This document shows, in pieces, positions 1-39,855 of a stretch of 39,855 nt of DNA. Below the pieces are notes generated by a model. That model searched no databases and was not told the DNA's origin. It saw only the letters and a program-made list of their open reading frames with translations. The DNA is from Fibrobacter succinogenes (GTDB lineage: Bacteria; Fibrobacterota; Fibrobacteria; Fibrobacterales; Fibrobacteraceae), in assembly GCA_902768715.1 (NCBI GenBank), contig CACXMH010000016.1, forward strand, positions 1 through 39,855, read 5' to 3'. Made by a program: the position numbers and the translations under genes. Position 1 is the first letter of the stretch. Each line of letters starts with the position of its first letter.

Positions 1-546
1 GGAACGATTGAGCTCCCGTTTGCGCTCCCTACGGCGGTGGCGGGCATCGCGCTTACGGCGCTCACTGCGGATACGGGCCTTATAGGCGGCTTTTTCGCGA
101 ATTTCGGCATCAAGATTGCGTTTACGCGCATCGGCATCACGGTGGCGCTGGTGTTTATCGGCATTCCGTTCGTGGTGCGAGCGGTGCAGCCGGTGCTCGA
201 AAAGCTGGACCCCGCTTACGAAGAGGCTGCGGGGGTGCTGGGCGCAAGCCGTACAAGGATTTTCTGGAAGGTCATCTTGCCGGAACTGATTCCCGCCATC
301 TTTACGGGTTTCGGGCTCGCTTTCGGGCGCTGCCTCGGCGAATACGGTAGCGTCGTGTTTATAGCGGGCAACATGCCATACGAAACCGAAATTGCGCCGC
401 TCATCATCATGTCGGAACTTCAGGAATACGACTATTCCAGCGCAACGACGATCGCCCTCGTGATGCTGGTGGCATCGTTCATTACGTTGTTCCTGGTGAA
501 CGTGGTGCAGAACAGGAACGCCAAGATTCTCAAGGGAGGTAGCTAA
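1..546 (+). CDS. cysT: Sulfate/thiosulfate ABC transporter permease CysT (5' end cut off by window)
   Basis: Inner-membrane permease subunit of a sulfate importer; it pairs with CysW and is powered by CysA. The frame is open from base 1, and 181 codons of the C-terminal part are present. The visible start reads G-T-I-E-L-P-F-A-L-P-T-A-V-A-G, typical of CysT. The cytoplasmic EAA loop that docks on the ATPase is seen as EEAAGVLGASRTRIFWKVILP (about residues 72-92 of this fragment), followed by hydrophobic segments. The stop codon overlaps the cysW start by one base (TAATG), so the two are translationally coupled. A GTG at 37 is inside the gene and is not the start. Family assignment is secure; sulfate rather than another oxyanion is inferred from the cys neighbours. 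Confidence 0.9.
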   Translation, partial: GTIELPFALPTAVAGIALTALTADTGLIGGFFANFGIKIAFTRIGITVALVFIGIPFVVRAVQPVLEKLDPAYEEAAGVLGASRTRIFWKVILPELIPAIFTGFGLAFGRCLGEYGSVVFIAGNMPYETEIAPLIIMSELQEYDYSSATTIALVMLVASFITLFLVNVVQNRNAKILKGGS

Positions 547-1388
547 TGAGTGCAGTTACGCAGAGCGGGCTACATCGCGATACGAAAGGCTCAAAACTTG
601 TCAGGTATTCGCTGATCGGCATTAGTCTACTTTTCGTCTTCTTGATGCTTATTCTCCCGCTGATTACGGTGATTACCGAAGCGTTCAAGCAGGGTTTTGC
701 GGTGTACAGCAAGGCGGTTGCCGACGATTACACCATCAAGGCGATACTCCTTACGCTGGAGGCCTCGTTTTTTGCTGTCGCCATAAATACGGTCTTTGGC
801 TTGTGTGCCGCCTGGAGCCTCACGAAGTTCAAGTTCAAGGGCAAAAAGATTCTCGCGACGCTCATTGACTTGCCGGTGACGGTTTCGCCGATTATTGCGG
901 GTCTCATTTTCTTGCTCACGTTCGGTCGCCAGAGCCCGATTTTCCCGCTGTTGCAGGATGCCGACATCAAGATTGTCTTCGCGGTGCCGGGAATTGTGCT
1001 TGCGACGATATTTGTCACATTCCCGTTCATTTCCCGCGAACTGATTCCGGTGCTGGAATCGCAGGGAACCGACGAAGAGGAGGCCGCGGCGCTCATGGGA
1101 GCAAAGGGCTTCACGATTTTCAGGCGCATCACCTTTCCGCATATCAAGTGGGCTTTCCTTTACGGCGTGGTGCTTTGCGCGGCGCGCGCCATGGGCGAAT
1201 TCGGTGCGGTGTCGGTGATTTCGGGCCACCTGCGCGGAAAGACGAACACGCTTCCGCTCCATGTGGAAATCCTTTTTAACGAGTTCCAGTACGTGCCCGC
1301 ATTTGCGGTGGCGTCGATACTGGTAATGCTTGCCATTCTCATTCTGGTTGCTCGAAGCGTCATTGAACATAAGGGAAGAAAGAAATAG
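546..1388 (+). CDS. cysW: Sulfate ABC transporter permease CysW
   Basis: Second membrane subunit of the sulfate importer. The 280-residue length is normal for the family. There is a first membrane segment near residues 24-45, further hydrophobic helices spread through the protein, and the EAA loop EEEAAALMGAKGFTIFRRITFP near residues 178-199. The start ATG shares its first base with the last base of the cysT stop, and its ribosome site (AAGGGAGG) lies within the end of cysT. After the stop comes a 56-bp gap with a palindromic repeat before cysA. Together with cysT and cysA it would form a CysTWA2 complex; the periplasmic binding protein gene is not in the window and may lie upstream. Confidence 0.92.
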   Translation: MSAVTQSGLHRDTKGSKLVRYSLIGISLLFVFLMLILPLITVITEAFKQGFAVYSKAVADDYTIKAILLTLEASFFAVAINTVFGLCAAWSLTKFKFKGKKILATLIDLPVTVSPIIAGLIFLLTFGRQSPIFPLLQDADIKIVFAVPGIVLATIFVTFPFISRELIPVLESQGTDEEEAAALMGAKGFTIFRRITFPHIKWAFLYGVVLCAARAMGEFGAVSVISGHLRGKTNTLPLHVEILFNEFQYVPAFAVASILVMLAILILVARSVIEHKGRKK

Positions 1389-1394
1389 CCTTGA

Positions 1395-1423
1395 AAAAAG
1401 ATCCCCGCCTGCGCGGGGATGAC
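1395..1423. repeat. Dispersed palindromic element (REP-like), single unit
   Basis: Perfect 8-bp arms ATCCCCGC (1401-1408) and GCGGGGAT (1413-1420) around a CTGC loop, preceded by an A-tract and followed by GAC. Near-copies occur at 6079-6103 and 39437-39463. The element is flanked by the 7-bp direct repeat GAAATAG at 1382-1388 and 1430-1436. It is translatable in frame with cysA as K-K-D-P-R-L-R-G-D-D-D, a familiar spurious N-terminal extension. Confidence 0.8.
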
Positions 1424-1444
1424 GATTATGAAATAGGAGATTTT

Positions 1445-2503
1445 ATGTACGTCGAACTCAAACATATCAACAAGTATTTCGGAAATTTCAAGGCCTCGGA
1501 CGATGTAACTGTCGGCATCGAGAAAGGCAAGCTGATTGGCCTTCTGGGCCCGAGCGGTTCGGGCAAGACGACGATTCTCCGCATGATTGCGGGGCTCGAA
1601 AACCCGGACAGCGGCGAAATCATCATCGACGGGAAGGTCATCAACAATGTACCCGCAAGCAAGCGTGGCATCGGGTTCGTATTCCAGAGTTACGCCCTGT
1701 TCCGCTACATGACTGTCTTTGATAACGTGGCTTTTGGTCTCAAGATTGCGAAGAAGCCCGCGAATGAAATCAAAGAACGTGTCCACGAACTCTTGGATTT
1801 GGTGGGCCTTTCCGGGCTCGAAAAACGTTACCCCAGCGAACTTTCGGGCGGGCAGCGCCAGCGTGTGGCCTTTGCCCGAGCGCTTGCACCCAACCCGCAA
1901 TTGCTCCTGCTTGACGAACCCTTTGCCGCAATCGACGCGAAGGTGCGTCAGGAACTGCGCAGCTGGCTCAAGGGCATGATCCAGAAGCTCGGCGTCACGA
2001 GCATTTTCGTGACCCACGACCAGGACGAAGCCATTGAGGTGGCCGACGAAATCATCATCACTAACCGGGGCCGCATCGAGCAGGTGGGCTCGCCCTACGA
2101 GGTTTACAGCAACCCGAAAACCGCCTTTACGGCATCGTTCTTCGGCCAGCCCAGCATTTTTAAGGACTATAGTAATTTCCGCCGTTTCGACATCCTTGAA
2201 AATGCGGAAAACGCGATTGTGCGCCCGGAATTCGTGAAGGTCACCAAGAAAAACGAAGTGCAGAAATACAAGAGTTCCGCTGAAGAAGGCGTTGTGGAAG
2301 AAGTGGATTTCCGCGGCTACGGTATCGAACTGCGCGTCCGCGTGAACGGGGTCTTGCTTACGGCCCGCCGGTCTTTCGACCAGCCGAGAATCGATGTAGG
2401 CGAGACCGTGGATGTGTTCATCTACCGCATGTTCGTGACCCAGGGCGACACCGCGACCCTGCTCGAAAACAAGTCCCTACGCGATCCTGTGGTGGTGATT
2501 TAA
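1445..2503 (+). CDS. cysA: Sulfate ABC transporter ATPase CysA
   Basis: Cytoplasmic ATPase of the sulfate importer, 352 residues. Walker A GPSGSGKT lies at 35-42, the Q-loop near 81, signature LSGGQ at 133-137, Walker B LLLLDE at about 153-158, and switch His in VTHD at 191. The C-terminal third (from about residue 240) is a TOBE-type regulatory extension typical of CysA/PotA-class ATPases. The frame is open 18 codons further upstream, but that stretch is the palindromic repeat; the ATG at 1445 follows AGGAGA at the right distance, so I start there. It follows cysW by 56 bp. No convincing terminator lies between it and the next gene, but a promoter is present there. Confidence 0.93.
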   Translation: MYVELKHINKYFGNFKASDDVTVGIEKGKLIGLLGPSGSGKTTILRMIAGLENPDSGEIIIDGKVINNVPASKRGIGFVFQSYALFRYMTVFDNVAFGLKIAKKPANEIKERVHELLDLVGLSGLEKRYPSELSGGQRQRVAFARALAPNPQLLLLDEPFAAIDAKVRQELRSWLKGMIQKLGVTSIFVTHDQDEAIEVADEIIITNRGRIEQVGSPYEVYSNPKTAFTASFFGQPSIFKDYSNFRRFDILENAENAIVRPEFVKVTKKNEVQKYKSSAEEGVVEEVDFRGYGIELRVRVNGVLLTARRSFDQPRIDVGETVDVFIYRMFVTQGDTATLLENKSLRDPVVVI

Positions 2504-2560
2504 CGAACGGATGCGGTTTCGCTATAGAAAAAACTGATAATTCCGCATAAAAATTAAGTA

Positions 2561-2590
2561 TTGGACGGGGGTGAAATCCCGTTCTATATT
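2561..2590 (+). promoter_or_regulatory. Promoter with an inverted repeat in the spacer, upstream of the metY-sir-hcy operon
   Basis: TTGGAC (2561-2566), 18-bp spacer, TATATT (2585-2590). The -10 matches the TATATT used by other promoters in the window. The inverted repeat ACGGG-N8-CCCGT (2565-2582) sits between and over the boxes, a plausible operator. Predicted start is near 2597, giving a leader of about 29 nt before the ATG at 2626. Confidence 0.6.
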
Positions 2591-2625
2591 TGGCTGCGGA
2601 CGGAAATTGTACGGAGACATTCTGA

Positions 2626-3852
2626 ATGGATTTCAATACTGCTTTATTGCACCAGAATTTCGGTAGCGACAGATGTAGCGGTTCTACGCTTGCGCCCATT
2701 TACCAGGTGAGCGCCTTTTCGCAGGATTCCGCCGAAAAGCTCGAAGCCGTATTCAACAACAAGGCTCCGGGATTTGCATATACGCGCATCGCGAACCCCA
2801 CGAACGATTCCTTTGAACGCCGAATTGCATCGCTCGAGAAGGGTATCGGCGCGGTGGCCTGCTCTTCGGGCATGGCCGCGGTGACTATCTCGCTTTTGAA
2901 CATTTTGCACGCGGGCGACGAGGTGATTGCGAGTGCAGGGCTCTTTGGCGGCACTATCGACCTGTTCCACGACCTGGAGGCGTTCGGCATCACGACGCGG
3001 TTCGTTACCGAAGTGACCGCCGAAAGTGTCCGCGAACAGCTGAACGAAAAGACAAAGGCGGTATTTACTGAACTTATCGGAAACCCGAAACTGAACGTTG
3101 TTGACCTGAAGGCCGTCGCGGATGCTGCCCACGAGGGCGGCGTCCCGTTCATTGTCGATAGCACGACGGCTACGCCGTACCTTGTGCATCCCTTCGATTT
3201 CGGCGCGGATATCGTGGTGCATTCGTCTTCGAAGTACATTAACGGCAGCGGTTCTGCGATTAGCGGCCTCATTGTCGATAGCGGAAAGTTCCCTTGGGAT
3301 TACGCCCGCTACAAGGGCCTCGAAGAATACAGGCGTTTCGGCAAGTTTGCCTACATTGTGAAACTGCGTAACGGAATCTGGCGTAACGTGGGCTGTTGCG
3401 TTGCTCCCCAGACATCTTTTCTGAATTCGATCGGACTAGAAACGCTTGGCCTGCGCATGGATCGCCTTTGCAGCAATGCGCTGCAACTCTCGGAATTTTT
3501 GCAGGGCTTTGATGGCGTTTCTGTCAACTATCCGGCCCTCAAAAGCAGCCCCTATTACGACCTGATGCAGAAACAACTTGGCGGCAGGGGAGGCGCAATC
3601 CTCACGATTGATGCGGGCACGAAGGAACGGGCGTTCAAGCTGATTAACGGGCTCAAGTACGCCACCATCGCCACCAATATCGGGGATATCCGCACGTTGG
3701 TGATACACCCGGAAAGCACCATCTTTACGCACAGTTCCAAGGAACAGAAGGAACATGCGGGAATTTTCGAAGGGACTATCCGCGTGAGCATCGGGATTGA
3801 GGACATCGAGGATCTGAAGGAAGATTTTGAACAGGCGATTAAGAATATTTAA
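2626..3852 (+). CDS. metY: MetY-type O-acetylhomoserine (thiol/thiocarboxylate) sulfhydrylase, first gene of hcy-like cluster
   Basis: PLP-dependent Cys/Met-metabolism enzyme, 408 residues. The PLP lysine is K203 in HSSSKYINGSGS; D178 in FIVDST contacts the pyridine nitrogen; the phosphate-binding SSGMAAV is at 80-86 and the Y-x-R motif (YTRIANPTN) at 52-60. The family forms homocysteine from O-acetylhomoserine. Because the same operon encodes a sulfite reductase, a ThiS-like carrier, its adenylating enzyme and a JAMM protease, the sulfur donor is probably the carrier thiocarboxylate, as shown for Wolinella succinogenes MetY. It is clearly diverged from the second metY at 9497 (SSSKYINGSGS against SATKFIGGHGT), which fits different sulfur donors. 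SD GGAGAC precedes the ATG. Confidence 0.85.
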   Translation: MDFNTALLHQNFGSDRCSGSTLAPIYQVSAFSQDSAEKLEAVFNNKAPGFAYTRIANPTNDSFERRIASLEKGIGAVACSSGMAAVTISLLNILHAGDEVIASAGLFGGTIDLFHDLEAFGITTRFVTEVTAESVREQLNEKTKAVFTELIGNPKLNVVDLKAVADAAHEGGVPFIVDSTTATPYLVHPFDFGADIVVHSSSKYINGSGSAISGLIVDSGKFPWDYARYKGLEEYRRFGKFAYIVKLRNGIWRNVGCCVAPQTSFLNSIGLETLGLRMDRLCSNALQLSEFLQGFDGVSVNYPALKSSPYYDLMQKQLGGRGGAILTIDAGTKERAFKLINGLKYATIATNIGDIRTLVIHPESTIFTHSSKEQKEHAGIFEGTIRVSIGIEDIEDLKEDFEQAIKNI

Positions 3853-3892
3853 ACGGAGATGCCCGCCTTCGCGGGCATGAAAAAAACGGAGA
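3851..3892. repeat. Short palindromic element flanked by a 9-bp direct repeat
   Basis: Arms ATGCCCGC (3859-3866) and GCGGGCAT (3871-3878) with a CTTC loop. The 9-mer AAACGGAGA occurs directly before (3851-3859) and after (3884-3892) the hairpin. The second copy holds the ribosome site of the sulfite reductase gene, so the element looks inserted into, and flanked by a duplication of, the original SD region. Confidence 0.7.
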
Positions 3893-3900
3893 CACAAAAT

Positions 3901-4761
3901 ATGGCAACGGATTATGCAACTCTTAAAAAGGGCGGTTGGATGCGCCAGAAGCAGAAGAACAACTTCTCGCTGCGCGTGCGCGTGGTGGGCGGCAATTTGA
4001 CTGCAACACAGCTCGTTAAAATCGCAGAAGTCGCCGAAAAATACGGTGAAGGTTACGCTCATTTGACCTCCAGGCAGAGCGTTGAAATCCCGTTCATCAA
4101 GCTGGAAAACGTAGAAGACGTGAAGGCGGCCTTGGCCGAAGGCGGCGTGGAACCGGGCGTTTGCGGACCGCGCGTGCGCACCATCACGGCATGCCAGGGC
4201 GAAGCGGTTTGCCCTAGTGGATGCATTGACACCTACGCGCTTGCCAAGGAACTCGACGACCGTTACTTTGCTCGCGAACTCCCACACAAGTTCAAGTTCG
4301 GCGTGACCGGTTGCCAGAACAACTGCCTCAAGGCCGAAGAAAACGACGTGGGCATCAAGGGTGCCATCAAGGTCAAGTGGCTCGAAGACAAGTGCATCGG
4401 CTGCGGGCTCTGCGCAAAGACCTGCCGCAAGGGCGCCATCAAGGTCGAAAACAAGAAGGTTATCTTCGACGAATCGCAGTGCAACTTCTGCGGACGCTGC
4501 TACAAGTCTTGCCCCACGGACGCCTGGGAAGATACCCACGGCTACATCGTGTCCTTCGGCGGGCTTTTCGGCAACAACATCAACAAGGGCGAAACGATTA
4601 TCCCCTTCATCGAAGACAAGCAAAAACTGCTGGACATCTGCGACGCCGCCATCACGTTCTTTGCCGAGAACGCGAACCCTGGCGAACGCTTCAAGTACAC
4701 CATTGATCGCATAGGCCGCGACGTCTTTGCGAAGAAAATTACGGAGGTTTACAATGGCTGA
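3901..4761 (+). CDS. Small siroheme sulfite reductase with embedded 2x[4Fe-4S] ferredoxin domain
   Basis: 286 residues. Reduces sulfite to sulfide. The N-terminal half (about 20-80) resembles the nitrite/sulfite reductase ferredoxin-like domain. The siroheme/[4Fe-4S] cysteines follow C-x5-C ... C-x3-C: C98, C104, C138, C142. A bacterial ferredoxin domain is inserted after them, with C165/168/171/175 and C194/197/200/204, so electrons can pass directly to the catalytic centre. This single-chain layout resembles AsrC- and Fsr-type small reductases rather than the large CysI. The frame is open back to 3859, but that part is the palindromic repeat; ATG 3901 has SD CGGAGAC. Its last 8 bases overlap the next gene. 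Assimilatory rather than respiratory use is inferred from the operon. Confidence 0.87.
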   Translation: MATDYATLKKGGWMRQKQKNNFSLRVRVVGGNLTATQLVKIAEVAEKYGEGYAHLTSRQSVEIPFIKLENVEDVKAALAEGGVEPGVCGPRVRTITACQGEAVCPSGCIDTYALAKELDDRYFARELPHKFKFGVTGCQNNCLKAEENDVGIKGAIKVKWLEDKCIGCGLCAKTCRKGAIKVENKKVIFDESQCNFCGRCYKSCPTDAWEDTHGYIVSFGGLFGNNINKGETIIPFIEDKQKLLDICDAAITFFAENANPGERFKYTIDRIGRDVFAKKITEVYNG

Positions 4762-5002
4762 AGAATTCAAAATTGACGATACCATCGACATTACCGATGT
4801 CGTGTGCCCGACTACTTTCGTGAAAGCGAAGGTTGCCCTTGAAGAACTGGAAGAAGGCCAAATCCTTTCTATCCGCCTGAACGACGGCGAACCGGTGCAG
4901 AACGTGCCGCGCAGCATCAAGGAAGAAGGACACGAAATCTTGAAACTCGACGACAACCAGGACGGCACCTTCACGCTCATCGTGAAGAAGGTCGGAGACT
5001 AA
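4754..5002 (+). CDS. TusA/SirA-family sulfur-transfer protein
   Basis: 82 residues, the size of TusA. The N-terminal region has D-V-V-C-P-T-T-F-V-K, matching the family's catalytic-cysteine motif C-P-x-P except that the second proline is replaced by threonine (CPTT). The rest fits the two-layer alpha/beta TusA fold, with a C-terminal strand TLIVKKVGD. The start ATG overlaps the reductase gene by 8 bp and is preceded by GGAGG. TusA-like proteins carry persulfide sulfur on the cysteine. In this operon it probably hands sulfide or persulfide between the reductase and the carrier-activation step; a SirA/TusA-like gene next to ThiS-like carriers is a recurrent arrangement. The exact role is inference. 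Confidence 0.8.
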   Translation: MAEEFKIDDTIDITDVVCPTTFVKAKVALEELEEGQILSIRLNDGEPVQNVPRSIKEEGHEILKLDDNQDGTFTLIVKKVGD

Positions 5003-5016
5003 CCAAGGAGTATAAA

Positions 5017-5223
5017 ATGTTTATTACTGTTGCAGGAAACAAGAAAGAATACAAGGACGGCCTCACCGTCGCAGAACTGATTGAAGCCGAGAAGATTGAC
5101 AACCCGCTTTACGTGACGGTTTCGGTAAACGAGGAATTTGTCGAAGGCGGGACGTTTGACAAGGCTGTGCTCAAGGACGGCGACAGCGTCGAGTTCCTCT
5201 ACTTCATGGGAGGCGGCTGCTAA
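5017..5223 (+). CDS. hcyS: ThiS/HcyS-like sulfur-carrier protein with C-terminal Gly-Gly-Gly-Cys
   Basis: 68-residue beta-grasp (ubiquitin-like) protein of the ThiS/MoaD type, with strong SD AAGGAG. The C terminus reads F-L-Y-F-M-G-G-G-C-stop. Ordinary ThiS ends in Gly-Gly, which is adenylated and then thiocarboxylated; here an extra Cys must be removed before activation. That fits the JAMM protease encoded two genes on. In Wolinella HcyS the extra residue is Ala, removed by HcyD. The stop codon overlaps the start of the adenylating enzyme gene (TAATG). Assignment to methionine/homocysteine rather than thiamine synthesis rests on context: no thiazole genes are nearby, while metY, sulfite reductase and a JAMM gene are. 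Confidence 0.85.
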   Translation: MFITVAGNKKEYKDGLTVAELIEAEKIDNPLYVTVSVNEEFVEGGTFDKAVLKDGDSVEFLYFMGGGC

Positions 5224-6032
5224 TGGCATTTACTAACGAACAGTTGGAGCGCTATTCCCGCCACATCATCTTGAAAGAGGTGGGCGCGAAGGGTCAAAAG
5301 AAGCTCCTGAATGCGAAAGTTCTCGTGATTGGTGCGGGTGGCCTCGGAGCCCCTGTAGCCATGTACCTTGCCGCAGCAGGCGTGGGCACCATCGGTATTG
5401 CAGATGCCGACGTAGTGGACCTTTCCAATCTGCAGCGCCAGATTATCCACGCGACGCAGGATGTGGGCAAGCCCAAGGTGCAGTCCGCGAAAGAGACAAT
5501 GGAAGCGATGAACCCCGATGTGAAGGTCATTACCTACCACACCTTCGTCACCAGCGACAACATCCTCGACCTCATCAAGGATTACGATTTCATCATCGAC
5601 GGCACGGACAATTTCCCGGCGAAGTTCCTCATCAACGATGCTTGCGTGATGGCGAAGAAACCTTTCTCCCATGCGGGAATCATCCGCTTCCAGGGCCAGC
5701 TCATGACGTATGTTCCGGGCCAGGGCCCCTGCTACCGCTGCGTATTCAAGGAACCCCCTCCGAAAGATGCCGTGCCGACCTGCAAGCAGGCGGGCGTGAT
5801 TGGCGCGATGGGCGGTGTGATCGGTAGCCTGCAGGCGATGGAAGCCGTCAAGTACATTCTCGGCGTGGGCAACCTGCTTACGGGCTACCTGCTCACCTAC
5901 AATGCGCTCACCATGGAATTCCGCAAGGTCAAACTCCCTACGCATACCGAAGACTGCGCTGTTTGCGGCACGCACCCGACCATCACCCAGCTCATCGACT
6001 ACGAGCAGGCGGTTTGCGACTTGAAGCATTAA
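5223..6032 (+). CDS. hcyF: ThiF/MoeB/HesA-family adenylyltransferase activating the sulfur carrier
   Basis: 269 residues. ATP-dependent C-terminal adenylation of the ThiS-like carrier. The nucleotide-binding loop GAGGLG is at 37-42 followed by D61/D63 (ADADVV), N-L-Q-R-Q at 69-73, and DGTDN at 126-130. A zinc site is formed by C170-x2-C173 (CYRC) and C245-x2-C248 (CAVC). C187 in the PTCKQAG segment occupies the position of the conserved E1-like cysteine. The gene is translationally coupled to the carrier gene. No rhodanese domain is fused, so sulfur is presumably delivered as free sulfide or by TusA. MoeB or ThiF proper are alternatives by sequence alone; the operon favours an HcyF role. Confidence 0.87.
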   Translation: MAFTNEQLERYSRHIILKEVGAKGQKKLLNAKVLVIGAGGLGAPVAMYLAAAGVGTIGIADADVVDLSNLQRQIIHATQDVGKPKVQSAKETMEAMNPDVKVITYHTFVTSDNILDLIKDYDFIIDGTDNFPAKFLINDACVMAKKPFSHAGIIRFQGQLMTYVPGQGPCYRCVFKEPPPKDAVPTCKQAGVIGAMGGVIGSLQAMEAVKYILGVGNLLTGYLLTYNALTMEFRKVKLPTHTEDCAVCGTHPTITQLIDYEQAVCDLKH

Positions 6033-6040
6033 ACCTTTGT

Positions 6041-6103
6041 TGTCATGCCCGCGTAGGCGGGCATCTCCCCTAAAAAAGATCCCCGGTCAAGCCGGGGATG
6101 ACA
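6041..6103. repeat. Composite palindromic element bounded by TGTCAT/ATGACA
   Basis: Two hairpins head to head: ATGCCCGC/GCGGGCAT (6045-6052, 6057-6064) and ATCCCCGG/CCGGGGAT (6079-6086, 6092-6099). The outer ends are TGTCAT (6041) and ATGACA (6098), inverted relative to each other. It lies in the 83-bp gap between the adenylyltransferase and JAMM genes. The same architecture with other stems is seen at 32451-32544. Confidence 0.75.
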
Positions 6104-6115
6104 TTGGAGAAAAAA

Positions 6116-6526
6116 ATGATTTCCATTTCAAAAGACAACTACGAAAAAATCCTCGCGCACGCCCAAAAGAACCTCCCCGAAGAGGCCTGCGGGCTGATTG
6201 CGGGACGCATCGAAGGTAACGACAAGCATATCGAGAAGGTCTACCTGCTCACGAATATCGACCATTCGAACGAACATTTTTCGCTGGACCCCAAGGAACA
6301 GCTTGCCGCCATCAAGGACATGCGTGCAAACGGCCTCTCGCCGCTGGGCAACTGGCATTCTCATCCGGAATCCCCGTCGCGCCCTTCCGACGAAGACAAA
6401 CGCCTTGCCTACGATAGCAGGGCGAGCTACTTGATTCTTTCGCTCATGGACCGTGAACATCCGGTGCTGAACTCTTTCCACATTGAAGGTGATATTGCCA
6501 CGAACGAAGGTCTCGTGATCGGCTAA
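6116..6526 (+). CDS. hcyD: JAB1/MPN (JAMM) metalloprotease, HcyD/Mec-like
   Basis: 136 residues. Zinc metalloprotease that cleaves after the diglycine of ubiquitin-like sulfur carriers. The catalytic Glu is in PEEACGLIAG (residues 21-30) and the JAMM motif H-x-H-x7-S-x2-D is complete: H81, H83, S91, D94 in NWHSHPESPSRPSDED. By analogy with Wolinella HcyD and mycobacterial Mec, it would remove the terminal Cys of the carrier and later release homocysteine from the carrier-homocysteine adduct. ATG 6116 has SD GGAGA; the frame is open six codons upstream into the repeat. It is the last gene of the operon, followed by a terminator. Confidence 0.88.
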   Translation: MISISKDNYEKILAHAQKNLPEEACGLIAGRIEGNDKHIEKVYLLTNIDHSNEHFSLDPKEQLAAIKDMRANGLSPLGNWHSHPESPSRPSDEDKRLAYDSRASYLILSLMDREHPVLNSFHIEGDIATNEGLVIG

Positions 6527-6542
6527 AGAGCTCCGTACAATG

Positions 6543-6598
6543 GTGCCCCTGGGGTTTTACCGAAATCCAGCCCCGGGGGCACTTCTTTTCGTTTTTTT
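6543..6598 (+). terminator. Rho-independent terminator after hcyD
   Basis: 12-bp stem GTGCCCCTGGGG (6543-6554) / CCCCGGGGGCAC (6571-6582) with one wobble pair, then a T-rich tail with seven T at 6592-6598. Ends the metY-sir-hcy transcript. Confidence 0.85.
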
Positions 6599-6739
6599 AT
6601 GGAAATCAATCTGAACAAAATCTCGTCTTGTCAAATGGAGGAGGCCGCAAAAGCCGCCTATTTAGTCATTTAGTCACGTTATAGCAAAAAACTATTACCA
6701 GCTAAAGAAAAATAGTATAACCGAATAGCCCGAATTTGG

Positions 6740-6768
6740 TTGACAGCGAGAAACTTTTTGCCTATATT
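6740..6768 (+). promoter_or_regulatory. Strong promoter of the mccB-mccA operon
   Basis: TTGACA (6740-6745), exactly 17 bp, TATATT (6763-6768). Predicted start near 6775, about 227 nt upstream of mccB. The remainder of the 475-bp gap (6599-6739) shows only AT-rich sequence and a small ATTTAGTC duplication near 6660-6676. Confidence 0.82.
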
Positions 6769-6801
6769 ATCCCTACAAAAATTATAGGAAATAAAATCAC
6801 A

Positions 6802-6861
6802 ATGAATTCACCTGCCTTTTCAAAGAAATTCTGCAACGTGTGTTGCGTGTGTCGATGTTGA
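6802..6861 (+). CDS. Cysteine-rich leader peptide (attenuator uORF)
   Basis: A 19-codon reading frame in the mccB leader: M-N-S-P-A-F-S-K-K-F-C-N-V-C-C-V-C-R-C, stop TGA. Five of the last nine codons are Cys (TGC 6832, TGT 6841, TGC 6844, TGT 6850, TGT 6856). TATAGGAAAT lies about 10 nt upstream as ribosome site. The stop codon overlaps the sequence TGAGCGGG, which can pair with the 5' arm of the downstream terminator. That is the layout of trp/his-type leader peptides: stalling at Cys codons when Cys-tRNA is low should leave TGAGCGGG free. It has no likely function as a protein. Confidence 0.82.
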   Translation: MNSPAFSKKFCNVCCVCRC

Positions 6862-6919
6862 GCGGGCGACTAGTTTTTAGGCTATTGGTTTAACAAGACT
6901 CTAAACACGATCCCGCTCA
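6859..6919 (+). promoter_or_regulatory. Antiterminator: TGAGCGGG pairs with CCCGCTCA
   Basis: TGAGCGGG (6859-6866) starts at the leader-peptide stop codon and is perfectly complementary (8 bp) to CCCGCTCA (6912-6919), the 5' arm of the terminator. The same octamer recurs at 6931-6938 as the 3' arm, so the two structures exclude each other. Confidence 0.78.
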
Positions 6920-6945
6920 GATACAATTCCTGAGCGGGATTTTTT
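6910..6945 (+). terminator. Attenuator terminator upstream of mccB
   Basis: Perfect 11-bp stem ATCCCGCTCAG (6910-6920) / CTGAGCGGGAT (6930-6940), 9-nt loop, followed directly by T (6940-6945). It lies between the promoter at 6740 and mccB at 7002, so it can only act as a conditional terminator for that operon. Confidence 0.88.
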
Positions 6946-7001
6946 ATTCAAACTTTCATCAATGCGCGGCGCGGCAACACAAGCGCCAAAGGATTTAAAA
7001 A

Positions 7002-8183
7002 ATGTCAACTTCAAAGTATATCGAAACAAAACTCATTCACGGCGGCATCGATGGCGATAGCGTAACAGGTGCTGTCAACGTGCCCATCTACCAGACTTCT
7101 ACCTACAAGCAGGCGGGCCTCGGCGAAAATACCGGCTGGGAATATTCCCGCACGGGTAACCCCACACGTGCAGCGCTTGAAGCGCTGATTGCCGATTTGG
7201 AAGGCGGTGTCGCAGGCTTTGCTTTTGGCAGCGGTATGGCGGCAACTTCTACGGTGCTTTCGCTTTTTAAGCAGGGTGACCGCATCATCATCTCCAGCAA
7301 TGTATATGGCGGAACCTTCCGCGTTTTGGACAAGGTTTTCAAGAACCTCGGCATTACCTATTCTATCGAAGATACCACCGACTTGGCAGCACTTGATACC
7401 AAGGTGACGCCCGATGTGAAGGCCTTCTTTATCGAAAGCCCGGCAAACCCGCTCCTGACCGTGACGGACTTGGCAGGGGTGGCCGCGATTGCGAAGAAGC
7501 ACGGAATTTTGACCATTGTCGATAATACCTTCATGACGCCTTATTTGCAACGCCCGCTGGAACTCGGTGCCGACATCGTGGTGCATTCTGCGACCAAGTA
7601 CTTGGGCGGCCATAGCGATGTGGTGGCAGGCCTTGCGGTAACGAACAATAAGGAAATCGCGGAAAAACTCGCATTCAATCAGAATGCCGTGGGTGCCGTG
7701 CTCGGCCCCTTCGATTCCTTCCTCCTGATTCGCGGCATCAAGACGCTTGGCGTGCGCCTCGATCGACATACCGAAAATGCGGAACGCATTGCCCGCTACC
7801 TGGAACAGCACGAAGCCGTAAAGCATGTGTATTATCCGGGCCTCCCGAACGCTCAGGGTTACGAAATAAACAAGAAGCAGGCCAAGAACGGCGGCGCCAT
7901 GATTTCGTTTGAACTCTACGAAAAGTATGACATCAAAAAATTCTTCAAGGCCCTCAAGCTGATTTCGCTTGCCGAAAGTTTGGGCGGCGTCGAAAGCCTC
8001 GTATGCCATCCGGCTACGATGACCCACGCTTCCATTCCGAAGGAAATCCGCGAGAAGGTGGGCATTACCGACGGGCTGATTCGTCTGTCTGTAGGCATCG
8101 AGAAAGTGGATGACATCATTGTGGACCTGGTCGCGGCAATCAATGCGGCGGCCGCACCGTCCGATTCGGCGGAAGGAGTGTAA
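7002..8183 (+). CDS. mccB: Cystathionine gamma-lyase (MccB-like), PLP-dependent
   Basis: 393 residues. Cys/Met-metabolism PLP enzyme: PLP lysine K199 in HSATKYLGGHSD, D174 in IVDNTF, phosphate loop GSGMAAT at 76-82, YSRTGNPT at 48-55. The family includes cystathionine gamma-synthase, gamma-lyase and homocysteine gamma-lyase, which sequence alone separates poorly. I choose gamma-lyase because the next gene, 2 bp downstream, is an MccA-like beta-synthase. The pair would turn homocysteine into cysteine (reverse transsulfuration). The upstream Cys-codon attenuator supports cysteine as end product. SD AAAGGAT precedes the ATG. Residual alternative: gamma-synthase for methionine synthesis. Confidence 0.82.
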   Translation: MSTSKYIETKLIHGGIDGDSVTGAVNVPIYQTSTYKQAGLGENTGWEYSRTGNPTRAALEALIADLEGGVAGFAFGSGMAATSTVLSLFKQGDRIIISSNVYGGTFRVLDKVFKNLGITYSIEDTTDLAALDTKVTPDVKAFFIESPANPLLTVTDLAGVAAIAKKHGILTIVDNTFMTPYLQRPLELGADIVVHSATKYLGGHSDVVAGLAVTNNKEIAEKLAFNQNAVGAVLGPFDSFLLIRGIKTLGVRLDRHTENAERIARYLEQHEAVKHVYYPGLPNAQGYEINKKQAKNGGAMISFELYEKYDIKKFFKALKLISLAESLGGVESLVCHPATMTHASIPKEIREKVGITDGLIRLSVGIEKVDDIIVDLVAAINAAAAPSDSAEGV

Positions 8184-8185
8184 CC

Positions 8186-9097
8186 ATGCATTACTACGAA
8201 TCAATGCAATCTTTAATCGGGAAAACTCCGCTTGTAAAACTTTCGCACGTGGGGCTCCCCGAAGGCGTAAACCTGTTTGTGAAACTGGAACTTTGGAACC
8301 CTTCGGGTAGCGTGAAAGACCGCACAGGCCTTTACATGGTGAACGATGCTCTCGCAAAAGGAACGCTCAAACCGGGCGGAACTATTGTGGAAGCGACCGC
8401 AGGCAACACAGGCCTTGGTATCGCCTTCGCCGCCCTCAACCGCGGCATCCGCGTGATATTCGTAGTGCCCACCAAGTTCTCCCAAGAAAAGCAGACGCTC
8501 CTGCGCGCCCTCGGCGCAGAACTCATCAACACCCCGCGTGAAGAGGGAATGCTCGGCGCCGAAAAGAAGGCCGAAGAACTTTTGAAACAGATTCCCGATT
8601 CTGTTTCGCTTCGGCAATTCCATAACATGGCCAACCCCCTCGCCCATTACGAAACCACCGGCCCCGAAATCTACGAAGATTTGGACGGAAACGTGGACTA
8701 CGTGGTGGCAGGCGCAGGCAGCGGCGGCACGTATTCGGGAATCCTCAAGTACCTCAAGGAAAAGAACCCGAACATCAAGGGCGTGCTTGCAGACCCCATC
8801 GGCTCTACCATGGGCGGGGGCGTTCACGGCGACTACAACATCGAAGGAATCGGTAACGATTTTATAGCCGACACTATGGACATGTCGCTGGTAGATCAGG
8901 TTATCAAAATCAACGATGATGACGCCTTTGGCGGCGCTCGCGAACTCGCCAAGAAAGAGGGAATCTTCGCAGGCTCTTCGTCGGGCGCAGCATTCACCGC
9001 AGCCAAGAAACTCATCGTCTCGGGCGCCCGCGGAAATATCGTCTTTGTGGCCCCTGACCGTGGCGACCGTTACTTTAGCAAGGGATTGTATCTCTAA
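8186..9097 (+). CDS. mccA: O-acetylserine-dependent cystathionine beta-synthase / cysteine synthase family (MccA-like)
   Basis: 303 residues, fold type II PLP enzyme. The PLP lysine is K44 in NPSGSVKDR; the substrate loop EATAGNTG is at 69-76; the phosphate loop GAGSGGT lies near 176-182; S264-265 in AGSSSGAAF closes the cofactor site. The N-terminal LIGKTP...LP.GV.LF.KLE..NP.GSVKDR pattern is that of Bacillus MccA, which makes cystathionine from O-acetylserine and homocysteine, more than of CysK. Its ribosome site GGAG lies in the last codons of mccB, so the genes are coupled. A plain cysteine synthase using sulfide is the alternative. Confidence 0.83.
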   Translation: MHYYESMQSLIGKTPLVKLSHVGLPEGVNLFVKLELWNPSGSVKDRTGLYMVNDALAKGTLKPGGTIVEATAGNTGLGIAFAALNRGIRVIFVVPTKFSQEKQTLLRALGAELINTPREEGMLGAEKKAEELLKQIPDSVSLRQFHNMANPLAHYETTGPEIYEDLDGNVDYVVAGAGSGGTYSGILKYLKEKNPNIKGVLADPIGSTMGGGVHGDYNIEGIGNDFIADTMDMSLVDQVIKINDDDAFGGARELAKKEGIFAGSSSGAAFTAAKKLIVSGARGNIVFVAPDRGDRYFSKGLYL

Positions 9098-9133
9098 AAT
9101 TAATTTATTTGTATCTTATAATACTTTTTCTAA

Positions 9134-9161
9134 AACTTCATCGCTTTGGTGGAGTTTTTTT
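9134..9161 (+). terminator. Rho-independent terminator after mccA
   Basis: 8-bp stem AACTTCAT (9134-9141) / GTGGAGTT (9149-9156) including two G-U pairs, followed by seven T (9155-9161). Confidence 0.7.
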
Positions 9162-9222
9162 AATATTCTTGTTATAGTTTTAGTCTATCACCGCCCATAG
9201 TTAAATAGTATGCATTTATGCC

Positions 9223-9251
9223 TTGACGAAGGGAATTTCTTATTCTATTTT
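9223..9251 (+). promoter_or_regulatory. Promoter of second metY
   Basis: TTGACG (9223-9228), 17 bp, TATTTT (9246-9251). Predicted start near 9258, giving a leader of about 240 nt. This promoter and the leader fill the 399-bp gap between mccA and metY. Confidence 0.6.
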
Positions 9252-9257
9252 ATTTCC

Positions 9258-9496
9258 TACAAGATTGATAGGGATAACAAAATGGTTTGTGAACCCTAAG
9301 CATTCGAAGGAGCGCCTATGATAAGTGACTGTCGAATGCCGAGAGGCATTCTGAAAACGAACTAGCCGGAAGCCTTTTGTCCTTGAGGCTTTGCAGGTTA
9401 GAAAATCAAGCCCAAGGATATTTCAAAAAAAATTTAGCGAGCGAAGGGTCCTCATGGGACCCGGTTGCCCGCTGCAACCTAAAAGGAATTTTTACC
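9258..9496 (+). promoter_or_regulatory. Long structured 5' leader of metY (possible riboswitch or attenuator, class unknown)
   Basis: Several strong helices: GCATTCGA/TCGAATGC (9300-9307, 9332-9339), which competes with GAATGCC/GGCATTC closed by GAGA (9334-9340, 9345-9351); TCCTTG-A-GGCTT/AAGCC-CAAGGA (9380-9391, 9408-9418), which competes with AAGCCT/AGGCTT (9370-9375, 9386-9391); GGGTCC/GGACCC (9446-9451, 9457-9462), directly stacked on GGTTGC/GCAACC (9463-9468, 9474-9479), which ends just before the metY ribosome site AAAAGGA. I see no intrinsic terminator, so control of translation is more likely. It does not match the SAM-I, SAM-II, SAH, cobalamin or T-box signatures I know. Confidence 0.55.
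9318..9365 (+). CDS. Candidate leader peptide in the metY 5' region
   Basis: A 15-codon frame M-I-S-D-C-R-M-P-R-G-I-L-K-T-N with a perfect AAGGAG ribosome site five bases before the ATG. The SD sits in the loop of the helix 9300-9339, and the frame runs through both competing helices. It contains one Cys and two Met codons, too few for a clear stalling signal. It could couple translation to the helix switch or be chance. Confidence 0.35.
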   Translation: MISDCRMPRGILKTN

Positions 9497-10783
9497 ATGA
9501 CAACACAGAACAAGCTCCATTTTGAAACTCTTCAGCTCCATGTTGGCCAGGAACAGGCAGACCCCGCAACCGATTCTCGCGCCGTTCCTATTTACCAGAC
9601 CACCTCTTACGTGTTCCACAGCGCTCAGCACGCTTCTGACCGTTTCCACCTGAAGGACGCCGGCAACATCTACGGCCGACTCACCAACACCACGCAGGAT
9701 GTTTTCGAGAAGCGCATCGCCGCTCTCGAAGGCGGTATCGCAGGCCTCGCCGTTGCATCTGGCGCAGCAGCCCTTACCTACGCCATTACGGCTCTCGCCC
9801 GCAAGGGTGACCACGTTGTGGCTCAGCGTACGATTTACGGCGGTACCTACAACCTCCTGGAACATACGCTCCGCCCGTTCGGCATCGATACCACGTTCGT
9901 GAATACCCGCGACCTCAAGGAAGTCGAAGCCGCCATCAAGGAAAATACGAAGCTCGTGCTCATCGAGACGCTCGGCAACCCGCATTCCGACATCCCGGAC
10001 ATCGAGGCCATCTCCGAGATTGCCCACAAGCACAAGATTCCGGTCGTGATCGACAATACCTTCGGTACGCCGTATCTGATCCGCCCCATTGAACACGGTG
10101 CCGACATCGTCGTTCACTCCGCAACGAAGTTCATCGGCGGTCATGGCACTACCCTCGGTGGCGTGATTGTTGACGGAGGCAAGTTCGACTGGGCTGCAAG
10201 CGGCAAGTTCCCGCAATTCACCGAAACCAACCCGAGCTACGGCGTGCCCTTCACTGCCGCTGCTGGCGCCGCTGCCTATATCGTCTATATCCGCGCAATC
10301 CTCCTGCGTGACGAAGGTGCTGCAATTTCCCCGTTCAACGCTTTCCTCCTGCTCCAGGGCACCGAAACTCTTTCGCTCCGCCTTGACCGTCATGTGGAAA
10401 ACACCAAGAAGGTTCTGGAATTCCTCGCCAAGCACCCGAAGGTTGCAAAGGTCAACCACCCGAGCTTCAAGGATCATCCGGACCACAAGCTTTACGAACG
10501 TTACTTCCCCAACGGCGGTGGTTCCATCTTCACCTTCGATGTGAAGGGTGGCCAGGCCGAGGCCTTCAAGTTCATCGACAGTCTCAAAATCTTCAGCCTG
10601 CTCGCTAATGTTGCCGACGTGAAGAGCCTCGTTGTTCACCCTTACACCACGACCCACTCGGAACTCTCTCCGAAGGAACTTGCCGAAGCGGGAATCTCTC
10701 CTGCAACGGTCCGCCTCTCCATCGGTACGGAACACTACGAGGATATCATCAACGACCTCGACCAGGCGCTGAACGCAATCTAA
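9497..10783 (+). CDS. metY: O-acetylhomoserine sulfhydrylase (MetY), second copy
   Basis: 428 residues, the usual length of canonical MetY/Met17. PLP lysine K211 in HSATKFIGGHGTTLGG, D186 in VVIDNTFGTPYL, ASGAAALTYA at 87-96, YGRLTNTT at 59-66. The long loop after the PLP lysine (VDGGKFDW..GKFPQFTE) is typical of sulfhydrylases that use free sulfide. It makes homocysteine from O-acetylhomoserine. ATG 9497 follows AAAAGGA; the frame is open upstream to a TTG at 9377, but that part is the structured leader. Transcribed alone from its own promoter with a terminator after it. With the first metY, the organism has two homocysteine-forming enzymes within 8 kb. Confidence 0.9.
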   Translation: MTTQNKLHFETLQLHVGQEQADPATDSRAVPIYQTTSYVFHSAQHASDRFHLKDAGNIYGRLTNTTQDVFEKRIAALEGGIAGLAVASGAAALTYAITALARKGDHVVAQRTIYGGTYNLLEHTLRPFGIDTTFVNTRDLKEVEAAIKENTKLVLIETLGNPHSDIPDIEAISEIAHKHKIPVVIDNTFGTPYLIRPIEHGADIVVHSATKFIGGHGTTLGGVIVDGGKFDWAASGKFPQFTETNPSYGVPFTAAAGAAAYIVYIRAILLRDEGAAISPFNAFLLLQGTETLSLRLDRHVENTKKVLEFLAKHPKVAKVNHPSFKDHPDHKLYERYFPNGGGSIFTFDVKGGQAEAFKFIDSLKIFSLLANVADVKSLVVHPYTTTHSELSPKELAEAGISPATVRLSIGTEHYEDIINDLDQALNAI

Positions 10784-10805
10784 AAGAATTCCTATCACGT
10801 TAAGT

Positions 10806-10864
10806 ATCCAGCTCCGAGCGCGTTTTCACCATTAGGAAACGTTCGTCGGGCTGGATTCTTTTTT
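10806..10864 (+). terminator. Rho-independent terminator after metY
   Basis: Stem ATCCAGC.. (from 10806) pairs with ..GCTGGAT (10850-10856), extended by further imperfect pairs, then TCTTTTTT (10857-10864). Confidence 0.8.
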
Positions 10865-10876
10865 ATGACAGCTCTT

Positions 10877-10915
10877 CTATATGCAACGCTATATGAAACA
10901 AAGCGTTTCATATAG
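10877..10915. promoter_or_regulatory. Three-half-site palindromic operator candidate
   Basis: CTATATGCAAC (10877-10887), CTATATGAAAC (10889-10899) and the exact inverted copy GTTTCATATAG (10905-10915). The last two form a perfect 11-bp-arm palindrome with a 5-bp spacer. Located 74-112 bp upstream of the -35 box of the next gene, a DNA-binding protein. Confidence 0.6.
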
Positions 10916-10988
10916 ACGATATTTTTAGAAAAAACTGTAAAAATTTAATATTTTTTGCTAAAACAAGTACTTTTGTTGCATAGAAGTA

Positions 10989-11017
10989 TTGACTTTCGGA
11001 AAAATCGGTTGTATATT
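10989..11017 (+). promoter_or_regulatory. Promoter giving a leaderless transcript for the TIGR02147 gene
   Basis: TTGACT (10989-10994), 17 bp, TATATT (11012-11017). The ATG at 11026 begins eight bases after the -10 box, so transcription should start at or within two bases of the start codon. No Shine-Dalgarno is present. Confidence 0.72.
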
Positions 11018-11025
11018 TATAACCG

Positions 11026-11862
11026 ATGAAGCCCATAGTCGAATATTCCGATTTCCGCCAGTACATGCTGGACTACTACGAGGAGCGTAAGCGCCGTTCC
11101 GTTTTTTCGTGGCGCGAGTTCTCCAAGATAGCGGGGTTCACCTCGTCTTCTTACATGAAGGTAGTCTGCGACGGCAAGAGCAAGCTCTCCCGTATCGGCG
11201 TAGAACGCACGGGGGCCGCCATGGGCCTCGTGGGTTTCGAGATGGAATATTTCCGCGCCATGGTGGAATTCGGCCAGGCCGCCACCGAAGAAAAAAAGAA
11301 GGTCGCCTACGAAAACATGCTCGCCATCGCCAAGGTCCACAAGGTCCGCGTGCTAGAAGGCGACCTGTTCGAGTTTTACGATTCCTGGCAGAACCCCGTT
11401 GTACGTGAACTTGCCCCGCTGATGCCGGGCGCTACTCCGGGCGAAATCGCCAAGAAATGCTACCCCGAAATTTCGGCGGCAGAAGTCCAGCAGAGCCTGA
11501 ACTTCCTCACGAAGGCGGGTCTCCTGAAGAAGGCAGGGGACAGCGCTTTCGTGCAGGCAGAAACATCCATCACCGGGACGCCGGACGCCACGCGGCTTGC
11601 ACTCAGGGGAATGCACCGCCAGATGTCCAAGCTTGCCACCCCGGCGCTGGACCTGCCTGTTGAGCAGCGTAACTTTAGCGGAGTGACCATGGGAGTGTCC
11701 CGCGAAAGTTACGAACGCATCGTGAAGGTGCTGGACGAATGCCGCCGCCAAATTATCGCCATCGCCGCAGACGACAAGGATATCGACCAGGTGTACCGCC
11801 TGAACCTCCAACTCTTCCCCTTGACCAAAAACGTGAAGGAGGGCGAAAATGAAATTGCTTAA
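11026..11862 (+). CDS. TIGR02147-family protein, probable transcription regulator
   Basis: 278 residues, cytoplasmic, no signal peptide. The N-terminal pattern (YSDFRQYMLDYYEERKR, then FSWREFSKIAGFTSSSYMK at about 25-43, then a D-G-K-S-x-L-S turn) matches the paralogous family TIGR02147 abundant in Fibrobacter succinogenes. The segment 25-55 reads as a helix-turn-helix. The C-terminal two thirds resemble the DUF4423 region (YESWQNPV-like YDSWQNPVVREL near 119-130). Its last 14 bp overlap the start of a lipoprotein gene, so the two are coupled. Inferred role: regulator of the downstream lipoprotein genes and perhaps itself through the operator at 10877-10915. The cognate signal is unknown. Confidence 0.8.
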   Translation: MKPIVEYSDFRQYMLDYYEERKRRSVFSWREFSKIAGFTSSSYMKVVCDGKSKLSRIGVERTGAAMGLVGFEMEYFRAMVEFGQAATEEKKKVAYENMLAIAKVHKVRVLEGDLFEFYDSWQNPVVRELAPLMPGATPGEIAKKCYPEISAAEVQQSLNFLTKAGLLKKAGDSAFVQAETSITGTPDATRLALRGMHRQMSKLATPALDLPVEQRNFSGVTMGVSRESYERIVKVLDECRRQIIAIAADDKDIDQVYRLNLQLFPLTKNVKEGENEIA

Positions 11863-12703
11863 TTTTTCTATGACCTTTTCCTTCGCAATCACACTTGCGG
11901 TTTTCTTGAGTACAGGCTGTTCCGACTCCACAAGCAACTTTGCGGGAACCGCCGAAGAGACTAACGAAATGGCCGAAGGTCAAGACACGTCCTCGTCCAG
12001 TTCCGAAAGCGTTTCCTCCTGTTCCGAAACTCCTACCGATGTGGGCAAGTCTTCCAGTTCTGTAGCGGAGACTTCCAGTACGCAGAATTCCAGCAGTTCC
12101 CAGGAACCCACCAGTTCTTACGGAGAAAACGATTCCAGGCCCGGGCAGAGTGCATCCACTCCCGTTTCGGGCAGAGACCCCAACAGCTTTATCGCCCAAT
12201 ACGGAATCCCGGACCTCCATTACGACAATTCCGTCTTGAGCGCGACGGTTATCCGGAACACGGTTGATACGTCCCCAAGCACCACCGATCCCGACGATAG
12301 CAACGTTCTCTCTAACTGCAACAAGCCCGGAATCTGCAAGATTCCCGACGAAACGGTACAAAGCATAAAGTCGATTCAAGACAAGATTGAAAAACTCAAA
12401 GCCGCCGGGACCTGCAGCGCAAGCGGTGCCGAAGATTACGGTGCCTATGTGCTGGTGGTTGCAGGAGACGGGAGGCCAAACGTCTTGACTGCGGTCAGTG
12501 CAAACTCCATGACGGTTACCGTCGTCGAGATGGATGGTTGCAACTACTCGACAGAAGAAAAACTCTATGCATTCCTGTTCGTTTACTGTAGCAACGTAAA
12601 CCTCGATGCCGAAATCGTCAAGGAAAACCTTACCATAGAAAAACCGTCAGGCAAATGCATTGATCTAGACTTTAGTACGGGATGGGTGAATAGGCAGTAC
12701 TAA
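11849..12703 (+). CDS. Secreted Ser-rich lipoprotein
   Basis: 284 residues. Signal peptide II with hydrophobic stretch and lipobox L-S-T-G-C (Cys at about 25). A low-complexity Ser/Thr/Glu linker follows (about 27-95, runs such as SSSSES and SSSSQE), then a globular domain of about 190 residues with six or so cysteines (SNCNKPGICKIP; CNYSTEEK; VYCSNVN). I do not recognise the globular domain. Ser-rich linkers after the lipid anchor are typical of Fibrobacter surface proteins. Translation is coupled to the regulator gene (14-bp overlap, SD GGAGGG inside it), and it is followed 14 bp later by the next lipoprotein gene. Confidence 0.75.
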   Translation: MKLLNFSMTFSFAITLAVFLSTGCSDSTSNFAGTAEETNEMAEGQDTSSSSSESVSSCSETPTDVGKSSSSVAETSSTQNSSSSQEPTSSYGENDSRPGQSASTPVSGRDPNSFIAQYGIPDLHYDNSVLSATVIRNTVDTSPSTTDPDDSNVLSNCNKPGICKIPDETVQSIKSIQDKIEKLKAAGTCSASGAEDYGAYVLVVAGDGRPNVLTAVSANSMTVTVVEMDGCNYSTEEKLYAFLFVYCSNVNLDAEIVKENLTIEKPSGKCIDLDFSTGWVNRQY

Positions 12704-12717
12704 AAAGGAGCAACAGA

Positions 12718-13644
12718 ATGAAACAACAACTCGTAAAATTCGGCTGCGGGCTTGCCGCAGCAGCACTGGCCATCTCGCTCACCGCCTGCGACGACAGCAG
12801 CAGTGCCACCGAACCCACATCCGAAGAAATCTCTTCTGCCTCCGAAACAGAAGGTGGCAACAATCAAAACGGCAAGGGCAACCGGAACATCGAAAGTTCG
12901 GACGACGCAGAAAGTTCGGACGAGGCAGAAAGTTCCGCATCGACAAACAATTCCAGTTCGTCCATGGAGGTAACCTGTCAGGCGCTCACTCTGGAGTGCT
13001 ACTCTGCAGTACAACTCTGCAACAAGGGGTTGACAGAATATTGCGTCAACAGTTCCGCCTCAAACAACAGTAGCTCCAGTGCAGTAGAAACCTGCGACCA
13101 CATTACGGACAACGAATGCCTCATAACACAAGGATGTGCCCTTACCCCCTGCATGGACGGCACTAAGGCCCATGACTGCGCGACAAACAGCGACTATGTC
13201 TGTAAAGGCGGTACTTGGCAGGTCGCCGAAACCTGCACCCATCTTTCCGATGTGGAGGGAAGCAACAAATGGACAAGCACCGAGCCCGAATTCACCATCA
13301 CGAAAGATTGCAGTAACGGATTCTATTACATGAGTGTCGAAGAACGTTGGGTAAAAGTTGATGACTGCGACCCCAGCAAGGAAAGATGCGGCTTTGACAA
13401 TTATAAAATGTGCCGTGAAACTAGACTCAAGCAGTTCTGCAACGACAACTCCTGGGTGAACGAGCCCTGCGATCCCGAGGTGCACGGCTACGAAAGGACC
13501 CTATACACGTATGACGAACCGAACAATCCCCAAATCACATCCTTTAGTCAAATGCGCTATTTCTGTGAAAACGGGAAATGGATTTCGGAAAGTGAGGTTT
13601 ACAATTGTGATCCTATGAAGGATTGCGCTGGAATTGGTTACTAG
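12718..13644 (+). CDS. Secreted Cys-rich lipoprotein, paralog A
   Basis: 308 residues. Signal peptide II with lipobox L-T-A-C near residue 24, then D-D-S-S-S-A and an acidic Ser/Glu/Asn linker (about 30-80). The mature part has two Ser-linkers separated by a small Cys module (V-T-C-Q-A-L-T-L-E-C-Y-S-A), then about 200 residues with more than 20 cysteines, including repeated C-x4-13-C pairs around Trp/Gly segments (CKGGTWQ; CENGKWIS). The Cys content suggests a disulfide-bonded extracellular domain; no known catalytic motif. SD AAGGAG. Nearly the same N-terminal half occurs in the next gene, so the pair arose by tandem duplication. Confidence 0.75.
   Translation: MKQQLVKFGCGLAAAALAISLTACDDSSSATEPTSEEISSASETEGGNNQNGKGNRNIESSDDAESSDEAESSASTNNSSSSMEVTCQALTLECYSAVQLCNKGLTEYCVNSSASNNSSSSAVETCDHITDNECLITQGCALTPCMDGTKAHDCATNSDYVCKGGTWQVAETCTHLSDVEGSNKWTSTEPEFTITKDCSNGFYYMSVEERWVKVDDCDPSKERCGFDNYKMCRETRLKQFCNDNSWVNEPCDPEVHGYERTLYTYDEPNNPQITSFSQMRYFCENGKWISESEVYNCDPMKDCAGIGY
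12947..13095 (+). repeat. Intragenic duplicated segment, copy 1
   Basis: About 150 bp encoding S-S-S-S-M-x-V-T-C-Q-A-L-T-L-E-C-Y-S-A and the following Ser-linker. Diverged second copy at 13888-14037 in the next gene. Confidence 0.65.
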
Positions 13645-13664
13645 CAGAAAAAAGGGGAAACACC

Positions 13665-14447
13665 ATGAAAAAGAATTTCATCAAAATCGCTTGCGGGATT
13701 GCCGCGGCAACACTGGCCTTTACGCTTATGGCCTGCGACGACAGCAGCAGTGCTAGCGCCAACGGCCCGGACAACGAAGAAATTTCCTCTGAAAGCAACG
13801 GTGGCAATAGCTCTGACACTATCGAGAGTTCCGCCGAGGGCGAAGGTAGTTCCACATCAACAGACGAATCGTCGGCATCCCTAGACGACAATTCCAGTTC
13901 GTCTATGGCCGTAACCTGCCAGGCCCTCACTCTGGAGTGCTACTCCGCAGAACAACTCTGCCACAAAGGGGAAACACAATATTGCGCCGGCAGTTCCTCC
14001 TCCAACAACAGCAGTTCCAGCGGCGAAGAAATATGCCAGCACGTTTCCGATGTGGATGGTGGTACCTGCCAAGACAACGATGTGGTCTTGGACTGTGCCA
14101 CCGGCGTCAACGCCGTATGCAACAACAACAAGTGGATCCCTGCTATCATCGGAGACCCCTGCCAGACATCGGGTAAAGAAATAACCGTCAATGAAATAAA
14201 CCTTATCTGCACCGAAGACAAATACTGGAACTACAAGAGCACCATCGACAAATGCCCTCCCGGGAGCAGCTGCCAGCGTCCCAACTATAGCTGCGGAACA
14301 CACCCCATCAACGGTTTCAGCTGCAGCAGCGATAACGGGAAGGTTCAAACCCTCTTTGTGAGCACCTGGAGCGCAAGCGATTGCATGTACCAATGCTCCA
14401 GTGGAAAATACCACGTTGTCATGCCTCCTGTCCCAACAGGAAACTAA
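13665..14447 (+). CDS. Secreted Cys-rich lipoprotein, paralog B
   Basis: 260 residues. Signal peptide II with lipobox L-M-A-C near residue 24, followed by D-D-S-S-S-A-S, then Ser/Glu linker, the shared Cys module (VTCQALTLECYSAEQLC), a second Ser-linker, and a C-terminal Cys-rich part (CPPGSSCQRPNYSC; CSSDNGK; CMYQCSSGKYH) that differs from paralog A. ATG 13665 follows AGGGGAAA; the frame is open 14 codons upstream into the end of paralog A, without a ribosome site. Last gene of the regulator-lipoprotein unit. Only 9 bp separate its stop from the stop of the convergent mutase gene. Confidence 0.75.
   Translation: MKKNFIKIACGIAAATLAFTLMACDDSSSASANGPDNEEISSESNGGNSSDTIESSAEGEGSSTSTDESSASLDDNSSSSMAVTCQALTLECYSAEQLCHKGETQYCAGSSSSNNSSSSGEEICQHVSDVDGGTCQDNDVVLDCATGVNAVCNNNKWIPAIIGDPCQTSGKEITVNEINLICTEDKYWNYKSTIDKCPPGSSCQRPNYSCGTHPINGFSCSSDNGKVQTLFVSTWSASDCMYQCSSGKYHVVMPPVPTGN
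13888..14037 (+). repeat. Intragenic duplicated segment, copy 2
   Basis: Counterpart of 12947-13095: same order of Ser run, Cys module and Ser-linker, with scattered third-position changes and a few amino-acid changes. Confidence 0.65.
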
Positions 14448-14456
14448 CCTTCCAAA

Positions 14457-16025
14457 TTATTTCCGCCAGCCTTCCATAATCTTCATGCAACCGGCGAGGA
14501 GTTCGAGAGAGCGCTCCTTATCGCCGGTTTCTACGTAACAGCGAAATTCCGGAGCGTTTCCGCTGGGCCGCAGGTGCACGATATCGCCGGAATCGAATTC
14601 CATGCGGTAACCGTCGGTCTCGTCGATGGAGACGATATCGCCGTGGAAGGGTGCAGGCATGTTGCCGTTTGCATCGGGCTTTGCAAAACGGCTAGGCTTT
14701 GCGGTAAGGGCGCCAAAAAGTTTCTTGCCCAGTTTTTGCTCGCGGATTTCGGCTAGCTTTGCCTTAGAGGTTTCCGTCGGGAATTCCTTGAGACGGTCGC
14801 TGAGCGTAAAGCGCTTGGGGAGCTTTTTCAGCAGGTCCACCACGCACATCCGCTCTTCCCGGACGCGCACCATCACGGCAAGCATCGGGAGCAGGGCGTC
14901 ACGGGTGGGGAGTGCCGGCAGGGTGCGGGTCACCCGCGTCTCGTTACCGCTGCTGTCACGTTCCGCAAATTCCCTGGTCAGGTCCGTCTGCAGCAAGAAA
15001 CCTCCGTTAGCCTCGTAGCCCGCCACAGATATGGACTTGTCAGAAGCGTCCACCAAGCTTTCCATACCGGCAATCACGTAGGGGCTGCCAATACGGGTGC
15101 GGCAGATCTTCTCAAAGCTGCCCGACTTTTCAAGCGACGTGTTGCAACTCACGGGAGTTGCAATGCGCTGGATACCCAGCGCCTGGGCAGCGAGGATGCC
15201 CAGCACGTCGCCCCTGAGCCACATGCCGGTATCGTCCGCCAAGAGCGGACGGTCAGAATCCCCGTCGGTACTGAAAATGGCATCCACAAAATCCTTGTGG
15301 GCAAAATCCCGAGCCAGTTCTTCGTCTTCTTTACGGATGGCCTCGGTATCTACCGGAATAAACGTCTCGCTTCTGGCAAAAGGCTTCACAGTAGCGCCCA
15401 GGCTTTCCAAAACCCTCACCACAATGTCGCGGCCCACGGCAGAATGCTGATAGACCCCGATGGTAAGCCCCGAAAGGGCTTTGCTCCCGAAAAATGCGGG
15501 GTAGCGTTTTAGGTAATTTTCTTCGGCCTCGGTTTCAACCGCCGGCAGTTCCGGCGCCGACTTCAGCATGCCTGCCGCATCGAAAATCGATTCGTCAAAA
15601 TCTACGGACTGGGAAACGATTCCCTGTTCGTCTTTCTTGGAAATTTCACCCTGGGGGTGGTTGAACTTGATGCCGTTTCGGTCTGCAGGAATGTGGCTCC
15701 CCGTCACCATAATGGTGGGGAGTGCCTTGTCGATGCCGTATAGTGCAATGGCCGGGCTCGGGATACGACCGCAATAGACCACCTTCCAGAAGCTGTCCTT
15801 TCCCGCTTGCACCAGGGCTTTCAGAATCCGTTCGGTACTGGGCCGCAGGTCGCCCGCAATGGCGATGGTGTGTTCGCACTTGTAGCTGGTCTCGCAATAC
15901 TTGATAAATGAGCGGGCATACACGTAGCACACCCGGTCCGTCATGGCAGTCACAAGCCCGCGGGCACCGCTAGTGCCAAATGCCACACCGGACTCTTTCA
16001 TTACCTCTTGCATTGTAACGTTCAT
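14457..16025 (-). CDS. Alpha-D-phosphohexomutase (phosphomannomutase/phosphoglucomutase family)
   Basis: 522 residues. Interconverts hexose 1- and 6-phosphates. All four family motifs are visible: N-terminal F-G-T-S-G-A-R-G at 16-23; the phosphoserine loop V-T-G-S-H-I-P at 107-113 with S110, followed by R-N-G-I-K; the metal-binding D-G-D-S-D-R at 254-259; and the C-terminal phosphate loop R-P-S-G-N-A-P-E-F-R near 490. The TGSHIP variant of the usual TASHNP is seen in some phosphomannomutases. The order fits a standard four-domain mutase. SD AAGAGG lies six bases before the ATG. Likely supplies sugar nucleotides for glycan synthesis; the preferred substrate cannot be told from sequence. Confidence 0.88.
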   Translation of the reverse strand: MNVTMQEVMKESGVAFGTSGARGLVTAMTDRVCYVYARSFIKYCETSYKCEHTIAIAGDLRPSTERILKALVQAGKDSFWKVVYCGRIPSPAIALYGIDKALPTIMVTGSHIPADRNGIKFNHPQGEISKKDEQGIVSQSVDFDESIFDAAGMLKSAPELPAVETEAEENYLKRYPAFFGSKALSGLTIGVYQHSAVGRDIVVRVLESLGATVKPFARSETFIPVDTEAIRKEDEELARDFAHKDFVDAIFSTDGDSDRPLLADDTGMWLRGDVLGILAAQALGIQRIATPVSCNTSLEKSGSFEKICRTRIGSPYVIAGMESLVDASDKSISVAGYEANGGFLLQTDLTREFAERDSSGNETRVTRTLPALPTRDALLPMLAVMVRVREERMCVVDLLKKLPKRFTLSDRLKEFPTETSKAKLAEIREQKLGKKLFGALTAKPSRFAKPDANGNMPAPFHGDIVSIDETDGYRMEFDSGDIVHLRPSGNAPEFRCYVETGDKERSLELLAGCMKIMEGWRK

Positions 16026-16058
16026 AAAAACCTCTTGCCGCTATTTTTCGGCTTCATA

Positions 16059-16094
16059 CAAAAATAAAAAATCCCGACCAAACAGGCCGGGATT
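16059..16094 (-). terminator. Rho-independent terminator for the acidic lipoprotein gene
   Basis: Reading the minus strand: AATCCCGGCC (16094-16085), loop, GGTCGGGATT (16079-16070), then TTTTTATTTTTG (16069-16059). It also separates the lipoprotein from the mutase gene downstream. Confidence 0.82.
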
Positions 16095-16117
16095 CTATTC
16101 ACAATTATATCAAGGGA

Positions 16118-17473
16118 TTACTTGAAGAGGTCCTGCAATCCAAGGATTTGAGCCATGCGGTTCTTCTTGAACTTGCTCATGGAGAGAGCTTCTGCAGAAG
16201 TGGCAGTTTTTGCCATCCCGCAGTAGTCATCCAAGTCGTAGTTCATTTCGCACACGCTTGTGGCTTCACTGCGAGTGTAGCCATAATCCATCAATTCCTC
16301 CACGCAGGAATCATAAGCGGACATGACCTCAGAACAACGGTCATCATCATCAGAAGAAGAAGACTTCTTGGCAATGGCCCTCAGAATCTTGCTGACGCAA
16401 TCATCGAAGTCCCCTTCATTGGAGTCTTCCATATAGGAGACCATCCTATAAGTCATGCCATCAACATCCTCTATCTTGCTGGGTTCGTTAAAATAGGCCA
16501 GATTGTCAGCACTGCAATCACCCTCGTTAACACGTCCGGATTTGTAATTCAATTCGCAGGTTCTCTTTCCAGATGCCACAACCATGCCGACTTCGTACTT
16601 TCCATTTTCCTCATCAATATCCACCGTTTTCACTGTCACGGAAACAGTATCTTCTTCTGCCACGATGATGGTAACAGATTTTTCCGTCTTGTTCTTTTCC
16701 ACAATATCGGCTTTTTTGCGATAGCTCTTGACATCCGCAGAGTCCTCTTCAAACAGATCATAGAATCTAGGTGCACTGGTAGAGCCATCGTAGATGGCAT
16801 AGTACAGGTCAGAAATATATTCGGAATTCATGTAATCGGTGAATTCCTTCTCTTCGGTTTCGCGATCCTTCGTAATCATGGTGATGTCGTCGCCGGAAAT
16901 CTTTATGGTGTAATCGGTGATGTCGTCATCTTCGAAGCAGGGGGTCTTCTGGCGCTTTTTGTAGTATTCTTCTTCAAAGTCCTCCCGATCGACCTCGTCC
17001 AGTTCGTCTTCGGACTCGACTTCAAACTTCTTGAGCACGCTTGCCTTGACTTCGCTGCACAGCTTGTAGCAGGTCGTTTCTTCTTCTTCGTGGTCATACC
17101 TGCAAAGGGTGGACTGCCATGTGCCGTTCAGGTCTCCTTCCTTGCCACCCACGTACATAATACCATATTCGGAGAAGGACTTTCCCGAATGCAGCACGAG
17201 GGTGTCACCCACGAATTCGTATTTGTAAGACAGCTGGTCCACGTCCAGCTCCACCGTTTTCCACGAGAAATCGAGACCTCTCATGAAGCAGCCCTCTACC
17301 GCATCCTGCAAGTAGGGTTTGATGACGCTGTTGCTTTCGTCGATGACCACAAGTCCATGACGTTCTGAACCATCGCCAGCGGCAATGGAATTGGAACCGC
17401 TATCGCTGTCGCTACCGCAAGCATACAGCATGGCAGCAACGCCCGCCATCGCGAGATATTTGATTTTCTTCAT
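16118..17473 (-). CDS. Acidic secreted lipoprotein of unknown function
   Basis: 451 residues. Signal peptide II with lipobox L-Y-A-C near residue 20 and then G-S-D-S-D-S-G-S. The mature protein is strongly acidic, with Asp/Glu runs (EEEET; KKSSSSDDDD), and has mostly beta-like segments in its middle part. The last 75 residues contain four to five cysteines in a helical region (CSEVMSAYDSCVEELMDYG..CEMNYDLDDYCGM). No known domain recognised. ATG 17473 has SD AGAGGAG; the frame is open 15 codons upstream without a ribosome site. A possible promoter on this strand is TTGAAA-N17-TAACTT about 40-65 bp upstream. Monocistronic, with its own terminator. Confidence 0.75.
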   Translation of the reverse strand: MKKIKYLAMAGVAAMLYACGSDSDSGSNSIAAGDGSERHGLVVIDESNSVIKPYLQDAVEGCFMRGLDFSWKTVELDVDQLSYKYEFVGDTLVLHSGKSFSEYGIMYVGGKEGDLNGTWQSTLCRYDHEEEETTCYKLCSEVKASVLKKFEVESEDELDEVDREDFEEEYYKKRQKTPCFEDDDITDYTIKISGDDITMITKDRETEEKEFTDYMNSEYISDLYYAIYDGSTSAPRFYDLFEEDSADVKSYRKKADIVEKNKTEKSVTIIVAEEDTVSVTVKTVDIDEENGKYEVGMVVASGKRTCELNYKSGRVNEGDCSADNLAYFNEPSKIEDVDGMTYRMVSYMEDSNEGDFDDCVSKILRAIAKKSSSSDDDDRCSEVMSAYDSCVEELMDYGYTRSEATSVCEMNYDLDDYCGMAKTATSAEALSMSKFKKNRMAQILGLQDLFK

Positions 17474-17652
17474 AAGATTACTCCTCTTGTAAGTTTTCCA
17501 ACAAGTTAGCATTTCCACCCTGTTTTTTCAACCACTTAATGCCCAAAAACCGCCTTTTGCGATATATTTATGGACATATTTGTGGGATTTGTCGCTTATT
17601 ATGGCAAAATTTCGGCATTTTTCCTTGTCATGCATTTTTTCTGTTTTTTTAT

Positions 17653-17681
17653 TAGACAGTTAAACTTTTTTTTACTATCTT
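17653..17681 (+). promoter_or_regulatory. Promoter of the CBM48-like gene
   Basis: TAGACA (17653-17658), 17 bp, TATCTT (17676-17681). Predicted start near 17688, just before the AAGGAGAT ribosome site of the gene at 17710. Confidence 0.55.
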
Positions 17682-17709
17682 TGGCGCGGACTAAGTAAAG
17701 GAGATAAAA

Positions 17710-18114
17710 ATGGCAAAAGCTACTGCAAAAACGACAAAGGCCCCCGTTGCCAAGAAGGCTGCCGTAAAGGCTGCACCGGCAAAGAAGACCGCCACTAAGG
17801 CTGCCGCCCCCAAGGCCGCCAAGCCTGTTGCCGAGAAAAAGGCTGCCGTAAAGGCCGCCCCGGCAAAGAAGGCCGCCCCCAAGGCCTCCAAGAAGGTCGC
17901 CGTGGTGTTCGAAGCCAATTGCCCCCTGGCCACTACCGTTTCCGTTGCCGGTTCCTTCAACAACTGGGCTATCGACAAGGACATGCTCAAGAAGGACAAG
18001 AAGACCGGTCTCTGGGTCGGCAAGGTGACCCTCGACTCCGGCGTTTACGAATACAAGTTCGTCTGCGACGGTCAGTACTGGGACGAAGGCGACAACAAGA
18101 TCAAGCACGTGTAA
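17710..18114 (+). CDS. Small glycogen-binding (CBM48/AMPK-beta-like) protein with Lys/Ala/Pro-rich tail
   Basis: 134 residues. Residues 1-62 are almost only Lys, Ala, Pro, Thr and Val, with repeated K-A-A-V-K-A-A-P-A-K-K units, like bacterial histone-H1-like tails. Residues 63-134 form an isoamylase-N/AMPK-beta type carbohydrate-binding module: V-A-G-S-F-N-N-W near 79-86, L-W-V-G-K-V-T-L, and Y-E-Y-K-F-V-C-D-G-Q-Y-W-D near 111-123, with the tryptophans that stack on alpha-glucan. No signal peptide, so it is cytoplasmic. No catalytic domain. Strong SD AAGGAGAT and terminator suggest high expression. Role unknown: glycogen binding is likely, and the tail may bind nucleic acid or other polyanions. 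Confidence 0.82.
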   Translation: MAKATAKTTKAPVAKKAAVKAAPAKKTATKAAAPKAAKPVAEKKAAVKAAPAKKAAPKASKKVAVVFEANCPLATTVSVAGSFNNWAIDKDMLKKDKKTGLWVGKVTLDSGVYEYKFVCDGQYWDEGDNKIKHV

Positions 18115-18138
18115 TCGCGCTTATTGAAATAACAACTT

Positions 18139-18170
18139 CGCCGGGCCTATCGCTCGGCGTTTTTCGTTTT
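18139..18170 (+). terminator. Rho-independent terminator after the CBM48-like gene
   Basis: Stem CGCCGGGC (18139-18146) / GCTCGGCG (18152-18159) with one wobble pair and a 5-nt loop, then TTTTTCGTTTT. Confidence 0.82.
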
Positions 18171-18248
18171 GTGTAAAATCATCACAAATTCAACATTCCT
18201 CATTTCGCTTGCCCAAAGCAAAGCGACCTCAAAGCACGTCAGTGCGAC

Positions 18249-18276
18249 CTCATACCTCATACCCATTTTCTAAATT
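18249..18276 (+). repeat. Heptamer array running into a -10-like box before lysA
   Basis: CTCATAC (18249-18255), CTCATAC (18256-18262), CCATTTT (18263-18269), then C-TAAATT (18270-18276). TAAATT is eight bases before the lysA ATG, and no Shine-Dalgarno is present, so it may be the -10 of a leaderless message. Only two units are identical; the wider spacer (18188-18248) shows small hairpins. Confidence 0.45.
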
Positions 18277-18284
18277 TTCGTCGT

Positions 18285-19547
18285 ATGACAAACTATTCTA
18301 TCCCCCAAGAAGTTTTCGTGAAGGCTGCCGAACAGTACGGCACCCCCCTCTGGCTCTATGACCGCGCGACGATTGAAAAGCGCGTGAAGGAAGTCCAGGT
18401 TTTCGATACCGTTCGTTTTGCCCAGAAGGCATGCCCGAACCTCTCCATCGTAGCGCTGGTGCGCAAGTTGGGCGGCGTGGTCGATGCCGTCTCTGCAGGC
18501 GAAATCGTGCGTGCCCTCAAGGCGGGTTTCAAGGGCGGCCAACAGAAGGGCAAGGCTCCCGAAATCGTCTATACCGCAGATATCTTCGACAAGGACGCGC
18601 TTGAACTCGTGAAAAAGTACGATATCGCGGTGAACGTGGGTTCCCCCGACATGATCCAGCAGCTGGCCGATTTCGGCGTGAAGTCGGAACTCACGCTCCG
18701 TGTGAACCCGGGCTTTGGTCACGGACATTCCAGCAAGGTGAATACCGGCGGCCCGCTTAGCAAGCACGGCGTGTGGCACGAGCAGATCAAGGACTGCGTC
18801 AAGCTCGCGCAGGCAAACGGGATGTGGATTACAGGACTCCACATGCACATCGGTTCCGGCTCCGACTTCGAGCACCTCTCGCAGGTTTGCGACGCCATGG
18901 TCGATGCTAGCCGCCGCCTGGGCTCTCACCTCCGCACCATCAGTGCAGGGGGCGGCCTCCCGATTCCGTACCACGAAGAAGACAAGGGTAACCGCATCGA
19001 CATGCAGGCCTACTACGACCTGTGGGACAAGGCCCGCAAGAACATCCAGCAGAGCATCGGCCACGAGGTTCACCTGGAAGTTGAACCCGGTCGCTACCTG
19101 GTGGCCGAAAGCGGTTATCTGGTGGCCGAAATCCGCGCCGTCAAGAAGCAGGGCGACAACCTGTTCTACCTGCTTGACGCGGGCTTTACCGACCTGGTGC
19201 GCCCGAGCTTTTACGGCAGCTATCACGGCATTTCTATTATCGCCCGCGACGGTCGCGAGATGAACGAGATGGTCGATGCCGTCGTGGCAGGCCCGCTCTG
19301 CGAATCCGGTGACGTGTTCACGCAGGAAGAAGGCGGTTTCGTGGTGACCCGCAAGCTCCCGAAGGCAAAGGTCGGCGATCTTTTGATTCTCCATGACGCA
19401 GGCGCCTATGGTGCGGCCATGAGCAGCAACTACAACAGCCGCCGCTATGCCGCCGAGACCATGTACACGAACGGCGAGCTCAAGGTCATCCGCGAAAGGC
19501 AAACTTTCGAACAGCTGTTGCAGAACGACAGGGTCATCGACCTATAA
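18285..19547 (+). CDS. lysA: Diaminopimelate decarboxylase (LysA)
   Basis: 420 residues, fold type III PLP decarboxylase; last step of lysine synthesis. PLP lysine K48 is in R-F-A-Q-K-A-C-P-N (usual F-A-V-K-A-N). H-M-H-I-G-S-G-S, A-G-G-G-L-P-I-P, the E-V-E-P-G-R phosphate/substrate segment, G-P-L-C-E-S-G-D with the cross-subunit cysteine, and the C-terminal D-A-G-A-Y-G all fit LysA. The GGGLPIPYHEED stretch suggests the subgroup with an altered specificity helix, so ornithine/arginine-type or carboxynorspermidine decarboxylases are weaker alternatives. No SD before the ATG; possibly leaderless. Isolated from other lysine genes. Confidence 0.83.
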   Translation: MTNYSIPQEVFVKAAEQYGTPLWLYDRATIEKRVKEVQVFDTVRFAQKACPNLSIVALVRKLGGVVDAVSAGEIVRALKAGFKGGQQKGKAPEIVYTADIFDKDALELVKKYDIAVNVGSPDMIQQLADFGVKSELTLRVNPGFGHGHSSKVNTGGPLSKHGVWHEQIKDCVKLAQANGMWITGLHMHIGSGSDFEHLSQVCDAMVDASRRLGSHLRTISAGGGLPIPYHEEDKGNRIDMQAYYDLWDKARKNIQQSIGHEVHLEVEPGRYLVAESGYLVAEIRAVKKQGDNLFYLLDAGFTDLVRPSFYGSYHGISIIARDGREMNEMVDAVVAGPLCESGDVFTQEEGGFVVTRKLPKAKVGDLLILHDAGAYGAAMSSNYNSRRYAAETMYTNGELKVIRERQTFEQLLQNDRVIDL

Positions 19548-19622
19548 GCTTCTAGGCCTATGAAATAAAATCTATAAGCAAATGTCACCCTAGAAGGGGT
19601 GGCAAAACGCTGATAATCGCTA

Positions 19623-19651
19623 TTGACTTTTCGTTCAACATTTTGTATATT
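19623..19651 (+). promoter_or_regulatory. Promoter of the ATPase gene, -10 at the centre of a palindrome
   Basis: TTGACT (19623-19628), 17 bp, TATATT (19646-19651). The -10 box is the centre of the palindrome 19634-19664, so a factor bound there would block transcription. Confidence 0.7.
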
Positions 19652-19664
19652 ACAAAATGTTGAA
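19634..19664. repeat. Palindrome 1 flanking the ATPase gene
   Basis: 13-bp perfect arms TTCAACATTTTGT (19634-19646) and ACAAAATGTTGAA (19652-19664) with spacer ATATT. The 25-bp core (19637-19661) is identical to the core of palindrome 2 at 20799-20823. Confidence 0.88.
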
Positions 19665-19675
19665 TGGAGGTGCCT

Positions 19676-20800
19676 ATGGAAAATCCCTTTGTTTTGCGCC
19701 CTTACGAAAGTGCTGAGCTTTTTTGCGATCGCGAAAAAGAAACGCGGGATATTATAGACGATTTGGAAAACGGTATCAATGTGACGCTGATTTCTCCGCG
19801 TCGTTATGGCAAGACGGGACTGGTTTACCATGTTTTTGATGAACTTGCCAAAAAACGCCCATCCATGACGCTTTGCTATTGCGATGTTTACTCGGCAGAC
19901 AATCTGGAGGACTTTGTCAAGCTCCTTTCGGAATCCATTGTCGCAAATGTGAAGGCCGAGCCCACGTTAAAGAAGTTCTTCTCGTTTTTTTCGGGAATTC
20001 GTCCAATGGTGTCGTATGACCCTGTTTCGGGTTCGCCACAGGTGAGCATTACGTACCAGAACGATGGGCAAAGACTTTCAACGCTCAAAAGTATTTTTGA
20101 TTTTCTGGGTTCCCAAAAGAAGACATTTGTCATTGCTTTTGATGAATTCCAGATTATCCGCAATTTTAAGGGCGTGAATATGGAGGCGCTGTTGCGCACC
20201 TATATCCAACCGCTTAAAAATGTGCGCTTCGTGTTTTGCGGGAGCCAAAAGCATATCATGACCGATATGTTTGTGAACGAAAAAAGCCCGTTCTACGAAA
20301 GTACGCATATTGTTTATCTTGACAAAATCCAGCCGGATATTTATGGCGATTTTATCAAGAAACTGTTTGGTATGGGGAGTCGTCGCATCGATGATGATGC
20401 TCTTGAGTTTGTATTGGAGTGGACCTGTTGCCATACCTTCTATGTGCAGTATCTTTGCCACCGCTTGTTCCGTGATGCTGGCAAGAAAATCACTTTGGCC
20501 GATGTTCGTCTGTCTTGTGCCGAAATCTTGCACGAAGGAATGAACGGGTTCCTAGAACGTCGTAACTTGCTGACGGATAAACAGTGGCAGTTCTTGAAAG
20601 CGGTTGCCAAGGAAGGCTCCGTTGCACAACCCACGGCCGGTGGATTCTTGAATAAATATAAGCTGGGGACCGCGGCGGCCGTCAAACGTATTGTCGCGTC
20701 ATTGATAGAAAAGGAACTCTTGCTTGAAACGCTTTCGCTAAAGGGCAAAAGCTACTGCGTGTATAACGTATTTTTGAGTCGCTGGCTTGAATCTAATTAA
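19676..20800 (+). CDS. AAA/P-loop ATPase with C-terminal winged-helix-like region (archaeal ATPase_2 type)
   Basis: 374 residues. Walker A variant S-P-R-R-Y-G-K-T-G at 40-48 (the first Gly is replaced by Ser-Pro, as in the PF01637-like STAND ATPases); Walker B F-V-I-A-F-D-E-F-Q at 151-159; a sensor-like F-C-G-S-Q near 189-193 and arginines further on. The C-terminal 80 residues (L-T-D-K-Q-W-Q-F-L-K-A-V-A, then a helix-rich K-Y-K-L-G-T-A-A-A-V-K-R segment) look like a winged helix. ATG 19676 is preceded by GGAGG; an in-frame ATG at 19664 lies inside the palindrome. Codon use is more A/T-rich than in the neighbours, suggesting acquisition. No partner nuclease or toxin is adjacent. Function unknown. 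Confidence 0.75.
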   Translation: MENPFVLRPYESAELFCDREKETRDIIDDLENGINVTLISPRRYGKTGLVYHVFDELAKKRPSMTLCYCDVYSADNLEDFVKLLSESIVANVKAEPTLKKFFSFFSGIRPMVSYDPVSGSPQVSITYQNDGQRLSTLKSIFDFLGSQKKTFVIAFDEFQIIRNFKGVNMEALLRTYIQPLKNVRFVFCGSQKHIMTDMFVNEKSPFYESTHIVYLDKIQPDIYGDFIKKLFGMGSRRIDDDALEFVLEWTCCHTFYVQYLCHRLFRDAGKKITLADVRLSCAEILHEGMNGFLERRNLLTDKQWQFLKAVAKEGSVAQPTAGGFLNKYKLGTAAAVKRIVASLIEKELLLETLSLKGKSYCVYNVFLSRWLESN

Positions 20801-20829
20801 CATTTTGTATATTACAAAATGTTAATTAG
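20793..20829. repeat. Palindrome 2 flanking the ATPase gene, containing its stop codon
   Basis: 16-bp perfect arms CTAATTAACATTTTGT (20793-20808) and ACAAAATGTTAATTAG (20814-20829), spacer ATATT. The core equals palindrome 1, while the outer arms differ and are still complementary to each other. The ATPase stop TAA (20798-20800) lies within the left arm. Confidence 0.88.
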
Positions 20830-20861
20830 ACATCCGTTTATAACCTTAAAAGGAACCTATT

Positions 20862-21899
20862 TTGTTTGACCAGACCTCCATTCAAGCCCTATTACAACAG
20901 GGCAAAGCCCAAGGCATCTTTAGCAAGGCCGTGGCAGGTTTTGTACTGCCCGACGGTTCGCGGCATGTCGTTACGCTGGACACGGCAGGAGACACCATCT
21001 TCGACATCGCCTCCCTCACCAAGGTCTGCCCTACCTCGACTCTTGCCCTGTGCAGCATTCTGCGGAGCGAACTGGATGTTGACGCCAAGGTCATAGACTT
21101 CATTCCGGAGCTGCACACCAACTACCGGGACGACATCCGGATTTTCCACCTGCTGACCCACAGCCTGGACTACCGGGTACCCATGAAGACCCTCCGGACG
21201 CTCCCGCCCGAAAAGATTTTGGACGCACTGTTCACTTACCAGTTCCAGATTCCGCCGGGCAAGGCCTTCAACTACGGGAACCCGCCCAGCGTGCTGCTGG
21301 GAATCGTGCTGAACCGCCTAACAGGCAAGTCCCTGCAACAGCTGGGGCAGGAGGCTTTCTTCGAGCCGCTACAGATGAATCGCTCCGGCTGGGACCCGCT
21401 GGAACGATTCCCCAAGGAGCAGATTATGCCCACGGAAGAATGCGAATTCCGGGGCCGCACCATCCAGGGAGAAATTCACGACGAAAGCGCCTGGGTGCTC
21501 CGGAAGCTTTTCCCCGTAGGTTCTGCCGGCATGTTCAGCACCGTCCCCGACCTGCTCCGCTTTGTGCAGATGGTCTTGAACGACGGCGTCTTCGAAGGCA
21601 AGACCGTCGCCCCCAAGGGGCTGCTTGACCTGGTAAGCCACAACGCCTTCGCCCCGGAGGTGGGTGCAGAAACGGCCCTCGGCTGGGAGTTGAACGCCGA
21701 ACGGTTCATGGGAAGCCGCCGCTCCCCCCGCACTTTCGGAAAAACCGGCTTCACCGGGGCTAGCATCGTGGCCGACCCCGAAAAGGGAGCGGCAGCAGTC
21801 CTTCTCAGCAACTTCACCTGGCCCCACCGGGAATCCAGTGCCGACCGCATCAACCAGTTCCGCGCAGCCCTTTCGGACCTGTTCTTCGGGCAGGTCTAG
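20862..21899 (+). CDS. Serine hydrolase of the beta-lactamase/penicillin-binding (class C-like) family
   Basis: 345 residues. The active-site S-x-x-K motif is S51-L-T-K54 in FDIASLTKVCPT; the Y-x-N motif is Y138-G-N in FNYGNPPS; the third motif is K-T-G in TFGKTGFTG near residue 293. No signal peptide, so probably cytoplasmic and more likely an esterase or peptidase than an antibiotic-resistance enzyme. Translation starts at TTG 20862 after AAAAGGAA; no better ATG exists in frame nearby. It lies 61 bp after the ATPase gene; palindrome 2 occupies part of that gap and could affect its expression. Confidence 0.82.
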   Translation: MFDQTSIQALLQQGKAQGIFSKAVAGFVLPDGSRHVVTLDTAGDTIFDIASLTKVCPTSTLALCSILRSELDVDAKVIDFIPELHTNYRDDIRIFHLLTHSLDYRVPMKTLRTLPPEKILDALFTYQFQIPPGKAFNYGNPPSVLLGIVLNRLTGKSLQQLGQEAFFEPLQMNRSGWDPLERFPKEQIMPTEECEFRGRTIQGEIHDESAWVLRKLFPVGSAGMFSTVPDLLRFVQMVLNDGVFEGKTVAPKGLLDLVSHNAFAPEVGAETALGWELNAERFMGSRRSPRTFGKTGFTGASIVADPEKGAAAVLLSNFTWPHRESSADRINQFRAALSDLFFGQV

Positions 21900-21949
21900 G
21901 CGACGCCTCTTGTACCCCACGGTTGTCCTGCGGTCAAAATGCCGCGGAC

Positions 21950-21981
21950 AAAAACAAAAAGGCCCTGCCGAAGCAGGACCT
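21950..21981 (-). terminator. Terminator of tRNA-Val
   Basis: Minus strand: AGGTCCTGC (21981-21973), TTCG tetraloop, GCAGGGCCT (21968-21960), then TTTTGTTTTTG (to 21950). A stable UUCG-capped stem directly downstream of the tRNA. Confidence 0.85.
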
Positions 21982-21987
21982 TTCGAG

Positions 21988-22062
21988 TGGACGGTACTGG
22001 ATTTGAACCAGTGACCTCTGCCGTGTGAAAGCAGCGCTCTAAACCAACTGAGCTAACCGTCC
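21988..22062 (-). tRNA. tRNA-Val (anticodon CAC)
   Basis: Minus strand: acceptor GGACGGT pairs with ACCGTCC; D arm GCTC..GAGC; anticodon stem CTGCT/GGCAG around loop TTCACAC, anticodon CAC (reads GTG); T arm ACTGG-TTCAAAT-CCAGT; discriminator A. The 3' CCA is not encoded. 75 nt without CCA. Confidence 0.95.
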
Positions 22063-22074
22063 GAGGTGGGTGCA

Positions 22075-22103
22075 AATATATAAAAGGGACAGAAGGTTGT
22101 CAA
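22075..22103 (-). promoter_or_regulatory. Promoter of tRNA-Val
   Basis: Minus strand TTGACA (22103-22098), 17 bp, TATATT (22080-22075). A consensus promoter ending 12 bases before the tRNA. Confidence 0.85.
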
Positions 22104-22117
22104 GGGATGTTAGAGGG

Positions 22118-22212
22118 GTTAGAAATTAGAGACTAGGATTTAGTGATTTAAAATCACGCACTTCGTGCTTCAAACTTTTCCCTAGCCCCTAGATCCTAGA
22201 CCCTAACCCCTT
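22118..22212. repeat. Inverted pair of 7-nt-period arrays
   Basis: Left arm: TAG at 22120, 22127, 22134, 22141 (period exactly 7, form GNNNTAG). Right arm: CTA at 22182, 22189, 22196, 22203 (form CTANNNC), the reverse complement pattern. The arms are imperfectly complementary over about 30 bp and enclose a small hairpin GCAC-TTC-GTGC (22158-22168). The right arm reaches the stop codon of the PTS gene. Confidence 0.65.
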
Positions 22213-22675
22213 ATAAATACTTATCCTCGGCGCCCTTGAGGATGGTCAGGAACTCCGCCGGGGTCTTGGCGGCAATCAGCTCCTTGCGCACGTTGCCGTC
22301 GGCCAGGAGGCGACTCACCGAAGACAGGGCCTTCAGGTGCGGTCCGACGGTGTTCCCGGGGCTTACGATGAGAATCAGCAGGTAAACGGGCTCGCCGTCA
22401 AAGGACTCGAAATCCAGCCCCTTTTCGACAGTGGCGGCCACCATGCACATGCGGTCCACGTAGTCGATCTTGGCGTGGGGCACGGCCAGGCCGCAACCGA
22501 TACCGGTGGAACGGGTCTTTTCGCGGTTCCAGACGGCCTCAAAAATTTCGTCGCGATGTTCCAGCTTATAGGCGCTGCAAAGAGTATCCACCAGTTCGTT
22601 CAGAATGGCTTCCTTGGTTTCGCAAGGAGAATTGATCAAAATGCAATTATCTACAAACCGTTCAGAAAGACGCAT
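22211..22675 (-). CDS. PTS EIIA component, fructose/nitrogen (PtsN) type
   Basis: 154 residues, the size of a stand-alone EIIA-Fru/Ntr domain. The phosphorylated histidine is H67 in G-L-A-V-P-H-A-K-I-D, preceded by the R-E-x-T-R-S-T-G-I-G signature at 51-60. The C-terminal half has L-I-V-S-P-G-N-T (usual LLIxxP). No EIIB/EIIC domains are present, and none are encoded nearby, so a regulatory PtsN-like role is more likely than sugar uptake. SD GAGGATAA precedes the ATG. A short palindrome CTATCT-ATA-AGATAG (22687-22701) lies just upstream and may be an operator. Separated from aroD by 84 bp. Confidence 0.87.
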   Translation of the reverse strand: MRLSERFVDNCILINSPCETKEAILNELVDTLCSAYKLEHRDEIFEAVWNREKTRSTGIGCGLAVPHAKIDYVDRMCMVAATVEKGLDFESFDGEPVYLLILIVSPGNTVGPHLKALSSVSRLLADGNVRKELIAAKTPAEFLTILKGAEDKYL

Positions 22676-22759
22676 ATCGTTATCCTCTATCTATAAGATA
22701 GATATTTAGAAAATTTAAGGCCTTTTTGCCAAAAAATAAGGATAAAAAAAGGAAAACCG

Positions 22760-23524
22760 TCATTTTCCGTTCAAAAACGCGGAAATTTCGAATTTGGAAT
22801 GGAAATTCGACAGCTTTTCAAGGGCTTCCGCCATCACGGGAACCTGAATTTGGCCGGGGGCAGCCACATGACCGATAGCCCCGTAGGTCAGGTTTGCCCC
22901 CTCTTTCAGGGACCAGATTCGGCTTACCCGACCGAGATCCCCCATGCCGAAGGCGGCAAAAAGTTCGAAGTCTCCGGAAAATTTCTGCGTGAACCTGTAC
23001 AGACGGTCGCAGTCCTCGTCGGAATTGCACATGGCGGCAATTTTCAGGCCTTCGGCCCCCAGGCGGGAAACGTCTCGGGCATAGTCCCGCAGTTCCATGT
23101 CCGTAGGCGTGCGGGAAAAATTGTGCTGTGAAATAAGGATTTTCACGTCCCGATGGTCTGCCAGGGCGGATAGCTTTTCGTAGTCGTAGAGGCAGTCCTG
23201 CTCCAGGTCCAGCCAGCCCGGCACCTGTTCTGCTTCCAAGATGTTTTTCCACAGGGGCAGACGGTCTCCGGCACGGGAGTCCTGAAAGGCCCCGCCATCC
23301 CGCTTGAGGCGGATAGTGCCTATCTGCATGGCGTGGGGCGCTACCTTCCGGACTCGCGCCGAAAGGCCCGGCCAGAGGGACTCTTCGAAAAAGTCATACC
23401 GGATTTCCAACGCCGAACAGGCCTGCAGGTCCAGAAACACGGGGTGCATGGAGTCCGACTCTATGGCGGAGAGGACTTCGGGACTGACAAGGCCTACCAA
23501 AATTTTATCGTTGCACGCGGGCAT
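22760..23524 (-). CDS. aroD: 3-dehydroquinate dehydratase, type I (AroD)
   Basis: 254 residues, usual length. Third step of the shikimate pathway. E-I-R-Y-D at 40-44 (family ELRxD), catalytic His H134 in I-S-Q-H-N-F, Schiff-base lysine K161 in L-K-I-A-A-M, and the C-terminal A-I-G-H-V-A-A-P-G-Q loop (family SAPGQ). All catalytic positions are present. The ATG is only six bases after TATATT (23536-23531) on this strand and has no Shine-Dalgarno, so the message is probably leaderless. Divergent from clpP. Confidence 0.88.
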   Translation of the reverse strand: MPACNDKILVGLVSPEVLSAIESDSMHPVFLDLQACSALEIRYDFFEESLWPGLSARVRKVAPHAMQIGTIRLKRDGGAFQDSRAGDRLPLWKNILEAEQVPGWLDLEQDCLYDYEKLSALADHRDVKILISQHNFSRTPTDMELRDYARDVSRLGAEGLKIAAMCNSDEDCDRLYRFTQKFSGDFELFAAFGMGDLGRVSRIWSLKEGANLTYGAIGHVAAPGQIQVPVMAEALEKLSNFHSKFEISAFLNGK

Positions 23525-23530
23525 AGGCCA

Positions 23531-23536
23531 AATATA
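23531..23536 (-). promoter_or_regulatory. -10 box giving a leaderless aroD transcript
   Basis: TATATT on the minus strand, six bases upstream of the aroD ATG (23524). The -35 is weak (TTGCAA at 14 bp). Confidence 0.5.
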
Positions 23537-23619
23537 GGAATCTTTACATTTTGCAAGGAAAAGGCGATAATTCAGTGTTGAATAATTTCTAAATTGTACT
23601 TGAACAAAAAGGATTCATT

Positions 23620-24201
23620 ATGGCTGACTGTAGCGAAAAGAAAGAAAACCAGACACCCGAAATGATGAAAAAGGCCGAGGAGTTCCTCGCCTCCAAGCGC
23701 AGGATTTTTTTGTGGGGCGGAGTGGATGACGAAAGCGCCGAACGCATCGTCAAGCAGCTCCTGTACCTGGATTCCCTGAACCACGAAGACATCGTGTTCT
23801 TTATCAACAGCCCGGGCGGCGTAATTTCTAGCGGTCTTGCCATTTACGACTGCATGAACGCCATCAAGAGCGACGTGGTTACCGTCTGCTGTGGTCAGGC
23901 CGCCTCCATGGGAGCAGTCCTCCTCACCTCTGGCGCCAAGGGCAAACGCTACGCCTGGCCCAATGCCCGTATCATGATCCACCAGCCCCTGATTCACGGC
24001 GAGATCGTGGCGCCCGCCAGCGATATCCAGATCCAGGCCGAAGAGATGCTCCGCATCCGTAACATCACGGGCAAGATTCTTGCCGAGACTTCGGGCCATA
24101 GCATCGAAGAAATCGACAAGGATACCGAACGCGACAACTTCATGAGCGCCGAAGAGGCCAAGGCCTACGGTCTGGTCGATAAGGTCGAGAGCCTGGTATA
24201 A
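23620..24201 (+). CDS. clpP: ClpP-family serine protease subunit
   Basis: 193 residues. The catalytic triad is visible: S97 in G-Q-A-A-S-M-G-A, H121 in M-I-H-Q-P, D172 in T-E-R-D-N-F. F-I-N-S-P-G-G at 61-67 is the family oxyanion strand. It would assemble into a barrel working with ClpX or ClpA; no Clp ATPase gene is adjacent. The N-terminal 25 residues are longer than in E. coli mature ClpP and could be a propeptide. SD AAGGA. The stop codon overlaps the ftsY start by one base, an unusual operon partner for clpP. It may be a second ClpP paralog. Confidence 0.88.
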   Translation: MADCSEKKENQTPEMMKKAEEFLASKRRIFLWGGVDDESAERIVKQLLYLDSLNHEDIVFFINSPGGVISSGLAIYDCMNAIKSDVVTVCCGQAASMGAVLLTSGAKGKRYAWPNARIMIHQPLIHGEIVAPASDIQIQAEEMLRIRNITGKILAETSGHSIEEIDKDTERDNFMSAEEAKAYGLVDKVESLV

Positions 24202-25121
24202 TGGGACTTTTTTCTGCCATCAAGAGCGGCCTTGCCAAGACCCGTGACGCCCTCATGGGCGAGCTCAAGGGCATTGTAGGCGCCGGCAAAATTACCGACG
24301 AAACCCTGGAAGAGCTGGAAGAACACCTCATCAAGGCCGACGTGGGCGTCGAAGCCGCATTCCTGCTGACCGACGCCTTGCGCGAACAGGCTCTGGGCAA
24401 GTCCCTTACCACCGAGCAGGTTCTTGACATTATGCGGAGCGAGGCGGAGCGTCTCTTGAAAGATCCGCCCCCCTTTGAACTCAAGGGCAAGCCCCATGTG
24501 GTGCTGGTCATCGGTGTAAACGGTGCCGGCAAGACCACCACCATCGGGAAACTGGCGGCCCGCCTCAAGGACGAAGGCAAGAAAGTGATGATTGCCGCCT
24601 GCGACACCTTCCGTGCGGCAGCCATCGACCAGCTGGAAACCTGGGCCGAACGTAGTGGCGCCGAATTCGTAAAACATCAAGAAGGCTCCGACCCCGCAGC
24701 AGTGGCGTTCGACGCCTGCAATGCGGCCGTGGCCCGCGGCTGCGACGTGGTGCTTATCGATACCGCCGGCCGCCTGCACAACAAGGACTACTTGATGGAA
24801 GAACTCAAGAAGATAGTCCGCGTCATCAAGAAGGTGAACCCCGACATGCCTCACGACATGTGGCTGGTCATCGACGGCAACACCGGTCAGAACACCATCA
24901 ACCAGACCAAGATTTTCAACCAGAGCTTCCCCCTTACGGGCCTGGTGGTCACCAAGCTAGACGGTACGGCCCGCGGTGGAGCGGTGCTTTCCATCGCAAG
25001 TTCCCTGCAGATTCCCATCCGCTGGATTGGCATGGGCGAACGCATTGATCAGCTGGTGCCTTTCAGCAAGGCCGAATATGTAGAAGGCCTTTTCGAAAAC
25101 GCCCTGGAAAGCGAAACCTGA
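24201..25121 (+). CDS. ftsY: Signal recognition particle receptor FtsY
   Basis: 306 residues: N and G domains without the acidic A domain. GTPase motifs: G1 G-V-N-G-A-G-K-T at 105-112, D-T-F-R-A-A-A at 135-141, D-T-A-G-R at 187-191, T-K-L-D at 251-254, and the closing G-G-A near 259. The N-terminal helix (M-G-L-F-S-A-I-K-S-G-L) is the amphipathic membrane-targeting type found in FtsY proteins lacking an A domain. Binds SRP-ribosome complexes at the inner membrane. Ffh is the alternative but would have a C-terminal M domain, absent here. Coupled to clpP by TAATG. Confidence 0.93.
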   Translation: MGLFSAIKSGLAKTRDALMGELKGIVGAGKITDETLEELEEHLIKADVGVEAAFLLTDALREQALGKSLTTEQVLDIMRSEAERLLKDPPPFELKGKPHVVLVIGVNGAGKTTTIGKLAARLKDEGKKVMIAACDTFRAAAIDQLETWAERSGAEFVKHQEGSDPAAVAFDACNAAVARGCDVVLIDTAGRLHNKDYLMEELKKIVRVIKKVNPDMPHDMWLVIDGNTGQNTINQTKIFNQSFPLTGLVVTKLDGTARGGAVLSIASSLQIPIRWIGMGERIDQLVPFSKAEYVEGLFENALESET

Positions 25122-25129
25122 AAACCGTC

Positions 25130-25516
25130 ATGACCGACGTTCAATGGCAAACTTTCAGAACCGCAAAAAGCGTCGCCTGGCGCACGTTGTTGATTCTTGC
25201 TTTCGTAGCGTGCCTATGCCTACAGGTGGGCTGCGACAAGAAAGACCCTTCCGTTGACCAAAAATTCGTAAACGCCTACACGGAACTGCTGATTGCCGAA
25301 CAGATGTACGGCAAGGATTCTCCCGCCGCAAGACTCCGCCGCAAGGCGGTCCTGGACAGTGTCGGCTACAGCAGGGAAGATTTTTTAAAGAAGGCCAAAG
25401 TCATTCTCGACGACAGGGATATGTGGGTCCCGTTCCAAAAAGCGGTCATTGACCGGCTAGACACCTTGGCAGAGCAAACAAAAGCCGAACCCGGGCGAAA
25501 ACGTAGAAAGGAGTAA
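25130..25516 (+). CDS. Small lipoprotein of unknown function
   Basis: 128 residues. A 20-residue N-terminal stretch precedes the hydrophobic segment (TLLILAFVACLCL) and lipobox L-Q-V-G-C near residue 35; the next residues are D-K-K-D. The mature part is about 90 residues, mostly helical and charged (AYTELLIAEQMYG; VGYSREDFLKKAKVIL), reminiscent of the DUF4296-type lipoproteins of Bacteroidetes, which I cannot confirm. It starts 8 bp after ftsY and is followed 2 bp later by the thioredoxin-like gene, so it belongs to the same operon. Confidence 0.7.
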   Translation: MTDVQWQTFRTAKSVAWRTLLILAFVACLCLQVGCDKKDPSVDQKFVNAYTELLIAEQMYGKDSPAARLRRKAVLDSVGYSREDFLKKAKVILDDRDMWVPFQKAVIDRLDTLAEQTKAEPGRKRRKE

Positions 25517-25518
25517 CG

Positions 25519-25980
25519 ATGTCACGCGTTGTTTCTTGTATGTGCGTTTTGGTGGCTTTGGCATTTGGCGCCAATTCCCAATCCCTGGTCCAGTGGATGG
25601 ATTACAGTACCGCTCTTGAAAAGGCAAAGACCGAACCCAAGCTCATCTTTGTGGATATGTACGCCGACTGGTGCATCCCCTGCCGGGTCATGGACAAAAA
25701 CGTCTATATGAACCCCACGGTTGCCTCCATACTGAACAAGAAATTTTATCCGGTCAAGCTGGACGTAGATTCCGAAACGCCCATCGTTTGCGACGGAAAA
25801 AAGGCCACCGCAAAAAAATGCTTCTCCGAAGTGTGGGAACTGAACGTTCTCCCCTCTTTTGTGCTGGTTGCACCCAAGGGACTTTCTATATTGACGGTTA
25901 CAGACTCCATGTCGCCCCAAGAAATGCAGATGCTGCTGGACAAGTTCTTGGAAAAAGAAAAAGAATGGATTGAACGATGA
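25519..25980 (+). CDS. Periplasmic thioredoxin-fold protein
   Basis: 153 residues. Signal peptide at 1-20 (cleavage near G-A-N-S-Q). Thioredoxin fold with D-M-Y-A-D-W-C-I-P-C at about 45-54, so the active site is C-I-P-C, and cis-proline in V-L-P-S-F near 115. D-K-N-V-Y and the following helix resemble the thioredoxin_7/DsbD-gamma group. Two further cysteines (V-C-D-G-K; K-K-C-F-S) lie in an insertion and may form a second disulfide. Likely a thiol-disulfide reductase or isomerase outside the cytoplasm. Its last four bases overlap the glycosyltransferase start (ATGA). Confidence 0.82.
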   Translation: MSRVVSCMCVLVALAFGANSQSLVQWMDYSTALEKAKTEPKLIFVDMYADWCIPCRVMDKNVYMNPTVASILNKKFYPVKLDVDSETPIVCDGKKATAKKCFSEVWELNVLPSFVLVAPKGLSILTVTDSMSPQEMQMLLDKFLEKEKEWIER

Positions 25981-27128
25981 GCGAGCAAATTCTTTTCTAT
26001 TTGCAGATATCCTTCTGGGTGCTACTCATCCTCTTTGTCCACTGCTATGTGCTGTTTCCCATCACGCTGCCTTTCGTCAGCGAGATTTTCAAACGAAAGG
26101 AAACCGAAAACAAGGCCGACTGCGACACACCCAAAGTGTCCATATTGATTTCTGCGTACAACGAAGAAGCTGTTATCGAACGGAAGATCCAGAACCTGCT
26201 GGAACTGGACTACCCCAAGGACAAACTGGAAATTCTCATCGGCGACGATGGCTCTACGGACAAAACCGTAGAAATCGTAGAACGGTACAAGGACCAGGGC
26301 ATCACTCTCGTCAAAGCCCCACAGAATGCAGGCAAGGCCGCCATGCTGAACCGCCTGGAAAAAAAAGCTTCCGGCGAAATCCTCCTTTTCTGCGACGCCA
26401 ACACCATGCTGTTCCCAAACGTGGTGCGCAAGCTTACCGACCCGTTCAAAGACAAGAAAATTGGATGCGCCTGCGGACACCTGATTCTTACCGACAAGAG
26501 CGGTACTGAACTAGGTCGGGGCGAAAGCGCCTACTGGGACCTGGAATCCGAAATCAAGAAGTTCGAGGGCATGATGGACCTGCTCATCGGTGGTAACGGA
26601 GCCCTTTACGCCATCCGCAAGGAACTCTACACCGACTTGCCCACCAAGAAAAGCGTCATGGACGACTTTTTCGTTACCACTAAAATTTTGCAGAAGGGCT
26701 ACTATTGCACCTTCATTTCTAGCGCCATCGGAGCCGAACAGACCTCCAAGGAAACCATCGGGGAATACCGCCGAAAAGTCCGCATCGGCCGCGCCAATTT
26801 CAACTACCTACTTTCGTACCTGCCGCTCCTGAACCCTTTCAGGCCTCTGCGATGCTACCTGTTTTTCTCGCACAAGATTTTGCGCTGGTTTTCGCCCCAC
26901 ATTTTCATCTTGCTATTCCTTGTAAACATTCCTCTAGCCTGGTACTTTAGCCTCTATCGTATTTCGCTCGGCATATTGTTCGGATTCTTGCTGGTAGGGG
27001 TTTTCAAGATTATTCCCGGAGCCTATTATTTCTTGTCCATGAACATGGCCATGCTCAAGGGATTTTTCCTTTCCTTTGGCAAGGAAAAGTCTGGCGGTTG
27101 GACCAGAGAAGCCCGCACCGACGAGTAG
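25977..27128 (+). CDS. Membrane glycosyltransferase, family 2
   Basis: 383 residues. An N-terminal membrane segment (about 8-33) is followed by a GT-A domain: V-S-I-L-I-S-A-Y-N-E-E at 54-64, G-D-D-G-S-T-D at 89-95, the metal-binding C-D-A-N at 139-142, G-G-N-G-A-L-Y near 204, and D-D-F-F near 226 as catalytic base region; the Q-x-x-R-W motif is replaced by R-R-K-V-R-I-G-R. Two to three C-terminal helices (about 300-365) complete a processive-synthase-like topology. It likely builds or extends a cell-surface polysaccharide. The last codons GAG-TAG also begin a 7-nt-period array. Confidence 0.85.
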   Translation: MSEQILFYLQISFWVLLILFVHCYVLFPITLPFVSEIFKRKETENKADCDTPKVSILISAYNEEAVIERKIQNLLELDYPKDKLEILIGDDGSTDKTVEIVERYKDQGITLVKAPQNAGKAAMLNRLEKKASGEILLFCDANTMLFPNVVRKLTDPFKDKKIGCACGHLILTDKSGTELGRGESAYWDLESEIKKFEGMMDLLIGGNGALYAIRKELYTDLPTKKSVMDDFFVTTKILQKGYYCTFISSAIGAEQTSKETIGEYRRKVRIGRANFNYLLSYLPLLNPFRPLRCYLFFSHKILRWFSPHIFILLFLVNIPLAWYFSLYRISLGILFGFLLVGVFKIIPGAYYFLSMNMAMLKGFFLSFGKEKSGGWTREARTDE

Positions 27129-27210
27129 AACGCGATGTGGCGTGCGAAATGTGAAGTGTGAAGCAATCTCAAACCAAATTTGTCATCCCAGGCTCAACCG
27201 GGAATCTCCT
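27123..27210. repeat. Heptamer array followed by a degenerate palindromic element
   Basis: From the Glu-stop codons of the glycosyltransferase: GAGTAGA, ACGCGAT, GTGGCGT, GCGAAAT, GTGAAGT, GTGAAGC (27123-27164), all 7 nt. TGTCATCCCAGGCTCAACC... (27181-27210) resembles the left half of the TGTCAT/ATGACA elements with mutated stem. Confidence 0.55.
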
Positions 27211-27246
27211 TGCGTCGTCAGAAATTGTATATTTAAGTATAGCTAT

Positions 27247-27705
27247 ATGAAACGAATCCTGACCGCCATCTTGCTCACCCTGGTTTTTTCCGCCTTACCG
27301 GCGAACGCCTTTACCATGGACGTACAGGCTGGCGTTGTCAATCACGCAAGTGAAATCACTACCTTCAACCTGAATATCTATGGCCACCTGTGGTACCGTA
27401 TAGACCAGATGCTGTTCGTAGGCGTAGGTAGCGGCTATCAAGAAATTGACAATGTTGGCCTGGTTCCTGTAAGCGGAGCTCTCTGGATTCGCCTGCCCAT
27501 CGGGAGTCAAATACTGCCTGTGGCCACAGGCGACATCGGCTACCTTATCGGGAGCGACCATCAGCTATTCTGGAAAGTCGGCGGCGGGCTGGATATCAAG
27601 AACGGGGACTATTCCTCTATCCTTGTCATGGGCGGCTACGAATTTTTGGACCATGTGGGCAAGGGCTACGTCTATCTCCAGGCGGGAATCCTTGTTGAAA
27701 TCTAA
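27247..27705 (+). CDS. Small exported beta-rich protein (outer-membrane-like), unknown function
   Basis: 152 residues. Signal peptide I: M-K-R-I-L-T-A-I-L-L..., cleavage after A-N-A near residue 21. The mature part alternates hydrophobic and polar residues in short strands separated by Gly turns (F-V-G-V-G-S-G-Y; G-D-I-G-Y-L-I-G; V-G-G-G-L-D-I) and ends in an aliphatic-charged strand, as in small beta-barrel proteins. No SD; TATATT at 27228-27233 lies 13 bases before the ATG, so the leader would be about 6 nt. The frame is open upstream to 27076 across the repeat, without support for a start there. Confidence 0.7.
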   Translation: MKRILTAILLTLVFSALPANAFTMDVQAGVVNHASEITTFNLNIYGHLWYRIDQMLFVGVGSGYQEIDNVGLVPVSGALWIRLPIGSQILPVATGDIGYLIGSDHQLFWKVGGGLDIKNGDYSSILVMGGYEFLDHVGKGYVYLQAGILVEI

Positions 27706-27723
27706 AGCTCAACGGCTTTTCCC

Positions 27724-28155
27724 GTGATTCATTTTTTCAAATACAACATTATCGGAGTATTGAACACCCTCATCACTCTTGCGGTGGTCTGGGTGCTACA
27801 CCAGATGTTGGACTGGAACGTGGAACTGTCCAATTTCTTAGGTTTTGTAGCGGGCGGCTGTAACAGCTACCTGTGCAACCGCATCTGGAATTTCAAGAGC
27901 CACAACAAGAAACGAGCAGAAATCATCCGCTTCGTTGTCGTGTTCCTGGTGTCGTACGGCGTGAATTTGCTGGCGCTGGAACTTGCCGCCTACACCCTCG
28001 CAAATGCCGCCTGGTGTGCAAGCTTTACAGTTTGGATTTCACAATTCATGAAACCCACCTATTTCGCCAACATCGTGGCCAACGTGGTGTATGTGCTGGT
28101 GAGTTTTACGCTTTATAAAAAGTGGGTATTCAAGGCCGCGCCAAAACAGGGCTAG
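27724..28155 (+). CDS. GtrA-family membrane protein
   Basis: 143 residues with four predicted membrane helices (about 5-23, 33-50, 70-92, 108-130). The pattern F-x-K-Y-N-I-I-G-V-L-N-T at the start, N-F-L-G-F-V-A-G-G near 37-45 and N-R-I-W-N-F near 52-57 is characteristic of GtrA, a family linked to lipid-linked sugar translocation or glycan modification. Starts at GTG 27724 with little SD, 18 bp after the previous gene. It fits the neighbouring glycosyltransferase and sugar-nucleotide epimerase. The stop codon TAG shares four bases (CTAG) with the stop of the convergent epimerase. Confidence 0.83.
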   Translation: MIHFFKYNIIGVLNTLITLAVVWVLHQMLDWNVELSNFLGFVAGGCNSYLCNRIWNFKSHNKKRAEIIRFVVVFLVSYGVNLLALELAAYTLANAAWCASFTVWISQFMKPTYFANIVANVVYVLVSFTLYKKWVFKAAPKQG

Positions 28156-29114
28156 CAGTTATATCCCTTGAACCATTCGGCAAAGGCCTTGATGCCTGTG
28201 TCCAAATCGGTATCTGCCGTGTAGCCAACATCTTGTTCCAGAGCCTTTGTATCTGCCCAGGTGACTTCTACGTCACCGGGCTGCATGGGCATGTAAATCT
28301 TTTCAGCAGTTTTTCCCAAATGCTTTTCGAGAGTCTGTACAAAATCCAGCAGATTCACCGGGTTGCCGTGACCGATATTGTACAGGCGGCATTCCTTCTT
28401 GCCGATTCCAGCCTCGAACACGCGGACCACACCCTGAGCAATATCATCGATGTAGGTAAAGTCCCGCATCATGTTCCCGTTGTTGAAAATCTTGATAGGC
28501 CTGTCGTGCAAGATGGCATCTGCAAAAAGCCAGGGTGCCATATCGGGCCTACCCCAGGGGCCGTAGACAGTAAAGAACCTTAGGCCGGTAGCGTTAATCT
28601 TGTAAAGGTGGTGGTAGGTTTCCGCCATCAGCTCGTTGCTGCGCTTGGTAGCGGCGTACAAGCTAGAAGGCATGCAGACCGGGTCTTCGGTGCAAAAAGG
28701 CGTCTTGGTGTTTCGTCCATAGACGCTGCTAGAAGAGGCGTAGGTCAGGTGCTCCACCGGATTGAAACGGCAGCCTTCCAAAATGTTCAGGAATCCCGTG
28801 ATGTTGCTGTCGATATAGGCCTGCGGATTCACCAGGCTGTAGCGCACACCCGCCTGCGCACCCAAATGAATAACGCCATCAAAATGTTCCCGTTCAAAGA
28901 GTCCTCTGATGGCGGCAGCATCGGCAAGGTCCATCTTCTCGAAACGGAAATTCGGATTGTGCAAGCGTTTTAGGCGGTCCTCTTTAAGCGAAACCTGGTA
29001 GTAATCGTTCAGGTTGTCGATACCTACGACCTCGTAACCCTTGGAAAGAAGGATTAATGAAACTTCGCAACCGATGAAACCTGCGGCACCTGTAACCAAG
29101 ACTTTCTTAGACAT
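28152..29114 (-). CDS. UDP-glucuronate 4-epimerase-like NAD-dependent epimerase
   Basis: 320 residues, extended SDR family. NAD loop T-G-A-A-G-F-I-G at 8-15; D-N-L-N-D-Y-Y at about 33-39, typical of UDP-glucuronate epimerases; G-A-Q-A-G-V-R-Y-S near 85; S-S-S-S-V-Y-G near 128; catalytic Y-A-A-T-K near 155-159; R-F-F-T-V-Y-G-P-W-G-R-P-D-M-A near 183. Makes UDP-galacturonate for surface glycans. ATG 29114 has GGAG nine bases upstream; the frame is open 16 codons further into the intergenic terminator. Also possible: another nucleotide-sugar epimerase. Confidence 0.87.
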   Translation of the reverse strand: MSKKVLVTGAAGFIGCEVSLILLSKGYEVVGIDNLNDYYQVSLKEDRLKRLHNPNFRFEKMDLADAAAIRGLFEREHFDGVIHLGAQAGVRYSLVNPQAYIDSNITGFLNILEGCRFNPVEHLTYASSSSVYGRNTKTPFCTEDPVCMPSSLYAATKRSNELMAETYHHLYKINATGLRFFTVYGPWGRPDMAPWLFADAILHDRPIKIFNNGNMMRDFTYIDDIAQGVVRVFEAGIGKKECRLYNIGHGNPVNLLDFVQTLEKHLGKTAEKIYMPMQPGDVEVTWADTKALEQDVGYTADTDLDTGIKAFAEWFKGYNC

Positions 29115-29146
29115 AAAAACGCTCCGAATGACGCCTTTCAAAAGAT

Positions 29147-29175
29147 AAAAAAAGACGGCCATTTACGACCGTCTT
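29147..29175 (-). terminator. Rho-independent terminator of the OmpA/TSP3 gene
   Basis: Minus strand AAGACGG (29175-29169), 10-nt loop, CCGTCTT (29158-29152), then TTTTTTATC (from 29153 down). Confidence 0.82.
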
Positions 29176-29194
29176 CTTTTTCAAAGGGGTTTGA

Positions 29195-31489
29195 TTACTT
29201 CTCGAAAGGAACCAGTTCCACGCGGCGGTTCTGCTTACGTCCGTGCTTGCTTCCGTTGCTTGCGATGGGCTTCTCGCTGCCGTAACCCACAGCGCGGAGG
29301 CGGCTGGCGTCAATGCCCTGCTGGATGAAGTAATCCACCACAGCCTGGGCCCTGGCCTGAGACAGTTCCTTGTTCTTTTCGGCCTTGCCTACGTTGTCGG
29401 TATGGCCCTGGACTTCCAGGTTAGAAGAAGGAATATCCTTCAGAAGAGCCACAATGTCGTTGAGGGTGCCGTAACTGTCCTTGGTGAACTTGGTGGAGTT
29501 GGTCTGGAACTGGATACCCTGTTTCAGCTTGTTCAGGTCCTGCTTCTTGTTCAGCGGGCAACCCTTGGCATCCACCTTCACACCTTCCAGGGTGTAGGGG
29601 CACTTGTCCTGATGGTCAGGCACGCCGTCGTGGTCGATGTCCAGGGGGCAACCGGTGCTATCCACCTGAATATCCTTTTCGGTATTGGGGCACTTGTCCA
29701 GGCCGTCAAACACGCCGTCCTTGTCGGTATCGATGGGGCAGCCCGTGCTGTCAACCACCACGCCTTCCTTGGTGTTGGGGCACTTGTCCAGATCGTCGGC
29801 TACGCCGTCCTTGTCAAAGTCGGAGATACAACCCGTGCTATCTACGGAGGAGCCTTCCGGAGTGTTGGGGCACTTGTCCAGAGCATCAGGCACGCCGTCC
29901 TTGTCGGCATCGGCGGTACAACCGGTACTATCTACAGGTGTGCCGGGCTTGGTGTTCGGGCACTTGTCCAAAGCGTCGGGAATGCCGTCGCCATCGCGGT
30001 CGCCTTCGCAGCCTTCGGCATTCACTTCAGCACCTTCCGGAGTATTGGGGCACTTGTCCAGATCGTCGGGAACGCCGTCCTTGTCGGTATCGGCAGCACA
30101 ACCCGTGCTATCGACCTTGGCGCCGGCCTTGGTGTTCGGGCAGCGGTCGTCGGTATCGGCGATACCGTCCTTGTCAAAGTCGCTTTCGCATCCGGTGGCG
30201 TCAATCTGGCGACCCTCCTTGGTGTTCGGGCACTTGTCCAGACCATCGGGAACGCCATCCTTGTCGCTGTCCATGGGGCAGCCCACAGAATCGACGGTCG
30301 CACCAGCAATGGTGTTGGCACAGATATCCACACCATCAGGAACGCCGTCCTTGTCGGTATCCAGGGGGCAACCCACGGAATCGACCTTCACGCCAGCCAG
30401 GGTGTGCAGGCACTTGTCCTTTTCATCCAAGACGCCGTCTTTGTCCTCGTCTTTCTTCAGCAGGGCCTTCTTTCCGCCAAACCGCCAAGTAAGAGAAGCC
30501 GTTCCTGCAAAAAGCGGAGTCGGCGTGTAGTAATAAGAGCTTACACGGCCATCTTCATCAACATACTTGACCTTGTAGTTCTTGCTGCCTTTCATTTCCT
30601 CTTCACCATCGAAGGTGATATTCTTAAGGGCACGGACAGCCACATCAAGGCCCATAGCAAAGTCAACATTGAAGGGCAGATGGAAACGGAAACCCGGAGT
30701 CAGGAGCATGGGGTCAGCCAAAGGATCTACGGGGTAGCCATTGTCTTCGACGCGCATTTCTCCGGAGAATTCCACAAAGATGTCCATAAATTCTACCGGC
30801 ATCACGTTGATACCTGTGCCATAGACAAAGACCACCGGCAGGTCATGGTCAACCGTATAGACGATACCGGCATTTCCATTCCAACGGACAGGAACGCCAA
30901 CATTCATCAAATCCAAGGAGAGAATCAAGTTGCCGCCTATACCGAAGGCATTGGAGGTGAAAGGATGGGTTTCACCCTTGCCGTTCAAGTACCAGGCATG
31001 ACGGGGGCGAACACCGGCAGCTTCTTCGCCAGAGGGCACGTAGGCGTCCACCTGCACGGCGGCAGAGAACACTCTCTTTTCGTTATCGAAGGGGAAACGA
31101 ACCTTGAACCAAACGTTCAAGTCGCCACGGCTGGTGGTCCACATATTATTAGAACCAGAAGGGCCATTGGACTTGGCATGTTCATAATACAGGGGCAGAT
31201 TCAAGCCCAAGTCAACCATGTCATAAAGACCCACGGAAGCGTTTATGTTTCCAGAAAGAGACGGATCCCAATCGTTAAAACCGTATGTCTTACCATCGGA
31301 AGTGTAGTTACCGCCACGGCTCAGGGACCAGGCGTCAATAGCGATGTTACCGCCTGTACCAATGGAGAAACCCATCTGGCCGTTGGTCTTGGTATTGTAC
31401 TGATGGATACCGTCAGTACCGCCCTGGATGCCCGCCTGGGCAAATGCGAGACCGCAAGCTAGGAGTGACAGAGTTATTATCTTTTTCAT
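29195..31489 (-). CDS. OmpA-family outer-membrane protein with ten thrombospondin type-3 repeats
   Basis: 764 residues. Signal peptide I (1-19, ends A-F-A-Q-A). Residues about 20-340 form a beta-barrel-like porin region. Then ten Ca-binding type-3 repeats, each D-x-D-x-D-G-x-x-D...D-x-C-P-N-T...V-D-S-x-G-C, unit 30 residues. The C-terminal 115 residues are an OmpA/MotB-like peptidoglycan-binding domain (T-N-S-T-K-F; G-H-T-D-N-V-G; L-S-x-x-R-A-Q-A-V; N-R-R-V-E). It tethers the outer membrane to the wall, with a rigid Ca-dependent stalk. Monocistronic, with SD AGGGGAT and its own terminator. Abundant structural proteins of this design are typical of Fibrobacter. Confidence 0.9.
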   Translation of the reverse strand: MKKIITLSLLACGLAFAQAGIQGGTDGIHQYNTKTNGQMGFSIGTGGNIAIDAWSLSRGGNYTSDGKTYGFNDWDPSLSGNINASVGLYDMVDLGLNLPLYYEHAKSNGPSGSNNMWTTSRGDLNVWFKVRFPFDNEKRVFSAAVQVDAYVPSGEEAAGVRPRHAWYLNGKGETHPFTSNAFGIGGNLILSLDLMNVGVPVRWNGNAGIVYTVDHDLPVVFVYGTGINVMPVEFMDIFVEFSGEMRVEDNGYPVDPLADPMLLTPGFRFHLPFNVDFAMGLDVAVRALKNITFDGEEEMKGSKNYKVKYVDEDGRVSSYYYTPTPLFAGTASLTWRFGGKKALLKKDEDKDGVLDEKDKCLHTLAGVKVDSVGCPLDTDKDGVPDGVDICANTIAGATVDSVGCPMDSDKDGVPDGLDKCPNTKEGRQIDATGCESDFDKDGIADTDDRCPNTKAGAKVDSTGCAADTDKDGVPDDLDKCPNTPEGAEVNAEGCEGDRDGDGIPDALDKCPNTKPGTPVDSTGCTADADKDGVPDALDKCPNTPEGSSVDSTGCISDFDKDGVADDLDKCPNTKEGVVVDSTGCPIDTDKDGVFDGLDKCPNTEKDIQVDSTGCPLDIDHDGVPDHQDKCPYTLEGVKVDAKGCPLNKKQDLNKLKQGIQFQTNSTKFTKDSYGTLNDIVALLKDIPSSNLEVQGHTDNVGKAEKNKELSQARAQAVVDYFIQQGIDASRLRAVGYGSEKPIASNGSKHGRKQNRRVELVPFEK
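29555..30455 (-). repeat. 90-bp tandem repeats encoding TSP type-3 units
   Basis: Ten units; the conserved CACTTGTCCA block falls at 29691, 29781 and 29871, exactly 90 bp apart. The high DNA similarity allows unit gain or loss by recombination. Confidence 0.85.
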
Positions 31490-31522
31490 GAATAAATCCC
31501 CTAGATTTATGAATTCAAAAAA

Positions 31523-31551
31523 ATTATAGCAAAATTTTCAGTTATTGTTCA
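31523..31551 (-). promoter_or_regulatory. Promoter of the OmpA/TSP3 gene
   Basis: Minus strand TGAACA (31551-31546), 17 bp, TATAAT (31528-31523); leader about 27 nt. Confidence 0.55.
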
Positions 31552-31636
31552 CAAAAATTTAACTTTGTCGGAAAATGCCGCGAAATCAAGGCGTTTTCGG
31601 CAACCAGAAGGTATTTACGGGAATCAAAACAAGGTG

Positions 31637-32389
31637 ATGCCAAGCGATTTGCCCATACTTTCCATCGAAAACCTGCGACGGGACTTCAAGATGGGTTCCG
31701 AGACGGTTCACGCCCTGCGGGGCGTGTCTTTCGACATTTTTCCGGGGCAGTTCGTGACCATCATGGGTACCAGTGGGTCGGGCAAGTCCACCATGCTGAA
31801 CATATTGGGTTGCATGGACAAACCCACCTCCGGCCATTATATTTTGGACGGGGAGCACACCGAAAAACTTTCCCGAGATGCCCTAGCCCGTATCCGGGGC
31901 AAAAAAATCGGGTTCGTATTCCAGAACTACAACCTGCTAAGCCGAACAACCGCCGTCGAGAACGTAGAGCTTCCCCTGCTTTACAATTCGAGAGTGTCTT
32001 CGTCGGAGCGTCGCCGCCGGGCCCTGGAAGCACTTGAGATGGTGGGGCTTTCCGACCGCGTGAATCACCTACCCAACCAGATGTCCGGTGGACAGCAGCA
32101 GCGGGTGGCTATAGCCCGGGCCCTGGTGAACGACCCCGTTATCATCTTGGCCGACGAAGCTACCGGAAACCTGGACACCCGCACCAGTTACGAGATCATG
32201 ATGATTTTCCAGGAACTGCACAGGCAAGGGAAAACCATCGCCTTCGTGACCCACGAACCCGACATCGCCACCTTCAGCGAACGCACCATCACGCTCAGGG
32301 ACGGCCTTGTCAAAAAAGACGAAACCCACGAAATGCAAGACGCAAAAGCCGCCTTCGATGCATTGCCACCTCCAGAGGAATTTGAGTAA
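31637..32389 (+). CDS. MacB/LolD-type ABC transporter ATPase
   Basis: 250 residues. Walker [10 protein letters not shown] near 42-50, Q-loop F-Q-N-Y-N-L near 93, signature M-S-G-G-Q-Q-Q-R near 150, Walker [13 protein letters not shown] (the MacB/LolD D-E-A-T-G-N-L-D signature), switch H in V-T-H-E. Works with the FtsX-type permease at 32586 in mechanotransmission export (MacB class). The start is uncertain: ATG 31637 has only a close AAGG; the frame is open to TTG 31565. The C-terminal E-E-F-E ends in GAG-TAA, where a heptamer array begins. No membrane-fusion protein gene lies beside it. Confidence 0.85.
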
Positions 32390-32411
32390 TGAGTTATGAG
32401 TTGTGAGCAAT
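32384..32411. repeat. Heptamer array, GAGTNAT type
   Basis: GAG at 32384, 32391, 32398, 32405, exactly 7 apart: GAGTAAT, GAGTTAT, GAGTTGT, GAGCAAT. The first GAG is the last codon of the ABC ATPase gene. Confidence 0.65.
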
Positions 32412-32450
32412 GTATAATGTAAAACGAATAATAATCGATGAATCCATCTT

Positions 32451-32544
32451 TGTCATCCTCACCCATTCGGCCTTGCTCAGGGCAGGCTCCGGTGAGGATC
32501 CACTGGTTGTTTTCTAGCAGATTCTCGCCTGCGCGAGAATGACA
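32451..32544. repeat. Composite palindromic element bounded by TGTCAT/ATGACA
   Basis: TGTCATCCTCACC... (32451) pairs with GGTGAGGAT (near 32491), and GATTCTCGC/GCGAGAAT forms a second hairpin (about 32520-32540) ending ATGACA (32539-32544). Same head-to-head plan as 6041-6103. Confidence 0.65.
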
Positions 32545-32556
32545 TCTCGAAACAAA

Positions 32557-32584
32557 CATCTCACATTCCACACTCCACACCCCT
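32557..32584. repeat. Heptamer array, CATTCCA type, abutting the permease start
   Basis: CATCTCA, CATTCCA, CACTCCA, CACCCCT (32557-32584), then T and the ATG of the permease gene. The reverse complement has the GAGTG-like pattern of the left array, so the spacer is roughly symmetric. Confidence 0.55.
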
Positions 32585-32585
32585 T

Positions 32586-33791
32586 ATGAACCCACTTACC
32601 CTAGCAAAGATCGCCTTACGTGCCCTGCTGCGCAACCGGATGCGCACCTTCCTTTCGGTGCTGGGTATCGTTATTGGCGTGGCAGCGGTGATTACCATGG
32701 TGGCCATGGGCGAAGGGTCGCGCCAGTCCATCAAGGAACAGATGACCAGCATGGGCACCAACGCCATCATCGTCATGCCCAACTGGAACAGGCGGGGCGG
32801 CGTGCAGGCGGAATCTTCCGAAATGCTAGAAGAAAAGGATGTCATCGCCATCCGGGAAAACGCCACCTACATTAACGGCGTGTCTCCCATGATTACCGTG
32901 AACGGGCAGGCCATCGTAGGGAACAACAACTCCCCCACTACCCTGAGCGGCATCTCTGCCGACTACCTCAAGATTCGCAACTACGAAATCGAAGACGGCG
33001 TGATGTTCGACGATGCCACCGACCGCATGGCAAAGGTCTGCGTTATCGGCCAGACGGTGGTAAAAAACCTCTTTGCAGGCGAAAACCCCATCGGCAAGAC
33101 TATTCGTTACAAGAGCATTCCGCTGAAAGTCATCGGCACCTTGAAATCAAAAGGCTCCGGGGATTTCGGGCAGGACAACGACGATGTGATCTTTACGCCT
33201 TACCAGACCGTAATGCGCAGGTTTTCGGCCACCACCAATATCCGGCAGATTTACGCCAACTCTATCGGCGAGGGCTATGCCGAAAAAGCCACCGCAGAAA
33301 TCATGACCATTTTGAAAGAACGCCGTAACTGGACCAAGCCCACGGACCCCTTCAGGGTTTTCACCCAAGAAGAAATGATCCAGATGGTCACCAGCACTTC
33401 GGACATGCTGGCGCTGGTGCTGACCGTCATCGCAGGCATTAGCTTGTTTGTAGGCGGTATCGGCATCATGAACATCATGTACGTGTCGGTTACCGAACGC
33501 ACCAAGGAAATCGGACTCCGCATGGCCATAGGCGCTCGCGGGCGCGACATCTTGATGCAGTTCCTGTTCGAATCGGTGACAATCAGCCTTATGGGAGGCG
33601 TCATCGGGATTCTCCTCGGGGTGGCGGCTTCGCAGATTGTAAAGACGGTTATGGGCTGGCCCATGATCGTGTCGTTTGCAAGCGTAATCATCAGCTTTGC
33701 CGTATGCTTTGCCACGGGAGTTTTTTTCGGGTGGTATCCGGCCCGCAAGGCCAGCCGCCTGGACCCCATCGAAGCACTAAGGTACGAGTGA
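32586..33791 (+). CDS. MacB-type ABC transporter permease (FtsX family)
   Basis: 401 residues. N-terminal membrane helix (about 20-42, preceded by L-R-N-R-M-R-T-F-L-S, typical of MacB), a periplasmic MacB-PCD domain of about 220 residues, then three C-terminal helices (about 275-300, 325-352, 362-385) of the FtsX domain ending in W-Y-P-A-R-K-A-S-R-L-D-P-I-E-A-L-R-Y-E, the conserved cytoplasmic tail. Exports peptides, lipoproteins or drugs with its ATPase partner. It is separated from the ATPase gene by 196 bp of repeats, unusual for such pairs. No SD is visible at the ATG. The last codons GAG-TGA again begin a heptamer array. Confidence 0.88.
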   Translation: MNPLTLAKIALRALLRNRMRTFLSVLGIVIGVAAVITMVAMGEGSRQSIKEQMTSMGTNAIIVMPNWNRRGGVQAESSEMLEEKDVIAIRENATYINGVSPMITVNGQAIVGNNNSPTTLSGISADYLKIRNYEIEDGVMFDDATDRMAKVCVIGQTVVKNLFAGENPIGKTIRYKSIPLKVIGTLKSKGSGDFGQDNDDVIFTPYQTVMRRFSATTNIRQIYANSIGEGYAEKATAEIMTILKERRNWTKPTDPFRVFTQEEMIQMVTSTSDMLALVLTVIAGISLFVGGIGIMNIMYVSVTERTKEIGLRMAIGARGRDILMQFLFESVTISLMGGVIGILLGVAASQIVKTVMGWPMIVSFASVIISFAVCFATGVFFGWYPARKASRLDPIEALRYE

Positions 33792-33932
33792 TGAGTTGTG
33801 AGTGATGAGTCATGTGGAGTGTGGGATGACATTCCTCGCACCTCGAACCTTCAGACCTAATCCCTAATCCTAGATCCTAGCCCCTAAATCCTATTCCCTA
33901 CCCCCTACAACCCACCACCTATTACCTATATT
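33786..33932. repeat. Heptamer arrays between the permease and eda
   Basis: Left: GAG at 33786, 33793, 33800, 33807 (GAGTGAT, GAGTTGT, GAGTGAT, GAGTCAT). Right: CTA at 33857, 33864, 33870, 33877, 33884, 33891, 33898, 33905, 33919, 33926, nearly all 7 apart (form CTANNNC). The last unit CTATATT contains the -10 of eda (TATATT 33927-33932). Confidence 0.65.
33927..33932 (+). promoter_or_regulatory. -10 box of eda within a heptamer array
   Basis: TATATT six bases before the eda ATG (33939) with no SD between; a weak -35 CCTACA (33904-33909) lies 17 bp upstream. Predicts a leaderless transcript. Confidence 0.5.
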
Positions 33933-33938
33933 CATAGC

Positions 33939-34565
33939 ATGAACCTTCTCGAATTTCTAAAACCGATGCCGGTCGTGGGCATTCTCCGCGACATTCCTCA
34001 GGGCGCCGAAGAAGCCTGCGTAGAAACCGCCGCCAAGTGTGGGCTCAAGGCCATCGAGGTCACCATGAACACTGCCGCTGCCACCAGCATCATCAAGAAG
34101 CTCAAGGACTGTGCAGGTTCTTATGGAATATTGGTAGGGGCAGGCACGGTCCGGCACGAGAGCGACCTGGAAAAGGCCGTAAACGCCGGAGCGGAATTCA
34201 TCGTGACCCCCAACACCCGCAAAGAAATTATCCGGCTTTCCAATACCGCAGGAATCCCCATCATTCCGGGAGCGCTTTCCCCTACCGAGGTGCAGAAGGC
34301 CTACGACCTGGGGGCTGCCGCCGTGAAAGTTTTCCCGGTGAACTGCGTAGGCGGCCCCGAATACATCAAGGCCCTGCGAGGACCTTTCCGTGATATTCCC
34401 CTGATGGCCTGTGGCGGAGTAAATCCGCAGAATGCCAAGGCCTACATGGAAGCGGGCGCAAACCTGGTATCTTTTGGTGGGAGCATTTTCAACCCAGCGC
34501 TTATGTCAAGCGGCAACTGGGACGAAATCGAAATCCGACTGACGGCGTTGCTGCAGTCAATCTAA
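33939..34565 (+). CDS. eda: 2-keto-3-deoxy-6-phosphogluconate / 4-hydroxy-2-oxoglutarate aldolase
   Basis: 208 residues, class I aldolase of the KDPG family. Schiff-base lysine K130 in A-V-K-V-F-P; base E40 in I-E-V-T-M-N-T; R17 near I-L-R-D; G-A-G-T-V at 67-71; T-P-N at 90-92; G-G-V-N-P and F-G-G-S phosphate loops. Cleaves KDPG to pyruvate and glyceraldehyde 3-phosphate, or acts in uronate degradation. No edd gene is adjacent; with a UDP-glucuronate epimerase 5 kb away, hexuronate catabolism is one guess. Ends one base before the stop of the convergent alcohol dehydrogenase gene. Confidence 0.88.
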   Translation: MNLLEFLKPMPVVGILRDIPQGAEEACVETAAKCGLKAIEVTMNTAAATSIIKKLKDCAGSYGILVGAGTVRHESDLEKAVNAGAEFIVTPNTRKEIIRLSNTAGIPIIPGALSPTEVQKAYDLGAAAVKVFPVNCVGGPEYIKALRGPFRDIPLMACGGVNPQNAKAYMEAGANLVSFGGSIFNPALMSSGNWDEIEIRLTALLQSI

Positions 34566-34566
34566 T

Positions 34567-35742
34567 TTACAGCGTCGCGTGGGCCGCAATCTTGTAGATT
34601 TCGGTGACGTCCTTCGCCTTGAGCGGCACGAATCCCCAACCGTCACCTGGATTCAACTTTTCCACCATCTTCGGGATGTCTTCTTCCTTCGCGCCAAGTT
34701 CAGTGAAGTTAATCGGCATGCCGATGGAATGCAAGAAACGGCGGAAAGCCTTGATGCCTTCGAGGGCAGTGGCCTTCGGATTTTCAAAATTCATCTCGCA
34801 GCCGAACACGCGGGTCGCCATCTGGGCAAAACGCATCACGTTGTGATCGACGACGTATTCCATCCAGGAGGGCATAATCACAGCAAGGCCCGCACCATGG
34901 GCGCAGTCGTAAAGCGCAGAAAGTTCGTGCTCGATGGCGTGGCTGTTCCAGTCCTGACTGCGCCCGCAGCCCACAACGCCGTTGTGGGCTACCGTCCCCG
35001 CCCACATGATGTTGGCCCGCACCTGATAATTGGCGGGGTCGGCAATGGCGCGGGGTCCTTCCTTAACCATCGTGAGGAGCACCGCTTCGCACAGGCGGTC
35101 AGTAATTTCCACTTCCAGCGTGTTCGTGAAATAGCGTTCAAAGACGTGGGCCATGATGTCGGTTATGCCGCAGGCCGTCTGGTAGGCAGGCAACGTGCAA
35201 AGGAGCGCCGGATTCTGTACCGCAAACTTCGGACGAATATGTTCGCTGCTGGCGCCACGCTTGAGCATGCCGTCTTCCTTGGTCACCACGGAGTCGCCAC
35301 TACCTTCAGAACCGGCTGCCGCAATGGTCTGCACCACGCCTATGGGGAGCGCACAGGCCGCCGAGGCCTTGCCATCGTAAAAGTCCCAGAAGTCGCCCTT
35401 GTAAGGAACGCCCATGGCAATGGCCTTGGAACTGTCGATGGTAGAGCCGCCGCCCACCGCAAGGATAAAGTCAATGCCGTTTTCACGAACAATTTCAATG
35501 CCCTTATAGACAAGAGAATCATGGGGGTTCGGCTTCACGCCGCCCAGTTCCACATGGGGGATTCCTGCAGCGTCAAGGCTCGCCTTCACCCGGTCAATGA
35601 GGCCCGAGCGCACGGCAGAACCGCCACCGTAGTGGATGAGCACCTTGGTGCCACCAAATTTTTTGACAAGCGCACCGCATTCATTTTCGCGGTCCATGCC
35701 AAATACAAATTCCGTGGGGCTGTAAAAATTGAAATTTTCCAT
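34567..35742 (-). CDS. Iron-containing alcohol dehydrogenase (BdhA/YqhD type)
   Basis: 391 residues, group III metal-dependent alcohol dehydrogenase. N-terminal F-Y-S-P-T-E-F-V-F-G, NAD(P)-binding A-V-G-G-G-S-T-I-D-S-S-K near 95-106, and the metal-ligand region with H-x3-H (H-A-I-E-H-E-L-S) and H-G-A-G-L-A near 265-285. The length and N-terminal pattern match NADPH-dependent butanol/aldehyde reductases. Reduces aldehydes during fermentation or detoxification. ATG 35742 has GAGGA eight bases upstream; the frame is open further to 35820 across the 37-bp repeat, not believed. Confidence 0.88.
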   Translation of the reverse strand: MENFNFYSPTEFVFGMDRENECGALVKKFGGTKVLIHYGGGSAVRSGLIDRVKASLDAAGIPHVELGGVKPNPHDSLVYKGIEIVRENGIDFILAVGGGSTIDSSKAIAMGVPYKGDFWDFYDGKASAACALPIGVVQTIAAAGSEGSGDSVVTKEDGMLKRGASSEHIRPKFAVQNPALLCTLPAYQTACGITDIMAHVFERYFTNTLEVEITDRLCEAVLLTMVKEGPRAIADPANYQVRANIMWAGTVAHNGVVGCGRSQDWNSHAIEHELSALYDCAHGAGLAVIMPSWMEYVVDHNVMRFAQMATRVFGCEMNFENPKATALEGIKAFRRFLHSIGMPINFTELGAKEEDIPKMVEKLNPGDGWGFVPLKAKDVTEIYKIAAHATL

Positions 35743-35794
35743 GTTTTCCTCTTCGTTTTTTATAATAATACAATGATTCCATGCCCAAAGTTCC

Positions 35795-35831
35795 CGTTTT
35801 TGGCCAAATTTCGTGTACAAAAAGAACCAAA
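35795..35831. repeat. 37-bp direct repeat, copy 1
   Basis: Begins CGTTTTTGGCCAAATTTCG and ends GTACAAAAAGAACCAAA. 36 of 37 bases match copy 2 at 37000-37036, same orientation, 1205 bp apart. The Rpn nuclease gene lies between them. Confidence 0.85.
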
Positions 35832-35852
35832 AGCGACCCCTAACGGGGCCGC
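35820..35852 (-). terminator. Terminator of the Rpn-like gene
   Basis: Minus strand GCGGCCCC (35852-35845), GTTA loop, GGGGTCGC (35840-35833), then TTTTGGTTCTTTTT, which is the end of the 37-bp repeat. Confidence 0.72.
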
Positions 35853-35881
35853 CTTAATTTTTCGCACTAAATGCCTAGGGT

Positions 35882-36793
35882 CTATTTCCCGAGAATCTGT
35901 TCTCTAGGTAAATTGAACCTTTGAACAAGAATGTCAATTGAAACGCCATCCGTAAGGAGGCTTCTTGCCGTTGTAAGCTTTTCTGCCTCGGCCTTTTGAC
36001 GTTCTTCTGCCAGTTCTCTGCGAAACTCGTCTCCGGCACTCACAAAGCCGTACTTTTGTCCAATACTTACAAATGCCATATCCAGTTCCTTTAGTGCGTC
36101 TCTGCCTATATACTCCTTTAAATATACACTTATTTTTTCCAATATGCAAGTAGCTTCTTTGTGTGGCATCTTGCGCAGCGATTCCTTGAATCGGGGCAAC
36201 AATTCAAGCAATTTGTCCTTGTCATATGCATACTTCATTGCCACGATACCCATTGCCGTTGCGGTATCTTCGCAAGCAAAACAGTCGCTGTCCGGAATAT
36301 CCGCCATATTCACGAAAGCACAACGGAACGGAAGCACTGCCCTCCGAAAGAATTCAGGGTAGCCATCTTCAAGGTGGCTTATGGGATTCCAGTTCGCTTT
36401 TCCGTTGTAGAAGATGATTGCCATGGTAGGCAGCCCGTCAAAAATGCGGTTCCTGTCATAGCGTTTCATCAAAGTCCGCACATAGCGAGCAACCTGATTA
36501 AGCGTATCAGGATCCTGTCCCGACTTGTGTTCCAGCAGGATGCCCACAAGAACAGGTGCTCCTGTCGAGACATTCACGCGAAACGCAAGGTCCGCCTCGC
36601 CGGTGTCGTCCACTTCGGAATAGGAATCGGGTATCCGGACCAGGGTGTCCAAGTTTACCGCATCAATAAATTCGCTGACATCGCGGTTTACCTTGGCTGA
36701 AAGTTCCAAGAGCTGCCTAAGACGGTCAACGTCGGCAAAAAGCCAGCGAAAAAAGGAATCGTGTTTACGTTTACTCGTATTTTTATCGTCCAT
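35882..36793 (-). CDS. Rpn/YhgA-family PD-(D/E)XK nuclease (recombination-promoting, transposase-like)
   Basis: 303 residues. N-terminal K-H-D-S-F-F-R-W-L-F at 10-19 is the family signature. Nuclease core: E67-A-D-L-A-F-R-V strand with D68/69, then L-L-E88-H-K90 (E-x-K), followed by Q100 and R-Y. The C-terminal part ends in L-T-D-G-V-S-I-D-I-L-V-Q-R-F-N-L-P, a short helical tail common in this family. Rpn proteins cut DNA and raise RecA-independent recombination, and are often multicopy. SD GGAGA lies before the ATG. Flanked by 37-bp direct repeats, as a possible mobile or recombinationally exchanged segment. Confidence 0.83.
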   Translation of the reverse strand: MDDKNTSKRKHDSFFRWLFADVDRLRQLLELSAKVNRDVSEFIDAVNLDTLVRIPDSYSEVDDTGEADLAFRVNVSTGAPVLVGILLEHKSGQDPDTLNQVARYVRTLMKRYDRNRIFDGLPTMAIIFYNGKANWNPISHLEDGYPEFFRRAVLPFRCAFVNMADIPDSDCFACEDTATAMGIVAMKYAYDKDKLLELLPRFKESLRKMPHKEATCILEKISVYLKEYIGRDALKELDMAFVSIGQKYGFVSAGDEFRRELAEERQKAEAEKLTTARSLLTDGVSIDILVQRFNLPREQILGK

Positions 36794-36999
36794 AAATTCT
36801 CCATGACCATACGCGTTGAACGACCGCGCTGGCCGCTAAGGGTTGATCCCCAGTCTATACCGGGAATAAAAATTGTAGGTGATATGGAAAGGCGACCTGG
36901 TTCTAGTCGGCAAAGTCAGGGCAGCGTGCCTAGACCGAATGCAGCCAATATACAAAAGACCCTCGCTTAAAAGCCAGACCAAAATCCTCATTTTTTTCC
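36794..36999 (-). promoter_or_regulatory. Leader/upstream region of the Rpn-like gene
   Basis: About 206 bp without a gene. Minus-strand TATATT at 36952-36947 (in TTTTGTATATT) would start a leader of about 150 nt containing GGTCTAG...CTAGAACC (36938-36897 region), an imperfect stem. I recognise no known RNA family in it. Confidence 0.35.
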
Positions 37000-37036
37000 G
37001 TTTTTGGCCAAAATTCGTGTACAAAAAGAACCAAAC
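37000..37036. repeat. 37-bp direct repeat, copy 2
   Basis: Same as 35795-35831 except one T-to-A change (GGCCAAAATTCG). It ends three bases before the -35 box of the next gene. Confidence 0.85.
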
Positions 37037-37038
37037 CT

Positions 37039-37067
37039 TGACAAAATCCCCATAATTTTCTCTATTT
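37039..37067 (+). promoter_or_regulatory. Promoter of the AURKAIP1-like gene
   Basis: TTGACA (37039-37044), 17 bp, TCTATT (37062-37067); TATTTT at 37064 with 19 bp is the alternative -10. Leader about 35 nt. Confidence 0.62.
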
Positions 37068-37109
37068 TGGCACCGAATTTTTATGTTTAACCCTTAACGG
37101 AGAATCAAT

Positions 37110-37205
37110 ATGCCTTGCGGAAAGAAAAGAAAGCGCAGGAAGATTGCGACTCACAAGCGCAAAAAGCGCCGTCGTCGTGACCGTCACAAAAAGAAACTTC
37201 GCTAA
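37110..37205 (+). CDS. 31-residue very basic protein, AURKAIP1/COX24 (mS38)-like
   Basis: M-P-C-G-K-K-R-K-R-R-K-I-A-T-H-K-R-K-K-R..., ending K-K-K-L-R. More than 60% of residues are Lys or Arg. The same pattern (MPCGKKRKR.K.ATHKRKKR) is annotated in Bacteroidetes as an AURKAIP1/COX24-domain protein; the mitochondrial relative mS38 is a small-subunit ribosomal protein. Has its own promoter, SD CGGAGA and terminator, so it is a real gene despite its size. Probable role: ribosome-associated protein binding rRNA. That role is inference from the eukaryotic relative. Confidence 0.8.
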   Translation: MPCGKKRKRRKIATHKRKKRRRRDRHKKKLR

Positions 37206-37232
37206 TCCGTTAGCATTTTTGTGATTTCCTAA

Positions 37233-37260
37233 AACGGGGTGCCAACACACTCCGTTTTTT
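37233..37260 (+). terminator. Terminator after the AURKAIP1-like gene
   Basis: Stem AACGGGGTG (37233-37241) / CACTCCGTT (37248-37256) with one wobble pair, 6-nt loop, T-run to 37260. Confidence 0.82.
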
Positions 37261-37296
37261 CGTGTAACCCGACACCGCCACGGAGCCGAAAACCGA

Positions 37297-39438
37297 ATGC
37301 AGATCCAGGGATCCATCAAGAACGTCACCTACCAGAACCCGGCCAACGGCTTCACCGTGCTGAAGGTGGTGCTTTCGGATACGGGCAAGGTGGCGGTAGT
37401 CACCGGGAATTTTCCTGCACTCACTCCCGGCGAGAACCTGCGGTTTGAAGGCGAATGGGGCCGCCACCCCAAGTTCGGCGAGCAGTTCAAGGCCACGGGT
37501 TTTGAAATCCTGAAGACTGGCGACGGCAACCTAAAGGACTACCTGGCCAGCGGGCTGTTCTGGGGCATCGGGCCCAAGACCGCCGAGCGCTTGGTGGAGG
37601 CCTTTGGAGATACCCTGCCAGAGGTGCTGGACAACCACCCCGAAAGGCTCTCCGAGGTAAAAATCAAGGGTATCACACCCAAGAAGATGGCGGAGTTTCT
37701 GGCCAGCTGGCAAGAGGCCCGCCTGAGCCGCGAAACCATGCTGTTCCTGTACAGCCACGGCATCGTGGGCAGCACCGCCAAGCGGCTGTGGAGCACCTAC
37801 GGCGAAGACACCATCCCAAAGATCAAGGAGAACCCCTACCTGCTCTGCGAAGAGGTGTGGGGTATCGGGTTTGCAAGCGCCGACGAAATTGCCATGAAGC
37901 TGGGCCTACCGAAGGACAGCCCCATGCGGTTCCAGGCGGCACTGCTCTACTCCCTGCAGGAATCGTCCTTCAACGAAGGTCACGTGTACCTGCCCAAGGA
38001 CGCCCTGCTGGACCGCACCCTCAAGAACCTGCGGATAGACAGCTTCGACGACGACGCGGTTCAAATTCTGATGGAGCAGTTCGAAGGCCTGTGCAAGAAC
38101 GGGCGCATTACCCGCGTAGGCGACGACTGCTTTTACCCGTCTATGTTCCGGGCCGAAGACTCCGTGGCACGGAACATCGCGCTTCGGCTACAGCGGAACA
38201 CGCTCCCCACCGAAGGTTTCGAGCAGTACCTGGTGAGCTGGGAGCGGGAACACAAGTTCAGTTTCGACCCGGTGCAAAGGCAGGCCATCGAGATGGCGCT
38301 GTCCCACAAGTTCTCCATCGTCACAGGCGGCCCCGGCACGGGAAAGACCACGATTCTCAAGGGCATATTGCATCTTGCCAACCAGATGGGAGAATCCGTG
38401 CTGCTGGCTGCCCCAACGGGCCGTGCCGCCAAGCGCATGGAAAGCCTCTGCGGAGCGCCCGCAAAAACGCTGCACCGCCTACTAGAGATGGACCCCGTGT
38501 CCAAAAAGTTCAACAGGAACGTGGGCAACCAGCTGCACTGTGACCTGTTGATCGTAGATGAATTCAGCATGGTGGACACCTGGCTCGCCTCGTCGCTGTT
38601 AGAAGCGGTCAGCCTTCGGGCGCGAATCCTCTTGGTAGGGGACGCCGACCAGCTGCCTAGCGTAGGACCGGGCAACGTGCTGAACGACCTGCTGCAATGT
38701 CCGAAAATCCCGAGCGTGCGTCTGCAGCACATATTCCGGCAGGCCAGCGGCAACGACATCGCCGACAAGGCGGCCAAAATCAACCAGGGCATCATGCCTT
38801 CGCCTATCGACGGGCCCAACTTCCACTTTATGCCCTACGAGACTCCCGAGGAGGCCCTAGGCATATTGCAGCAACTGGTCACCACCGGCGTGCGTTCCAA
38901 ACTGGACATCGACCTGAAAAGCGACCTGCAGATTCTAGCCCCCATGCGCAAGGGCCCGCTGGGTGTGTTCGAGCTGAACCAGTTCCTGCAAAAGCTCATG
39001 AACGGCAGCGCCCAGAAATTCAAGATAAACGGCACCGAATGGGGTGCGGGCGACCGGGTGATGCAGACCACCAACAACTACGACAAGAACGTGTTCAACG
39101 GCGACGTGGGAATTATCTTCAACGTCAAAAAGGACAAGTCCGCCATGACGGTCTTCTTTGACGACAAGACGGTGGATTACGAAGGAGACGAAATCGAGGA
39201 CCTGCAGCTGGCCTACGCCTGCACCATCCACAAGAGCCAGGGCAGCGAATACCCCGCCGTCATCGTGATTCTCGACTCCAGCCACTACGTGATGCTCCAG
39301 CGGAACCTGCTTTATACGGCCATCACCCGCGCGAAAGGACACGTGTGGGTACTTTCCGCCCCCGGAGCGTTCCACCAGGCTGTGCGCAACAACCGCAGCA
39401 CCAGACGGTACACGCGACTCAAAGAAAGACTCAATTAA
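37297..39438 (+). CDS. recD2: RecD2-type helicase (RecD/TraA family ATP-dependent DNA helicase)
   Basis: 713 residues, the length of RecD2/YrrC. The N-terminal 90 residues form an OB-like domain (G-S-I-K-N-V-T-Y-Q-N...G-F-T-V-L), then helix-hairpin-helix units (G-L-F-W-G-I-G-P-K-T-A near 86-96; E-V-W-G-I-G-F-A-S-A-D near 186-196). The SF1B helicase core follows: Walker A G-G-P-G-T-G-K-T-T near 346-354, motif II V-D-E-F-S-M near 417, G-D-A-D-Q-L-P-S-V-G-P-G near 448, and C-terminal T-I-H-K-S-Q-G-S-E-Y and Y-T-A-I-T-R-A. No RecB/RecC genes are adjacent, so it is the stand-alone type that acts in DNA repair and mismatch processing. Confidence 0.92.
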   Translation: MQIQGSIKNVTYQNPANGFTVLKVVLSDTGKVAVVTGNFPALTPGENLRFEGEWGRHPKFGEQFKATGFEILKTGDGNLKDYLASGLFWGIGPKTAERLVEAFGDTLPEVLDNHPERLSEVKIKGITPKKMAEFLASWQEARLSRETMLFLYSHGIVGSTAKRLWSTYGEDTIPKIKENPYLLCEEVWGIGFASADEIAMKLGLPKDSPMRFQAALLYSLQESSFNEGHVYLPKDALLDRTLKNLRIDSFDDDAVQILMEQFEGLCKNGRITRVGDDCFYPSMFRAEDSVARNIALRLQRNTLPTEGFEQYLVSWEREHKFSFDPVQRQAIEMALSHKFSIVTGGPGTGKTTILKGILHLANQMGESVLLAAPTGRAAKRMESLCGAPAKTLHRLLEMDPVSKKFNRNVGNQLHCDLLIVDEFSMVDTWLASSLLEAVSLRARILLVGDADQLPSVGPGNVLNDLLQCPKIPSVRLQHIFRQASGNDIADKAAKINQGIMPSPIDGPNFHFMPYETPEEALGILQQLVTTGVRSKLDIDLKSDLQILAPMRKGPLGVFELNQFLQKLMNGSAQKFKINGTEWGAGDRVMQTTNNYDKNVFNGDVGIIFNVKKDKSAMTVFFDDKTVDYEGDEIEDLQLAYACTIHKSQGSEYPAVIVILDSSHYVMLQRNLLYTAITRAKGHVWVLSAPGAFHQAVRNNRSTRRYTRLKERLN

Positions 39439-39463
39439 AAAAGATCCCCGCCTTCGCGGGGAT
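39437..39463 (-). terminator. Palindromic element serving as terminator of ilvE
   Basis: Minus strand ATCCCCGC (39463-39456), GAAG loop, GCGGGGAT (39451-39444), C, then TTTTTT (39442-39437). Identical in stem to the dispersed element at 1401-1420, and it ends inside the recD2 stop codon region. Confidence 0.72.
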
Positions 39464-39489
39464 GACAACGTTCACTATTCGCGAGAATC

Positions 39490-39855
39490 TTACAGGTCAA
39501 CCACTTCAGTCCAGCCGAACGGGTCTTCGGCTTCACCGAACTGGATGGCAGTGTACTTGGTGAAGAGTTCCGTGCAGACCGGACCCGGGTTCACACCGTC
39601 ACCGTAGGTGAATTCCTTGCCGGCAACCGGATCCACAATCTTCTTGATCGGGGTAATCACGGCGGCGGTACCGCATTCGGCGGTTTCGGAGAATTCAGCG
39701 AGTTCTTCGAACGGAACCTGGCGGCGTTCCACGGTGTAGCCGAGGTATTCAGCCAACTGCTGCAGACTCTTGTTCGTAATCGACGGCAGAATGGATTCGG
39801 ACTTCGGGGTCACGTAGGTCTTGCCCTTGATGCCGAAGAAGTTTGCCGGACCGCA
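39490..39855 (-). CDS. ilvE: Branched-chain amino acid aminotransferase, C-terminal part (5' end beyond window)
   Basis: 122 codons, open to the window edge. Fold type IV PLP aminotransferase of the class-II (eukaryotic-like) BCAT group: G-P-A-N-F-F-G-I, T-P-K-S-E-S-I-L-P-S-I-T-N-K-S, E-T-A-E-C-G-T-A-A-V-I-T-P-I with the conserved G-T-A-A, then G-P-V-C-T-E-L and a short C-terminal tail. Catalyses the last step of valine, leucine and isoleucine synthesis. The PLP lysine is outside the window. Transcribed towards recD2 and terminated by the palindrome at 39437-39463. Confidence 0.9.
   Translation of the reverse strand, partial: CGPANFFGIKGKTYVTPKSESILPSITNKSLQQLAEYLGYTVERRQVPFEELAEFSETAECGTAAVITPIKKIVDPVAGKEFTYGDGVNPGPVCTELFTKYTAIQFGEAEDPFGWTEVVDL

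Follow-up and report, generated by a model that had tools for sequence, protein, structure and literature searches.

Adaptors built on a CBM48 domain and basic protein tails are each already known, and tails rich in lysine, alanine and proline can also be nothing more than linkers or solubility tags. To our knowledge, neither the chlamydial histone H1-like proteins Hc1 and Hc2 nor other bacterial proteins with Lys/Ala/Pro tails carry a carbohydrate module. For the AMPK beta-subunit (AMPKβ), the available part of the source names W100, K126, W133 and N150 as critical for glycogen binding (PMC4032982), and mutation of the two equivalent tryptophans of the plant protein PTST (Protein Targeting to Starch), Trp217 and Trp255, is reported in the accessible portion of that paper to abolish its binding to starch (PMC4339375). 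Fibrobacter succinogenes, the gut species considered here, is described as making and degrading glycogen in all growth phases (PMC10308913), as showing high expression of a phosphorylase and two glycogen synthases at any growth rate or on any substrate (PMC6204037), and as forming rosette alpha-particles, which are also reported for E. coli, M. tuberculosis and S. venezuelae (PMC8116748), all as stated in the available excerpts of these papers. Because of this glycogen turnover, these expressed glycogen enzymes and these rosette particles, a glycogen adaptor would have a clear cargo.

The window analyzed here, a stretch of 39,855 nucleotides, belongs to a draft genome (2.84 Mb, 95% complete) and carries at 17710-18114 of the forward strand (ATG at 17710, stop at 18112-18114) a gene for a protein of 134 amino acids and 14 kDa. 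In this protein, a Lys/Ala/Pro tail (residues 1-62, 17710-17895), recognized by composition and lysine spacing and predicted to be disordered, is followed by a CBM48/AMPKβ-type domain (residues 63-134, 17896-18111) assigned by Pfam, fold and residue alignments. The original prediction of an open reading frame at this position with a CBM48-like domain fused to a 62-residue Lys/Ala/Pro tail is borne out by the sequence and by Pfam, and so is its description as free of a catalytic domain, since the Pfam search found none in the 134 residues. No signal peptide was seen by eye in the N-terminus, which agrees with the cytoplasmic location proposed there and led us to reject a secreted carbohydrate-binding protein. 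The whole protein has a computed pI of 9.9 with 28 lysines and no arginine, the domain alone (residues 63-134) one of 5.7, and a close match with 98% protein identity exists in an uncultured Fibrobacter sp.

A Shine-Dalgarno sequence (AAAGGAG, 17697-17703, forward strand, read from the sequence) precedes the start, and similar sites precede the orthologous starts, some of which were picked partly by this motif. A probable promoter (17653-17683, forward strand) is formed by TAGACA at 17653-17658 and TATCTTTG at 17676-17683; a sigma-70-type scan found one site, versus 0.6 expected, with a pair that overlaps the probable promoter and scores 9 of 12. An element TAnnTTTG, which we take to resemble the Bacteroidota -7 box, falls between -45 and -18 relative to the start codon in 32 of the 44 distinct upstream sequences compared from Fibrobacter-type loci, versus a mean of 0.85 and a maximum of 4 in 200 base shuffles. 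In the window and among these 44 sequences, TAGACA or TAGCCA is followed by a TACTATCTTTG-like sequence, which is this same element. Downstream, a hairpin with a T-run resembling an intrinsic terminator (18139-18169, forward strand) separates the gene from lysA, and the window holds three such sites versus a mean of 1.5 in shuffles. An antisense reading frame (17599-18108, reverse strand) found no support.

Binding of alpha-glucan by the CBM48 domain is well supported by homology. The Pfam model CBM_48 matches residues 63-130 with 28.9 bits (cut-off 22.4), and AMPK1_CBM (PF16561) matches residues 74-123 with 35.9 bits (cut-off 26.8). An AlphaFold2 model built from 23 sequences has the CBM48-type beta-sandwich fold with moderate confidence (block means of pLDDT 62-80 in the domain); Foldseek ranked glucan-bound SEX4 (E 2.5e-4) and the AMPKβ CBM (E 3.4e-4) at the top, and VIA-align superposed 68-72 residues of the model on SNF1 and AMPKβ (Z 8.7, 2.2-2.3 Å). 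Chains bearing CBM20 came next in VIA-align with Z of about 7.5-7.8, less than 1 from many AMPKβ rows, so that the family assignment draws on both sequence and fold. In the alignments, Trp86, Lys116, Trp124 and Asn129 are the counterparts of AMPKβ W100, K126, W133 and N150; in the ungapped AMPKβ match, Trp124 is displaced from W133 by one residue towards the C-terminus, and this second tryptophan is retained despite the shift (DGQYW versus FDGSW).

The same residues recur among the relatives. In an HMM search over all loci collected, which picked up GH13-type domains and untailed relatives as well, the column of Trp86 holds tryptophan in each of the 81 distinct domain sequences, a count that leans this way because the HMM was built from 16 sequences that all have the first tryptophan; the second column holds Trp 73 times, Tyr 4 times and Asn once and is gapped in 3, and Lys116 is kept in 66 of the 81, the remaining 15 all lacking the tail or being built differently. 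The column of Asn129 is split by a loop indel, and we drew no count from it. The pattern YxYK..D..W is kept in 71 of 73 tailed proteins, the two exceptions, with tyrosine at the second site, both coming from one other family (f4), and all tailed proteins read from the family of Fibrobacter match both glucan-stacking tryptophans of AMPKβ. The original prediction had been staked beforehand on the conservation of key aromatic residues among orthologs, and counterparts of both tryptophans were indeed found in the tailed proteins of the family; its proposal of a glucan-binding domain likewise holds as an assignment from homology, modeled fold and conserved binding residues. Compared with other genera, Fibrobacter and its nearest genera are about 13 residues short in the loop that precedes the last strand, a loss that would presumably remove the position of AMPKβ Leu146 and, as far as the alignments go, might change affinity.

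The fusion itself is not confined to the genus. AMPK1_CBM was matched in 65 of the 67 Fibrobacter genomes, in 24 of the 27 that belong to other genera of the same family, and in 2/2 of each of two other families (f2, the second family of the order, and f4); the five misses inside the family all fall in genomes that are 71-80% complete. The survey matched 104 of 150 genomes overall, with 0 of the 10 listed for the sister family f3 and 26 further unmatched genomes that are not named. The tail was present in 17 of 17 other-genus proteins read, out of the 24 matched, and in both proteins read from each of f2 and f4. Tail and CBM48 domain thus recur together in genus, family and order, which shows that the arrangement is not due to chance and answers the question of whether relatives share it.

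Other architectures were seen as well. More distant Fibrobacterota have arrangements that are untailed, that combine a cysteine-rich N-terminus with a membrane helix, or that contain amphipathic helices. Five loci of the second type (L073 and L115-L118) show by eye a cysteine-rich, anti-sigma-like N-terminus, a membrane helix and CBM48, Pfam itself reporting the CBM48 domain of L115 alone. In the same class as Fibrobacter, a non-catalytic protein (L074, 3707-4435, forward strand) joins AMPK1_CBM (61 bits) to a stretch of helix that reaches 20.7 bits with the Apolipoprotein model, under its cut-off of 90. Outside the phylum, Candidatus Omnitrophica contig CAJBYM010000051.1 (L060, 1447-2565, forward strand) encodes a ParA-type ATPase (175 bits to AAA_31) that carries AMPK1_CBM (54 bits) at its C-terminus, possibly a glycogen-positioning ATPase. 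In Pseudarthrobacter, L064 (7545-8453; by Pfam) and L066 (by sequence) combine a sub-threshold N-terminal Mrr_N match with a Lys/Ala/Pro linker and a pullulanase X25-type domain (71 bits).

As regards glycogen enzymes, GlgC is present in the genome, GlgB is the only other CBM48 protein found, and the best GlgA match spans the model but reaches 156 bits versus a cut-off of 328, so that we call it a glycogen-synthase-like protein. We rejected a requirement of the tailed protein for glycogen synthesis because the GlgB model matches in all 60 genomes searched (this one included), also in those without the tailed protein. GlgB was over the cut-off in 53 of the 60, and in 9 of 10 genomes of family f3, in which no tailed CBM48 protein was seen. 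The gene adjoins lysA and does not lie in a glycogen operon. Two genes upstream lies a phosphoglucomutase/phosphomannomutase-like gene (14457-16025, reverse strand; named by eye), kept in near relatives, whose product could feed glucose-1-phosphate to glycogen.

The tail is conserved in composition. Tail statistics were drawn from 73 distinct tails with 5,473 residues, collected by a motif containing the first tryptophan; L122, which has the same architecture with AGAFNNW, and three proteins of family f7 (L095, L112, L113) did not match this motif and stand outside the set. As the 73 tails are related by kinship, the figures that follow are descriptions and not independent tests. Tail length ranges more than threefold, from 37 to 134 residues, with 1,609 lysines (about 29%), 5 arginines and 189 Asp plus Glu in total and a net charge of +10 to +37 per tail. 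The lysine fraction varies less than binomially (standard deviation 0.025 versus 0.053), the longest gap between Lys/Arg residues averages 5.7 residues versus 10.5 in shuffles, and the charge per 10 residues is even (Fano factor 0.13 versus 0.60). Arginine is wholly absent from 53 of the 73 entire tailed proteins. In the genus-type proteins of Fibrobacter, 47 of 48 have no arginine anywhere, in tail or domain. An internal repeat of 50 nt at 88% identity in the tail DNA suggests that gain and loss of repeats probably change the length of the tail without disturbing its charge pattern. In the AlphaFold2 model, pLDDT is below 50 over most of residues 6-59, and there is no helix.

The reading that we prefer, and to which we would give about half of our confidence, is that of a non-catalytic cytoplasmic adaptor for alpha-glucan, that is, for glycogen particles, which would resemble PTST and whose tail would reach out to polyanions. 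In this adaptor, Trp86, Lys116, Trp124 and Asn129 would dock the CBM48 domain on alpha-1,4-glucan chains at the surface of the glycogen particle, a step for which family, fold and conserved residues argue strongly. The tail, evenly spaced, almost free of arginine, lysine-rich, predicted to be disordered and conserved in composition rather than order, may then make multivalent, salt-sensitive contacts with nucleoid DNA, ribosomes/RNA or polyphosphate, and in this way the protein would coat glycogen particles and position or cluster them. Judging by its even charge, predicted disorder and conserved composition, it is reasonable to suppose that the tail binds cytoplasmic polyanions, and its sequence would suit DNA, RNA or polyphosphate alike. 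Counting against the adaptor are the persistence of GlgB in family f3, the lack of glycogen-gene neighbors, the lost loop, the tyrosine in the two f4 relatives, the moderate confidence of the model and the use of such tails elsewhere as mere linkers or solubility tags.

The strongest competitor, although we consider it rather unlikely, reverses the roles of the two parts: a nucleoid- or RNA-binding protein would compact DNA or RNA with its tail, while the CBM48 domain would read the maltodextrin or glycogen level and modulate the tail. Its attraction lies in the H1-like composition of the tail, and this much of the histone-H1-like tail of the original prediction stands; the likeness does not extend to the HC2 models, which score far below their cut-offs (12 bits versus 135 on the window protein and 21.2 versus 40 on the relative L090). 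A search of its own genome with the tail found only itself at E <= 1, in a 95%-complete draft and with score corrections for biased composition that could hide weak cases, and we accordingly rejected the tail as a common tag of the organism; that no second such tail was found would suit a specialized nucleic-acid binder. CBM48-type domains are also joined elsewhere to possibly DNA-associated modules, but these foreign fusions come from one contig and two related contigs and have other architectures. The protein also has no folded DNA-binding domain, and the length of its tail differs more than threefold among relatives.

Somewhat less probable still is a charged brush or particle glue, in which the tail, by binding acidic proteins, would space glycogen particles or bridge them into alpha-particles and would have neither a nucleic acid nor polyphosphate as partner. 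The rosette alpha-particles reported in the available part of PMC8116748 fit this idea, and the basic tail together with the acidic domain could self-associate.

The gene neighborhood gave rise to a different kind of explanation. lysA (18285-19547, forward strand; TIGR01048, 359 bits, cut-off 298), encoding diaminopimelate decarboxylase, is the ancestral partner gene. Among the 17 genomes read from other genera, 15 have its start between -8 and +30 nt relative to the stop of the tailed gene, and 9 of these 15, from several genera, show an overlap of 8 nt (lysA starts were extrapolated where the tblastn match began later than residue 1); in both genomes of family f2, lysA lies 10-11 nt downstream. 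It was not found within the fetched 1.1-1.5 kb in two other-genus genomes (G072, G133), nor in the two stretches read from family f4. In the genus, lysA is downstream on the same strand in 30 of 44 loci (the stretch often being just 1.5 kb), within 260 nt in 25, and longer stretches place it 1.6 to 6 kb away in four genomes (L055, L133, L134, L135). From these arrangements, the pair goes back to the ancestor of the order and has come apart to some extent in Fibrobacter; through this pairing, the tailed gene is probably expressed together with a housekeeping gene tied to growth. In three genera, one of them Fibrobacter (L126, L128, L133), a ribulose-phosphate-epimerase-like gene, named by eye, lies divergently upstream; this arrangement is not seen in this window. 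No riboswitch or other known RNA was found upstream of lysA at Rfam gathering scores, the sole Rfam match in the window being a tRNA (21988-22062).

One could imagine that the lysine-rich frame is a leader that reports lysyl-tRNA supply to lysA, or a lysine store made together with LysA, as the conserved position upstream of lysA, the 8-nt overlap and the strong preference for lysine over arginine in the tails would suggest. We consider this improbable, because the folded CBM domain is conserved far beyond the need of a leader, the tail stays in Fibrobacter although the distance to lysA there runs from 48 nt up to some 6 kb and, in the window, includes a terminator-like hairpin, family f4 keeps the tail in stretches that lack lysA, and stalling at lysine shortage would lower lysA, which is the wrong direction. 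The least probable explanation, that the CBM48-like domain has given up glucan binding and is now a module for contacts with other proteins, LysA among the candidates, draws on the ancestral pairing and on the shortened C-terminal loop in Fibrobacter and the nearest genera, but has against it the binding-site residues kept across the family, including the second tryptophan despite its one-residue shift.

Returning to the glycogen adaptor, a link between glycogen and nucleoid or ribosomes, as the original prediction conceived it, is possible. The bolder proposal of a dedicated bacterial glycogen organizer that ties particles to nucleoid or ribosomes, with CBM48 joined more than once to DNA-associated parts (the lysine tail here, the ParA-type ATPase in the Omnitrophica contig), seems doubtful to us; if it were true, bacteria would place glycogen and share it out at division much like other cargo. 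A conserved, non-enzymatic candidate in an organism for which rosette glycogen and constant turnover are reported would make particle assembly and placement testable with a single protein. Among the best-ranked papers of the literature searched, with subscription papers mostly outside it, we found no report of CBM48 with a lysine-rich tail as a conserved bacterial protein.

Compared with known systems, the tail resembles chlamydial Hc1/Hc2 and other bacterial Lys/Ala/Pro-rich tails in composition. Stand-alone bacterial CBM48 proteins (L063 from Bacteroidetes; L075, L084 and L114 from Fibrobacterota) share the domain without a catalytic part, but they have no basic tail and a longer C-terminal loop. 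With the AMPK/SNF1 beta-subunit the domain shares the fold, the signature SFNNW...YKF..DG.W and the counterparts of W100, K126, W133 and N150, whereas it differs in having no kinase complex, in the loop of about 13 residues missing in Fibrobacter, and in its fusion to a lysine-rich tail. Like PTST, as far as the accessible part of its description goes (PMC4339375), the protein is non-catalytic and has a C-terminal CBM48 domain with two key tryptophans and an N-terminal region suited to interaction. No PTST-type N-terminal coiled coil was found in it, as no helix is predicted in residues 1-62, and the tails of the genus contain 0-2 residues of F/W/Y/I/L/M/G/H/N/Q beyond the start methionine and therefore form no heptads. 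Thus, where the coiled coil of PTST carries granule-bound starch synthase according to the same partial account, the Fibrobacter protein has at its N-terminus a Lys/Ala/Pro tail that is predicted to be disordered.
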